NCBI GenBank assembly: GCA_003697125.1
Contig: RFGB01000142.1
Location: 1 to 50,268 of the forward strand
DNA: 50,268 nt
DNA from: Alphaproteobacteria bacterium
GTDB lineage: Bacteria > Pseudomonadota > Alphaproteobacteria > Rhodobacterales > Rhodobacteraceae
Reading direction: 5' to 3'
Below are positions 1-50,268 of this stretch, in pieces (positions within the stretch are counted from its first letter, which is position 1; every line of letters starts with the position of its first letter). A model generated the notes under the pieces. It did not search any database and was not told the DNA's origin. It was given only the letters and a program-made list of their open reading frames with translations. The translations under genes were made by a program, and so were the position numbers.

Positions 1-823
1 CGGCCGGGGCATCGGCCCCCTCGTCGGTCACCGGCAGCGCCGCGCCGCGGCGCCGGCGGGCGGGTGATCCGGCCGGCGTCCCGGGCCGGGCCGCGGGCGG
101 CGCATCGGACGCGCGCCGGGGCGCCAGGGCCGCCTGGCCGCCAAGGCGCAGCGCGGCAATCCCGCCGCGGGCGAGCGCGCGCAGAAGCCAGACGAGCGCG
201 GCGAGGGCGGTGCGCAGGCCGGTGGCGCAGAAACGCGCGAGGCCGCGCGCCTCGGCTCCGCTCATCCCGAGCCCGAGCCCCGACAGCGCCAGCACCGCCG
301 GGGCCAGGGCGAGCGTGGCAATGTCGAGCCCTTCGACCGGCGGCATCGGCAGCGCCCGCAGCACCGCGGCAAGCAGCCCGTCGCCCACCATGCCGCCCAG
401 CCCGAAGCGTTCCTGCCAGCCGGATCCCGGCACATGGGCGGACAGGAAGGCCGCCAGCGCCAGGATGGCGACGATCAGCACCGGAACCCGGGTCAGGGCC
501 CGCTCCTCGCCCCGATGCAGGACGAGCCGCACCCCCCATGCCGTCAGCCCCGCCGGCAGCGCCGCCGCCGCCCAGCCCAGGGCGAAGACCAGGGCGCCCG
601 CGACATGGGCGCCCACCAGGCCCAGCATGTTCGCCGGCGGGTTGCCGGTGGCGTTGAACGGGCTGGGGTCGGCGGGGCTGTAGCTGGCCAGCATCGCCGC
701 CATCGCCCCGCCCAGCCCGATCAGCGCCAGCCCCAGCGCCTCGACCCCGCGCCGGCGCAGCGCGCGGCGCATGCCCTCGCTGACCAGCCGGTTGCCGGAA
801 GCCTGTTGCGCGGCAAGCGTCAT
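1..823 (-). CDS. ftsK: DNA translocase FtsK, N-terminal part (cut by window edge)
   Basis: The frame starts at an ATG at 823 and stays open to the window edge, giving 274 residues of a longer protein. The segment has several hydrophobic helices separated by short loops and the stretch SYSPADPSPFNATG, followed by NMLGLVGAHVA; this matches the four-helix membrane domain that anchors FtsK at the division septum. The visible part ends in an Arg/Ala/Pro-rich linker. The motor and gamma domains that pump DNA and act at dif lie outside the window. The gene begins 19 bp after the stop of the upstream aminotransferase gene on the same strand, so the two are probably co-transcribed. The family call is inferred from the membrane domain alone. 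Confidence 0.85.
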   Translation of the reverse strand, partial: MTLAAQQASGNRLVSEGMRRALRRRGVEALGLALIGLGGAMAAMLASYSPADPSPFNATGNPPANMLGLVGAHVAGALVFALGWAAAALPAGLTAWGVRLVLHRGEERALTRVPVLIVAILALAAFLSAHVPGSGWQERFGLGGMVGDGLLAAVLRALPMPPVEGLDIATLALAPAVLALSGLGLGMSGAEARGLARFCATGLRTALAALVWLLRALARGGIAALRLGGQAALAPRRASDAPPAARPGTPAGSPARRRRGAALPVTDEGADAPA

Positions 824-842
824 GAGACCGGGTCCCTCCGTT

Positions 843-2024
843 TCAGCCCTGCATCAGACAGTCGCGGATCGCGGTCAGGCCGCGGGCGACCTCCTCGGCC
901 GGGGCGACGAGGGCGATCCGAAGATGCCCCGCCCCCGGATTGCCGCCGCCCAGCCTGGGGTGGCTGTCGCGCGACAGGAAGGATCCGGGCAGCACCCTGA
1001 CCCCTTTCTCGGCCCACAGCCGGCGGGTGGCGGCAATGTCGTCACCGACATGAAGCCACAGGAAGAAGCCGCCCCCGGGCGGGTGGTAGCCGGCAAACCC
1101 GCCCAGGATCGAGTCGGCGATGCGGTATTTCTCCTGATAGAGCGCGCGCGAGGCCTCTACATGCGCCTCATCCGCCCAGCAGGCCGCCGAGGCGTGCTGT
1201 ATCGGCAGCGGCAGCGGCGCGCCGCCATAGGCGCGCAGCCTGCGCAGCGCGGCGATGGTCCTGCGCCCCCCCGCGGCGAAACCCGAGCGCAGCCCCGGCA
1301 GGCTGGAGCGCTTCGACAGGGAATGGAAGGCCAGCACACGCTCGGGATCGGCCTGCGCCTGCAGCGCGCCGGGGGGCGGCGCGTCGCGCCAGATCTCGGA
1401 ATAGCATTCGTCGGCGAAGATGCGGAAATCGTGCCGCTCGGCCAGATCGGCCAGCCGCTGCCACCATGCCGCGTCCGCGACCGCCCCCTGCGGATTGGCG
1501 GGCGAGCAGACATAGACCGCCGCGGTGCGTTCGAGGATGTCTTGGGGCAGGGCGGCGAAATCGGGCAGGAACCCGGTTTCGGCGGTGGCGGGGACATGCA
1601 CCGGTTCGGCCCCCGCCGCCAGCGCCGCCGCGGCATAGACCTGGTAGAATGGATTGGGCATCAGCACCGCGGGGCGGCGGCCGTTCACGGATTCGGGCAC
1701 CAGCGCCAGGGCGGCGGCGAACAGCCCCTCGCGCGAGCCGTTGAGCGGGAACACCTCGTCGGGATCGCGGCGGACGCCATAGCGCCGCGCCAGCCAGGCG
1801 CAGATCGCCTCCAGCAGCGCGGGGTGCCCCTCATTGGGCGGATAGCGGCCATGCTCGGCGACATGACGGGCCAGCACCTCGGCCAGGAAGGGGGGCGGGG
1901 GGTGGCGCGGCTCGCCCAGAGACATCGCGATCGGCTCGCAGCCCGGCGCGATCCCGTCGAGGAGCGCGCGCAGACGCGGAAAGGGATATTCGGGCAGGTC
2001 GCGGAACCGCTCCGGCAACTGCAT
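843..2024 (-). CDS. Class I/II PLP-dependent aminotransferase, DapC-like
   Basis: This 393-residue protein is a fold-type I aminotransferase. The PLP lysine is K238 in SLSKRSSLPG. Asn177 (SPANPQG), Asp205 and Tyr208 (ADECY) and Arg246 (LRSGF) occupy the usual cofactor-binding positions, and the substrate-entry motif GRYPPNEG lies at 59-66. Proteins of this subgroup are often annotated as succinyldiaminopimelate aminotransferase (lysine and peptidoglycan precursor synthesis), and lying next to ftsK fits a cell-envelope role. Substrate cannot be fixed from sequence, so aspartate or other amino acids remain possible. It is upstream of ftsK with a 19-bp gap. The ATG at 2024 is the only good start before the conserved N-terminus. 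Confidence 0.85.
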   Translation of the reverse strand: MQLPERFRDLPEYPFPRLRALLDGIAPGCEPIAMSLGEPRHPPPPFLAEVLARHVAEHGRYPPNEGHPALLEAICAWLARRYGVRRDPDEVFPLNGSREGLFAAALALVPESVNGRRPAVLMPNPFYQVYAAAALAAGAEPVHVPATAETGFLPDFAALPQDILERTAAVYVCSPANPQGAVADAAWWQRLADLAERHDFRIFADECYSEIWRDAPPPGALQAQADPERVLAFHSLSKRSSLPGLRSGFAAGGRRTIAALRRLRAYGGAPLPLPIQHASAACWADEAHVEASRALYQEKYRIADSILGGFAGYHPPGGGFFLWLHVGDDIAATRRLWAEKGVRVLPGSFLSRDSHPRLGGGNPGAGHLRIALVAPAEEVARGLTAIRDCLMQG

Positions 2025-2171
2025 TGGGGATCACTGCCTCACAATTCAGGCATCTGGCGCGCCTTGTTGCCATGAAATGTAGCCCGTGCGCAGCCCCCCG
2101 GTCCAGCACCGGCCCCGCGCCGCCCCCTGCCGGGGCGCCGCTGTGGCCGCGGCGACACAGGCCGGGCGGGC

Positions 2172-3149
2172 TCAGCCGCCTCCGATCAGCACCCCCGCGG
2201 CCAGCACCAGCGCGCCACCCAGCACCACCTGGAAGACGGCGCGCAGCATCGGTGTCTGCATGTAGCGGTTCTGGATCCAGGCGATCGCCCACAGCTCGAC
2301 GAACACCAGCGCCACGGCGATTCCGGTCGCGGTCCAGAAATCGGGGATCAGATAGGGCAGGGCGTGGCCCAACCCGCCCAGGGCGGTCATCACCCCCGAG
2401 GCGATGCCGCGCTTCCACGGCGCGCCGCGGCCGGAGATGACGCCGTCGTCGTGGACGGCCTCGGTGAATCCCATGGAGATGCCCGCCCCGACCGAGGCGG
2501 CCAGGCCCACCAGGAAGGTGGTCCAGGTGTCCTGGGTGGCGAAGGCGGTGGCGAAGATCGGCGCCAGGGTGGAGACCGAGCCGTCCATCAGCCCGGCCAG
2601 GCCCGGCTGCACCCAGGTCAGCACGAACTGCCGATGCGCCAGATCGACCTCGCGCGCGCCGGCATCGCTCTCCTCCAGCGCCTCCGCCGCGCCCCGCGCC
2701 CTGTTCACATGGCCGATCTCGGCCGCGGCCAGATCGCCCAGGAGCTTGCGCGTCTCGGGATCCGAGGTGCGCTGCGCGGCGGCGATGTAGAAGTCGTGCG
2801 CGGTCTTCTCCATCCGCGCCGCCTCCTCGCGGATGCGCTCCAGCGGCAGGTTCTCGATCAGCCAGACCGGGTTGCGGGTGTAGAAGCCGGCCACATGCTC
2901 GCGCCGGATCAGCGGAATGACCTTGCCGAAGCGCTTGCGGAAGATCTCGATCAGCCGCCGGCGGTGCTCGTGCTCCTCCTCGGCCATGCGGTCGAACATC
3001 GCCGCGGTGGCCGGATAATCCGCCCGCAGCCGTTCGGCATAGGTGGCATAGATGCGCGCGTCATCCTCCTCGGCCGAGATGGCGAGGGCGAGGATCTCCT
3101 TCTCGTCGAGCTCGTCGAAATGCTTCCTGCTGGACAGAACCTGGAACAT
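2172..3149 (-). CDS. mbfA: Membrane-bound ferritin-like iron exporter MbfA
   Basis: The 325-residue protein has two parts. Residues 1-165 form a ferritin-like di-iron domain with Glu/His clusters (AEEDD at 26-30, AEEEHEHR at 56-63). The rest is a VIT1/CCC1-type membrane domain with hydrophobic segments from about 180 to the C-terminus. This arrangement is that of MbfA, which in Bradyrhizobium and Agrobacterium exports iron and protects against iron and peroxide stress; those genes are repressed by Irr. Here an Irr-type box sits 15-31 bp upstream of the start. The ATG at 3149 has a GGAGGGG ribosome site about 5 bases upstream. The gene is divergent from mutS with 131 bp between start codons. 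Function is inferred from architecture and regulatory site together. Confidence 0.92.
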   Translation of the reverse strand: MFQVLSSRKHFDELDEKEILALAISAEEDDARIYATYAERLRADYPATAAMFDRMAEEEHEHRRRLIEIFRKRFGKVIPLIRREHVAGFYTRNPVWLIENLPLERIREEAARMEKTAHDFYIAAAQRTSDPETRKLLGDLAAAEIGHVNRARGAAEALEESDAGAREVDLAHRQFVLTWVQPGLAGLMDGSVSTLAPIFATAFATQDTWTTFLVGLAASVGAGISMGFTEAVHDDGVISGRGAPWKRGIASGVMTALGGLGHALPYLIPDFWTATGIAVALVFVELWAIAWIQNRYMQTPMLRAVFQVVLGGALVLAAGVLIGGG

Positions 3150-3163
3150 GCCCCCTCCGGGAA

Positions 3164-3180
3164 TTTAGAATCGTTCCAAG
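3164..3180. promoter_or_regulatory. Iron control element (Irr box) of mbfA
   Basis: The sequence TTTAGAATCGTTCCAAG is an interrupted inverted repeat matching the alphaproteobacterial iron control element TTTAGAA-N3-TTCTAAA in all seven bases of one arm and five of seven in the other. It overlaps the best -10 position for mbfA, so Irr bound there under low iron would block transcription. Confidence 0.72.
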
Positions 3181-3206
3181 CATGACGGCAAAGCGCGCGC
3201 CGTCAA
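3178..3206 (-). promoter_or_regulatory. Putative sigma70 promoter of mbfA
   Basis: On the minus strand TTGACG (3206-3201) is followed after 17 bases by ATGCTT (3183-3178). The -35 is good, the -10 weak. Its position relative to the iron box and ribosome site supports it. Confidence 0.4.
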
Positions 3207-3280
3207 GCCGCGGCGCGGGCTTGACGCCCCCGGCCGGGTGTCGGAAACCGGACCGAGCCGCGATCAGTCCGGGAAGGCCC

Positions 3281-5923
3281 ATGTCCGAGAAGGAGACCGC
3301 CGGGGTCACCCCGGTCATGGCGCAATACCTCGAAATCAAGGCCCAGCACCCCGATGCCCTGCTGTTCTACCGCATGGGCGACTTCTACGAGCTGTTCTTC
3401 GAGGATGCCGAGAAGGCGGCGGAGGCGCTGGGCATCGCGCTGACCCGGCGCGGCAAGCATCTGGGCCGCGACATCCCGATGTGCGGGGTGCCGGTGCATT
3501 CGGCCGAGAGCTATCTGCACACGCTGATCCGGCAGGGCTTCCACGTCGCCATCGTCGAGCAGATGGAGGACCCCGCCGAGGCGCGCAAGCGCGGTTCCAA
3601 GGCGGTGCTGCGGCGCGAGACGGTGCGCACCGTGACCCCCGGCACGCTGACCGAGGACGGGCTTCTGGAGCGGGGGCGCAACAACCATCTCGCCGCGCTC
3701 TGTCCGGTGCGGGGGGATCTGGCACTGGCCTGGGTCGACATCTCGACCGGCGCGCTGGCGGTCTCGCCGACCGATGCGGACGGGCTGGGCGCGCTGATCG
3801 CCCGGGTCCAGCCGGCCGAGACGCTGGTGCCCGAGGGCTTCGCCCATCCCGCGCTGGCCGAGGCGGGCAGCCTGACCCGGTTGCCGGCCACCGCCTTCGA
3901 CAGCGGCGCGGCCGAGCGGCGGCTGCGCGCGCTCTACCGCGTCGCCACCCTCGATGCCTATGGCAGCTTCGGCCGCGCCGAGCTGGGGGCGCTGGGGGCG
4001 CTGGTCGGCTATGTCGAACTGACCCAGCGCGGCCGGCTGCCCAGCCTGCGCCCGCCGCTGCGCGAGGCTCCGGGCAGCGTGATGGAGATCGACGCCGCAA
4101 CGCGGCGCAATCTCGAGATCACCCGCGCCCTGTCGGGCGGGCGGGAGGGGTCGCTGATCGCGGCGATCGACCGCACCGTGACCGGCGCGGGCGCAAGGCT
4201 GCTGGAGGCGCGGCTCAACAGCCCGGCGACCGGGATCGGCGTCATCCGCGACCGCCATGACGCGGTGGAATGGCTGGCCGGCGATGCCGCGCTGGCCGAG
4301 AGGCTGGGCGGCATGCTGCGCCGGGTCCCCGACATGGAGCGGGCGCTGACCCGCCTCAGCCTCGAGCGGGGCGGCCCGCGCGATCTGGCCGCGATCCGCG
4401 ACGGGCTGGCGCAGGCCGGCGCCATCGCCGCGACCCTGCCCGAGGATGCGCCGGCGCTGCTGGCCGCGGCGCGCGCGGCGCTGACGGGCCATGATGCGCT
4501 GGCCGCGGCGCTGGAGGCGGCGCTGGTCGACGAGCCGCCGCTTCTGCTGCGCGATGGCGGCTTCGTCGCGCCGGGCCATCATGCCGGGCTGGACGAGGCG
4601 CGCCGGCTGCGCGACGAGGGGCGCGGCGTCATCGCCGCGCTGGAGCGACGCTATCGCGAGGAGACCGGCATCCCCTCGCTGAAGATCCGCCACAACAACG
4701 TGCTGGGCTATTTCGTCGAGACCACCGCAACCCATGCCCGGCGCATGATGGCCCCGCCGCTGTCGGACAGCTTCATCCACCGCCAGACCACCGCCAATCA
4801 GGTCCGCTTCACCACGGTGGAGCTGTCCGAGCTCGAGACGCGGATCCTCAATGCCGGCGCGCGCGCGCTGGAGATCGAGGCCCAGATCTTCGCCGGCCTG
4901 GTCGCCGAGGTGCGCGCGGCCGCCCCCGCCATCGCCGGCGCGGCCGCGGCGCTGGCCGAGATCGACCTTGCGCTGGCCTTCGCGAGGCTGGCGCGCGAGG
5001 AAGGCTGGGTCCGGCCGCGGATGGAGGAGAGCCGCCGCTTCCATGTCACCGGCGGACGGCATCCGGTGGTGGAACAGGCGCTGCGCCGAACGGGCGGCAG
5101 CTTCGTCGCCAACGATCTCGCGCTCGACCCCGACGGCAAGCGGATCTGGCTGGTCACCGGGCCCAACATGGCCGGCAAGTCCACCTTCCTGCGGCAGAAC
5201 GCGCTGATCGCGGTGCTGGCGCAGGCGGGGGCCTTCGTGCCGGCCGAATCGGCACGGCTGGGCATCGTGCGGCAGCTGTTCAGCCGGGTCGGCGCGGCCG
5301 ACGACCTGGCGCGCGGGCGGTCCACCTTCATGGTCGAGATGGTCGAGACCGCCGCGATCCTGAACCGCGCCGGGCCGGATGCGCTGGTGATCCTGGACGA
5401 GATCGGCCGCGGCACCGCCACCTTCGACGGGTTGTCCATCGCCTGGGCGGTGCTGGAGCATCTGCACGAGGTCAACCGCTGCCGGGCGCTGTTCGCGACC
5501 CATTATCACGAGCTGACCGCGCTGGCGGCGCGCCTCGACGGGCTGGCCAATGCCACCGTTGCGGTGCGCGAGTGGGAGGGCGAGGTGATCTTCCTTCACC
5601 AGCTGCGCCCCGGCGTGGCCGACCGGTCCTATGGCGTGCAGGTGGCGCGGCTGGCCGGGCTGCCGCCTGCGGTGGTCGAGCGCGCCCGGGTGGTGCTGGA
5701 GGCGCTGGAGCGTGGCGAACGCGCGGGGGGCCGCGCCGCCGCCACCCTGATCGACGATCTGCCGCTGTTCTCGGCCGCCCGGACCGCGCCGCCCGCGCCG
5801 GCGCCGTCGCCCCGCCTCGCGGCGCTGGAAGCGGCGCTGCGCGAGGTTCTGCCCGACCAGATGACCCCGCGCGAGGCGCTGGATCTGGTCTACCGGCTGA
5901 AGGAGATGCTCGAGAACCCCTGA
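3281..5923 (+). CDS. mutS: DNA mismatch repair protein MutS
   Basis: MutS recognises mismatches and small loops and recruits MutL. The 880-residue protein carries the mismatch-stacking Phe-X-Glu motif (GDFYE, F35 and E37), the connector, lever and clamp regions, the ABC-type P-loop GPNMAGKS at about 627 with the FMVEMVE loop and the Walker B segment VILDEIGRG, and a short C-terminal helical tail. Length is normal for the family. The frame is open upstream to 3182, but the ATG at 3281 directly precedes the conserved N-terminus (MSEKETAGVTPVMAQYLEIK) and has a purine-rich GGGAAGG site, so the longer start is rejected. It is divergent from mbfA and followed by a strong hairpin. Confidence 0.98.
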   Translation: MSEKETAGVTPVMAQYLEIKAQHPDALLFYRMGDFYELFFEDAEKAAEALGIALTRRGKHLGRDIPMCGVPVHSAESYLHTLIRQGFHVAIVEQMEDPAEARKRGSKAVLRRETVRTVTPGTLTEDGLLERGRNNHLAALCPVRGDLALAWVDISTGALAVSPTDADGLGALIARVQPAETLVPEGFAHPALAEAGSLTRLPATAFDSGAAERRLRALYRVATLDAYGSFGRAELGALGALVGYVELTQRGRLPSLRPPLREAPGSVMEIDAATRRNLEITRALSGGREGSLIAAIDRTVTGAGARLLEARLNSPATGIGVIRDRHDAVEWLAGDAALAERLGGMLRRVPDMERALTRLSLERGGPRDLAAIRDGLAQAGAIAATLPEDAPALLAAARAALTGHDALAAALEAALVDEPPLLLRDGGFVAPGHHAGLDEARRLRDEGRGVIAALERRYREETGIPSLKIRHNNVLGYFVETTATHARRMMAPPLSDSFIHRQTTANQVRFTTVELSELETRILNAGARALEIEAQIFAGLVAEVRAAAPAIAGAAAALAEIDLALAFARLAREEGWVRPRMEESRRFHVTGGRHPVVEQALRRTGGSFVANDLALDPDGKRIWLVTGPNMAGKSTFLRQNALIAVLAQAGAFVPAESARLGIVRQLFSRVGAADDLARGRSTFMVEMVETAAILNRAGPDALVILDEIGRGTATFDGLSIAWAVLEHLHEVNRCRALFATHYHELTALAARLDGLANATVAVREWEGEVIFLHQLRPGVADRSYGVQVARLAGLPPAVVERARVVLEALERGERAGGRAAATLIDDLPLFSAARTAPPAPAPSPRLAALEAALREVLPDQMTPREALDLVYRLKEMLENP

Positions 5924-6217
5924 TCGCGGGCCGCGCGGGCTGCCGAATACCCGGCGCGCCGCCGCCGGGGAAGGAAGCGGCGGCGCGCCCTGCGGGCATC
6001 CGGCCATTCCGCGGAACGCGACACAAGAGGGGGGATCCGCGGAAACGCACGCCACGCGCCGGATCGGAGCGTCCGATCTGCCCGCCCCGGCCGCCAGCGT
6101 GCCCGTGACTGGCTCCCGGGGCGGGCTTTCGCTCGTCTCACCCGGGCAGTATCGGCGATCGCGCGCGGCCGCGCTGTGCGCCAGAACACTTTCCCGGCCG
6201 GCTCGCGGCGCGCGCCG
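5924..6217. other. Gene-free stretch between convergent mutS and MBL-fold gene
   Basis: These 294 bases lie between the ends of two converging genes. I see the terminator-like hairpin at 5953-5989 and a short palindrome TTCCGCGGAA at 6007-6016. No conserved reading frame or RNA gene is apparent. Confidence 0.6.
5953..5989 (+). terminator. Hairpin downstream of mutS
   Basis: A perfect 13-bp inverted repeat, GGCGCGCCGCCGC at 5953-5965 and its complement at 5977-5989, surrounds an 11-base purine-rich loop. There is no T-run, as is common in very GC-rich genomes. It lies 30 bases after the mutS stop. Confidence 0.55.
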
Positions 6218-7036
6218 TCACAGGGTGATGCGCATGCCGTCGCGGGCAAAGCCGATTCGGCCCCGGCCGGCGCCCAGCTCCGCCTCGGCCCGCGACAGGT
6301 CGGCATCCGTTCGGGTGGGGCTGTGGTGCACGATCAGCGTCCGGGCGACCCCCGCCGCCACGGCCAGCCCGCAGGCCTCGCGCCAGCTCGAATGCCCCCA
6401 CCCGACCCGGCGGCGGTATTCCTCGGCGGACCATGGCGCGTCATAGAGCATCAGGTCCGCACCGGCCACCGCCCGCGCAAGCCGGGCATCGATCTCGGGG
6501 GCGCCATGCTCGTGATCGGTGATGATGCACAGGCTGCGGCCGGCCGCCTCGATCCGGAAACCCGTGGCGCCGCCGGGATGGTTCAGCGGCACGGCCGAGA
6601 CCAGGAACGGCCCGAAACCGGCAGGGCCGGCGGGCAGGGCGCGCACCGGCACCGCATAGTCGCCCGGAATCCGCACCGGCCACAACGGCGGGGAATAGAG
6701 CCGCCCGAGCGCGTCTTCCACCTGTTCCACCGGCAATGCGGTCCACAGCGTCACCGCCGTGCGGCGCGCGATCAGCGGGGCGAAGAAGCCCAGGCCGATC
6801 AGATGGTCGAAATGCGGATGGGTCAGCAGCACGTCGAGCGCGTCCGGCGGCCCTTCGCGCATCAGCCTGTCGCCCAGCTCCCGCATGCCCGACCCGCAGT
6901 CGACCACCAGTGACCGCCCCGCGGCCGAGAGCTCGTAGCAGCTCGTGTCGCCGCCGAATCCGGCGGTCGCCGCGCCCGGCGCCGGGATCGAGCCGCGGCA
7001 TCCCCACACGGTCAGGCTGAGCGAGGCATCCGTCAT
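6218..7036 (-). CDS. MBL-fold metallohydrolase
   Basis: The 272-residue protein has a metallo-beta-lactamase fold. It opens with the strand and turn WGCRGSIPAPG then FGGDTSCYEL, and carries the metal-binding motif HPHFDH (H73, H75, D77, H78). Later ligand candidates are in LNHPGG and ITDHEHG. This subgroup resembles tRNase Z/PhnP/cyclic-nucleotide-phosphodiesterase-like hydrolases rather than beta-lactamases. No signal peptide is seen, so it should be cytoplasmic. Its start overlaps the stop of the upstream cyclic-nucleotide-binding gene by 4 bases, so it is the last gene of a coupled three-gene operon. A role in hydrolysing the ligand sensed by its neighbour is a guess. Confidence 0.85.
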   Translation of the reverse strand: MTDASLSLTVWGCRGSIPAPGAATAGFGGDTSCYELSAAGRSLVVDCGSGMRELGDRLMREGPPDALDVLLTHPHFDHLIGLGFFAPLIARRTAVTLWTALPVEQVEDALGRLYSPPLWPVRIPGDYAVPVRALPAGPAGFGPFLVSAVPLNHPGGATGFRIEAAGRSLCIITDHEHGAPEIDARLARAVAGADLMLYDAPWSAEEYRRRVGWGHSSWREACGLAVAAGVARTLIVHHSPTRTDADLSRAEAELGAGRGRIGFARDGMRITL

Positions 7037-7503
7037 CCGCCTGCCCGCATCTCCTCGAGCTCGGCGCGCGTGCGGGCCAGTTCCTGCGTCGTGCGTTCGA
7101 GCCGCACCGTCATCACCTTCAGCAGCTCCAGCGCCATGCAGGGAAATTCCTGCAGGCAGCGCATCAGGGTGGCGCGGTCCAGGCGCAGCGCCCGCAGGGT
7201 GCCGCAGGCGCGGACGGTGGCGCTTCGCGGGGTCTCGGTCAGCAGCGCCATCTCGCCCACGATGTCGCGCGGGCCAAGCCGGGCGACGGGGGTGTCATGC
7301 CCGCCCACCCGCACCAGCACCTCGGCCTCGCCCTCGAGGATCACATAGGCCGAATCACCCTCCTCTCCCTGCACCATCAGGGTCTCTCCCTCGTGGAAGG
7401 TGCGCGATTCGGCCATCAGGGCCATCAGCTTCAGCTGCCCCCTGTCGACCCGGCAGAACAGCGGCGATTCGGCCAGGATCTCGGTCTCGTTCGATATCTT
7501 CAT
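7033..7503 (-). CDS. Cyclic nucleotide-binding domain protein
   Basis: This 156-residue protein is essentially one cyclic-nucleotide-binding (CAP-family) domain. The phosphate-binding cassette is intact: GEMALL at 83-88 and PRSATV at 92-97 supply the Glu and Arg that contact the ribose and cyclic phosphate. There is no helix-turn-helix, so it is not a transcription factor of the CRP type; the C-terminal 40 residues are a charged helix (ELARTRAELEEM) suited to protein contact. It overlaps the ABC gene upstream and the MBL-fold gene downstream by 4 bases each, suggesting it is a cytosolic regulatory subunit for one of them. Which nucleotide it binds is unknown. Confidence 0.88.
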   Translation of the reverse strand: MKISNETEILAESPLFCRVDRGQLKLMALMAESRTFHEGETLMVQGEEGDSAYVILEGEAEVLVRVGGHDTPVARLGPRDIVGEMALLTETPRSATVRACGTLRALRLDRATLMRCLQEFPCMALELLKVMTVRLERTTQELARTRAELEEMRAGG

Positions 7504-10094
7504 GGCTCGACCTCCCCCTCGACTGCGTCTTCGGCGCGCCCGGGCGCGCCATCTTCCGCGGCTTCGTCGGCCGCCTCGATCCGCCCGCCGGCGATGCGCA
7601 CGACCCGGTCGACGTCGTCCGCGATGGCATCATGGTCGGTGGCGTGCACGATCGCCGCATCGGGCAGCATGCGGCGGATGTCGCGGCGCAGGGCGACCTG
7701 ATCCTCGGTGATGCCGTCGAGGACGCCATCGAGGATCAAGAGCGCCGGACGGCAGGCAAGCGCCCGCGCGAGGCCCAGCGCGCGGCGCTGGGATGTCGAC
7801 AGCGAGTTGCCGCCGGTTCCGACCTGGGTGCCGAGCCCCGCGCGCAGCACGAAACCCTCCATGTCGTGGTCGTCCAGAACCCGCTCCAGCCGCGCCTCGA
7901 TCGGGGGCGAGGCATCGCGCCGGTCCAGGCGCGGCCGGCCGCGCAGGATGTTTTCGACCAGCGGGCATCCCGGAACATATCCGCCGCTGTAGAAGCGGGT
8001 GAAGGGGCGGGCGGGACGGAAGGCGCGGGCGATGCGCTGGCGCGCCGCGACGATTCGCTGACGGCGCGCGGGGTCGTCGAGCACGCCCAGCCGGTGGCGC
8101 AGCGGCACCAGGCGGAAGGCGAGGCGGGCCAGGTCCAGGCGGTCGGCGCGGCCCAGCCGCCCGATGCCCCGCCGGGCGCGCAGCAGGATCGCCGCATAGT
8201 CGTCGCGCTCGGACGGCTCGATCAGACCGATGCGGTCGAGCAGGGCGGAATCCGGCCCCAGCGAGCCGGTCAGTTCCTGAAGCGTGCGCGCTGCCTCCAG
8301 CCCGATCTGCACCACTTCCTCGGCGATGCCGGCGGTCTCCAGCGCCGCGCGCACCGCCGGATCCTCGCAGAAGCATTCCAGATCCGCCGGATCGTCGGGG
8401 GCGCCGAAGAACAGGTTCTCCCCAAGGCTGTAATTCTCGAGGAACCTGTCGGGGTCCCAGTGCTCGATCATCGCCTCCAGCCCGGCATCCCCGGTCTCGG
8501 CGGCCAGCGCCGCCCGGGCCGCCAGGGCCGCCTCGACCAGAACCGGTTCCCGGCGCGGATCGATCACCACGCCAAGACCGCGCCGGAAGAGATCCTCGCG
8601 CAGCCCCACCAGAGACAGGATCCCGATCGCGAAGCTGTCGAATTCCTCGCGCCCCTCGACCCCGGCGCGGGCATAGTCCACCCAGTCCATTTCGGGGCTG
8701 TCGGGCGGCGCGCCGGTGATGCGGGCCTCGCGCTCGCGCCGCTCCCAGTCTTCGGGGCGGGGACCCGAACCGCGATCGGCCAGCACGAAATAGGCCACCG
8801 CATCGCGCAGCGTGCCGCGCATCACATGCGGCGCGCGATGGGCGATGGCGATGTCGCGGACCGCCCGCACGAGCAGATCCCGCCCCTGCTGGTCGCCCAC
8901 CCGGATGCTGCCCGATTCCGGCATGTCCAGCCCCGCGAGGATGCGCACCAGCGCGCCGCGGCCGGCCTCCTCCTCGCCGAGCACCAGGACCGACTGCCCG
9001 GGCTTCAGGGTGAGCGAGGCGCCGCTGAGCCCGGCATGGCCCGGGAGGGAGACGTCGGAGAGGGCGATCTCGCGATCGCGCAGCGACACGGGCTCGGCGG
9101 GCGGCGGCAGCGGCTCGCCGCCATAGGTGGCGACCACGGCATCGTAGCGGGCGGAGATGTCGGAATAGGTCTGGTAGAAGTTCAGAAGCTCGCGCCAGGG
9201 GGCGGCGATGTCCTTGTAGGCGGCGAGGATGGCGACCAGAGCGCCGAGATTCATCTGACCCTTGATGACCAGATAGCCGCCAAAGGAATAGAAAAAGAAC
9301 GGCGTGACGTTGTTGATGACGTTGTTGGCGAATTTTATCGCGTATTTCAGCAGAAAGATACGATAGCGTATCCTGAAGTTGTGATACAGCCGGTCGGACA
9401 CCTTGGCCAGATGCCAGTTTCTGGCGCCGGCGACCCGCATGTCGTCGATGCCGGTGATGGTTTCCGAGATCTCGGCCGTCATCTTGCGGATGTTCCGGAT
9501 CCGCGCCTGGACGAGGCGCACCACGATGCGCTGCACCTTGGGCACGACATAGGCCTGCACCGGAAACAGGATGATCGCCGCCAGGCCAAGCACCGGATCC
9601 TGGGCGATGATGAAGCCCAGATAGACGATCAGCTGGCCGCCCTGATAGACCGGCGTGGCGACGATCTCGCCGGCGAAGCCGCCGATCGGCTCCACCTCGG
9701 CGGTGATGATCTGCACGACCTCGCCCGGGCTGGTCAGACGCAGCCGGCGCGGCGGCAGCCGTGTCACGCGGTCGAAGACCCCGTGGCGCAGCCGGCGCAG
9801 GATCCGCTCTCCGGTCAGGCCCTTGGTGACGTTGATGTAGTATTTCACCCCGTTGTTGAGGAAGATCATCGCGAGCAGCAGGCCGCACAGCGCGACGAGA
9901 TACTGCAGCTGTTCAAGCTCCAGCCCCAGGACGACCTTGGGAAAGGCGGTCCCGCGCAGGGCACCGTTGACGATTTCCTTGGGGATGTAGAGCGCGGCGA
10001 GGATCAGCGGGAAGGACAGGAAGGAACCCAGCACGATCAGCAGCTGCCAGCGCCAGGAATGCGCCCAGACGAACCGAAGCAGCGTGCGCTCCAC
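7500..10094 (-). CDS. ABC-type exporter with degenerate ATPase domain
   Basis: The 864-residue protein has an ABC exporter membrane domain (residues 1-320; hydrophobic segments near 18-36, 64-80, 150-182 and 256-292) fused to an ABC nucleotide-binding domain. The ATPase is clearly altered. The P-loop reads GEEEAGRG (373-380), with Arg for the invariant Lys and Gly for Ser. The signature is LSTSQ (765-769). Walker B is ALLILDG (784-790), with Gly for the catalytic Glu. About 300 residues (430-745) lie between the Q-loop region and the signature, far more than usual, and include two segments resembling the post-Q-loop motif (YSLGENLFFGAP, PLVENILRGRP). A low-GC patch lies near 9290-9370. It heads a three-gene overlapping operon. 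Substrate unknown. Confidence 0.85.
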   Translation of the reverse strand: MERTLLRFVWAHSWRWQLLIVLGSFLSFPLILAALYIPKEIVNGALRGTAFPKVVLGLELEQLQYLVALCGLLLAMIFLNNGVKYYINVTKGLTGERILRRLRHGVFDRVTRLPPRRLRLTSPGEVVQIITAEVEPIGGFAGEIVATPVYQGGQLIVYLGFIIAQDPVLGLAAIILFPVQAYVVPKVQRIVVRLVQARIRNIRKMTAEISETITGIDDMRVAGARNWHLAKVSDRLYHNFRIRYRIFLLKYAIKFANNVINNVTPFFFYSFGGYLVIKGQMNLGALVAILAAYKDIAAPWRELLNFYQTYSDISARYDAVVATYGGEPLPPPAEPVSLRDREIALSDVSLPGHAGLSGASLTLKPGQSVLVLGEEEAGRGALVRILAGLDMPESGSIRVGDQQGRDLLVRAVRDIAIAHRAPHVMRGTLRDAVAYFVLADRGSGPRPEDWERREREARITGAPPDSPEMDWVDYARAGVEGREEFDSFAIGILSLVGLREDLFRRGLGVVIDPRREPVLVEAALAARAALAAETGDAGLEAMIEHWDPDRFLENYSLGENLFFGAPDDPADLECFCEDPAVRAALETAGIAEEVVQIGLEAARTLQELTGSLGPDSALLDRIGLIEPSERDDYAAILLRARRGIGRLGRADRLDLARLAFRLVPLRHRLGVLDDPARRQRIVAARQRIARAFRPARPFTRFYSGGYVPGCPLVENILRGRPRLDRRDASPPIEARLERVLDDHDMEGFVLRAGLGTQVGTGGNSLSTSQRRALGLARALACRPALLILDGVLDGITEDQVALRRDIRRMLPDAAIVHATDHDAIADDVDRVVRIAGGRIEAADEAAEDGAPGRAEDAVEGEVEP

Positions 10095-10171
10095 GACCCG
10101 AGGATCCTCCTTGTGCCGAAAGGCGGATGACTCTAGCCCGCCCCGGGCGCGGCCCGCAATGCGTCAGGCGC

Positions 10172-10561
10172 CTACAGGCCGGGCCCGTCGGGCCCCGGGC
10201 GCAGATCCTCGGCAAAGCACAGGATGTTGCCGTCGGGGTCGGTCCAGAGCACCTCGCGGCAGCCCCATGGCCGGTCCTCGGGTCCGTCGACGATGCCGCC
10301 CTGGGCGCGGGCGAGTTCGGCCAGCGCCGCGGCGTCATCGACGAAGAGATAGGCCGCCCAGCCTTCCTGGGGCGAGACGCTGGCGGCGCGGCGCAGCGCC
10401 AGCGTGACCGCGCCCAGGCGGAGGATGCCGAAGGTTTCCGCCCCGTTCGCGTCGCGCCAGAATCCGGCGGCGGTGAAGCCGAACAGCCGCCCGAGCCGCG
10501 CCGCCGTATCGGCGGGATCGGTGCAGGGCAGGCAGGGCATCGCGCGCAGACCGGTGGGCAT
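10172..10561 (-). CDS. VOC (glyoxalase/bleomycin-resistance) family protein
   Basis: A 129-residue single-copy vicinal-oxygen-chelate fold protein. The betaalphabetabetabeta modules are recognisable: an N-terminal strand with AARLGRLFGF, a mid strand ILRLGAVTLAL, and the C-terminal signature WTDPDGNILCFAED typical of VOC proteins. Members include glyoxalases, dioxygenases and antibiotic-binding proteins, and nothing here selects among them. It lies 77 bp upstream of the ABC gene on the same strand and could share its transcript. The alternative ATG at residue 8 is possible. Confidence 0.8.
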   Translation of the reverse strand: MPTGLRAMPCLPCTDPADTAARLGRLFGFTAAGFWRDANGAETFGILRLGAVTLALRRAASVSPQEGWAAYLFVDDAAALAELARAQGGIVDGPEDRPWGCREVLWTDPDGNILCFAEDLRPGPDGPGL

Positions 10562-10614
10562 GGGTCAGATCCCGGCCCGGTGCCCGCCCGCCCCGCGCCC
10601 GGCCCGCCCGGCGG

Positions 10615-11319
10615 TCATCGGCCTTCCGCGGCGCCGTCCGGCTCCGATCTCCCTGCGGTGCCCGCCGGCTCGGCGGGGGCCTTCGCGGCCACGCCGACCT
10701 GGGCGGCGCGCAGCAGCCGGCCGGCGATGGTGAAGCCTTCGGCGATCACCTGGATGATGGTCCCGGGCTCGGCCCCCTGGACGGGCGCCTCGAACATCGC
10801 CTGGTGCAGGTTGGGGTCGAAGCGGTCGCCGATGGCGGGGCGGATCGCCTCGATGCGGTGCTTGGCGAAGGCCGAGAGCAGTTCGCGCTGGGTCAGCTCG
10901 ATGCCCTCGATGAACGCCCCGAAGGCGGCGCGATGCTGATCCTCGACCATGGCAAGCGCGCGGGCAAGGTTGTCATGGACCGGCAGCAGGTCCCGCGCCA
11001 GACGGGCCCCGCCAAAGGCCTCGGCGTCGCGGCGGTCACGCTCGGCGCGCTTGCGGGTATTCTCGGCCTCGGCCAGCGCGCGCAGCAGCCTTTCGCGCAG
11101 CTCGTCACGCTCGGCGGTCAGGGTCATGATCTCGCTCTCGCGCGGGTCGGGCCCGCCATCCTGCGCGGCCGTGGCCGGCCCGGCGGCCGCCGCGGCATCG
11201 GCGGCGGCCGCGGCCGCCGCGTCCGGTGCGGCCGCTTCGGCGGGGCTGCCGGCGGGGTCCGCCTCGGGGCTGACCGCGGGCTGTTCCTTGTCCGTCTTCT
11301 TCGGCTTCATCCTGCTCAT
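10615..11319 (-). CDS. grpE: Nucleotide exchange factor GrpE
   Basis: GrpE releases ADP from DnaK. The 234-residue protein has a long acidic, Ala-rich disordered N-terminus (about 1-60), the coiled-coil dimerisation helix (ERDELRERLLRALAEAENTR), and the C-terminal beta domain with the family signature near NLHQAMFEAP and GTIIQVIAEGF. A low-complexity Ala/Pro tail follows. The ATG at 11319 overlaps the hrcA stop by 4 bases; an in-frame ATG at 11310 is also possible. Co-transcription with hrcA links it to the heat-shock regulon. Confidence 0.96.
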   Translation of the reverse strand: MSRMKPKKTDKEQPAVSPEADPAGSPAEAAAPDAAAAAAADAAAAAGPATAAQDGGPDPRESEIMTLTAERDELRERLLRALAEAENTRKRAERDRRDAEAFGGARLARDLLPVHDNLARALAMVEDQHRAAFGAFIEGIELTQRELLSAFAKHRIEAIRPAIGDRFDPNLHQAMFEAPVQGAEPGTIIQVIAEGFTIAGRLLRAAQVGVAAKAPAEPAGTAGRSEPDGAAEGR

Positions 11320-12389
11320 CTTCCCACTCGCGGACGCTCGGACACCAGGCGCCCGACCAGTCGGGCGGTGTAATCGACGATGGGCACGATGCGGCCATAG
11401 TTCAGCCGCGTCGGCCCGATGACGCCGAGCGCGCCGATGATTCTCCGCTCGGCGTTCATATAGGGAGAAATGACCAGAGAGGAACCGGAAAGCGAGAAGA
11501 GCTTGTTTTCCGAGCCGATGAAGATGCGCACGCCTTCGCCTCCCTCAGTGAGGTCGAGCAGCTGGGCGATGTCCTGCTTGCGTTCCAGATCGTCGAAGAG
11601 CTGGCGGATGCGGTCGAGATCCTCGCCGGACACGCCCTCGAGCAGATTGGCGCGGCCGCGCACGATCAGCCTTGCGGGCAGCGAGTCCTGCCCGCCTTCC
11701 CAGATCGCGACGCCCTGATCGACCAGGGTCTGGGCCAGCTCGTCGAGCTCGCGGCGCCGCTCGGCGATCTCGCGCTGCATGACGTCGCGCAGCTGGCCGA
11801 GCGTGCGCCCGCGCAGCAATGCGTTGAGGAAGTTCGACGCGGTCTGCATGGCCGAGGGGGTCATGCCCGGCGGCGGCGCGAACAGGCGGTTCTCGACATG
11901 CCCGTCCTCGGTCACGAGGATCGCCAGCGCGTTCTCGGGCGAGAGGGGCACGAACTCGATATGCCGGATCGGCGCCTCATGCTTGGGCGACAGCACGAGG
12001 CTTGCGCCATGGGTCAGGCCCGACAGCATTTCGCCGGCGCGGTCCAGCACATCGGCGATGTCGGGATCGGGCTGGCCCAGCCGCGCCTCGATCTCGCGCC
12101 GCTCCTCCTCGGAAAGATCGCCGATCTCCAGCAGACCGTCCACGAACAGCCGCAGGCCGAATTCGGTGGGAACCCGCCCGGCGGACACATGGGGGCTGCC
12201 CAGAAGCCCCATCTCCTCCAGATCCTGCATCACGTTGCGGATCGTGGCGGGGGACAGCTTCTCGGGGCTTGAGCGCGACAGCGTGCGGGAGCCGACCGGT
12301 TCGCCGGTCTCCAGATAGGTCTCGACGAGCTGCCGGAATATGGTCCGGCTGCGCTCGTTGAGCTGCGAGAGAACCGAGATGTCCGTCAT
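11316..12389 (-). CDS. hrcA: Heat-inducible transcription repressor HrcA
   Basis: HrcA represses chaperone operons by binding CIRCE sites with help from GroEL. The 357-residue protein has the N-terminal winged helix (SQLNERSRTIFRQLVETYLE, then GEPVGSRTLS and SPATIRNVMQDLE), the GAF-like domain and the C-terminal GENELNSLSLV-type segment. The frame is open to an ATG at 12443, but that would add 18 residues with no family similarity, and the ATG at 12389 starts exactly at the conserved MTDISVL. No CIRCE element is visible upstream; instead a perfect FNR-type box lies 38 bases before the start. It is followed by overlapping grpE. Confidence 0.96.
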   Translation of the reverse strand: MTDISVLSQLNERSRTIFRQLVETYLETGEPVGSRTLSRSSPEKLSPATIRNVMQDLEEMGLLGSPHVSAGRVPTEFGLRLFVDGLLEIGDLSEEERREIEARLGQPDPDIADVLDRAGEMLSGLTHGASLVLSPKHEAPIRHIEFVPLSPENALAILVTEDGHVENRLFAPPPGMTPSAMQTASNFLNALLRGRTLGQLRDVMQREIAERRRELDELAQTLVDQGVAIWEGGQDSLPARLIVRGRANLLEGVSGEDLDRIRQLFDDLERKQDIAQLLDLTEGGEGVRIFIGSENKLFSLSGSSLVISPYMNAERRIIGALGVIGPTRLNYGRIVPIVDYTARLVGRLVSERPRVGR

Positions 12390-12426
12390 GGCCTTGACCG
12401 GGAATGCATCGCGGGCGCAGTATCGC

Positions 12427-12440
12427 TTGATTGCAATCAA
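12427..12440. promoter_or_regulatory. Perfect FNR/FnrL-type box upstream of hrcA
   Basis: TTGATTGCAATCAA is a perfect 14-base palindrome and an exact match to the FNR/FnrL/Dnr consensus TTGAT-N4-ATCAA. It lies 38-51 bases before the hrcA start and 22 bases after the stop of the sterol-desaturase-family gene, so hrcA-grpE is the only adjacent target. A possible -10 (GATACT) two bases downstream on the minus strand would put the site in the promoter spacer, a repressing position. Confidence 0.65.
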
Positions 12441-12462
12441 CATAGTGGGGCGCGCCGCGCGG

Positions 12463-13230
12463 TCAATCGCCGCGATGGCCCCGGCGGACTGCGTCGGCGG
12501 GCGCCTCGCCGGCCTCGATCCGCGCGATCATTGCGTCATAGCGCGGATCGACCGTGCCCATCATCCGGTCCCATAGCGAGGTGAAGTTGCCGTAATTCAC
12601 CGTGAACCGCGCATGGTGCAGGTCGTGGAAGGTGGTGGCGATCAGCGGCGAGGGGGCGCGGCTCGCCCGTCCCGCGAAATGTTCGAAACCCGAATGGCCG
12701 ATCATGCCGGTGACCTGATCGAAGATGCGCAGCGCGATCACCGACGCGGGCGGCACCGGCAGGACGAACCACACCACCAGATAGAAGCCGTGCTCGATCA
12801 GGGTGTCCACCGCGGTCGATGCGTCGTTCGACCATGGCGTGGGCGCAACGGCGCGGTGATGCAGCGCGTGGAAGCGATAGAACGCCGGGAGATGCAGGAG
12901 CCGATGCCCCCAGTAGAACCAGGCATCGAACAGCACGAACAGCACCGCGAAGAAGGCCGGGACCGACCACCAGCCGGCGGCGACCGGGGCGGGCGTCCAG
13001 CCCTGGCGCTGCGCCCACCATCCGGTTGCGAGCAGCGCGGCCGAGACCGCGAGCGCCTTCAGCGAGGCCGCCACATCGGCGCGCAGCCGGCGCGTCCCGT
13101 CCCGACCGGACTGGATGCGCCGTTCGGGGTGGCGGCGGTTCAGCCAAGTCAGCAGCACCCCGGTGGCCAGATAGAGCGCCACGCTCGCCCCGTAGACGAG
13201 GAGGAAGAGAACCGCGAGATCCTGCACCAT
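12463..13230 (-). CDS. Sterol desaturase / fatty acid hydroxylase family protein
   Basis: This 255-residue integral membrane protein has the histidine clusters of the fatty acid hydroxylase superfamily, which bind two irons: HRLLH (HX3H) and HALHH (HX2HH) in the middle, and HDLHH near residue 200. Hydrophobic segments lie at 5-27, 55-72 and 85-105, with a pair near 145-175. Family members hydroxylate or desaturate sterols, fatty acids, carotenoids or ornithine lipids; the substrate cannot be chosen from sequence. It is placed between hrcA and rph, which are usually closer neighbours in this group, so it looks like an insertion in an old gene pair. It diverges from rph. Confidence 0.9.
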   Translation of the reverse strand: MVQDLAVLFLLVYGASVALYLATGVLLTWLNRRHPERRIQSGRDGTRRLRADVAASLKALAVSAALLATGWWAQRQGWTPAPVAAGWWSVPAFFAVLFVLFDAWFYWGHRLLHLPAFYRFHALHHRAVAPTPWSNDASTAVDTLIEHGFYLVVWFVLPVPPASVIALRIFDQVTGMIGHSGFEHFAGRASRAPSPLIATTFHDLHHARFTVNYGNFTSLWDRMMGTVDPRYDAMIARIEAGEAPADAVRRGHRGD

Positions 13231-13282
13231 GGCGGCAGCCTACCGCGCGGCAGGGCGCGGTCAATGGCGTCCTGCCGCGCGC

Positions 13283-13311
13283 TTTACGCCGGTCATGACC
13301 GGGTGATAAGG
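13283..13311 (+). promoter_or_regulatory. Putative rph promoter with a palindrome in its spacer
   Basis: TTTACG at 13283-13288 and ATAAGG at 13306-13311 are 17 bases apart. The spacer contains a perfect 14-base palindrome, CCGGTCATGACCGG (13289-13302), which could be an operator. rph starts 29 bases downstream. Confidence 0.4.
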
Positions 13312-13340
13312 GAGCGGGGAACAACAGCACGGACATCATC

Positions 13341-14054
13341 ATGCGCCCCTCCGGACGATCTGCCGACGCCCTGCGCCCCGTGACCATCGAGCCGGGCGTG
13401 TCGCGCCATGCCGAGGGGTCATGCCTGATCCGGATGGGTGACACGCATGTGCTGTGCACCGCCACCGTAGAGGAGAAGGTGCCCTCGTTCCTGCGCAACA
13501 CCGGCCTTGGCTGGGTCACCGCGGAATACGGCATGCTGCCGCGGGCAACCACCAGCCGCAGCCCCCGCGAGGCGAAGAAGGGCCAGACCGGGCGCAGCCA
13601 CGAGATCCAGCGCCTGATCGGCCGGGCGCTGCGCGCGGGGCTGGACCGGGCGGCGCTGGGCGAGCGGCAAATCGTGATCGACTGCGACGTGCTGCAGGCC
13701 GATGGCGGCACGCGCTGCGCGGCGATCACCGGCGGCTGGGTCGCGCTGCGCCTTGCCGTCGACCGGCTGATGGCGGCTGGCCTGGTGAAGATCGATCCGC
13801 TGACCGCGCAGGTCGCGGCGGTCAGCTGCGGCATCGTCGGCGGGGAGGTGGTGCTGGACCTGGACTATGTCGAGGACAGCCAGGCGGGGACGGACGCCAA
13901 TTTCGTGATGACCGGCGACGGGCGGCTGGTCGAGGTGCAGGCCTCGGCGGAGGGCACCACCTTCGGCCAGGAACAGCTGGCTCGGATGATGGCGCTGGCC
14001 GAGCAGGGCTGCCGCGCCCTGATGGCGGCACAGCGCGCGGCCCTGGAACGCTAA
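13341..14054 (+). CDS. rph: Ribonuclease PH
   Basis: RNase PH is a phosphate-dependent 3'-5' exoribonuclease that trims tRNA 3' ends. The 237-residue sequence has the full family pattern: [16 protein letters not shown] at the start, the [13 protein letters not shown] segment, [26 protein letters not shown] with substrate and phosphate-binding Arg residues, and [19 protein letters not shown]. Length is normal. It starts a plus-strand run with the DUF4261-like gene, rdgB, hemW and a DUF454 gene. The 22-base gap to the next gene suggests one transcript. Confidence 0.98.
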
Positions 14055-14076
14055 GGCGGAGGCGGCGGGGGGCGGC

Positions 14077-15678
14077 GTGGACGAGGGGATGCAGGATGCG
14101 GCCTTCCGTTGCGAGATCCTGCTTGCCCATGCGCGCGCCCCGTCCTGGCCGCGCATCGGCGACCTTCTGACGACCGGCCAGCCGAAGCTGGCGCCCAGCC
14201 CGCGCATCGAGCCCCAGCGCGGCGGTCATGCAAGGCTGTGGCTGGAGGATACCGCGATCGAGGCCACCTTTGTCGGCTTTCCGTCGCCCTCGGCGCGCGG
14301 GGTCGAGCACGGCGCCCATGTCGTGCTGCATGCCGAGGCGCCGGCCGCCGATGCGCGCGCGCGGCTCGTCCTGGCGCGGCGGCTGATGGCGGTGGCCGCC
14401 ACGCTGGCCCTGCGCCGCGACTGCGCCGGCGCGGTCTGGAACGACGTGCCGGGGGTGATCGCGGTCGATGCGATGCGGCGGGCGGGCCAGCGTCTTGCCG
14501 CCGGGCAGGATCCGGTCTCGGTCTGGGTGCGGCTGGTGCAGGACGATGGCCCCGCGGAGGGAACGCGCTCCACCCGCAGCATCGGGCTGGCGCCGTTCTT
14601 CGGGCGCGAGATCGAGCTCGAGCCCGGTCCCGAGGCGGCCGACCTGCAGGAACGCGTGGTCGGTGCCGTGCTGGCGCATGCCTTCGACGATGGCGCGATG
14701 ATCGAGGATGGCACGACGTTCCGCATCGAGGAAGCGGGGGATTTCATCGCGCTGCTGCAGGAGGAGGGCATCTGTGCGCCCGGCCCGGTCTGCCTGCTGC
14801 GGCGGCTGCCGACCGCCGAGGAGGCGGCCCGCGCCCTCGGCGGCGGGCAGGCCGCGCGGCGGCGTTGCGCGGCGATCGTGCTGTTCGATCCCGACCGGCT
14901 GCCCGATCCCGCCGAGATCGCGCGCGCCATCGCGCGGGTCGACCGGCGGCTGGGGCTGGCGCCCGAGATGCGCGAGGCCGCCCCCGACCGGCTGATCGCC
15001 GACTGGGGTGTGGTGCGGGGCGGCGGCGCGCGCCGGAGCGAGATCCTCTATCGGGGCTGGGCGCTGCCCGAGGCGCTGGTCGCCTTCATCCTGGCCGAGA
15101 ACCCCGACGTGGCGCTGCGCCATCCCGAGCTTCTGGGCGCCTCGGCGCCGGTGCTGATCCGCGAACTGCTCGGCCCCGGGGCGGAGCCGGGCATCCTGGG
15201 GGCGACGCTGACCGCCAATCTCGCCGCCGCGCTGATCGCGCTGCCGGGCGCGCGGGGGATGATCTGGCCGACCTCCGGAATCCTCGCCCCGCGCGAGGTG
15301 GCCGAGCGGCATTTCCGGCGCGCCGGGGCCGATCTTCCCATCGGCCTGACCGTGGCGCGACTCGCGCTGGAACTGGCGGGGGGAAGGCGGGTCTTCGTGA
15401 CCCGCGGCATGGCCGAGCTGGGCGAGCGCGAGATCCTGATGACCTGCGACGATCCCGGCGATCCGCTCATGCAGGCCGCCTTCGAATCGCTGGTGGGCGC
15501 GGTGTTCCGCCGCCAGATGCAGCGCCGCGGCCCGCATTTCGTGAACACCAACGACGGCGCGGTCTTCGAGCTGCGGGAGGAGCCGATCGCCGGCATCGGC
15601 CCGGTGCTGAAGGCACGCCTGATCGAGCCGCCGCGTCCGTCGTCCGGGCTGCGGCGCCTGCTGCGACTGAAGGACTGA
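14077..15678 (+). CDS. DUF4261-like protein with two similar halves
   Basis: A 533-residue soluble protein with no catalytic motif that I recognise. Its two ends resemble each other. Residues about 79-214 carry GAHVVLHAEAP, an Ala/Leu-rich helix, GAVWNDVPGVI, and later TRSIGLAPFFGREIEL plus an IEDGTTF ending. Residues about 355-500 carry SAPVLIRELLG, an Ala/Leu-rich helix, GMIWPTSGILAP, and VTRGMAELGEREILM plus NTNDGAVF. The GREIE and DGTTF segments fit the DUF4261 domain, whose role is unknown. The start is either GTG at 14077 or ATG at 14089. It is placed between rph and rdgB, which are commonly adjacent in this bacterial group, and sits 3 bases before rdgB, so it is co-translated with them. 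Confidence 0.75.
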   Translation: MDEGMQDAAFRCEILLAHARAPSWPRIGDLLTTGQPKLAPSPRIEPQRGGHARLWLEDTAIEATFVGFPSPSARGVEHGAHVVLHAEAPAADARARLVLARRLMAVAATLALRRDCAGAVWNDVPGVIAVDAMRRAGQRLAAGQDPVSVWVRLVQDDGPAEGTRSTRSIGLAPFFGREIELEPGPEAADLQERVVGAVLAHAFDDGAMIEDGTTFRIEEAGDFIALLQEEGICAPGPVCLLRRLPTAEEAARALGGGQAARRRCAAIVLFDPDRLPDPAEIARAIARVDRRLGLAPEMREAAPDRLIADWGVVRGGGARRSEILYRGWALPEALVAFILAENPDVALRHPELLGASAPVLIRELLGPGAEPGILGATLTANLAAALIALPGARGMIWPTSGILAPREVAERHFRRAGADLPIGLTVARLALELAGGRRVFVTRGMAELGEREILMTCDDPGDPLMQAAFESLVGAVFRRQMQRRGPHFVNTNDGAVFELREEPIAGIGPVLKARLIEPPRPSSGLRRLLRLKD

Positions 15679-15681
15679 GCG

Positions 15682-16293
15682 ATGGCACTGCGCGAGATCG
15701 GCAACCGGCTTCTGGTTGCCTCCCACAATGCCGGCAAGATCGCCGAGATGCGCGGGCTGCTGGCGCCGCATGGGGTGACGGTGGTGGCGGCGGCGGATCT
15801 GGGCCTGGCCGAACCGGCAGAGACCGAGGACAGTTTCGAGGGCAATGCCCGGCTGAAGGCGGTCGCCGCGGCCGGCGCGGCGGGACTGCCGGCACTGGCC
15901 GATGATTCGGGTCTGGCGGTGGATGCGCTGGACGGCGCGCCGGGCGTGCGCACCGCCGACTGGGCCGAAACGCCCTCGGGCCGGGACTTCATGCTGGCGA
16001 TGCGCCGCGTGCATCAGGCCCTGGGCGAGCGCAACGCGCCCCAGCCCTGGACGGCGCGCTTCGTCTGCGTGCTCTGCCTCGCCTGGCCGGACGGGCGGAC
16101 CCGGCTGTGGCGGGGCGAGGTGCCGGGCCGGCTGATCTGGCCGGTTCGCGGCCGGCTCGGCCATGGCTTCGACCCGATGTTCGTCCCGCAGGGCGACACC
16201 CGCAGCTTTGCCGAGATGACCGAGGCCGAGAAGAACCGGGTCAGCCATCGCGCCCGCGCCGTCGCAGCCTTCCTTCGGGAGATGGCCGCATGA
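15682..16293 (+). CDS. rdgB: Non-canonical purine NTP pyrophosphatase (RdgB/HAM1)
   Basis: It hydrolyses dITP, XTP and ITP to monophosphates and so keeps deaminated purines out of DNA and RNA. The 203-residue protein has the family N-terminus LLVASHNAGKIAEM, the EDSFEGNARLKA metal-binding region, the catalytic stretch ALADDSGLAVDALDGAPGV, and GHGFDPMFVPQG with SFAEM near the end. The start ATG is 3 bases after the upstream stop and the stop overlaps the hemW start (ATGA). Confidence 0.98.
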   Translation: MALREIGNRLLVASHNAGKIAEMRGLLAPHGVTVVAAADLGLAEPAETEDSFEGNARLKAVAAAGAAGLPALADDSGLAVDALDGAPGVRTADWAETPSGRDFMLAMRRVHQALGERNAPQPWTARFVCVLCLAWPDGRTRLWRGEVPGRLIWPVRGRLGHGFDPMFVPQGDTRSFAEMTEAEKNRVSHRARAVAAFLREMAA

Positions 16294-17477
16294 ACCTGCC
16301 CGCCCCCGCAGCCGGGACCCCGGTCGCCGAGGATTGGCGCGCAGGCGGGTTCGGCGTCTATGTGCACTGGCCCTTCTGCCTGTCCAAATGCCCGTATTGC
16401 GATTTCAACAGCCATGTGGCCGGCGCTATGGATCAGGAGCGCTGGCGGCGGGCGCTGCTGGCCGAACTGGCCGAGACCGCGCGCGAGGTTCCCGGGCGCC
16501 GGGTCGACAGCGTCTTCTTCGGTGGCGGCACCCCGAGCCTGATGCCGGCAGAGACCGTGGCCGCCGTCATCGACGCCATTGCCGGCCACTGGCAGCTTCC
16601 CGCCGACGCGGAAGTGACGCTGGAAGCCAATCCGGGGGCGGTGGACGCGGCGCGCTTCCAAGGGTTCCGTCGGGCCGGCGTGAACAGAATTTCCATTGGA
16701 ATTCAATCGCTTGATGATGAATCGCTCCGACGGCTCGGGCGGTTGCACTCCGCCGCCGAGGCGCGCGGCGCCCTGGATCTGGCCCGCGCGATCTTTCCGC
16801 GGGTCAGCTTCGACCTGATCTATGCCCGCCAGTATCAGGACCCTGCCCAGTGGCGCGCCGAACTGGCCGAGGCGCTGGCGCTGGGGCCGGATCACCTCTC
16901 GCTCTACCAGCTGACGATCGAGCCCGGCACCGCCTTCGCCGCACGGCATGCCCGCGGCCGGCTGCCCGGGCTTCCCGATGCCGATACCGCCGCGCTGATG
17001 TTCGAGCAGACCCAGGAGATCTGCGCGCGGGCGGGCCTTCCCGCCTATGAGATCTCCAACCATGCCCGGCCGGGATCGGAATGCCGGCACAATCTGATCT
17101 ACTGGCGGCTTGGCGACTATGCCGGGATCGGGCCCGGCGCGCATGGGCGGCTGACCCGGGGCGGAACGCGCCTGGCCACGGCCAATCTGCGCGCCCCGGA
17201 GGCCTGGCTGGCGGCGGTCGAGACCCGGGGCAACGGGCGTGAGGGCGTTCAGGCGCTGAGCGGCACCGAGCAGGCCACCGAATGCCTGCTGATGGGGCTG
17301 CGGCTGACCGAGGGCGTGGCGCTGGCGCGTCTGGCGCGGCTGGGCGCGGCGCCCGATCCGGGACGGCTGGCGATGCTGGCCGGGGAGGGGCTGATCTGGA
17401 CCCGCGCCGGCCGCATCGGCGTGACGCCGGCGGGGCGCCTGGTTCTGGATGCGGTGATTGCCGCGCTGGCACCCTAG
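16290..17477 (+). CDS. hemW: Radical SAM heme chaperone HemW
   Basis: HemW (often misnamed oxygen-independent coproporphyrinogen oxidase) is a radical-SAM protein that binds and hands over heme. The 395-residue sequence has the cluster motif CLSKCPYC, GGGTPSLM, the EANPG and SIGIQSLDD strands, and the C-terminal HemN-type domain (ECLLMGLRLTEGV). It lacks the extra N-terminal motif of true HemN. The frame is open further upstream, but the ATG at 16290 overlaps the rdgB stop and precedes the conserved GVYVHWPFC. A run of about 16 codons near 16684-16731 uses A/T-ending codons that are otherwise rare here. Confidence 0.95.
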   Translation: MNLPAPAAGTPVAEDWRAGGFGVYVHWPFCLSKCPYCDFNSHVAGAMDQERWRRALLAELAETAREVPGRRVDSVFFGGGTPSLMPAETVAAVIDAIAGHWQLPADAEVTLEANPGAVDAARFQGFRRAGVNRISIGIQSLDDESLRRLGRLHSAAEARGALDLARAIFPRVSFDLIYARQYQDPAQWRAELAEALALGPDHLSLYQLTIEPGTAFAARHARGRLPGLPDADTAALMFEQTQEICARAGLPAYEISNHARPGSECRHNLIYWRLGDYAGIGPGAHGRLTRGGTRLATANLRAPEAWLAAVETRGNGREGVQALSGTEQATECLLMGLRLTEGVALARLARLGAAPDPGRLAMLAGEGLIWTRAGRIGVTPAGRLVLDAVIAALAP

Positions 17478-17514
17478 GCCGGCCTTCCGCCGGGCGCGTT
17501 TGACGCCATATATT

Positions 17515-17529
17515 GCTGCGCGGCGCAGC
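17515..17529. repeat. Short perfect inverted repeat before the DUF454 gene
   Basis: GCTGCGC, one G, then GCGCAGC form a perfect dyad 20 bases before the DUF454 start. It could be a transcript hairpin or an operator; nothing else identifies it. Confidence 0.4.
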
Positions 17530-17548
17530 GAGCTGGAGCCGGCGAGGG

Positions 17549-17962
17549 ATGAGGTTCATCTGGGCGGGATTCGGTGCGGCCGGCCTGGCGCTGGGGGCGC
17601 TGGGCACGGTTCTGCCGCTGCTGCCGACCGTGCCGTTCCTGCTGCTGGCAGCCTTCTGCTTCGCGCGGTCCTCGCGCCGGGTGCATGACTGGCTGGTCGG
17701 TCATCGCGTGTTCGGGCCACCGATCCGCGACTGGCGCGAGAGTGGCGCGATCGGCCGGCGGGCCAAGCGCCTGGCGACGCTGTCGGTTGGCGCGGCCTTC
17801 GCGCTGTCGGTGGCGCTGGGGATCGGTCCGGCGATCCTGGCGCTGCAGGCGCTAGCGCTGGCCGGGGTGCTGGTCTTCATCTGGACCCGGCCGGAGGCGG
17901 CGCCACGCGCCGATCCCGGGCGGGTGCTCGGCGGGCGCGGCGAGGTCAGTCCGGGCGACTGA
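17549..17962 (+). CDS. DUF454 (YbaN) family inner membrane protein
   Basis: A 137-residue protein with two N-terminal hydrophobic segments joined by the family motif LGTVLPLLPTVPFLLLAAFCFARSS (positions about 15-40), a charged loop with HRVFGPPIRDWRE, and two further helices at about 75-110. This is the DUF454/YbaN pattern; the molecular role is unknown. The ATG at 17549 (after GGCGAGGG) starts at the conserved RFIWAGFG, so the upstream in-frame start is not used. Its 3' end overlaps the convergent parB stop by 17 bases. Confidence 0.88.
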   Translation: MRFIWAGFGAAGLALGALGTVLPLLPTVPFLLLAAFCFARSSRRVHDWLVGHRVFGPPIRDWRESGAIGRRAKRLATLSVGAAFALSVALGIGPAILALQALALAGVLVFIWTRPEAAPRADPGRVLGGRGEVSPGD

Positions 17963-18824
17963 GCAGGCGGCAGAGCGCGTCGAGTTCCTCGAGGCTGCGA
18001 TAGCTGATACGCAGCTGACCCGAGCCGTTTCCCCGATCCTCGATCGAGACGGGCAGGCCGATCTGGGCCGAAAGATCGGCCTCGAGCGCGCGGGTATCCG
18101 CATCCTTGGCGGGGCGCCGCTCGCCCGCCCGCCGCGGTTGCCCCTGGCTGCGCGCGAGTTTCTCGGCCTCGCGCACGGTCAGGCCGCGGCGGATGATCTC
18201 GGCCCCGAGCCTGACCGGATCGGGGGCCGTGACGAGGGTGCGGGCGTGTCCGGCGGTCAGCTTGCCTTCGCGCAGCCAGTCCTGCACCTCGGGCGGAAGG
18301 TTCAGCAGACGCAGCAGGTTGGCGATATGGCTGCGGCTCTTGCCCATCGCTGCGGCCAGCTGTTCTTGGGTATGGCCGAAGCGTTCCATCAGCTGCCGGT
18401 AGCCGGCCGCCTCCTCGACGGGATTGAGATCGGCGCGCTGGATGTTCTCGATGATCCCGAATTCCAGCACCTCGCTGTCGGAGAGGTCGCGGACCAGCGC
18501 GGGGATCTCGTGCAGCCGCGCCTCCTGCGCCGCGCGCCAGCGCCGCTCGCCCGCCACGATCTGATAGTCGCCGGGGTGGCGCGGGTCGGGCCGGACGATG
18601 ATCGGCTGCAGGATTCCCTTCTGGCGGATCGACTCGGCCAGCTCCGCCAGCTCCTCGGCATCGAAATGGCGCCGCGGCTGGTCCGGATTGGGCCTGATCC
18701 GCTCGATCGGCAGATGTATGTCGGGGCGGCGTGGCGCCTCGGCATCGCCATCGGCGGTCAGGGCGCTGTCGGCCAGCAGCGCGGACAGCCCGCGCCCCAG
18801 CCCCTTGCGTTCCGGCTTTCTCAC
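17946..18824 (-). CDS. parB: Chromosome partitioning protein ParB
   Basis: ParB is the CTP-dependent clamp that loads at parS and organises the origin region. The 292-residue protein has the N-terminal KGLGRGLSALLAD tag that contacts ParA, the ParB/Srx domain with RPNPDQPRRHF and VAGERRWRAAQEA (CTP-binding Arg pair), the helix-turn-helix around QLAAAMGKSRSHIANLLRLL, and a C-terminal dimer domain. The start is a GTG at 18824 with AGGAG upstream and 20 bases after the parA stop; an open frame continues upstream but lacks similarity. Two perfect parS sites lie 1.4 and 3.3 kb away. Confidence 0.97.
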   Translation of the reverse strand: MRKPERKGLGRGLSALLADSALTADGDAEAPRRPDIHLPIERIRPNPDQPRRHFDAEELAELAESIRQKGILQPIIVRPDPRHPGDYQIVAGERRWRAAQEARLHEIPALVRDLSDSEVLEFGIIENIQRADLNPVEEAAGYRQLMERFGHTQEQLAAAMGKSRSHIANLLRLLNLPPEVQDWLREGKLTAGHARTLVTAPDPVRLGAEIIRRGLTVREAEKLARSQGQPRRAGERRPAKDADTRALEADLSAQIGLPVSIEDRGNGSGQLRISYRSLEELDALCRLLSRPD

Positions 18825-18844
18825 GGCTCGGGTGCTCCTGTCCT

Positions 18845-19675
18845 TCAGCCGGCTTGGGCGAGAGCGATGCGCCGGCGCGCGCGAAGTTCCCCGGCGAGCG
18901 CCACATAGGCATGGCTTCCCGGGCAATAGGGGTCATAGATGAGGGCCGGCTTCTCGTGGGAGGGCGCCTCGGACAGCCGCACATTGCGGGGGATCACCGT
19001 CTCGTAGACCAGGTCGGAATAGATCTCGCGCACTTCCGCGGCGACGTCGGCCGACAGGTTGTTGCGCCGGTCGAACATGGTCAGGACGATGCCGAGCACC
19101 CTGAGTTCGGGATTCTGGCCGCGCTGGACCTTCCGGATGCTATCCATGATCTGGGTAAGCCCTTCCATCGCGAAGAATTCGCATTGGAGCGGCACCAGCA
19201 CCGCATGGGCCGCCACCAGCGCGTTGAGCGTGAGCACGTTCAGCGAGGGCGGACAGTCGATGATCACATAATCATAGCCGCCCCGGGGGGTGCGGTCATC
19301 GGCTTCCCGCAGCGCCCGGCGCAGGCGGCGCAGGCGATGGGGATCGTCCAGCAGCGCGACATCGGCCGAACTGAGGTCCCCATTGGCCGGGCATATGTCG
19401 AGCCCGGGCACCCTGGTTCCGGTGCAGACCGTTTCGAGGGGCGCATCCCCCAGCAGCAGGTCGTAGGTGTTCACCTTGCGATCACGACCCTTGATGCCCA
19501 GTCCGGTAGAGGCGTTGCCCTGCGGGTCCATGTCGACCAGCAGGACGCGGAGCTGCATCGCGGCCAGCGCCGTGCCGAGATTGATCGCCGTCGTGGTCTT
19601 GCCGACCCCGCCCTTCTGGTTGGCGACGGCGATGATCTGGCCGGGCGCCCGGGTGTCGGCGGCGTCAGGTGACAC
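18845..19675 (-). CDS. parA: Chromosome partitioning ATPase ParA (Soj)
   Basis: A Walker-type ATPase that moves ParB-bound origins by binding DNA nonspecifically in its ATP form. The 276-residue protein has the deviant P-loop KGGVGKTTTAINLG with signature lysine, the Walker A' LLVDMDPQGNAS and the Walker B VIIDCPPSL. There is no N-terminal helix-turn-helix, so it is the short chromosomal type. It starts at a GTG at 19675 with AAGGAGG six bases before it, overlapping the rsmG stop by 11 bases. Confidence 0.98.
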   Translation of the reverse strand: MSPDAADTRAPGQIIAVANQKGGVGKTTTAINLGTALAAMQLRVLLVDMDPQGNASTGLGIKGRDRKVNTYDLLLGDAPLETVCTGTRVPGLDICPANGDLSSADVALLDDPHRLRRLRRALREADDRTPRGGYDYVIIDCPPSLNVLTLNALVAAHAVLVPLQCEFFAMEGLTQIMDSIRKVQRGQNPELRVLGIVLTMFDRRNNLSADVAAEVREIYSDLVYETVIPRNVRLSEAPSHEKPALIYDPYCPGSHAYVALAGELRARRRIALAQAG

Positions 19676-20300
19676 GCTGCACCTCCTTGATGATCAGGAT
19701 GCGCGATTGGGGATCCGTGATGCTGGGGACCGTGCGCAGGTCTATATGCCAACTGCGCCGGGCCTCGGTCAATTCAATTTCGTGGCGCGCGCCCTTCGGA
19801 AACAGGCAGACCGCGCCCGGGGCGCGGAGCGGCTGGGCCAGGGCCAGGAGCCGGGGCAGCGGCGCGAGCGCCCGGGCGCTGATGACGTCGAATGTCTCGC
19901 CGGCGATCTCCTCGATGCGGCAGTCGCGGACGGTGCAGGGCGCGCCGGTCCGGCCTGCGGCGTGGCGCAGGAAGGCGGCCTTGCGCTGATCGCTCTCCAC
20001 AAGCACCATCTCGAGATCCGGGCGTTTCTCGCGCGCGAGCAGCGCGACCACCAGCCCCGGCAGGCCGCCCCCGCTGCCCAGATCCACCCAGCGCCGCGCC
20101 GTCCCGGGCGCGAGATCGAAAAGTTGCGCGGAATCGGCAGCGTGGCGCTGCCAGAATTGTGGCAGGCTGTTCGCCGACACAAGGTTTATGCGGCGGTTCC
20201 ATTTCTCCAGCAAGATCCGGTAGGCCTCCAGCGCCGCAACTGTTTCACGTGAAACATCGAAGGCGGCGCGAAACCGGTCGGCGTCCCATCCGGCGGTCAT
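19665..20300 (-). CDS. rsmG: 16S rRNA m7G527 methyltransferase RsmG
   Basis: RsmG (GidB) methylates N7 of G527 in 16S rRNA. The 211-residue protein has the SAM-binding motif [12 protein letters not shown], followed by [13 protein letters not shown] and [11 protein letters not shown], all in the family order. It overlaps mnmG upstream by 4 bases and parA downstream by 11. Codons 15-20 (DVSRET) are written as a perfect parS site. Confidence 0.97.
20241..20256. promoter_or_regulatory. parS: parS site 1 (within rsmG)
   Basis: TGTTTCACGTGAAACA is a perfect 16-base match to the conserved chromosomal parS sequence. It lies in the 5' part of rsmG, about 1.4 kb from parB, and should be a ParB loading site. 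Confidence 0.95.
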
Positions 20301-22174
20301 GAGGCGCTGCGCAGCTCACGGCGCCTCAGCTGGGCCAGCAGAATTGCCAGCGCGGCCGGGGTCATGCCCTCGATGCGACCGGCCTGATCCATCGAGGCGG
20401 GCCGGATCCGGGCCAGCTTCTCGCGCAGCTCCGCCGACAGTCCCGGGATCGCATGGTAATCGAGATCCGCCGGGATCGCCTGGCCGCGCGCCCGCTCGAT
20501 CCGCTCGACATCGGCGCGCTGCCGCTCGATGTAGCGGGCATAGAGCGCATCCCGCGCCAGCTGGGCCCGGATCGCCGGCGCCACGTCGGCAAGATCGGGC
20601 CATATCGCCACGAGATCGTCAAACCCGATCCGGTCATGGGCGAGCAGGTCGAGCCCGTTGCGCGAAATCCCGTCGAGATTCACCGGAAGGCCCGCCTGCC
20701 GCGCCTGGGTCGGGGTGAGCTGACGGCCTTCCAGCCGGACCCGGGCGGAGTTCAGCGCCTCCTGCCGCGCCAAGAAGGCACGGCGCCGCGTTTCGCCGAC
20801 GCAGCCAAGCGCGATCGCCAGCGGTGTCAGCCGCTGATCGGCATTGTCCGCCCGCAGATGCAGCCGGAATTCGGCCCGCGAGGTGAACATGCGATAAGGC
20901 TCGGTCACGCCCCGGGTGATCAGGTCGTCGATCATCACGCCGATATAGGCCTGGCCGCGCGACAGATGCAGCGGGTCGCGCCCGAGCACCGACAGTGCCG
21001 CGTTGATCCCGGCGACCAGCCCCTGCGCTGCCGCCTCCTCATAGCCCGTCGTGCCGTTGATCTGACCGGCCAGATACAGGCCCGGCACGCCCCGCACCGC
21101 AAGACCGGCATCCAGCGCGCGCGGGTCGACATAGTCATATTCGATCGCGTAGCCGGGACGCAGGATCTCGGCATGTTCGAGACCGCGGATCGAGCGAACA
21201 CAGTCCAGCTGCACTTCGGGCGGCAGCGAGGTCGACAGGCCGTTGGGGTAGACAACATGGGTCGTCAGACCCTCCGGTTCCAGGAAGACCTGGTGCGAGT
21301 CGCGCTCGGCAAAACGCACGATCTTGTCCTCGACCGATGGGCAGTATCGCGGACCGCGGGCGGTGACATGGCCGCCATACATCGCCGAACGCGCCAGATT
21401 GGCCCGGATGATGTCATGTGTGCGGGCATTGGTGCGGGTGATGCCACAGGCGATCTGCGGCTGTTCGGGCCCGGTCGAGAGGAAGGAGAAGCATTCGGGT
21501 TCCGGATCCGCTTCCTGTTTCTCGACCGCATCCCAGTCGATGCTTCGACCGTCCAGACGCGGTGGCGTCCCGGTCTTCAGGCGCCCGAGCGGCAGGCCCA
21601 GATGATCGATCCGTTCCGCGAGCCGCACCGCCGGCGCGTCGCCGATCCGCCCCCCCGGTTGCCGCTGGTCGCCGATCAGGATCGTGCCGCGCAGAAAGGT
21701 TCCGGCGGTCAGCACGACGGCCCGGGCCGGAATCCGGCTGCCGTCGGCAAGCAGGACACCCGCCACCCGCTCGCCCTGCTGGACAAGGTCGACAACCTCG
21801 CCTTCCAGCACGGTCAGACCGGGTATCGCCGCCAGCATCGCCTGCGCCGCCGCGCGATAGCTCGCGCGATCGGCCTGGGTTCGCGGTCCCTGCACCGCCG
21901 GTCCCTTGCGGCGGTTGAGCAGGCGGAACTGGATGCCGGCACGGTCGGCCAGCCGGCCCATCAACCCGTCGAAGGCGTCGATCTCGCGCACGAGATGTCC
22001 CTTGCCAAGTCCGCCGATTGCCGGATTGCAGGACATCTCCCCGATGCGGTCGATCCGGTGGGTGACAAGGATGGTGGGCACGCCCAGCCGCGCCGCGGCG
22101 GCAGCGGCCTCGGTGCCGGCGTGGCCGCCGCCGACCACCACAATCCCGGCCTGGTCCTGTTTCACGTGAAACAT
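20297..22174 (-). CDS. mnmG: tRNA uridine-34 carboxymethylaminomethyl synthase, FAD subunit MnmG
   Basis: MnmG (GidA) works with MnmE to install cmnm5 on wobble uridine 34. The 625-residue protein has the FAD motif [19 protein letters not shown], the [25 protein letters not shown] signature, the second GidA signature [21 protein letters not shown], and the C-terminal helical domain for tRNA and MnmE. Length is normal. It begins MFHVKQ, whose codons are part of a parS site. The stop overlaps rsmG by 4 bases and mnmE ends 3 bases upstream. Confidence 0.98.
22158..22173. promoter_or_regulatory. parS: parS site 2 (over the mnmG start codon)
   Basis: TGTTTCACGTGAAACA, again a perfect 16-base parS, covers the start codon and first codons of mnmG. 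ParB bound here could also affect mnmG expression. Confidence 0.95.
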
Positions 22175-22177
22175 CGC

Positions 22178-23473
22178 TCACTTTCCGAGGCAGAATCGCG
22201 CGAAGATCTCGTCGAGAACCTGCTCGACATCGACGCGACCGACAAGGCTTTCCAGCCGCGCGGTTGCCGCCCGCAGGCATTCCGCCACCAGCTCGATCGC
22301 GCCGCCCGAATCGAGCAGGGCTTCCGCCTCCTCCAGCGCCGCAACGGCGTCGGCGATCGCCTGCCGCTGCCGCAGATGCGCCAGGCTTGACGCGCTGTCC
22401 GCCCGCTGACGCAGGGTGTCGGCGATCTGGTCGAGCAGCGCATCGATGCCCGCCCCGGTGACGCCCGAGACCGCCAGTCCGCGGGCCTCCGGGCACAGAT
22501 CGGCCTTGCCCCGGACGCGGATGTCACCGGGTTGCAGGGGGATGTCGGGCGCCTCGCCTTCCCCCGGCAGCAACAGGACGCGCAGATCCGCCTGTTCGGC
22601 GCGCTCCCGCGCCCGGGCGACGCCGATCCGCTCGACCGCATCGCGCGCCTCGCGCAGACCCGCGGTATCGAGGAGCGTCACCGGCAATCCGCGCAGGTCG
22701 AGGCGCACCTCCAGGACATCGCGGGTCGTGCCCGGCTCCGGCGAGGTGATCGCCACCTCCCGCCGGGCTATCCGGTTGATCAGGGTCGATTTTCCCGCAT
22801 TCGGCGGGCCTATCACCGCCACCTCGAAGCCTTCCCGCAGCCGTTCCGCCGCCCGGGCGCCGGCCAGCTCCTGCCGCATGGCGTGAAGACATCGCTGCAC
22901 CGCCGCGCGGATCTGGGGCGTTGTGTCCGCGGGCACGTCCTCGTCGCTGAAATCGATCATGACCTCGGCAAGCGCGCGGGCGTGGACGAGATCCGCGCGC
23001 CATGCCTCCGCCAGTCCCGACAGCCAGCCCCGCATGACCCGCATCGCCTGACGCCGCTGCGCCTCGGTCTCGGCCGCCAGAAGGTCGGCGAGCCCTTCGA
23101 TCTGGGCGAGATCGAGCCGCCCCTTCTCGAGCGCTCGCCGGGCGAACTCGCCGGGTTCGGCCAGCCGCAGGCCGGGAAGCTCGGTCAGGCGCCCCAGCAC
23201 CGCCGAGACCACCGCCGGCGACCCGTGCAGGTGCAGCTCGGCCATGGCTTCACCGCTGGCGCTGGCCCCTTCCGCAAACAGCACCACGAGCGCCTCATCG
23301 AGAACCTCACCGTCACGGTCACGCAGCACGCGCAGCGCCATCCGCCGCGGCTGGGGAAGATCGCGCCCGGTCAGTTCCGCGACGGCGTCCCAAGCGCGCG
23401 GGCCGGAGACGCGGACGACGCAGAGCGCCGACGGTCCCCGGCCGGTTGCCGGCGCGAAGATGGTCTCGGCCAC
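22178..23473 (-). CDS. mnmE: tRNA modification GTPase MnmE
   Basis: MnmE (TrmE) is the GTPase partner of MnmG. The 431-residue protein has the N-terminal folate-binding domain (TIFAPATGRGPSALCVVRVSGP), the helical domain, and the inserted G domain with GPPNAGKST, DTAGLREARDAVERIG and a C-terminal FCLGK. The final Cys motif is the usual family ending, so the protein is complete. It sits 18 bases after rho and 3 before mnmG. Confidence 0.98.
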   Translation of the reverse strand: MAETIFAPATGRGPSALCVVRVSGPRAWDAVAELTGRDLPQPRRMALRVLRDRDGEVLDEALVVLFAEGASASGEAMAELHLHGSPAVVSAVLGRLTELPGLRLAEPGEFARRALEKGRLDLAQIEGLADLLAAETEAQRRQAMRVMRGWLSGLAEAWRADLVHARALAEVMIDFSDEDVPADTTPQIRAAVQRCLHAMRQELAGARAAERLREGFEVAVIGPPNAGKSTLINRIARREVAITSPEPGTTRDVLEVRLDLRGLPVTLLDTAGLREARDAVERIGVARARERAEQADLRVLLLPGEGEAPDIPLQPGDIRVRGKADLCPEARGLAVSGVTGAGIDALLDQIADTLRQRADSASSLAHLRQRQAIADAVAALEEAEALLDSGGAIELVAECLRAATARLESLVGRVDVEQVLDEIFARFCLGK

Positions 23474-23491
23474 AAGGTCGACCTCTCGCGG

Positions 23492-24775
23492 TCAGGTGTT
23501 CATCGATTCGAAGAACTCGGCATTGGTCTTGGTCTGCTTCAGCTTGCCGAGCAGGAATTCGATCGCGTCCGCGCTTCCCATCGGGTTGAGGATGCGGCGC
23601 AGGACGAACATCTTGGTCAGATCCGCCTTGGGCACCAGCAGTTCCTCCTTGCGGGTGCCGGACTTCAGGATGTCGATCGCCGGGAAGACCCGCTTGTCCG
23701 CCACCTTGCGGTCAAGGACGATCTCGCTGTTGCCGGTGCCCTTGAATTCCTCGAAGATCACCTCGTCCATCCGGCTTCCGGTATCGATCAGCGCGGTGGC
23801 AATGATGGTCAGGCTGCCGCCCTCCTCGATGTTGCGCGCCGCGCCGAAGAAGCGTTTCGGCCTCTGCAGCGCGTTGGCATCGACGCCACCGGTCAGCACC
23901 TTGCCCGAGGATGGAACGACGGTGTTGTAGGCCCGACCGAGGCGCGTGATCGAATCGAGCAAGATCACCACGTCCCGGCCATGTTCCACCAGACGCTTGG
24001 CCTTCTCGATCACCATCTCGCTGACCGCGACATGCCGCGTGGCCGGTTCGTCGAAGGTCGAGGATACCACCTCGCCCTTCACCGATCGCTGCATGTCGGT
24101 GACCTCCTCGGGCCGCTCGTCGATCAGCAGCACGATCAGATAGCATTCGGGGTGATTATGGGCGATCGAATGGGCGATGTTCTGCAACAGGACCGTCTTG
24201 CCGGTCCGCGGCGGCGCGACGATCAACGCCCGCTGACCCTTGCCCAGCGGCGCAACCAGGTCGATGACCCGGGCCGACCGGTCCTTGATCGTCGGGTCCT
24301 CGATTTCCATCTTCAGCCGCTGGTTCGGGTAGAGCGGCGTGAGATTGTCGAAATGGACCTTGTGCCGGGCCTTCTCGGGATCGTCGAAATTGATGCGGTG
24401 CACCCGGGTCAGGGCAAAGTAGCGCTCGCCGTCCCGCGGCGCCCGAATCACGCCCTCGACAGTGTCGCCGGTGCGCAGCGAATAGCGCCGGATCTGGCTG
24501 GGGCTGACATAGATGTCATCGGGCCCGGGAAGATAGTTGGCCTCGGGCGAACGCAGGAAGCCGAAGCCGTCCTGCAGCACCTCCAGAACCCCGTCACCGG
24601 AAATCTCCACGCCGCGTTCGGCCATCTCCTTGAGGATGGCGAACATCATCTCCTGCTTGCGCATCGAGGAGGCGTTGTCGAGCTCGAGCTGCTCGGCGAT
24701 CGACAGCAGGTCGGCCGGGCTCTTCGCCTTCAGATCGGCCAGCGTGATTTCCTGGATCGCGTCTAGGGTGTCCAT
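23492..24775 (-). CDS. rho: Transcription termination factor Rho
   Basis: Rho is the hexameric RNA helicase of factor-dependent termination. The 427-residue protein has the N-terminal helical and cold-shock domains ([36 protein letters not shown]), the P-loop [12 protein letters not shown], Walker B region and Q/R-loops typical of the family. An in-frame ATG at 24796 would add 7 residues; the ATG at 24775 opens at the conserved [15 protein letters not shown]. It has a good promoter in the 160-base gap after hemJ. Confidence 0.98.
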
Positions 24776-24847
24776 GCAGGAATTCCGACTATGCAAAGGG
24801 AGGACAGGATCAGCATGCCCTAGAGCTGTCCTGCGGTCGGTGCCGCC

Positions 24848-24876
24848 TCTCTAATCGCGAAACCGATTGTTGTCAA
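24848..24876 (-). promoter_or_regulatory. sigma70-type promoter of rho
   Basis: On the minus strand TTGACA (24876-24871) is followed after exactly 17 bases by TAGAGA (24853-24848), about 70 bases before rho. A perfect inverted repeat GTCAT-N5-ATGAC at 24882-24896 lies just upstream of the -35 and may bind a regulator. Confidence 0.6.
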
Positions 24877-24935
24877 ACCCCGTCATTGCGCATGACAATC
24901 GGCCGGTCGCGACATGAAGACTGCCGCCCGCGCCT

Positions 24936-25394
24936 CTAGAATGGCTTCACGATCACCATGATGACAATACCGATCATCAGAAGCGTCGGCAGTTCGTTGA
25001 CCATGCGATAGAATCGGGACGAATGGCGGTTGCGATCGGCGGCAAAGGCGCGCAGCCAGCCGGCCAGGGCAAGATGAAACCAGGTCATCGCGGCAACAAG
25101 CAGCAGCTTGACATGAAACCAGCCGTCATGCAGCGGATCAACAATGCCCGGTGTCATAGCCAGAAGCAGGCCAAAGACCCATGACGCAGCCATGGCCGGG
25201 GTCATGATGATCCGCATCAGCCGGCGTTCCATCACCTTGAAGGTCTCGCCCAGGGCCCGGTTCTCCGTCCCGGCATCGGCATGATAGGCGAACAGCCGCG
25301 GCAGATAGAACAGGCCAGCCATCCAGGCGATCACCGAAATGACGTGAAACGCCTTGATCCATGGGTAGGCGGAGGCAAGCCAGCTCGCGGTCAT
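24936..25394 (-). CDS. hemJ: Protoporphyrinogen oxidase HemJ
   Basis: HemJ oxidises protoporphyrinogen IX to protoporphyrin IX in many alphaproteobacteria lacking HemG and HemY. The 152-residue membrane protein has four predicted helices; the first carries KAFHVISVIAWMAGLFYLPRLF with the conserved His and a nearby second His (FAYH), and a later helix has the GWFHVKLLLV His. The C-terminal helix and NELPTLLMI match the family. It is the first gene of the minus-strand block and directly borders the candidate origin. Confidence 0.94.
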   Translation of the reverse strand: MTASWLASAYPWIKAFHVISVIAWMAGLFYLPRLFAYHADAGTENRALGETFKVMERRLMRIIMTPAMAASWVFGLLLAMTPGIVDPLHDGWFHVKLLLVAAMTWFHLALAGWLRAFAADRNRHSSRFYRMVNELPTLLMIGIVIMVIVKPF

Positions 25395-25513
25395 TCGGTC
25401 CTCGGTTTGCCAAGGGTGCTGCCGGTGGGTTCCTCCTTATCAGAAGATCCCGAGAGGGAAATGGGGGTTGTCGAAGGGCAGGGGAAAGCTGGGGATTATG
25501 CGTTGCACCGAAA

Positions 25514-25522
25514 TCACCCACA
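25514..25522 (+). promoter_or_regulatory. DnaA-box-like site
   Basis: TCACCCACA matches the DnaA box TTATCCACA at 7 of 9 positions, three bases from the perfect box. Confidence 0.4.
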
Positions 25523-25525
25523 TGG

Positions 25526-25534
25526 TTATCCACA
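25526..25534 (+). promoter_or_regulatory. Perfect DnaA box
   Basis: TTATCCACA, the consensus high-affinity DnaA box, lies in the candidate origin on the same strand as the weaker sites that follow it. Confidence 0.8.
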
Positions 25535-25569
25535 GCCCCCGAGCCCCCGGGCAGGAGAACTTCACCTTT

Positions 25570-25582
25570 CAAGTCATTGATT
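25570..25582 (-). promoter_or_regulatory. Consensus IHF site
   Basis: The minus strand reads AATCAATGACTTG, an exact fit to WATCAANNNNTTR. It lies in the AT-rich patch of the candidate origin, 36 bases from the perfect DnaA box. Confidence 0.6.
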
Positions 25583-25654
25583 TGTAACCATAAATATCAG
25601 GACAGAAGGCTCCGGCGCCGTTCTTCGCGATCTTCGGCCCGGCAGGTCGCCGAA

Positions 25655-25663
25655 TTCTCCACA
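25655..25663 (+). promoter_or_regulatory. DnaA-box-like site
   Basis: TTCTCCACA matches the DnaA box at 8 of 9 positions. Confidence 0.5.
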
Positions 25664-25766
25664 GCAGGGAAAACCCCGGCTCCTGTCCCCACCCCTGGAG
25701 CCTGGCGCGCGCGCCCGTTCCGGAAAGACGCCCTACGGGGATTCCATTCACAGGGTTTTGCCGCCA

Positions 25767-25775
25767 ATATTCACA
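25767..25775 (+). promoter_or_regulatory. DnaA-box-like site
   Basis: ATATTCACA matches at 7 of 9 positions. A further weaker match, CCATTCACA, is at 25744-25752. Confidence 0.4.
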
Positions 25776-25800
25776 GCGGCTTGCCGCCGGGTGAACGACG

Positions 25801-26643
25801 ATGCCGCTGCTGCGCAGGACCCTGCACCTCGTGTCCGACTCGACCGGAGAGACGGTTCTGGCCGCGGTCACGGCAGCCGCAAGCCAGTATCCCGCCCTTC
25901 AGCCGGAAACCCGGCTGCATCCCTTCGTGCGGAACATGACGGCGGTGGAAACGGCGCTGTCCGCAATGGCCGACAGCCCCGGCGCGGTCTTCTATACCGT
26001 GGCGGATTCGCGCATACGTCAGGCTCTGCGCGAGGGGATCGCGCGTCTGGGTCTGCCGGCCTGCGACGTGCTCGCCCCGGTCTTCGATCTTCTGGGCAGC
26101 ATCGGCGTCGGCGAGCCGGCCGAACGACCGGGGCGGCAGTATCGGGTCGATCGCAGCTATCTGGACCGCGTCGCCGCGATCGAGTTCGCCATTGCCCAGG
26201 ATGACGGCATTGCCCCGGACCGGCTGATGGCGGCCGATGTCATCCTGATCGGGGTCAGCCGCACATCCAAGACGCCGACATGCATCTATCTCGGCTATCA
26301 GGGAATCCGGGCGGCCAATCTGCCGCTTGTTCCCGGGGCCGAGCCGCCACCGGCGCTGATGGCGGCGCGCGAGGCCGGGGTGCCGGTGATCGGGCTGACG
26401 GCAAGTCCGCAGCGCCTCGCCCAGATCCGGCAGCAGCGGCTGAACGGGCTGGACACCCGCGCGGCACCGGACTACGCGGATCTCGACCGCATCCGCGAAG
26501 AGGTGACCGAGGCGCGGATGTTCTTCGAACGCCATGCCATCCCCGTGATCGATGTCACGCGCCGCTCGATCGAGGAGACCGCAGCCCAGATCCGCCAGAT
26601 GATCGCGCGCCGGACCCCGGCCGCGCGCGGCCCGCACAGCTAG
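25801..26643 (+). CDS. ppsR: Pyruvate phosphate/water dikinase regulatory protein (DUF299)
   Basis: This is the RP001-type protein: a bifunctional ADP- and Pi-dependent kinase/phosphorylase that regulates pyruvate phosphate dikinase or PEP synthase. The 280-residue sequence begins with LHLVSDSTGETVLAAVTAAAS, includes DLLGSIGVGEP, and carries the nucleotide-binding GVSRTSKTPTCIYL, then AARKIRQ-type C-terminal ending VTRRSIEETAAQI. Whether the partner is PpdK or PpsA cannot be told. It borders the candidate origin and starts the plus-strand arm. Confidence 0.95.
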   Translation: MPLLRRTLHLVSDSTGETVLAAVTAAASQYPALQPETRLHPFVRNMTAVETALSAMADSPGAVFYTVADSRIRQALREGIARLGLPACDVLAPVFDLLGSIGVGEPAERPGRQYRVDRSYLDRVAAIEFAIAQDDGIAPDRLMAADVILIGVSRTSKTPTCIYLGYQGIRAANLPLVPGAEPPPALMAAREAGVPVIGLTASPQRLAQIRQQRLNGLDTRAAPDYADLDRIREEVTEARMFFERHAIPVIDVTRRSIEETAAQIRQMIARRTPAARGPHS

Positions 26644-26668
26644 CCCACGCCCGGAGATCCACGCGCCG

Positions 26669-27280
26669 ATGTCCAGCCGCGACCCATCCGATCTCGTCCT
26701 GGCCTCGGCCAGCAGCGCGCGGGCGCGGCTTCTCGCCGCGGCGGGATTGAGCTTCCGCGTCAGTCCTGCCGCCGTCGATGAAGCCGCGCTGAAATCCGCC
26801 CTTCTGGCCGAGCGCGCGACCCCGCGCGACATCGCCGACAAGCTTGCCGAGACCAAGGCCGTGAAGGTGTCGCGGCGCTGTCCCGGTGCACTGGTGATCG
26901 GGGCCGACCAGGTCCTGGCCGCGGAGGGGCGGCTCTTCGACAAGCCCCGCGATCGCGCGGCGGCGGCCGACCAGCTGCGCGCATTGCGGGGGCGGACGCA
27001 TCGGCTGCTGTCCGCGGCGGTGATCGCCCGCGACGGGGCGCCGCTGTGGCGCCATGTCGGGCAGGCGGAGCTGACAATGCGCGCGTTTTCCGACGCGTTC
27101 ATCGAAAGCTATCTTGACGCCGAAGGCGACGGCGTTCTTCAATCGGTCGGCGCCTACCGGATCGAGGGCCGGGGGGTGCAGCTCTTCTCCCGTGTCAGGG
27201 GCGATCTTTTCACCATCCAGGGAATGCCGCTGATCGAGATGCTCGACTTCCTCAGACATCACGGGATCTGCGCCAGGTGA
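26669..27280 (+). CDS. maf: Maf family nucleotide pyrophosphatase
   Basis: Maf proteins hydrolyse non-canonical or modified nucleoside triphosphates to monophosphates. The 203-residue protein has the start LVLASASSARARLLAAAGL, the EAALKSALLAE stretch, GADQVLAAEGRLFDKP and the GDLFTIQGMPLIEML ending. The Maf subgroup (dTTP/UTP versus m7GTP) is not decided. The stop overlaps the aroE GTG start (GTGA). Confidence 0.93.
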   Translation: MSSRDPSDLVLASASSARARLLAAAGLSFRVSPAAVDEAALKSALLAERATPRDIADKLAETKAVKVSRRCPGALVIGADQVLAAEGRLFDKPRDRAAAADQLRALRGRTHRLLSAAVIARDGAPLWRHVGQAELTMRAFSDAFIESYLDAEGDGVLQSVGAYRIEGRGVQLFSRVRGDLFTIQGMPLIEMLDFLRHHGICAR

Positions 27281-28113
27281 GCGACGCAACGCCTCCGCTC
27301 GCGGCCGTCATCGGCTGGCCCATCGGTCACAGCAAGTCGCCGCGCGTCCACCAGTTCTGGCTGCGCAAGTATGGTCTTTGCGGATACTACATCCCCATCG
27401 GATTGCGCCCCGAGAATTTCGAGGCCGGCATCCGGGCGCTGCCGCGGCTGGGCTTCGCCGGGGCGAACATCACTCTTCCCTACAAGGAGGCGGTCCTCCA
27501 TCTCGCCAGCTCGGTCAGCGACCGTGCCGCCCTGATCGGTGCGGCCAACACCATCTCGTTCCGGCCGGACGGATCCTTCCATGCCGACAACACCGATGGC
27601 TACGGCTTCATCGAGAACCTGCGCCAGGGCGCACCCGACTGGGATCCGCGCGCCGGGCCGGCGCTGGTTCTGGGCGCGGGCGGAGCCTCGCGCGCGGTGG
27701 TCAGCGCCCTGCTCAAGGCCGGGGTGCCCGAGCTGCGCATTGCCAACCGGACCCGCCAGCGGGCGCAGAACATCGCCGAGGCCTATGGCGCGCGGGTCAC
27801 GGTGGTGGACTGGAACGCCATATCCCAGGCGGTGGCGGGGGCGCGGACCATCGTCAACACCACCTCGCTGGGCATGACCGGCCAGCCGCCGCTCAACATC
27901 TCGCTGCAGCATGCGCATGCCGAGGCGCTGGTCACCGATATCGTCTACCAGCCGCTGATCACCCCGCTTCTGGACCAGGCGCGCGCGCGCGGCCTGCGCA
28001 TCGTCGACGGGCTGGGCATGCTGTTGCATCAGGCGGTTCCGGGCTTCCACCACTGGTTCGGGGTCCGGCCCGAGGTCGACGAGGAGCTGCGCCGCGCGGT
28101 CCTTGCCCCATGA
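27277..28113 (+). CDS. aroE: Shikimate dehydrogenase
   Basis: AroE reduces 3-dehydroshikimate with NADPH in aromatic amino acid synthesis. The 278-residue protein has the shikimate-binding AVIGWPIGHSKSPRVHQFWL, NITLPYKEAV with the catalytic Lys, NTDGYGFIENL with the catalytic Asp, and the NADP loop VLGAGGASRAVVSALLKAG followed by NRTRQRA. It starts with a GTG overlapping the maf stop and ends overlapping coaE by 4 bases. Confidence 0.98.
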   Translation: MSDATPPLAAVIGWPIGHSKSPRVHQFWLRKYGLCGYYIPIGLRPENFEAGIRALPRLGFAGANITLPYKEAVLHLASSVSDRAALIGAANTISFRPDGSFHADNTDGYGFIENLRQGAPDWDPRAGPALVLGAGGASRAVVSALLKAGVPELRIANRTRQRAQNIAEAYGARVTVVDWNAISQAVAGARTIVNTTSLGMTGQPPLNISLQHAHAEALVTDIVYQPLITPLLDQARARGLRIVDGLGMLLHQAVPGFHHWFGVRPEVDEELRRAVLAP

Positions 28114-28712
28114 TCCGCGTGGCGCTGACCGGATCGGTCGGAATGGGCAAGTCGACCACCGCGGATTTCTTTCGCGACGAGGGCGTTCCGGTCTGGGACG
28201 CCGATGCCGCGGTTCATCGTCTCTATGCCCCCGGCGGTGCCGGGGTTGCCGCCGTCGCGGCGCTGGTGCCCGAGGCGGTGCGCGACGGCGCGGTCGATCG
28301 CGACCGTCTGCGCGCCGCGGTGCTTGGCGACGCGACGCTGCTCGGACGCCTCGAGGCGGCGATCCATCCCCTCGTCGCGGCCGATCGCGCGGCATTTCTT
28401 GACGATTGCGCCCGGCGGGGCGAGCCGATCGCGCTGTGCGACATTCCGCTGCTGTTCGAGACGGGGGGAGAGCGCGACTTCGACGTGGTGATCGTGGTGA
28501 CCGCCGGTCCCGAGCTGCAGCGCGAAAGGGTGCTTGCCCGCCCTGGCATGGACGAGGAGAGCCTTGCCCGCATGCTCGCCCGCCAGATGCCCGATCACGA
28601 GAAGCAGGCGCGTGCCGATCACGTCATCCGCACCGATCGGGGCCTTGACGCCGCGCGCGACGAGGTGCGCCGTATCCTGGCCCAGCTACGAGGGATGGCC
28701 GAAGATGCGTGA
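28110..28712 (+). CDS. coaE: Dephospho-CoA kinase
   Basis: CoaE performs the last step of coenzyme A synthesis. The 200-residue protein begins [16 protein letters not shown] with the P-loop, then [14 protein letters not shown] with the acceptor-site Asp, and LCDIPLLFE, all in family order. The ATG at 28110 overlaps the aroE stop; a longer open frame upstream lies over aroE and has no similarity. It overlaps dnaQ by 8 bases. Confidence 0.97.
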
Positions 28713-29412
28713 AATCGTGCTGGATACCGAGACCACCGGCCTTGACCCCGACAGCGGGCACCGGATCGTCGAGATCGGCGCGGTGGAACTGGCGAACCAC
28801 CTGCCCACCGGCAGGACCTATCACCAGTACATCAATCCCGAACGCGGCATGCCGGCCGAGGCCTATGCGGTGCATGGCATCGGCGACGAGATGCTGCGCG
28901 ACAAGCCGGTCTTCGCCGCCATAGCGCCGGCGTTTCTCGAATTCGTCGGCGATGCGCATCTGGTCATCCACAACGCCGCCTTTGACATGGCCTTCCTGAA
29001 CGCCGAGCTGACCCGGGCGGGTCATCCGCCGATCCCGACCGAACGCGCGATCGACACCCTGGCCCTTGCGCGAAGCCGCTTTCCCGGCGCGCAGAACTCG
29101 CTCGATGCGCTGTGCCGCCGCTTCGGCATAGACAACAGCATGCGCGACCTTCATGGCGCGCTGCTGGATGCGCGGCTCCTGGCACGGGTCTATCTGGAGC
29201 TGATCGGCGGGCGACAGCCGGGCCTGGTGCTGGACGCGGCTGCAGCCGATGCGCCGGCCGCGCGGGTCGGGGCCGAGGGGGCGGCCTGGACTCCACCGCC
29301 GCGGCCGCGACCGTTGCCGCCGCGGCTGACGGCGGCCGAGGCACGGGCGCACGCCGAATTCATCGCCGATTTCCCCGAGACAGCGCTGTGGCTGAAACTC
29401 GGCGGCGGCTGA
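28705..29412 (+). CDS. dnaQ: DNA polymerase III epsilon subunit
   Basis: DnaQ is the 3'-5' proofreading exonuclease. The 235-residue protein has Exo [11 protein letters not shown] (catalytic Asp and Glu), Exo [13 protein letters not shown], and Exo [20 protein letters not shown] with the final His and Asp, then an Ala/Pro linker and a C-terminal tail that should bind the polymerase alpha subunit. The start overlaps coaE by 8 bases. It ends 10 bases before the convergent secB stop. Confidence 0.96.
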
Positions 29413-29422
29413 CCACCACGGG

Positions 29423-29905
29423 TCAGGAGATCAGCTGATCCGAACCCTCGCCGCCCGTGGCGCTCTGGGCGGCGCGGCGGCGCTCGACTTCCTGCCGGTA
29501 GAGCGCCACGAAATCGATGTTGTCGATGTTGAGCGGCGGGAAACCGCCGTCACGCGTCACGTCGCTGACGATACGGCGCAGGAAGGGGAACAGCAGCCGC
29601 GGGCATTCGATCAGCAGGAAGGGATGCAGCTGGTTCTCGGGCACGTTCTGGACGACAAAACGGCCGACATAGTCCATCTCCAGCAGGAAGATCTTCCGCT
29701 CCCCGGCTGAGGCATCGACGTTGAGCTTCAACGCCACGTCGTAATTGTCCTGGGTGCGTCGGTTCGCGTCGATGCCGACATTGACCTTGATGTCCGGCTT
29801 GCCCTCGGGCGCGGTGCCGTCGCGGGCCGCGATGTTCTCGAACGACAGATCGCGCACGAATTGCGCCAAGATCTGCAGGCGCGGCTGCTGCGGCACTTCG
29901 GACAT
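29423..29905 (-). CDS. secB: Protein-export chaperone SecB
   Basis: SecB keeps preproteins unfolded and passes them to SecA. The 160-residue sequence has the family strands FVRDLSFENIAA, IFLLEMDYVGRF, LHPFLLIECPRLLFPFLRRIV and GGFPPLNIDNIDFVALY. Length and order are normal. It is followed by fxsA on the same strand after a 76-base gap in transcription order reversed (fxsA is upstream in direction of transcription). Confidence 0.97.
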   Translation of the reverse strand: MSEVPQQPRLQILAQFVRDLSFENIAARDGTAPEGKPDIKVNVGIDANRRTQDNYDVALKLNVDASAGERKIFLLEMDYVGRFVVQNVPENQLHPFLLIECPRLLFPFLRRIVSDVTRDGGFPPLNIDNIDFVALYRQEVERRRAAQSATGGEGSDQLIS

Positions 29906-29981
29906 GGTTCTCTCCCGGTGATGCGGTCAGTTGCGGGATAACACCATTGCGCCCAGGCGACAATGCGCGCGGGCCGGAGGC

Positions 29982-30485
29982 TCAGTCCGGGCGCGGCCCC
30001 GACCAGGGCGTCGGCCGGTCGGGCGGCCGGTCGGTGGGACCGACCTCCTCGAACTCGCCGTCGATCACCGTGGGGTCCCCGGCAGCCGTGCGATGCGGAC
30101 CGCGCCGGTCGCCCGTCTGCCCGGCCGAGATGATGCGCGACATCAGCCGCGGGCGCAGCCATGCGAAGATCGCGCGGCGCACCGGGGCGAACATCAGCGC
30201 AAGCCCCACCGCGTCGGTGAAGAAGCCGGGTGTGAGCAGCAGCGCCCCGGCCAGAACAACCATCGCGCCCTCGGCCACCGGGCCGGTGGGATCCTGACCG
30301 AACTCCACCGCCCGGCGCAGGCGTTCCAGCGCGGCCATCCCTTCGCGCCGCAGGAGGATCGTTCCGGCTAGGGCCGTCAGCACCACGATCGCCAGCGTCG
30401 GCCACAGGCCCAGCAGGCCGCCCAGTTCGATGAACAGCGCGATCTCGATCAGCGGGATCGCCAGAAATGCCAGAAACAGCCACAT
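29982..30485 (-). CDS. fxsA: FxsA family membrane protein
   Basis: A 167-residue cytoplasmic membrane protein with two N-terminal helices (MWLFLAFLAIPLIEIALFI; LWPTLAIVVLTALAGTILL), then LLLTPGFFTDAVGLALM and a charged Pro-rich tail. FxsA in E. coli suppresses F-exclusion of phage T7; the general role is unknown. The ATG at 30485 matches the family start; an open frame upstream adds an unrelated Arg/Ser-rich stretch. It diverges from timA. Confidence 0.9.
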   Translation of the reverse strand: MWLFLAFLAIPLIEIALFIELGGLLGLWPTLAIVVLTALAGTILLRREGMAALERLRRAVEFGQDPTGPVAEGAMVVLAGALLLTPGFFTDAVGLALMFAPVRRAIFAWLRPRLMSRIISAGQTGDRRGPHRTAAGDPTVIDGEFEEVGPTDRPPDRPTPWSGPRPD

Positions 30486-30645
30486 GGGACGGCTCTCCTC
30501 GCCTGTTCGGGGCCTGCGCGATGGACAGCACGCCCGCCAGCCCCTACATATGGGCGCGCCACGGCTTTCGCCAGCCCGTCGGCCCGAGGCGGCGGACGAC
30601 AGGGGCGCCGTTGGCGTTTCGGTGCGGCCGCGGCAGGAAAGGACC

Positions 30646-31314
30646 ATGAGTTCCGAGATGATCCAGATCCTTGTGCTCGCGGCGATCGCCCTGTTCCTGG
30701 TCCTTCGCCTGCGCAGCGTGCTGGGCACTCGTGACGGGTTCGAGCCGGGCGATCAGCCGCAGGCGCCCGCGCCCGACATGCTGTCCTCTCCGGCCGAGGC
30801 CGACCCCGACGGGGCTTCGGATCCCGAGGACGACATTCCGGCCGACATTCCCCCTGGCAGCCCGGTTCATGCCGCGCTGATGGCGATGAAGGCGGCCGAG
30901 CCGGGCTTCTCGGTCACCCGCTTCCTGCGCGGCGCGCGTCAGGCCTACGAGATGATCGTGATCGGATACGAGAATGGCGATCTGTCGGAGGTGCGGGACT
31001 TCATGTCCCCGGAGGTGGCGGAGGGTTTCGAGGAAGCGATCGCCCGTCGTCGCGAGGCCGGACTGACGGTCGAGGCCGAGTTCGTCGGTCTGCGCGATCT
31101 ACGGATTACCGATGCCCGTTTCGACCCCGGGACCGGGGTGGCGGAGATCACCCTGCGCTTCACCGCCGAACTGACGTCGGTGGTCCGCAACGCGCAGGGC
31201 GAGGTGGTCGAGGGTGAACCCGGTCGGATCCGCCGCCAGACCGATCACTTCACCTTCGAGCGCCGGATGGGTTCGGATGATCCCAACTGGACGCTGGTCG
31301 CGACGGGGGCGTGA
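30646..31314 (+). CDS. Tim44-like domain protein (TimA)
   Basis: A 222-residue protein with one N-terminal transmembrane helix (MIQILVLAAIALFLVLRL), an acidic Pro/Asp-rich linker (about 35-75) and a Tim44-like domain (FLRGARQAYEMIVIGYENGD, then DFMSPEVAEGFE). In Caulobacter TimA is linked to inner-membrane protein assembly. The ATG at 30646 follows AGGAAAGG; the longer upstream frame is unlikely. The lytic transglycosylase gene that often follows in this group is absent; smr comes next. Confidence 0.9.
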   Translation: MSSEMIQILVLAAIALFLVLRLRSVLGTRDGFEPGDQPQAPAPDMLSSPAEADPDGASDPEDDIPADIPPGSPVHAALMAMKAAEPGFSVTRFLRGARQAYEMIVIGYENGDLSEVRDFMSPEVAEGFEEAIARRREAGLTVEAEFVGLRDLRITDARFDPGTGVAEITLRFTAELTSVVRNAQGEVVEGEPGRIRRQTDHFTFERRMGSDDPNWTLVATGA

Positions 31315-31323
31315 GCCGGGAAG

Positions 31324-31944
31324 ATGGTCCGGCGACGCGGGGGCCTGAGCGGGGAGGATCGCGAGCTGTGGGAAAGGGTGGCGCGGAGCACGCGCCCGCT
31401 GCGCCGCCCGGTCCTGCCCGCGCGCGCGCCCGCATCCCCGGATCCCCCCGATCCCGTCGCCATTGCCCCGCCGCCGGCGGCGCCGGTACCGCCCGCGGCG
31501 GAGCCGGCCATGCCGCGCCTGCGGCCGCAGCTGGCCGCCTCGGTGGCGGTGCCGGGACCTCCCGGCTCCGGCATGCCGGGGCTGGATCGGCGGACGGCCG
31601 AGCGGCTTCGCCGCGGGCGGCTGGAGCCGCAGGCGCGGCTTGACCTGCACGGTCACAGTATCGCCCAGGCCCATTCCGCCCTTGGCGCGTTCCTGCGCGC
31701 CGGGCATGCGCGCGGCCTGCGCTGCGTTCTGGTGATCACTGGGAAGGGTCGCCCGCGGGAGGACGACACCGGCTGGCAGCGCCGCGGCATCCTGCGCGAG
31801 AGCGTGCCGCGCTGGCTGGCCCTGCCACCCCTGGCCGGGATGGTGGTGGGCGTTTGCCCGGCGCATCCGCGCCATGGCGGGGGCGGGGCGTTCTATGTCT
31901 ATCTGCGGCGGGCGCGCCGAGATGCCCCGGATCAGAGGATGTAG
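31324..31944 (+). CDS. Smr domain protein
   Basis: The 206-residue protein has a Pro/Ala/Arg-rich N-terminal half with no fold and a C-terminal Smr domain (about 100-200) carrying [12 protein letters not shown] and the ITGKG strand, then GAFYVYLRR. Smr domains bind or nick nucleic acid; this stand-alone form is of unknown role. Its 3' end overlaps the convergent hslU stop by 13 bases. Confidence 0.9.
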
Positions 31945-33239
31945 CGCCCCAGATCCGCATTGCGCGACAATTCGCCCAGCCTTTCCTCCACATAGCCCGC
32001 ATCGACGGTGACTTCCTGGCCGGACCGGTCGGGGGCGGAGAAGGACAGATCCTCGAACACGCGCTCCAGCACCGTGTGCAGGCGGCGCGCACCGATATTC
32101 TCGACGCTGCGATTCGCCTCGGCCGCGATGCGCGCCAGCGCGGCGATGCCGTCTTCGGTGAAGCGCACCGAGACGCCCTCGGTCTCCATCAGCGCGGCAT
32201 ACTGACGGGTCAGCGCATTGTCGGTCTGGGTCAGGATCCGCACGAAGTCGCGCTCGCTCAGCGGCTTCAGCTCGACCCGGATCGGCAGGCGCCCCTGGAG
32301 TTCGGGCAGCAGGTCGGAGGGGCGGGCGATGTGGAAGGCGCCCGAGGCGATGAACAGGATGTGGTCGGTCTGCACCGGGCCGTGGCGGGTGGAGACGGTG
32401 GTTCCCTCGATCAGCGGCAGCAGGTCGCGCTGCACGCCTTCGCGGCTGACGTCGGCGCCCCGAGTCTCGGCGCGGGCGCAGACCTTGTCGATCTCGTCGA
32501 TGAAGACGATGCCCGACCGTTCCACCGCCGCCACCGCATCGCGGATGATCTGATCCTGATCGAGGAGCTTGTCGGCCTCCTCGGCCAGCAGAAGCTTGTG
32601 GGACTGCGCGATGGTCATGCGCCGGCGCTTGGTCCGCCCGCCCAGCGCGCGCCCGAGGATGTCGCCCAGATTCAGCACGCCCATCGAGGCGCCGGGCTGG
32701 CCGGGGATTTCTAGCATGCCGAGGGGGTTCGAGCCGTCGGCGATCTCGATCTCGATCTCGCGGTCGTCGAGCTCGCCCGCGCGCAGGCGGCGGCGGAACA
32801 TCTCGCGGGTGGACTCCCGCGCATCCGTGCCGCACAGCGCATCCAGCACGCGGTTCTCGGCCGCGCCATGGGCGGCCGCCTCCACCTCGGCGCGGCGCTG
32901 TTCGCGCAGCATGACGATCGCGGATTCGACCAGATCGCGGATGATCTGCTCGACATCGCGGCCGACATAGCCGACCTCGGTGAACTTGGTGGCCTCGACC
33001 TTGATGAAGGGCGCGCGCACCAGGCGCGCGATGCGGCGGCTGATCTCGGTCTTGCCGACACCGGTCGGGCCGATCATCAGGATGTTCTTCGGGTAGACCT
33101 CCTCGCGCAGCGATTCGGGCAGTTGCTGGCGGCGCCAGCGGTTGCGGATCGCCACGGCGACGGCGCGCTTCGCGGCATCCTGGCCGATGATGAAGCGGTC
33201 GAGTTCCGAGACGATCTCGCGCGGGGTCAGCTCGGTCAT
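31932..33239 (-). CDS. hslU: ATP-dependent protease ATPase subunit HslU
   Basis: HslU unfolds substrates for HslV. The 435-residue AAA+ protein has [21 protein letters not shown], the P-loop GPTGVGKTE, the GYVGRD pore loop, Walker [10 protein letters not shown] and the arginine finger region [15 protein letters not shown], ending in the typical RYIL that docks in HslV. The start overlaps the hslV stop (ATGA). Confidence 0.98.
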
Positions 33240-33790
33240 GAGGCGATGACCTCCACGGTCAGATTGGCATTGGTGTAGACGCAGATGTCGGCGGCGATCG
33301 CCATGGCGCGCCGCGCGATGGCTTCGGCATCGCGATCGCTGTCCATCATGGCGCGCGCCGCGGCGAGGGCATACATGCCGCCCGAGCCGATCGCCGCGAC
33401 GTCGTGCTCGGGTTCCAGCACATCGCCCGCCCCGGTCACGACCAGCAATGCGTCGCCGTCGGTGGCGATCAGCATCGCCTCGAGATTGCGCAGGAACTTG
33501 TCGGTCCGCCAGTCCTTGGCGAGCGCGACACAGGCGCGGGCAAGATGACCGGGAGATGCCTCGAGCTTGGCCTCGAGCCGTTCCAGCAGCGTGAAGGCGT
33601 CGGCGGTCGATCCGGCGAAGCCGACCACCACCTCATGCCCGCCCGGGCTAATCCGGCGGACCTTGCGCGCGCCGCCCTTGATGACCGTCTGTCCGAGGCT
33701 CACCTGCCCGTCTCCGGCCACCGCGACGCGGCCGTCCTTGCGGACCGCCAGGATCGTGGTCCCGTGCCAGTGCATTCCGTCGCCGACCAT
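33236..33790 (-). CDS. hslV: ATP-dependent protease peptidase subunit HslV
   Basis: HslV is the Thr-protease chamber. The 184-residue sequence has [11 protein letters not shown] in which the first Thr is the catalytic residue after propeptide removal, and [31 protein letters not shown]. The start could be ATG 33790 or ATG 33775 (5 residues shorter). It is divergent from hisB with 74 bases between. Confidence 0.98.
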
Positions 33791-33864
33791 GCTTGCCCTC
33801 CTGACGCTGGCGCCATATAGGCAGCCCGGGCCGGGCAGGCCAGTGGTCGCGCGAGGAGGACGTC

Positions 33865-34452
33865 ATGCGCAAGGCCGAAATCACCCGAGAGACGGCCGAA
33901 ACGCGTGTCACGGTGGTGCTGGATCTGGATGGCAGCGGGGCGGGCGAGATCGCGACCGGCGTCGGCTTCTTCGACCACATGCTGGCGCAGCTCGCGCGGC
34001 ATTCGCTGATCGATCTGACCGTGCGCGCCGAGGGCGATCTGCACATCGACGCCCATCACACGGTGGAGGATACCGGCATCGCGCTGGGCAGGGCGCTGGC
34101 CCGGGCGCTGGGCGACAAGCGCGGCATCCGGCGCTATGGCTCCTGCCTGCTTCCGATGGACGAGGCGCTGGTGCGGGCGGCGCTCGATCTCTCCGGCCGG
34201 CCCTTCCTGGTGTGGGACGTGGCATTCCCTTCGCAGCGGATCGGGGATTTCGACACCGAACTGGTAAGGGAGTTCTTCACCGCCTTCGCGATGAATGGCG
34301 CGGTAACGCTGCATGTGGCCTGCCTGTCGGGCGCCAATGCCCATCACATCGCCGAGGCCTGCTTCAAGTCGGTGGCCCGTGCCCTGCGCGATGCGGTCGA
34401 ATGCGACCCGCGCCGCGCCGGCGCGCTGCCGTCGACGAAGGGCGTGCTGTGA
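33865..34452 (+). CDS. hisB: Imidazoleglycerol-phosphate dehydratase
   Basis: HisB is the sixth step of histidine synthesis. The 195-residue monofunctional form has the metal-binding segments [27 protein letters not shown] and [25 protein letters not shown] site lies 5-11 bases upstream of the ATG. Its stop overlaps the hisH GTG start. Confidence 0.98.
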
Positions 34453-35087
34453 GCACGGTCATCATCGACTATGGCTCGGGCAATCTGCGTTCGGCCGAGC
34501 GCAGCTTCGCGCGGATGGCTGCCGAGACCGGGCGCGGCGGCCCGGTGCTGGTGAGCGCCGATCCCGACCGCGTGCGCAAGGCCGGGCGCATCGTGCTGCC
34601 CGGGGTTGGCGCCTTCCGCGACTGCCGCGAGGGGTTGGCGGCGGTGCCCGGACTGTTCGAGGCGGTCGCGGAACGGGTGGCGCAGGGCGTTCCCTTCATG
34701 GGCATCTGTGTCGGCATGCAGCTGATGGCCAGCCGCGGACTGGAACATGGCGAGACGCCGGGCTTCGGCTGGATCGCGGGCGAGGTGGTGCCGCTTCGCC
34801 CGGCCGATCCGCGGCTGAAGGTTCCGCACATGGGCTGGAACGAGCTGGTCATCGACCGGCCACATCCGGTTCTGGAGGGTATCGGAACCGGCGATCACGC
34901 CTATTTCGTGCATTCGTTCCATCTGGTGCCCCGCGATCCCGCCCACCGGCTGGCGCATGTCGACCATGGCGGGCCGGTGACCGCCGCGGTCGGCCGCGAC
35001 AACATGTTCGGGACCCAGTTCCACCCCGAGAAGTCGCAGCGCGTCGGGCTGCGGGTGATCGCGAACTTTCTGGCGTGGTCCCCCTAG
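34449..35087 (+). CDS. hisH: Imidazole glycerol phosphate synthase subunit HisH
   Basis: HisH is the glutaminase that supplies ammonia to HisF. The 212-residue protein has [10 protein letters not shown], the nucleophile Cys in GICVGMQLM, and His/Glu in QFHPEKS. Start is a GTG overlapping the hisB stop; the frame is open upstream only as a shadow of hisB and hslV. hisF, its partner, is not in the window. Confidence 0.97.
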
Positions 35088-35107
35088 CGGGGCTGGAGGG
35101 TCTGGCG

Positions 35108-35848
35108 ATGATCTTCTATCCGGCGATCGACCTGAAGGGCGGCCGCTGCGTGCGGCTGCTGCGCGGGCGGATGGATCGGGCGACCGTCTTCGCCGAGGAT
35201 CCGGCGGCGCAGGCGCAGGCATTCGAGGCTGCGGGCTGCGAATGGCTGCATCTGGTCGACCTGGATGGCGCCTTCGCGGGGCGGCCCGAGAATGCCGCGG
35301 CGGTGGAAGCGATCCTGGCCGCCGTCTCGATCCCCGTCCAGCTCGGCGGCGGCATCAGGTCGGAGGAGACGATCGACCGCTGGCTGTCGCTGGGGGTTCG
35401 GCGCGTGATCCTGGGCACGGCCGCGGTGCGCGACCCGGGACTGGTGCGCCGGGCGGCAGCCGCCCATCCCGGGCGCATCGCGGTGGGAATCGACGCCCGG
35501 GCCGGGCGCGTCGCGGTCGAGGGGTGGGCCGAGGAGACCGATCTTGCCGCGACCGATCTGGCGCGCCGCTTCGAGGATGCCGGGGTGGCGGCGATCATCT
35601 TCACCGACATCGACCGTGACGGGGCGATGGAGGGCCCCAATGTCGAGAGCACCGCGGCGCTGGCGCGGGCGGTCTCGGTTCCGGTCATCGCCTCGGGGGG
35701 CGTCTCCTCGATGGCCGACCTGCGGGCGCTCGCCGAATGCGGTGCGCCGCTCGACGGGGTGATCTCGGGCCGGGCAGTCTATGAGGGGCGCATCGACCCT
35801 GCGCGGGCGGTGGCGCTGCTCAGGCAGGCGGGGGCCAGCGCGCGCTGA
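35108..35848 (+). CDS. hisA: Phosphoribosylformimino-AICAR ribotide isomerase HisA
   Basis: HisA is the fourth-step isomerase of histidine synthesis. The 246-residue beta-alpha barrel has [18 protein letters not shown] with catalytic Asp8-type residue, [11 protein letters not shown], and [15 protein letters not shown], then VIASGGVSS. It follows hisH with a 20-base gap. In related genomes hisF usually follows hisA; here a spike cassette does. Confidence 0.97.
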
Positions 35849-35949
35849 CCGCGGCCGCGGCGCAACGCCCGATCCCATCGCTGTATTCCAGTCCACCGCG
35901 CGAGAGGCGGGCGGCGACGCTCGCGAGCGCCCGGACTTGGGAGATTGCG

Positions 35950-36210
35950 ATGAAGGATGAATTTGCCAATCAGGTTTCCAGCCTGACCTCGCCGTTCAAT
36001 TACTGCGATCAGGTGATCCCGAGCGATACCGAGGATCTGCCCTACGCCTCGCGCAGCCTGTATATCGGGGTTTCCGGCGACATCCGCGTCACCACGATCG
36101 GCGGCACCACGGTCACCTTCCGCAGTCATCCGGTGGGATACATGCCCGGCCGGATCCGTCGCGTTCACGCCACGGGCACCACGGCCGCGGATATCGTGGC
36201 GGTGTGGTGA
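35950..36210 (+). CDS. ghsA: Head-spike base protein (GhsA / RCAP_rcc01079 family)
   Basis: This 86-residue protein matches the small spike-base family of the Rhodobacter capsulatus gene transfer agent. Recognisable features are the start FANQVSSLTSP, the strand LYIGVSGDIRV, the central GGTTVTFRS and PVGYMPGRIRRV with HATGTTAADIVAVW at the end. In R. capsulatus GhsA anchors surface spikes that help the particle bind capsule. A GGGAG ribosome site is 7 bases upstream. It begins 101 bases after hisA and is followed by two structural genes. No other gene-transfer-agent or phage gene is in the window. Confidence 0.85.
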   Translation: MKDEFANQVSSLTSPFNYCDQVIPSDTEDLPYASRSLYIGVSGDIRVTTIGGTTVTFRSHPVGYMPGRIRRVHATGTTAADIVAVW

Positions 36211-36214
36211 CAGC

Positions 36215-37798
36215 ATGCTGGGGCTGGGGCTTGACCCTTTCACCGCGGCGCGTCCCGCCGGGCTGGGGACGGCGGCGCTTCCACCGCTGCTGATCTTGCC
36301 GCCGTCGGTCGAGGGAAGCGGCGTGGTCGGAACGCAGCTTGCCGGAAGCATCGGGGTGTGGGTGCCGCGGCCGGGTCAGGCCTTTGCCTGGTCGTGGCAG
36401 CGCGACGGCGCCGACATCCCCGGCGCGAACGGATCGGGCGACATCGTCGCGCCCTATACAGTGGCGAGCTCGGACCACGGGGCTGCGCTGCGGCTGCGGG
36501 TGAGCGCGACCACGACGGCCGGCGAGTCGGTGGTCTACTCGGACAGCGTGCTGGGCCAGTATCCTGCGCCGGTCGCTCTGGTGTCGGGGTGGACGCTGCC
36601 GCTTGGCGGCGGCGAGGCAATCACGCCGGTGCCCGTGGCGCGGGCCTTTTCGGGGATGGCATTGACGTTCTCGGTCGATCCCGCGGCCGACCCGTTGCCG
36701 GCGGGACTGGTGCTGGATGCGGCGGGAACGCTGTCGGGCACCCCGCCGGCCGGCGATGCCGTTGCCGGGGTCCGGATCATCGCCAGCAATCCGGGCGGGT
36801 CCGCGACGCTGGACCTGACGCTGGATGTCAGGGCGCCGGCATTCGTTGCCGATTATGTGGCGGGAACCTATGCGCTGAATGGCGGGGCGGCGGATTTCGC
36901 CACGCTGCATTCCTTCGCGCGGCCGGGTATCGGCACGCGCCTGACCGCGGCGGGCCAGATCGAGGAGGTGCCCGCCGACCAGCCGCGGTTCGACCATGAT
37001 GCCGCCGGCGTGCCGCTCGGGCTTCTGATCGAGGGCGACGCGACAAACCGGCTGACCGGGAGCGAGGATCTGGTCACGGGCTGGACGGCCAGTCTTGGCA
37101 GCGCGTCGCCTGCCGGGCTGTCGGTGCGCGGGCGCTGGGGCGGAATGGTGGTCACGTCGAACGGCAATGGTGCGAGCCGGCTGTCGCAGACCCTTCCCGT
37201 GGTGCAGGGCGAGACCGTGGAGATCAAGGTCTACTGCATGCCTGGCAGTTCGGGGCGCCTGCGCGTGCAGCTGCGCAACCCGCTTACCGGGGATGCCAGC
37301 CGGGTCCGGGGGCCCTTCGGCGCGCTGGCGGTGGTGGTGGCGAATGCCGGACCGGTCGAGGAGCTGGTCGAGCGGGTGGCGGCGGACGGGGTGGTGGAGG
37401 TGTCGCTGATCCATCGGCCGGCCTTCACCGGGGATCTCGAGATCGGTTTCGGCCCCGACAGCACCGTCGCGGGAGACACGCTGCTGCTGCTGGCCGCGCA
37501 GACCACGCGCGGCAGCTATGTTCCGACCGGAGCGACGGCGGCCACCCGTCCGGCCGACCAGATCGGGCTGAACCTGGCCGCGTCCGGGCTGTTCGATCTG
37601 TCGCTGACCCATGACGACGACAGCGGCGCGCGGCTGGAGGGCCTGCCGCTCGACCCCGGGGGATGGCCGGAATTGCGCCGACCCTGGATCAGGCGGCTTG
37701 TGGGCCATTCCACGCCGCGTCCGCCCCTGACCCTTGAAAACGATGCGCTGCTTCGCCTGGAAGCCGGCGTCGCGCTGACCCTGGAGATCCCGGCATGA
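36215..37798 (+). CDS. Multi-domain spike/fibre-like protein of the head-spike cassette
   Basis: A 527-residue protein built of beta-rich modules. About 30-115 resembles an Ig-like domain (WSWQRDGADIPGA, then RLRVSATTTAGES). About 118-207 resembles a putative Ig/cadherin domain (LPAGLVLDAAGTLSGTPPAGD, SNPGGSATLDLTL). About 210-290 has the motif seen in phage head-spike fibres (PRFDHDAAGVPLGLLIEGDATN). The rest is a probable carbohydrate-binding sandwich. No signal peptide. It starts 4 bases after the base gene and its stop overlaps the next start (ATGA). I know no exact counterpart in the R. capsulatus spike locus; a spike shaft or sugar-binding role is inferred from structure and context. 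Confidence 0.75.
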   Translation: MLGLGLDPFTAARPAGLGTAALPPLLILPPSVEGSGVVGTQLAGSIGVWVPRPGQAFAWSWQRDGADIPGANGSGDIVAPYTVASSDHGAALRLRVSATTTAGESVVYSDSVLGQYPAPVALVSGWTLPLGGGEAITPVPVARAFSGMALTFSVDPAADPLPAGLVLDAAGTLSGTPPAGDAVAGVRIIASNPGGSATLDLTLDVRAPAFVADYVAGTYALNGGAADFATLHSFARPGIGTRLTAAGQIEEVPADQPRFDHDAAGVPLGLLIEGDATNRLTGSEDLVTGWTASLGSASPAGLSVRGRWGGMVVTSNGNGASRLSQTLPVVQGETVEIKVYCMPGSSGRLRVQLRNPLTGDASRVRGPFGALAVVVANAGPVEELVERVAADGVVEVSLIHRPAFTGDLEIGFGPDSTVAGDTLLLLAAQTTRGSYVPTGATAATRPADQIGLNLAASGLFDLSLTHDDDSGARLEGLPLDPGGWPELRRPWIRRLVGHSTPRPPLTLENDALLRLEAGVALTLEIPA

Positions 37799-39255
37799 CC
37801 CGACTGACCGACATTGCCAAGCATGTCACCGAGCCCGATCCGGCGGACCTGCTCTACATCGTCGACGTCTCGGACCTGAGCGACGGACCGTCGGGCAGCT
37901 CGGGCTTCACCACCCCTGCCGACCTGCTGCGCAACACGCCCCTGTGCTATGCCACCCGTGCCGAGGCCGAGGCGGCGCAGGTGCCCGCCGGGGCCGCGCA
38001 CATCTTCGTGGGCACACTTGCCTATCGCGAGGATCCTGCCGGCACCGCGCTGACGACCGCGGACGGGCGGAACTGGTCCCCTGACGGCCGGGTGACCTAT
38101 GAGCATTGGGGCGCGGTCGGCGATGGTGTCACCGATGACAGCGATGCCATCATCGCCTGTCACCGCTGGTGCCTGTTCAACCGCGCCACCTGCGAGCCGA
38201 TCGGCGCCACCTATGCCGTCACCAAGCGGATCCTGACCTATGATGTGGCTGCCGACGGCCCGGGTCTGGAGTTTCACCTTCGCGGGGCCGGAAAGGGCCA
38301 GACGGTGTTCCGCATCGCCGGCCACATCAGCGATTCGCTGTTCTACATCACCGGGGATACCTCGGCGCCGAACCGTTCGCGCGCCATCAACTGGTCGTTC
38401 TCGGACTTCCAGGTCGTGTCCGACGGTCTGGTGGATGCGGATGTCTTCCGGATCGACATCGCCACGTCGATCGAGTTCCACGATGTCGGCATCTACAACT
38501 GCCGCGGCACGGCGCTGCGCGCCCGGGAGCTGTGGGACAGCCAGATCGAGATCTCGGTGGTCGAATGCGGCGATGACGGCACCGGCACCGGCCCGGGCAC
38601 GCGCAACAAGTATGCGATCGAGATCGACAACTATTTCGGGTCCAGCGCGCCTGACCTGGGATCGAACAACCTGGATTTCACGCCGCGGTTCCAGGTCGAG
38701 GCGAGCCGCTACATCCAGGTCTATCTGGGACGCTACACCAAACAGGTCATGTTCTCGGGCAAGTTCCACGGCCGCCTGAACGGCACGCTGGCGCTGCCGC
38801 ATGTGCTGATGGACGGTGCCTACCGGAACATGTTCTATGGCTGCGTCTTCACGGTCTGCGCAGACGTCTGCATCCGCACCACCGATGCATCGGGGACGGT
38901 GCCGTTCAACAACTCGTTCATCGGCAACCATTTCGACAGCACCGGCCCGGCCTGCATCGAGCTGAACGCCGCCCAGCGCAATGTCGTGGTCGGCAATGTG
39001 ATGATCAACGCGACGGCGGGGGTGCATCTGGTCAGCGGATCGAACGGCAACGTGATCCATTCCAACGTCATCATGAATGGCGGGGAGGAATACCGCATCG
39101 ATACGCTGACCGCGATGGACCCGCTTCAGGTGCCGCGCAGCATCGAGATCACGGGCAAGGGCAGCAGCCTGGTGCTGACCGATGCCAACGGCACGCCGCG
39201 GACCCTGACGGTCGGGACCGATGGCCGGCTTCGGGTGGACGGGATCCCGGTCTGA
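37795..39255 (+). CDS. Beta-helix spike/tailspike-like protein
   Basis: A 486-residue protein. Residues 105-119 read WGAVGDGVTDDSDAI, the signature of the pectate-lyase-3 beta-helix superfamily common in tailspikes. About 150-450 is rich in Asn/Ser/Val ladder segments (NNSFIGNHFDSTGP, NVVVGNVMINA, GNVIHSNVIMNG), as in a parallel beta-helix. The N-terminus (TRLTDIAKHV, LLYIVDVSDLSDGPSGSSGF) looks like a particle-attachment head. It should be the tip of the spike that contacts or cleaves cell-surface sugar, like GhsB in gene transfer agents. It ends 11 bases from the convergent ubiB stop. Confidence 0.82.
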   Translation: MTRLTDIAKHVTEPDPADLLYIVDVSDLSDGPSGSSGFTTPADLLRNTPLCYATRAEAEAAQVPAGAAHIFVGTLAYREDPAGTALTTADGRNWSPDGRVTYEHWGAVGDGVTDDSDAIIACHRWCLFNRATCEPIGATYAVTKRILTYDVAADGPGLEFHLRGAGKGQTVFRIAGHISDSLFYITGDTSAPNRSRAINWSFSDFQVVSDGLVDADVFRIDIATSIEFHDVGIYNCRGTALRARELWDSQIEISVVECGDDGTGTGPGTRNKYAIEIDNYFGSSAPDLGSNNLDFTPRFQVEASRYIQVYLGRYTKQVMFSGKFHGRLNGTLALPHVLMDGAYRNMFYGCVFTVCADVCIRTTDASGTVPFNNSFIGNHFDSTGPACIELNAAQRNVVVGNVMINATAGVHLVSGSNGNVIHSNVIMNGGEEYRIDTLTAMDPLQVPRSIEITGKGSSLVLTDANGTPRTLTVGTDGRLRVDGIPV

Positions 39256-39266
39256 TCCCGCGCGGT

Positions 39267-40811
39267 TCAGTCGAGCAGGAGAAAGGCCAGCGCGGCGGCG
39301 GCGGCGCCGCCGACAGCCCCCAGCAGGATGCGTCCGCGGCCGCCGCGGCGGGTTTCCGGCTCGTCCCTGTCCCTGCCCCAGGAGGCTTGTTGCAGGGCGG
39401 TGCGGATCAGGCCGGGCAGGCGCGGGCCGAAGTGCGACAGGACGAGCAGCGTCTCGCGCGCGTCGCGCAGGGCGGCGCGCGCGCCGAGATTGTCGCGGAT
39501 GTAATCCTCGACCACCGGGCGCGCCACCTCCCACATGTTCATGCTGGGGTCGAGCGAGCGGCCCACGCCCTCCACCACCACCATCGTGCGCTGGAGCAGG
39601 ATCAGCTCGGTCCGGGTCTCCATCCCGAAGCGCTCGGTCACGTCGAACAGATGGGCGAGAAGCCGGGCCATCGAGATGCGGCTGGCCTCCTGGCCGAAGA
39701 TCGGCTCGCCGATCGAGCGCAGGGTCTGCGCGAACAGGTAGACGTCGCGATCGGCCGGGACGTAGCCGGCCTCGAAATGCACCTGTGCCACCCGCAGATA
39801 GTCCCGGCGCAGGAAGCCCATCAGGATCTCGGCATAGACCCGGCGCGTATAGGGGTCGATCCGGCCCATGATGCCGAAATCCATGGCGATGATCTCGCCC
39901 CCCGAGCCGACCTTCAGGTTGCCCTGATGCATGTCGGCATGGAAGAAGCCGTCGCGCAGCGCGTGGCGCAGGAAGTTCTGGACGATCGCCGCGGCAAGGC
40001 GCCGACGGTCATGCCCCGCGGCGGCCAGGGCATCGACATCGCCCATCGGGATCCCCTCGACCCACTCGGTGGTCAGCACCCGCCGCCCCGACAGCGACCA
40101 TATGACGGCGGGGACGCGGAAGTCGGGGTCGGCCTCGGTGTTGGCGCGGAACTCGCTGGCCGCCGAGGCCTCGAGGCGCAGGTCCAGCTCGCCCTGCACG
40201 ACGCTGTCGAAATGCGCCACCACCGCCCTGGGGCGCAGCCGCCGCGCGGCGGGCGCAAGGAATTCGATCACGTCGGCGGCGAAGTAGAAGGCCCGCACGT
40301 CGCGCAGGAAGGCCCGCTCGATGCCCGGGCGCAGGATCTTCACCGCGACGTCTCGACCGGTCTCGCGCGCGGTGGCACGATGGACCTGGGCGATGGATGC
40401 CGCCGCCACCGGGGCCGAGAAGGCCGAGAACAGCGCCTGGACCGGCGCGCCCAGCTCGCGGTGAACCTCCCGCTCGGCCTCGTCCTGGGAAAAGGGGGGC
40501 AGGCGGTCCTGAAGCACGCGAAGATCGCGCGCCAGCGCCTCGCCCACGATATCGGGGCGGGTGGACAGAAGCTGCCCGAACTTGATGTAGGCCGGGCCCA
40601 GCGCGGTCAGCGCCCGGACCACGGGCGGCATCGCGGGATCGCCGCGCAGCCCGAGGAAGGCCAGCGGCCAGCCCACCACCCGCGCCACGATGCGCACCGC
40701 GCGCGGGGCTTCGAGCGCATCCAGCGCCACCTCCATCGCCCCGGTGCGTTCGAAGGTGGCCAGCGTCCGGACGAGACGCCATGCGCTGGACAGCGCGCTC
40801 AAAGCTTCCAC
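39267..40811 (-). CDS. ubiB: UbiB-type protein kinase-like
   Basis: UbiB is an atypical kinase-like ATPase needed for ubiquinone synthesis. The protein of about 514 residues has the KxGQ motif ([15 protein letters not shown]), the ATP-binding lysine in [20 protein letters not shown] and the [10 protein letters not shown] metal motif, and C-terminal transmembrane segment [19 protein letters not shown]. The start is unclear: a GTG at 40811 and a TTG at 40802, both overlapping or touching the ubiE stop, are possible; the longer open frame reaching 40853 is unlikely because it would overlap ubiE by 55 bases. Confidence 0.92.
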
Positions 40812-41557
40812 CCGGAATGGATCGCGACGACGCCCATGGACAGGTTTCGCCACGACACGCGCCCGAAACCCGCCGCGGCGATCATCCCGGCCAGGGTTTC
40901 CTGATCGGGAAAGCGGCGGATCGATTCGACCAGATACTGATAGCTGTCGCGGTCGCCGGCGATCAGCGCGCCCATCCGCGGGATCACCTGGAAGGAATAG
41001 CGGTCATAGAGCCGGCGCAGCATGTCGTCGGGAACCCGGCTGAATTCGAGGCACAGGAACCGCCCGCCGAAGCGCAGCACCCGGAAGGCCTCGGCCAGCG
41101 CGTCCTCGATCCGGGTCACGTTGCGGATGCCGAAGGCGATGGTGCAGGCATCGAAGCTGCGGTCGGGAAAGGGCAGGGCCATGGCATCGCCGCACACCCA
41201 GTCGAGCCGGCCGCCCAGCTTCTGCGCCTCGGCCCGGCGGCGCCCTTCGGCCAGCATGCCGGGGGTCATGTCGCAGATCACCGCGCTGCCCCCGCCGCGC
41301 CGCAGGAAGCGGAACGCGACATCGCCGGTGCCGCCGGCCACGTCGAGCAGCCGCATCCCCGGCCAGGGCGCCAGCCAGTCGATCAGCGCATCCTTCCACA
41401 GCCGGTGGATGCCCAGGCTCATCACGTCGTTCATCAGGTCATAGCGCCGTGCGACCGAGCTGAAGACCCCCTGCACGCGATGCGCCTTCTCGGCCTCGGG
41501 CACGGTCTGGAAGCCGAAATCGGCCAGACGCTCCGATCCTTCCGCCTCGCCGGTCAT
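40799..41557 (-). CDS. ubiE: Ubiquinone/menaquinone methyltransferase UbiE
   Basis: UbiE C-methylates the ubiquinone ring. The 252-residue protein has [18 protein letters not shown], the SAM motif [23 protein letters not shown] and FGIRNVTR, and ends VAIHSGWKL. Length is normal. It is the first gene of a two-gene operon with ubiB and diverges from a membrane protein gene that precedes mutM. Confidence 0.98.
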
Positions 41558-41644
41558 CGCCGCCTCTTTGCCTTTCCGCCCCCGGCTCTCTTATAGAGGA
41601 GCGTCGGCCAGTGGCAATTCGGCGGGCGCGGAAGCGGAACCACC

Positions 41645-42229
41645 ATGGCGATGTGGGTGATGGCGGCCGGAATCGGGGCGGTGGCGATCCTGGCCGCCCT
41701 GTCGCTGTGGCTGCTGGCGCAGGACCGCCGCGCCCCCCCCGCCCGCGACGGGGCGGGCTGGGTGCTGCGACCCTCGCGCGCCCTGATCCCGGTGGCGGCG
41801 ATCCTGGCGCTGGCCTCGGCCGGGTTCGCCGCGGGGGCGCTCGGTCGCATCCTGGCCGGGGCGCCGGGGCCGCTGGCGGCGATCCTCGCCCTTGCCGGGC
41901 TGGCGGCGGGCGGGGCGCTGTGGGTGGTGATCCGGCGCCGGCGCGGCCTGCGCCTGCGCTATGACATGGAAGGGCTGGAACTGTCGCGCCCCGGGCGCGC
42001 GCCGCTGGCCTGCCGGTGGGACGATCTCGCCGATGTCCGCATCGAGACCCGCCGGCACCGCGGCAGCATGGCCGGCCCGCCGGTGGAGCTGGTGCATCTC
42101 GTGGCCCGCCTGCCTGGCGGAGAGGAGCTGCGCGTGCCGGCAAGCCTGACCGGATTCGGCCATTTCGCCGATCTCGCCCTGCGGATGGCCGAACGCAGCG
42201 GCAACCGGGGACGCGACCGCGATGCCTGA
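41645..42229 (+). CDS. Small membrane protein of unknown function before mutM
   Basis: A 194-residue protein with three hydrophobic segments (about 3-25, 48-70, 80-96) then a cytosolic beta-rich part with [14 protein letters not shown] and [11 protein letters not shown] do not recognise a family. It overlaps mutM by 8 bases (stop 42227-42229, mutM ATG 42222), so the two are translated together. Role unknown. Confidence 0.7.
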
Positions 42230-43073
42230 ACTGCCCGAGGTCGAGACGATCCGGCGCGGGTTGCAGCCGGTTCTGGAAGGGCGCCGCATCGCCCGGGTGG
42301 AGCTGCGCCGCGGCGGCCTGCGCTGGCCGTTCCCGCCGGGGCTGGAGCGGCGGCTTGCGGGGGCGCGGGTGCTGGCCCTGCGGCGCCGGTCGAAATACCT
42401 GCTGGCGGACCTGTCCAGCGGCGAGACGCTGCTGATCCATCTCGGCATGTCGGGGCGGCTGATCGTCGCGGGCCGCGCGCTGGGGCGGTTCCACCACGCC
42501 CTTCCCGCCGCCGGGCCGCATGATCATGTGGTCCTCGAGACCGGCGACGGCACCCGCATCGTGCTGAACGATGCGCGCCGCTTCGGCGCCGTCGACCTGT
42601 TCCCCACCGAAGCTGCGGCCGGTCACCGGCTGCTGGCCGGGCTGGGGCCCGAGCCGCTGTCCAACGACTTCTCGGCCGCGCATCTGGCGGATGCCTTCGC
42701 CGGGCGGCGCGCCCCGGTGCGCGCGCTGCTGCTCGACCAGCGCGTCGTCGCGGGGCTGGGCAACATCTATGTCGCCGAATCGCTGTGGCTTGCCGGGCTG
42801 TCGCCGTTCCGGCCGGCGGGGGATCTGGGGGCGGCGGCGCTGGACCGGCTGGCCGGAGCGATTCGCGCGGTGCTGGAAGCGGCGATCGCCGCGGGCGGAT
42901 CCACGCTGCGCGATTTCCGCCATGCCGACGGCGCGCTCGGCTATTTCCAGCACGAGTTCGCCGTCTACGGTCGCGCGGGCGCACCCTGCCGAACCCAGGG
43001 TTGCAGCGGCCGGATTGAAAGGCGGGTGGTGTCGGGGCGGTCCAGCTTCCATTGCCCGCTGTGCCAGATCTGA
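42222..43073 (+). CDS. mutM: Formamidopyrimidine-DNA glycosylase
   Basis: MutM (Fpg) removes 8-oxoguanine and nicks the abasic site. The 283-residue protein starts with [13 protein letters not shown], in which Pro2 and Glu3 are catalytic, has HLGMSGRL with the helix, and the C-terminal zinc finger [13 protein letters not shown] to CPLCQI with four Cys. Length is normal. It overlaps a membrane protein gene upstream and is followed by echA after 98 bases. Confidence 0.98.
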
Positions 43074-43171
43074 ACGGCCGCCCGGCGCGATCGGGGCTCG
43101 ACAAGGCAGGGGCATATCGGCCAGCCTGCCCCGGTTCTGCGGCTGGCCGCAGGGAAGGGGGACGACAACCG

Positions 43172-43948
43172 ATGGCCTATTCGACGCTGATCGTGGAGCT
43201 GTCCGACCATGTCGGGCTGATCCGCCTCAACCGGCCCGAGGCGCTGAACGCGCTCAACAGCACGCTTCTGGGCGAGCTGGCCGACGCGCTGGACTCTCTG
43301 GCCGGCAACGACAAGTGCCGCTGCGTCATCCTGACGGGATCCGAGAAGGCCTTCGCCGCCGGGGCCGACATCAAGGAGATGTCCGAGAAATCCTTCGTGG
43401 ACATGTTCGAGGCGGACTTCTTCGGCCCGCCGGCCGAGGCGATCATGCGTTTCCGCAAGCCGATCATCGCCGCCGTGGCCGGCTATGCGCTGGGCGGCGG
43501 CTGCGAGCTGGCGATGATGTGCGACTTCATCATCGCCGCCGACAATGCCAAGTTCGGACAGCCCGAGATCAATCTGGGCGTGATCCCGGGCCTTGGCGGC
43601 ACCCAGCGCCTGACCCGGGTGGTGGGCAAGGCCAAGGCGATGGAGATGTGCCTGACCGGCCGATTCATGGATGCGACCGAGGCCGAGCGCGCCGGGCTGG
43701 TCAGCCGGGTGGTGCCGGCGAAGGACCTGCTGGACGAGGCCCGCGCCGCCGCCCAGAAGATCGCCGAGAAGTCGATGATCGCGGTGATGGCGGCCAAGGA
43801 GGCGGTGAACAAGTCCTACGAGATGACGCTGCGCGAGGGGCTGGTGTTCGAGCGCCGGCTGTTCTTCTCGCTGTTCGCCACCGAGGACCAGTCCGAAGGC
43901 ATGGCCGCCTTCGTCGAGAAGCGCAGCCCGCAGTTCCGCGACCGCTGA
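43172..43948 (+). CDS. Enoyl-CoA hydratase
   Basis: A 258-residue crotonase-fold protein. The oxyanion-hole motif [26 protein letters not shown], and the catalytic Glu region [19 protein letters not shown] with Glu are present, then the second catalytic Glu. It hydrates 2-enoyl-CoA in fatty acid breakdown. The start ATG at 43172 follows an AGGGAAGGGG site. The upstream open frame is not used. It is followed by the rpsT promoter. Confidence 0.95.
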
Positions 43949-43956
43949 CGCGCGGC

Positions 43957-43985
43957 TTGACCTGAACCGGGCGCGGGTGTATAGG
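43957..43985 (+). promoter_or_regulatory. sigma70 promoter of rpsT
   Basis: TTGACC and TATAGG are separated by exactly 17 bases; this is among the best promoters in the window. rpsT starts 44 bases downstream. Confidence 0.65.
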
Positions 43986-44028
43986 CCGCGCCCTGATTTC
44001 CCGAACCAACCGCAAGGTGGACTCACGC

Positions 44029-44298
44029 ATGGCCAACACGCCGTCCTCGAAGAAGCGCGCCCGCCAGGCCGAGCGCCGGGCGAAGGTGAACAAGGCCCGC
44101 AAGAGCCGGATCCGCACCTTCATCCGCAAGGTCGAGGAAGCCCTTTCCGCCGGCAATGCCGAAGCGGCGCGCGAGGCCCTGCGGGCCGCCCAGCCCGAGA
44201 TCATGCGCGGCGCCACCAAGGGCGTGCTGAAGAAGCGGACCGCCAGCCGCAAGGTGTCGCGGCTGGCCCAGCGCGTGAAGGCGCTGGCCACCGCCTGA
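44029..44298 (+). CDS. rpsT: 30S ribosomal protein S20
   Basis: S20 binds 16S rRNA at the 5' and 3' minor domains. The 89-residue protein is very basic: [36 protein letters not shown] and [17 protein letters not shown] give its helical hairpin. The ATG at 44029 begins at the family start. It has a promoter and a strong hairpin downstream, so it is a single-gene unit. It lies upstream of dnaA, as in related genomes. Confidence 0.97.
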
Positions 44299-44327
44299 AC
44301 CCGACCGGCACCGCCGGCGCGCCGCCC

Positions 44328-44347
44328 CGCCCCGCCCGGGCGGGGCG
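44328..44347 (+). terminator. Terminator of rpsT
   Basis: CGCCCCGCCCGGGCGGGGCG is a perfect 20-base palindrome, followed by TTCGTTTCG. It lies 30 bases after rpsT. Confidence 0.7.
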
Positions 44348-44492
44348 TTCGTTTCGTGCCGCCGCATGATTGTTTCCCAGGCATCATGTTCGCCAAAAGG
44401 ACCGCTTGAGGGAATCGGCCGGCTGGTCTAGCAAATCCCTGCGCGCCGAATCCGGCAACCGCAGACGCCAATCGCAATGCAGCAACCTACCG

Positions 44493-44523
44493 CGCGACCG
44501 CGGATTTATATCTCGCGGTCGCG
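44493..44523. repeat. Perfect 10-bp inverted repeat upstream of the rhodanese-dnaA pair
   Basis: CGCGACCGCG at 44493-44502 and CGCGGTCGCG at 44514-44523 are exact complements around the AT-rich 11-base loop GATTTATATCT. The right arm is followed by AAAGTTTTCGTCTTT. It could be a terminator, an RNA hairpin or an operator. Confidence 0.6.
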
Positions 44524-44619
44524 AAAGTTTTCGTCTTTGTCTCGTCATCCGCGGAGAAGAACAGTTCTTGGGTTCCTCGGCGGGTATGTGCGCGATCCGG
44601 AAACAAGGTCGAGTTGTTA

Positions 44620-44649
44620 TTGCGCCGTGCGTGCCGCGGCCGCTAGATT
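44620..44649 (+). promoter_or_regulatory. Putative promoter of the rhodanese-dnaA operon
   Basis: TTGCGC at 44620-44625 and TAGATT at 44644-44649 are 18 bases apart. The -10 is identical to the one proposed for gyrB. The first start codon is 40 bases downstream. Confidence 0.42.
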
Positions 44650-44689
44650 GGGCGCGGAAAGAGGGACGGGACAGAAGGGGGAAGCCGCC

Positions 44690-45127
44690 ATGTCGGGGCA
44701 GCCGGTCAGCGAAGCCGATCCAGTTTCGGCGTGGAAGGTTCTGGAATCGGAACCGGATTCCGCGCTGGTGGATGTGCGCACCCGGGCCGAGTGGAGCTTC
44801 GTCGGGACCCCCGATCTGAGCCCGATCGGCAAGGAGGTGATTCTCCTCGAATGGCGGCAGTTCCCGCAGCTGACCGTGAATCCCGCCTTCGTCGATCAGC
44901 TGCTGTCCCGCCTCGATCCGCTGCCCGGGCAGATCCTCTTCATCTGCCGCTCGGGCGGGCGGTCGATGGAGGCCGCGCAGGCGGTGGCCGACCGCCTCGC
45001 CACGCTGGGCATCCCGGCGCAGTGCGTGAATGTGGTCGAGGGATTCGAGGGCCAGCTCGATGCCGAAGGCCATCGCGGCACGGTAAACGGCTGGAAGGCC
45101 CGGGGGCTGCCATGGCGGCAGAGCTGA
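44690..45127 (+). CDS. Rhodanese-like domain protein
   Basis: A 145-residue single rhodanese domain. It begins with VDVRTRAEWSFVGTPD and has the active loop CRSGGRSMEAA, in which the Cys is the sulfur carrier, and GWKARGLPW at the end. Members move sulfur or bind as regulatory parts; the specific role is unknown. The ATG at 44690 lies after AAGGGGGAAG. The stop (TGA) overlaps the dnaA start: TGATG at 45125-45129, so the two are translated together. Confidence 0.88.
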   Translation: MSGQPVSEADPVSAWKVLESEPDSALVDVRTRAEWSFVGTPDLSPIGKEVILLEWRQFPQLTVNPAFVDQLLSRLDPLPGQILFICRSGGRSMEAAQAVADRLATLGIPAQCVNVVEGFEGQLDAEGHRGTVNGWKARGLPWRQS

Positions 45128-46578
45128 TGGCCGACGGCATCCCGCCGCGCCAGCGCGCCCGCGGGGCGGGGCGCCTGACGCAGTTCGATCCCGCGGCAGC
45201 CGCAGCATCCGGGGCATCGCCCGCCCCGGCGACGGACGCCGCGGCGCTGTGGGATTCGGCGCGCGCGCGCATCGAACGCCGGGTCGGCGCGGATTCCTTC
45301 GCCGCATGGATCGCGCCGCTGTGCTTTCTGGGCATCGAATCGGGCATCGCGCGCTTCGGTGTCCCGACCGGCTTCTTCGGCAGCTGGGTGGAGCGGCACT
45401 ACGCCGGGGTGATCCTGACCGCACTGGCCGAAGCCGGCGCGGGCGCGCACGGGCTTGCCTTCGACATCCGCCCCGCCGCTGCCGCGCCGGCCGCCGGCGC
45501 GCCGGCGGTCGATGCCGAGCCTGCCGAGGAGGCCGCGCTGCCGGGCTCGCCGCTCGACCCCAAGCTCACCTTCGAGAACTTCGTCGTGGGCAAGCCGAAC
45601 GAGATGGCCTTCCACGCCGCGCGCCGGGTGGCCGAGCAGGGCGAGGTCAGCTTCAACCCGCTGTTCCTGCACGGGGGGGTCGGCCTGGGCAAGACGCATC
45701 TGATGCAGGCCATCGCATGGGCGATCCGGCAGCGCGATCCGGCCAAGAAGGTGATCTACCTGTCGGCCGAGAAGTTCATGTACCGCTTCATCCATGCCCT
45801 GCGCAGCCGCGACACGCTGGGCTTCAAGCAGATGTTCCGCTCGGTTGACGTGCTGATGGTCGACGATGTGCAGTTCATCGCCGGCAAGGACAGCACGCAG
45901 GACGAATTCTTCCACACCTTCAACGCGCTGGTGGAACAGCGCCGGCAGGTGGTGATCTCGGGCGACCGGTCGCCCAGCGACATGGACCGGCTCGAGGAGC
46001 GGATCCGCTCGCGCCTGCAATGGGGCCTGGTGGTCGACATTCACCCCGCCGACTACGAGCTCAGGCTCAGCATACTCGAGGCGAAGGCCGAACAGCAGCT
46101 CGCCACCCATCCCCGCGCCCAGCTCGCCCCCGGGGTGCTGGAATTCCTCGCCCACCGCATCGCCTCCAATGTCCGCGTGCTGGAAGGGGCGCTGACGCGG
46201 CTGTTCGCGAATGCCGATCTGCTCGGACGGCGGATCGATCTCGACATGGCGCAGGAAATCCTCGCCGATCTCCTGCGCGCCTCGGACCGCAAGGTCACGC
46301 TCGACGAGATCATCCGCAAGGTCGCCGCGCACTACAATGTGCGGGTGGGCGACATACTCTCGCAGCGCCGCGCAAGGGCCGTGGCCCGGCCCCGGCAGAT
46401 CGCCATGTATCTGGCCAAGCAGCTGACCGCCCGCAGCCTGCCCGACATCGGGCGCCATTTCGGCGGGCGCGACCACACCACCGTGCTGTATGCGCTCAAG
46501 CGGGTCGAGGAGCTGCGCAAGACCGACAGCGCGATCGCCGAGGATCTGGAGCTTCTGCGCCGCATGCTGGAGGGCTGA
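45127..46578 (+). CDS. dnaA: Chromosomal replication initiator DnaA
   Basis: DnaA binds DnaA boxes and opens the origin. The 483-residue protein has domain I (ALWDSARARIERRVGADSFAAWI), a Pro/Ala linker, the AAA+ core with GGVGLGKTHLMQ (about 183-194), LMVDDVQFIAGK and ERIRSRL, and the DNA-binding helix-turn-helix with GRDHTTVLYALKRVEEL. The ATG at 45127 is coupled to the rhodanese stop; an ATG at 45112 would add five residues and overlap more. DnaN follows after about 100 bases. Confidence 0.98.
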   Translation: MADGIPPRQRARGAGRLTQFDPAAAAASGASPAPATDAAALWDSARARIERRVGADSFAAWIAPLCFLGIESGIARFGVPTGFFGSWVERHYAGVILTALAEAGAGAHGLAFDIRPAAAAPAAGAPAVDAEPAEEAALPGSPLDPKLTFENFVVGKPNEMAFHAARRVAEQGEVSFNPLFLHGGVGLGKTHLMQAIAWAIRQRDPAKKVIYLSAEKFMYRFIHALRSRDTLGFKQMFRSVDVLMVDDVQFIAGKDSTQDEFFHTFNALVEQRRQVVISGDRSPSDMDRLEERIRSRLQWGLVVDIHPADYELRLSILEAKAEQQLATHPRAQLAPGVLEFLAHRIASNVRVLEGALTRLFANADLLGRRIDLDMAQEILADLLRASDRKVTLDEIIRKVAAHYNVRVGDILSQRRARAVARPRQIAMYLAKQLTARSLPDIGRHFGGRDHTTVLYALKRVEELRKTDSAIAEDLELLRRMLEG

Positions 46579-46596
46579 GCCGCCGCCGGCGGGCGC

Positions 46597-46624
46597 TTGA
46601 CCTGCCGGGGTGATCGATTAGTCT
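46597..46624 (+). promoter_or_regulatory. Putative promoter of dnaN
   Basis: TTGACC at 46597-46602 and TAGTCT at 46619-46624 are 16 bases apart, 57 bases before the dnaN start. Confidence 0.35.
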
Positions 46625-46680
46625 CGCCTGCCCGTGCCCGACCGGCATGGGGGAATGTGCCGGGCAGGACGGGGGTCGCG

Positions 46681-47799
46681 ATGAGGGTAAGCATCGAACG
46701 CGTCGCGCTGATGCGGGCCATGGGCCGCGCGCAGGGCGTGGTGGAACGGCGCAACACCATCCCGATCCTGTCCAATGTCCTGATCGAGGCAGACGGGAGC
46801 GAGGTCGCCTTCCGGGCCACGGATCTGGACATCGAGATCATCGACCGCGTGCCCGCGATGGTCGAGGTTGCGGGCAGCACCACCGTCTCGGCCCATACGC
46901 TGCACGAGATCGTGCGCAAGCTGCCGGAAGGGGCGCTGGTGGCCCTGGCGACCGATCCGGCCACCGAGCAGCTGGTGGTCACCGCCGGCCGGTCGCGCTT
47001 CGCGCTGTCGACCCTGCCGCGCGAGGATTTCCCGCTGATGGCCTCGCCCGAATACGACCGCAACTTCCACGCCCCCGCCCCGGTGCTGCGCAGGCTGTTC
47101 GACAAGTCGAAATTCGCCATCTCGACCGAGGAGACGCGCTACTACCTGAACGGAATCTATTTCCATGTCGCCCAGACCCCGGACGGGCCCAGGCTGCGCT
47201 GCGTGGCCACCGACGGGCACCGGCTGGCGCGCATCGACGGCCCGCTGCCGGAGGGGGCGGAGGCGATGCCGGGGGTGATCGTTCCGCGCAAGACGGTGGG
47301 CGAGCTGCGCAAGCTGCTCGACGATGACGAGGCGCAGATCGCGGTGTCGGTGTCGCAGACCAAGATCCGCTTCGCCACGCCCGAGGTGACGCTGACCTCG
47401 AAGGTGATCGACGGATCGTTCCCGGACTATTCCCGGGTGATCCCGGTCTCGAACCCGAACCGGATGGAGGTGGACGCGGCCGAATTCGCGCGCGCGGTCG
47501 ATCGCGTCGCCACCGTCGCCACCGAGCGTTCCCGCGCGGTGAAGCTGAGCCTTGACGAGGACCGGCTGATCCTGTCGGTGACCGCGCCCGACAGCGGCAC
47601 GGCGCAGGAGGAGCTGACCGTCGCCTATGCCGGCGCGCCGCTGGAGATCGGCTTCAACGCCCGCTACCTTCTGGAGATCGCGGGGCAGATCGACCGTGAG
47701 AATGCGGTCTTCCTGTTCAACTCGGTGAACGACCCGACCCTGGTCCGCGAAGGCGATGACGACAGCGCCGTCTATGTCGTGATGCCGATGCGGGTCTGA
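46681..47799 (+). CDS. dnaN: DNA polymerase III beta sliding clamp
   Basis: The 372-residue clamp has three similar domains, starting MRVSIERVALMRAMGRAQGVVERRNTIPILSNV and ending YVVMPMRV. Typical segments include ATDLDIEI, CVATDGHRLA and DGSFPDYSRVIP. Length is normal. Context: dnaA upstream and recF downstream after 82 bases. Confidence 0.98.
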   Translation: MRVSIERVALMRAMGRAQGVVERRNTIPILSNVLIEADGSEVAFRATDLDIEIIDRVPAMVEVAGSTTVSAHTLHEIVRKLPEGALVALATDPATEQLVVTAGRSRFALSTLPREDFPLMASPEYDRNFHAPAPVLRRLFDKSKFAISTEETRYYLNGIYFHVAQTPDGPRLRCVATDGHRLARIDGPLPEGAEAMPGVIVPRKTVGELRKLLDDDEAQIAVSVSQTKIRFATPEVTLTSKVIDGSFPDYSRVIPVSNPNRMEVDAAEFARAVDRVATVATERSRAVKLSLDEDRLILSVTAPDSGTAQEELTVAYAGAPLEIGFNARYLLEIAGQIDRENAVFLFNSVNDPTLVREGDDDSAVYVVMPMRV

Positions 47800-47808
47800 G
47801 GCCGGGCG

Positions 47809-47825
47809 GCGGCGGGGCCCGCCGC
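47809..47825 (+). terminator. GC dyad after dnaN
   Basis: GCGGCGGG, one G, then CCCGCCGC form a perfect 8-bp stem 9 bases after the dnaN stop. No T-run follows; it may be a weak terminator or only an RNA hairpin. Confidence 0.35.
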
Positions 47826-47881
47826 GCTCTCCGGCGGCCGGCGCGGCAGGGGCGCCGGGCAGGGGGCCACGGTCCGGGAAG

Positions 47882-49018
47882 ATGACGATGACACGTCATG
47901 CCGTCGAGACCCTGCGGCTCGTGCAGTTCCGGTCGCATGCGCGCTGCGCGATCGATTGCGGCGGGCGCTCGGTGCTGGTCGTCGGTGCCAACGGGGCGGG
48001 CAAGACCAATCTGCTCGAGGCGGTCTCGATGCTGTCGCCCGGCCGCGGCCTGCGCGGCGCCCCGCCCGAGGCGCTGGCCCGCCAGCCCGGCCCGGGGGGC
48101 TGGAAGGTCGAGGCCGAGATCAGCGGGCCCGCCGGCCGCCATGCGGTGGCGAGCTGGGCGCGGCCGGGGCAGGGCCGGCAGGTGGCGGTCGATGGCAAGG
48201 CGGTGGCGCAGCTGGCGCTGGCCGAGCGGCTGACCGTGCTGTGGCTGACCCCGGCGATGGACCGGCTGTGGGCCGAGGGGGCCGCGGACCGCCGGCGCTT
48301 CCTCGACCGCGTGGCGATGAGCTTCCACCCCGCCCATGCCGCGGCGACAATCCGGTATGAGAAGGCGATGCGCGAACGCAACCGGCTGCTGCGCGAGGAT
48401 GTGCGCGACGCGGCCTGGTATCTGGCGCTGGAGGCGCAGATGGCCGACGCCGCCGGGACGATCACCGCCAATCGCCGCGATGCCATCGCGCGGCTGATGG
48501 CCGCCCAGGCCGATGCGGCCACGGCCTTTCCCCGCGCCGAGCTGGAGCTGCTCGCCCCCGAGCAGAGCGGGGCGGCGGGGGGCGATCTCGCGGCGCTTCT
48601 CGCCGAGGGGCGCGCGCGCGATCGCGCGGCCGGCCGGACGCTGGCCGGGCCGCATCGCGCCGATCTGCGCGCGGTCTTTGCCGAGAAGGGGACCGAGGCG
48701 CAGCTGTGCTCGACCGGCGAACAGAAGGCGCTGCTGATCAGCCTGATTCTGGCCAATGCCCGGGCGCTGGCGGCGATGCCGGGCGGGGCGGTGCCGGTGC
48801 TGCTGCTCGACGAGGTCGCCGCCCATCTCGACCGCGAACGCCGCGCCGCCCTGCATGAAGAGGTGGCGGCGCTGGGCGCGCAGGCATGGATGACCGGCAC
48901 CGACGCCGCGTTGTTCGCCGATTTCATCGCCCCCGCGCTCAGGCTGCGCGCCGAGGAGGGGCCGCAGGGCTCGCGGCTGGCGCCGGCCGAGGGATGCGGG
49001 GCGGCCGTGACGCGATGA
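47882..49018 (+). CDS. recF: DNA replication and repair protein RecF
   Basis: RecF helps load RecA at gaps. The 378-residue SMC-like ATPase has the P-loop GANGAGKTNLLEAVSML (35-51), SPGRGLR, the signature-type stretch CSTGEQKALLISLILA, and Walker B PVLLLDEVAAHLD. A second ATG lies two codons in. It is in the standard dnaA-dnaN-recF-gyrB order. Confidence 0.96.
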   Translation: MTMTRHAVETLRLVQFRSHARCAIDCGGRSVLVVGANGAGKTNLLEAVSMLSPGRGLRGAPPEALARQPGPGGWKVEAEISGPAGRHAVASWARPGQGRQVAVDGKAVAQLALAERLTVLWLTPAMDRLWAEGAADRRRFLDRVAMSFHPAHAAATIRYEKAMRERNRLLREDVRDAAWYLALEAQMADAAGTITANRRDAIARLMAAQADAATAFPRAELELLAPEQSGAAGGDLAALLAEGRARDRAAGRTLAGPHRADLRAVFAEKGTEAQLCSTGEQKALLISLILANARALAAMPGGAVPVLLLDEVAAHLDRERRAALHEEVAALGAQAWMTGTDAALFADFIAPALRLRAEEGPQGSRLAPAEGCGAAVTR

Positions 49019-49035
49019 GCGCGGGCGCTGGGCGC

Positions 49036-49064
49036 GTGACAATCCGCGGGCGGCACCCTAGATT
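49036..49064 (+). promoter_or_regulatory. Putative promoter of gyrB
   Basis: GTGACA at 49036-49041 and TAGATT at 49059-49064 are 17 bases apart, 26 bases before gyrB. Confidence 0.45.
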
Positions 49065-49090
49065 GACGCCGAACAGCACGGGAACACGAA

Positions 49091-50268
<1,178 letters not shown>

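Follow-up and report, generated by a model that had tools for sequence, protein, structure and literature searches.

A degenerate ABC exporter, a cyclic-nucleotide-binding protein and a glycosyltransferase cluster recur together in Alphaproteobacteria: a possible messenger-controlled glycan system

Results

Locus organisation

The window analysed here, a stretch of 50,268 nucleotides, carries three adjacent genes coding for a pseudo-ABC exporter (ABC), a single-domain cyclic-nucleotide-binding protein (CNB) and a hydrolase of the metallo-β-lactamase (MBL) fold (Table 1). Both junctions, MBL/CNB and CNB/ABC, are ATGA overlaps, exactly at the coordinates given by an earlier, sequence-only reading of this DNA. 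The same reading concluded that the three products are made in fixed proportion, which is not supported: grpE and hrcA are joined likewise by four bases (11316-11319), so that such overlaps are unremarkable in this window, and they suggest coupled translation, from which a 1:1:1 output does not follow. A VOC gene located 77 bases upstream of the ABC gene on the same strand is possibly co-transcribed with the trio. A search of nine relative loci gave no VOC homolog at E<=1e-6, and this protein is outside the conserved unit. A phage-encoded origin of the locus was also considered and rejected, as a phage collection gave no match.

Table 1. Features of the locus in the window.
Feature	Position	Strand	Evidence
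Pseudo-ABC exporter (ABC), 864 aa, GTG start	7500..10094	-	PF00664, split PF00005, AF2 model, Foldseek, motif tally
All-helical insert in the ABC ATPase domain, residues 438-700	7995..8783	-	profile match, VIA-align
Single cyclic-nucleotide-binding domain protein (CNB), 156 aa	7033..7503	-	PF00027
MBL-fold hydrolase (MBL), 272 aa, THPHFDH metal motif	6218..7036	-	PF12706, PDB matches
Glyoxalase/VOC-fold protein	10172..10561	-	PF00903 1.6e-6

The ABC protein has an exporter fold and a degenerate ATPase domain

ABC comprises a transmembrane region (residues ~1-325), matched by ABC_membrane (PF00664, 5.3e-18), and an ATPase domain (~340-845) to which ABC_tran (PF00005) matches in a split manner. 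The best Foldseek matches of its AF2 model (pLDDT 84, pTM 0.78) are all ABC exporters, and the model displays the Type IV (ABCB-like) architecture, a transmembrane domain of six helices, as counted from its secondary structure, followed by a C-terminal nucleotide-binding domain. The catalytic motifs of Type IV exporters (Walker A and B, signature, H-loop) are however not preserved in the window protein. Walker A reads GEEEAGRG, the signature LSTSQ and Walker B ILDG, with Arg-Gly in place of the Walker A Lys-Ser/Thr, Asp-Gly in place of the Walker B Asp-Glu and no His at the expected H-loop site. Of the 153 family members tallied, 150 lack one or more of the four Walker residues tested. Because of these losses we regard ABC as a member of the fold and not as a functional ATPase, its ATP engine appearing, from the motifs, to be lost. 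The non-hydrolysing exporter fold proposed earlier thus holds, and degeneracy is a trait of the family, which persists regardless.

These data bear on a first alternative, namely that ABC is a still-active exporter with a divergent ATPase, which moves a glycolipid or oligosaccharide under tuning by CNB while MBL has a separate job. The exporter fold, the adjacency of glycosyltransferases described below and the three members that keep all four Walker residues speak for it, and the motif tally designates a few members, L139 foremost, as nearly intact ATPases. The window protein nevertheless lacks the Walker A Lys and Ser/Thr, the catalytic Glu and the H-loop His, and with nearly the entire family affected we consider this alternative improbable.

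Invariant positions are concentrated in residues 13-317, making the transmembrane region the best conserved part of ABC. Relatives reduced to the transmembrane domain also exist; that they form a second conserved system was rejected, since nine of their loci had no common neighbours.

The ATPase domain is split by an all-helical insert of about 260 residues, which the sequence-only reading had overlooked. It does not correspond to a known domain: the window member gave no Pfam match, relatives gave only scattered weak ones, and Foldseek returned nothing at E<=0.001. Profile comparison aligned ABC residues 538-625 with 690-775 (probability 98.3%, E 2.3e-14), and VIA-align superimposed model residues ~111-254 mainly on helical subdomains of ABC exporters, with low Z scores of 3.5-4.3. 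Taken together, the profile match and these VIA-align matches point to a duplication, the insert probably holding a second copy of the helical subdomain of the ATPase domain, and the structural likeness may also reflect a common helical arrangement.

CNB resembles the nucleotide-binding domains of protein kinase A

As the earlier reading had it, CNB is a lone domain with an intact phosphate cassette. Its sole Pfam match at E<=1 is cNMP_binding (PF00027, 6.1e-21); no DNA-binding HTH domain was matched at that threshold within its 156 residues, which sets it apart from CRP/FNR regulators with their C-terminal HTH. The cassette, VGEMALLTETPRSATV, retains the Glu and Arg characteristic of PF00027, and among separate CNBs the Gly is kept in 111/112, the Glu in 107/112 and the Arg in 112/112. 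The best PDB match is PKA RI-alpha (2.2e-29). This conserved pocket suggests that CNB binds cAMP or a related nucleotide. The cassette is partly lost (Glu to Asp) in the fused Rhodobacteraceae copies, so a nucleotide ligand may not be universal.

CNB domains can take other ligands, that of HetC binding ppGpp (PMC10986499), and on this precedent the CNB ligand could be ppGpp or another metabolite and no cyclic mononucleotide. We hold this to be unlikely, given the PKA-like cassette with its conserved Glu and Arg, the position of PKA RI-alpha as closest solved relative and the cyclase found in the operon of relatives (see below).

ABC and CNB are conserved with a glycosyltransferase cluster

Of the 289 alphaproteobacterial genomes sampled, 98, about a third, encode ABC, which also occurs on numerous plasmids of Sinorhizobium and Rhizobium. 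CNB lies at most 700 bases downstream of ABC or is fused to it, as in Marivibrio (L110), in 90 of 95 distinct ABC loci (91 of 96 before removal of L201, a copy of L086). This conservation across Alphaproteobacteria rules out a chance pairing or an oddity of one genome.

The distribution of ABC follows that of GT28 glycosyltransferases: 91 genomes have both, 7 ABC only, 2 GT28 only and 189 neither, giving a phi of 0.93 on raw genome counts in which kinship is ignored, and the two genes lie within 8 kb of each other in 64 of 89 genomes. Neighbourhood genes were named with a crude gene caller and the Pfam matches of one representative per cluster; two clusters (U819 and U798) had no Pfam match, are probably opposite-strand shadow ORFs of glycosyltransferase genes and were ignored. 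The partner cluster consists of GT28/GT4 glycosyltransferases. The GT4 neighbours at one locus (L069) scored 42.7 and 47.5 bits against the GPMC models NF038231/NF038229, below their cut-off of 400. The sequence-only reading had proposed a signalling-gated membrane device; the degenerate exporter fold, the conserved pair and the phosphodiesterase affinity of the hydrolase stand, and the GT28/GT4 partnership was missed. As this partnership is near-obligate, the likely purpose shifts from a stand-alone device to the control of a glycan system, and the recurrence of ABC-CNB with the cluster suggests an undescribed messenger-controlled surface-sugar system.

Such an association would also be expected if the pseudo-ABC were a scaffold or nucleotide-responsive anchor for a glycosyltransferase complex, with cAMP toggling glycan synthesis and no transport taking place. 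The loss of catalytic residues and the existence of relatives limited to the transmembrane domain agree with this scheme, but the strong conservation of the transmembrane region suggests a specific membrane job, and we give the scheme a low probability.

MBL and class III cyclases accompany a subset of ABC-CNB pairs

MBL matches Lactamase_B_2 (PF12706, 4.6e-19), and within this domain THPHFDH fits the [T/S]HXHXDH motif of atypical class-II phosphodiesterases; across 29 sequences the metal-ligand positions are at least 90% conserved. PDB matches are 1zkp (2.2e-9) and, second-best, 6kns (2.5e-8, 37 bits), named YhfI in PMC9293780. The NCBIfam phosphodiesterase equivalog NF041851 gave 61 bits for a cut-off of 400, the RNase Z models were far below cut-off and similarly weak, and the GPMC models gave 17.8 bits of 360. 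The earlier reading had assigned MBL to a fold that includes nucleotide phosphodiesterases; its sequence has a weak affinity to them, and MBL is a candidate atypical class-II cyclic-nucleotide phosphodiesterase, judged by its motif and domain.

In 17 distinct loci, in the window and in a partial locus of a sister genome, the gene that immediately follows CNB is MBL. The earlier reading was to be refuted if relatives did not conserve the trio; this check found it conserved. Being absent beside most ABC-CNB pairs, it is not a core part, and its role as an obligatory third member is ruled out. The loci that bear it belong mainly to one clade and group together on the tree of ABC, with 2 changes as opposed to 17.5 in shuffles. 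In ten loci MBL is followed by a class III cyclase: Breoghania, Pseudovibrio (3), Stappia (2), Roseibium, Rhodobiaceae, Tepidamorphaceae and Afifella. The Stappia cyclase has the Lys of adenylate cyclases (KFLGD) and a Thr at the second site, as in class IIIb enzymes. The window genome contains two Guanylate_cyc matches, neither of them near the trio.

MBL might be unrelated to signalling, for instance a tRNase Z-like or lactonase-like enzyme kept in the operon by synteny. Its single cluster on the tree, its absence from most loci and the equally weak RNase Z profile matches are compatible with this view. Against it, MBL stays beside ABC-CNB where the glycosyltransferase neighbourhood is gone (window, L021 and L068) or rearranged (L078 and L129), the cyclase follows it, and two distant MAG loci (L125 and L140) have a similar MBL gene upstream in divergent orientation. 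We regard an unrelated MBL as less likely than not.

Discussion

We tentatively favour, with a little less than balanced confidence, a membrane switch under cyclic-nucleotide control, in which an ABC exporter has ceased to hydrolyse ATP and serves a glycan system. A class III adenylate cyclase, encoded beside MBL in Stappiaceae and their kin and elsewhere in the window genome, would make cAMP, and the small CNB protein would bind it or a related nucleotide through its conserved pocket. The inert ATPase domain, perhaps through its additional helical subdomain, would then offer a docking site to loaded CNB, whose binding would change the conformation of the transmembrane dimer, as gene adjacency and natural fusions suggest. 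The transmembrane part could act as a gate, a flippase-like path or a scaffold for a GT28/GT4 glycoconjugate, in keeping with the co-occurrence and gene order of ABC and the glycosyltransferases. Finally, MBL, by its sequence affinity and position, may degrade the nucleotide and reset the switch. A bolder version, which we doubt more, has a dead ABC with a duplicated helical subdomain in which cAMP-loaded CNB replaces ATP, opens or closes the transmembrane dimer and gates glycosyltransferase output, with cyclase, receptor, effector and phosphodiesterase forming one module in several alphaproteobacterial families. If the switch is right, cAMP gains a membrane effector besides CRP-type transcription in these bacteria, and ABC would be an exporter whose second-messenger receptor replaced its ATP engine. 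It would also mark an uncharacterised GT28/GT4 glycan cluster as the partner of ABC, the function of which becomes directly testable.

No description of such a system was found in the literature searched, where only HetC and Rv1339 were relevant. HetC of Nostoc PCC 7120 is an ABC exporter that contains a peptidase and, at its N-terminus, a CNB domain (PMC10986499), and it shares with the present system the coupling of an exporter to a CNB domain, both being needed for function in HetC. It differs by its essential ATPase, its C39 peptidase and the N-terminal position of its ppGpp-binding CNB (PMC10986499), whereas here the ATPase is degenerate and carries a large insert, CNB is encoded by its own gene downstream or fused to the C-terminus, and no C39 peptidase match was found in the ABC system. 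NHLP/bacteriocin exporters with CNB partners show a weak profile likeness to ABC and CNB, far below cut-off (TIGR03796, 95.6 bits of 853; TIGR03896, 41.4 of 161), and no peptidase or peptide-maturation genes were seen among the conserved neighbours. With the atypical class-II phosphodiesterases Rv1339, YhfI and C. glutamicum CpdA (PMC9293780), MBL has in common the fold, PF12706 and the [T/S]HXHXDH motif. Its overall similarity to them is low, as the 37 bits to 6kns and 61 of 400 bits to NF041851 indicate. CFTR and SUR are ABC folds that serve as a channel or channel regulator, and both bind ATP. The likeness lies in an exporter fold put to non-pumping use under nucleotide control; here, in contrast, the Walker motifs themselves have gone and regulation presumably falls to a PKA-like CNB, homology being demonstrated at the level of ABC exporters only.

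A conserved gene trio

The sequence-only reading had described three genes at 6218-10094 joined by ATGA-type junctions, and in the window they are placed exactly as it gave them. They encode a degenerate exporter (ABC), a cyclic-nucleotide-binding protein (CNB) and an MBL-fold hydrolase (MBL).

Genes of the trio in the window
Gene	Position	Strand	Pfam
ABC	7500-10094	-	ABC_membrane + split ABC_tran
CNB	7033-7503	-	cNMP_binding
MBL	6218-7036	-	Lactamase_B_2

ATGA is present at both junctions (ABC/CNB and CNB/MBL), and by themselves these 4-base overlaps are ordinary, since grpE/hrcA in the same window has one too. The trio is flanked by mutS on one side and a VOC-grpE-hrcA run on the other (VOC named by Pfam, the rest by reading translations). 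This run (10172-12443) lies upstream on the same strand, spaced by a 4-base overlap, 53 and 77 bases, so that read-through into the trio from a heat-shock operon could occur.

ABC was present in 98/289 genomes sampled at class level and in 53/248 of the window's own family. Among 96 loci, CNB was downstream of ABC in 82 and fused to it in 9; as L201, whose contig has the same length, duplicates locus L086, this gives 90 of 95 distinct loci. Of the five without a counted CNB, L119 stops 262 bases past ABC, L204 has a CNB call unsettled at the threshold used, and L115, L131 and L132 showed no CNB adjoining ABC. In L115 (1592-12132) and L131 (2084-12634), from gammaproteobacterial MAGs, a CNB lies about 7 kb upstream of ABC, beyond the glycosyltransferase (GT28/GT4) genes and with a cyclase nearby: the same parts in a different order.

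The phosphate-binding cassette is conserved in separate CNBs (Gly 111/112, Glu 107/112, Arg 112/112), whose nearest solved relative is PKA RI-alpha. CNB would be expected to bind a nucleotide, presumably of cAMP type; a different ligand is the rival view, and HetC's CNB binds ppGpp (PMC10986499). In fused Rhodobacteraceae-type copies the cassette Glu is often Asp. This branch (L025, L026, L027, L029, L203), of the window's family, encodes proteins of about 1000-1200 aa, often two per genome, mostly with signature LPxxFQE and with the cassette partly degenerate through this change.

Degeneracy and insertion in the ATPase domain

The window ABC combines an exporter transmembrane region with an ATPase domain split by an insert (residues ~438-700), whose flanking segments match ABC models separately. 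An AlphaFold2 model built on 55 sequences (mean pLDDT 84, pTM 0.78) retrieved only ABC proteins among its best 50 Foldseek matches, exporters nearly throughout. This fold would suit an active though divergent exporter, yet all four tested Walker residues were kept in only 3 of 153 family members, so degeneracy is a family trait rather than local decay. Walker A Ser/Thr was Asp or Glu in 77 of the 153 and Walker B Asp was Asn in 55; the window protein carries Lys to Arg and Ser/Thr to Gly in Walker A, and Gly for the catalytic Glu. Such losses would also fit a scaffold that transports nothing. We favour an inert ABC fold that CNB may contact and control through its conformation.

One family member (L139:9941-12640) looks nearly intact, with Walker A GK-T, LSGAQ and Walker B DE all kept; it may still be an active ATPase and is a useful comparison protein.

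The window insert had no Pfam match and no confident Foldseek fold match. Profile comparison revealed a duplication: residues 540-603 match residues 696-755 of the same protein (probability 98.3%, E 2.3e-14), while control regions without overlap scored <2%. Structural alignment placed the insert's C-terminal half on the ABC-exporter helical subdomain (65-75 residues, about 3 A, top ten Z 3.5-4.3, low on their own). Our reading is that a duplicate of the ATPase domain's helical subdomain lies within the insert.

TMD-only relatives of about 320-440 aa (L030:6935-8005, L031:7098-8144, L212-L217), in which no ATPase domain was matched, are often a second match in genomes holding full ABC. A globin-like gene (by eye) is close by in L030 and L031; over the nine loci compared, no neighbour was conserved. 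On the ABC tree, L079, a MAG record titled Anaerolineae (Chloroflexota), branches within the alphaproteobacterial family and is probably a mis-binned contig; two MAG loci titled 'Rhizobium sp. Q54' (L080, L105) hold separate positions among Rhodospirillales-like rows, and their labels or bins are doubtful.

MBL and nearby cyclases

In 17 distinct loci MBL comes directly 3' of CNB; a sister genome has it there too, cut by the contig end. These loci group on the ABC tree (2 changes vs a shuffled mean of 17.5), so much of this placement is inherited synteny. The trio nevertheless stays intact at loci that lack the glycosyltransferase genes (window, L021, L068) or have them in another arrangement (L078, L129). 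Two distant MAG loci (L125, L140) also carry a similar MBL, divergently upstream of ABC. Both points speak for more than drift. Among solved structures, MBL is best matched by 1zkp and 6kns; PMC9293780 identifies the latter as YhfI and places it, like Rv1339 and C. glutamicum CpdA, among the atypical class-II phosphodiesterases, whose defining motif is [T/S]HXHXDH. The window MBL likewise has THPHFDH and retains the metal-ligand positions. As no NCBIfam model reached its cut-off, we treat phosphodiesterase activity as a hypothesis, under which MBL would be the reset enzyme; it may instead have a different job.

A class III cyclase follows MBL on the same strand in ten loci, then often an SDR gene (Breoghania, Stappia, Roseibium, Pseudovibrio, Afifella and Rhodobiaceae/Tepidamorphaceae MAGs); in L071 one further called ORF intervenes between MBL and cyclase. 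The putative Stappia indica cyclase, which we take to be class IIIb, has the adenylate-type Lys, Thr at the second base-selecting site, and Lys where the transition-state Arg is usual. The window genome has two Guanylate_cyc matches, both on other contigs.

Association with glycosyltransferases

Genes around 80 named loci were clustered, with Pfam run on one representative per cluster. The recurrent layout, divergent from ABC-CNB, comprises genes for an Opp-type importer together with two or three of GT28-like type and two of GT4 type; a histidine phosphatase gene sometimes belongs to it. With the L069:8485-9795 protein as GT28 query in the same 289 genomes, 91 held both ABC and GT28, 7 ABC alone, 2 GT28 alone and 189 neither (phi 0.93; Fisher p 7e-64, a value that ignores shared ancestry). 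The two lay <=8 kb apart in 64/89 genomes and separate in 25/89; in the window genome the GT28/GT4 genes are on a different contig from the trio. Cyclase-Opp-GT-ABC-CNB stretches occur on Rhizobium and Sinorhizobium plasmids. On the most economical reading, a cAMP-type switch would control an inert ABC fold, which in turn would work for a glycosyltransferase system, and the output would be a glycan.

Within the open-access literature searched, we found no described family uniting these features, an absence that is not proof. HetC is already known as an ABC exporter with a CNB domain; what appears new here is a degenerate, insert-bearing ATPase domain together with a PKA-like CNB partner and glycosyltransferase co-occurrence.
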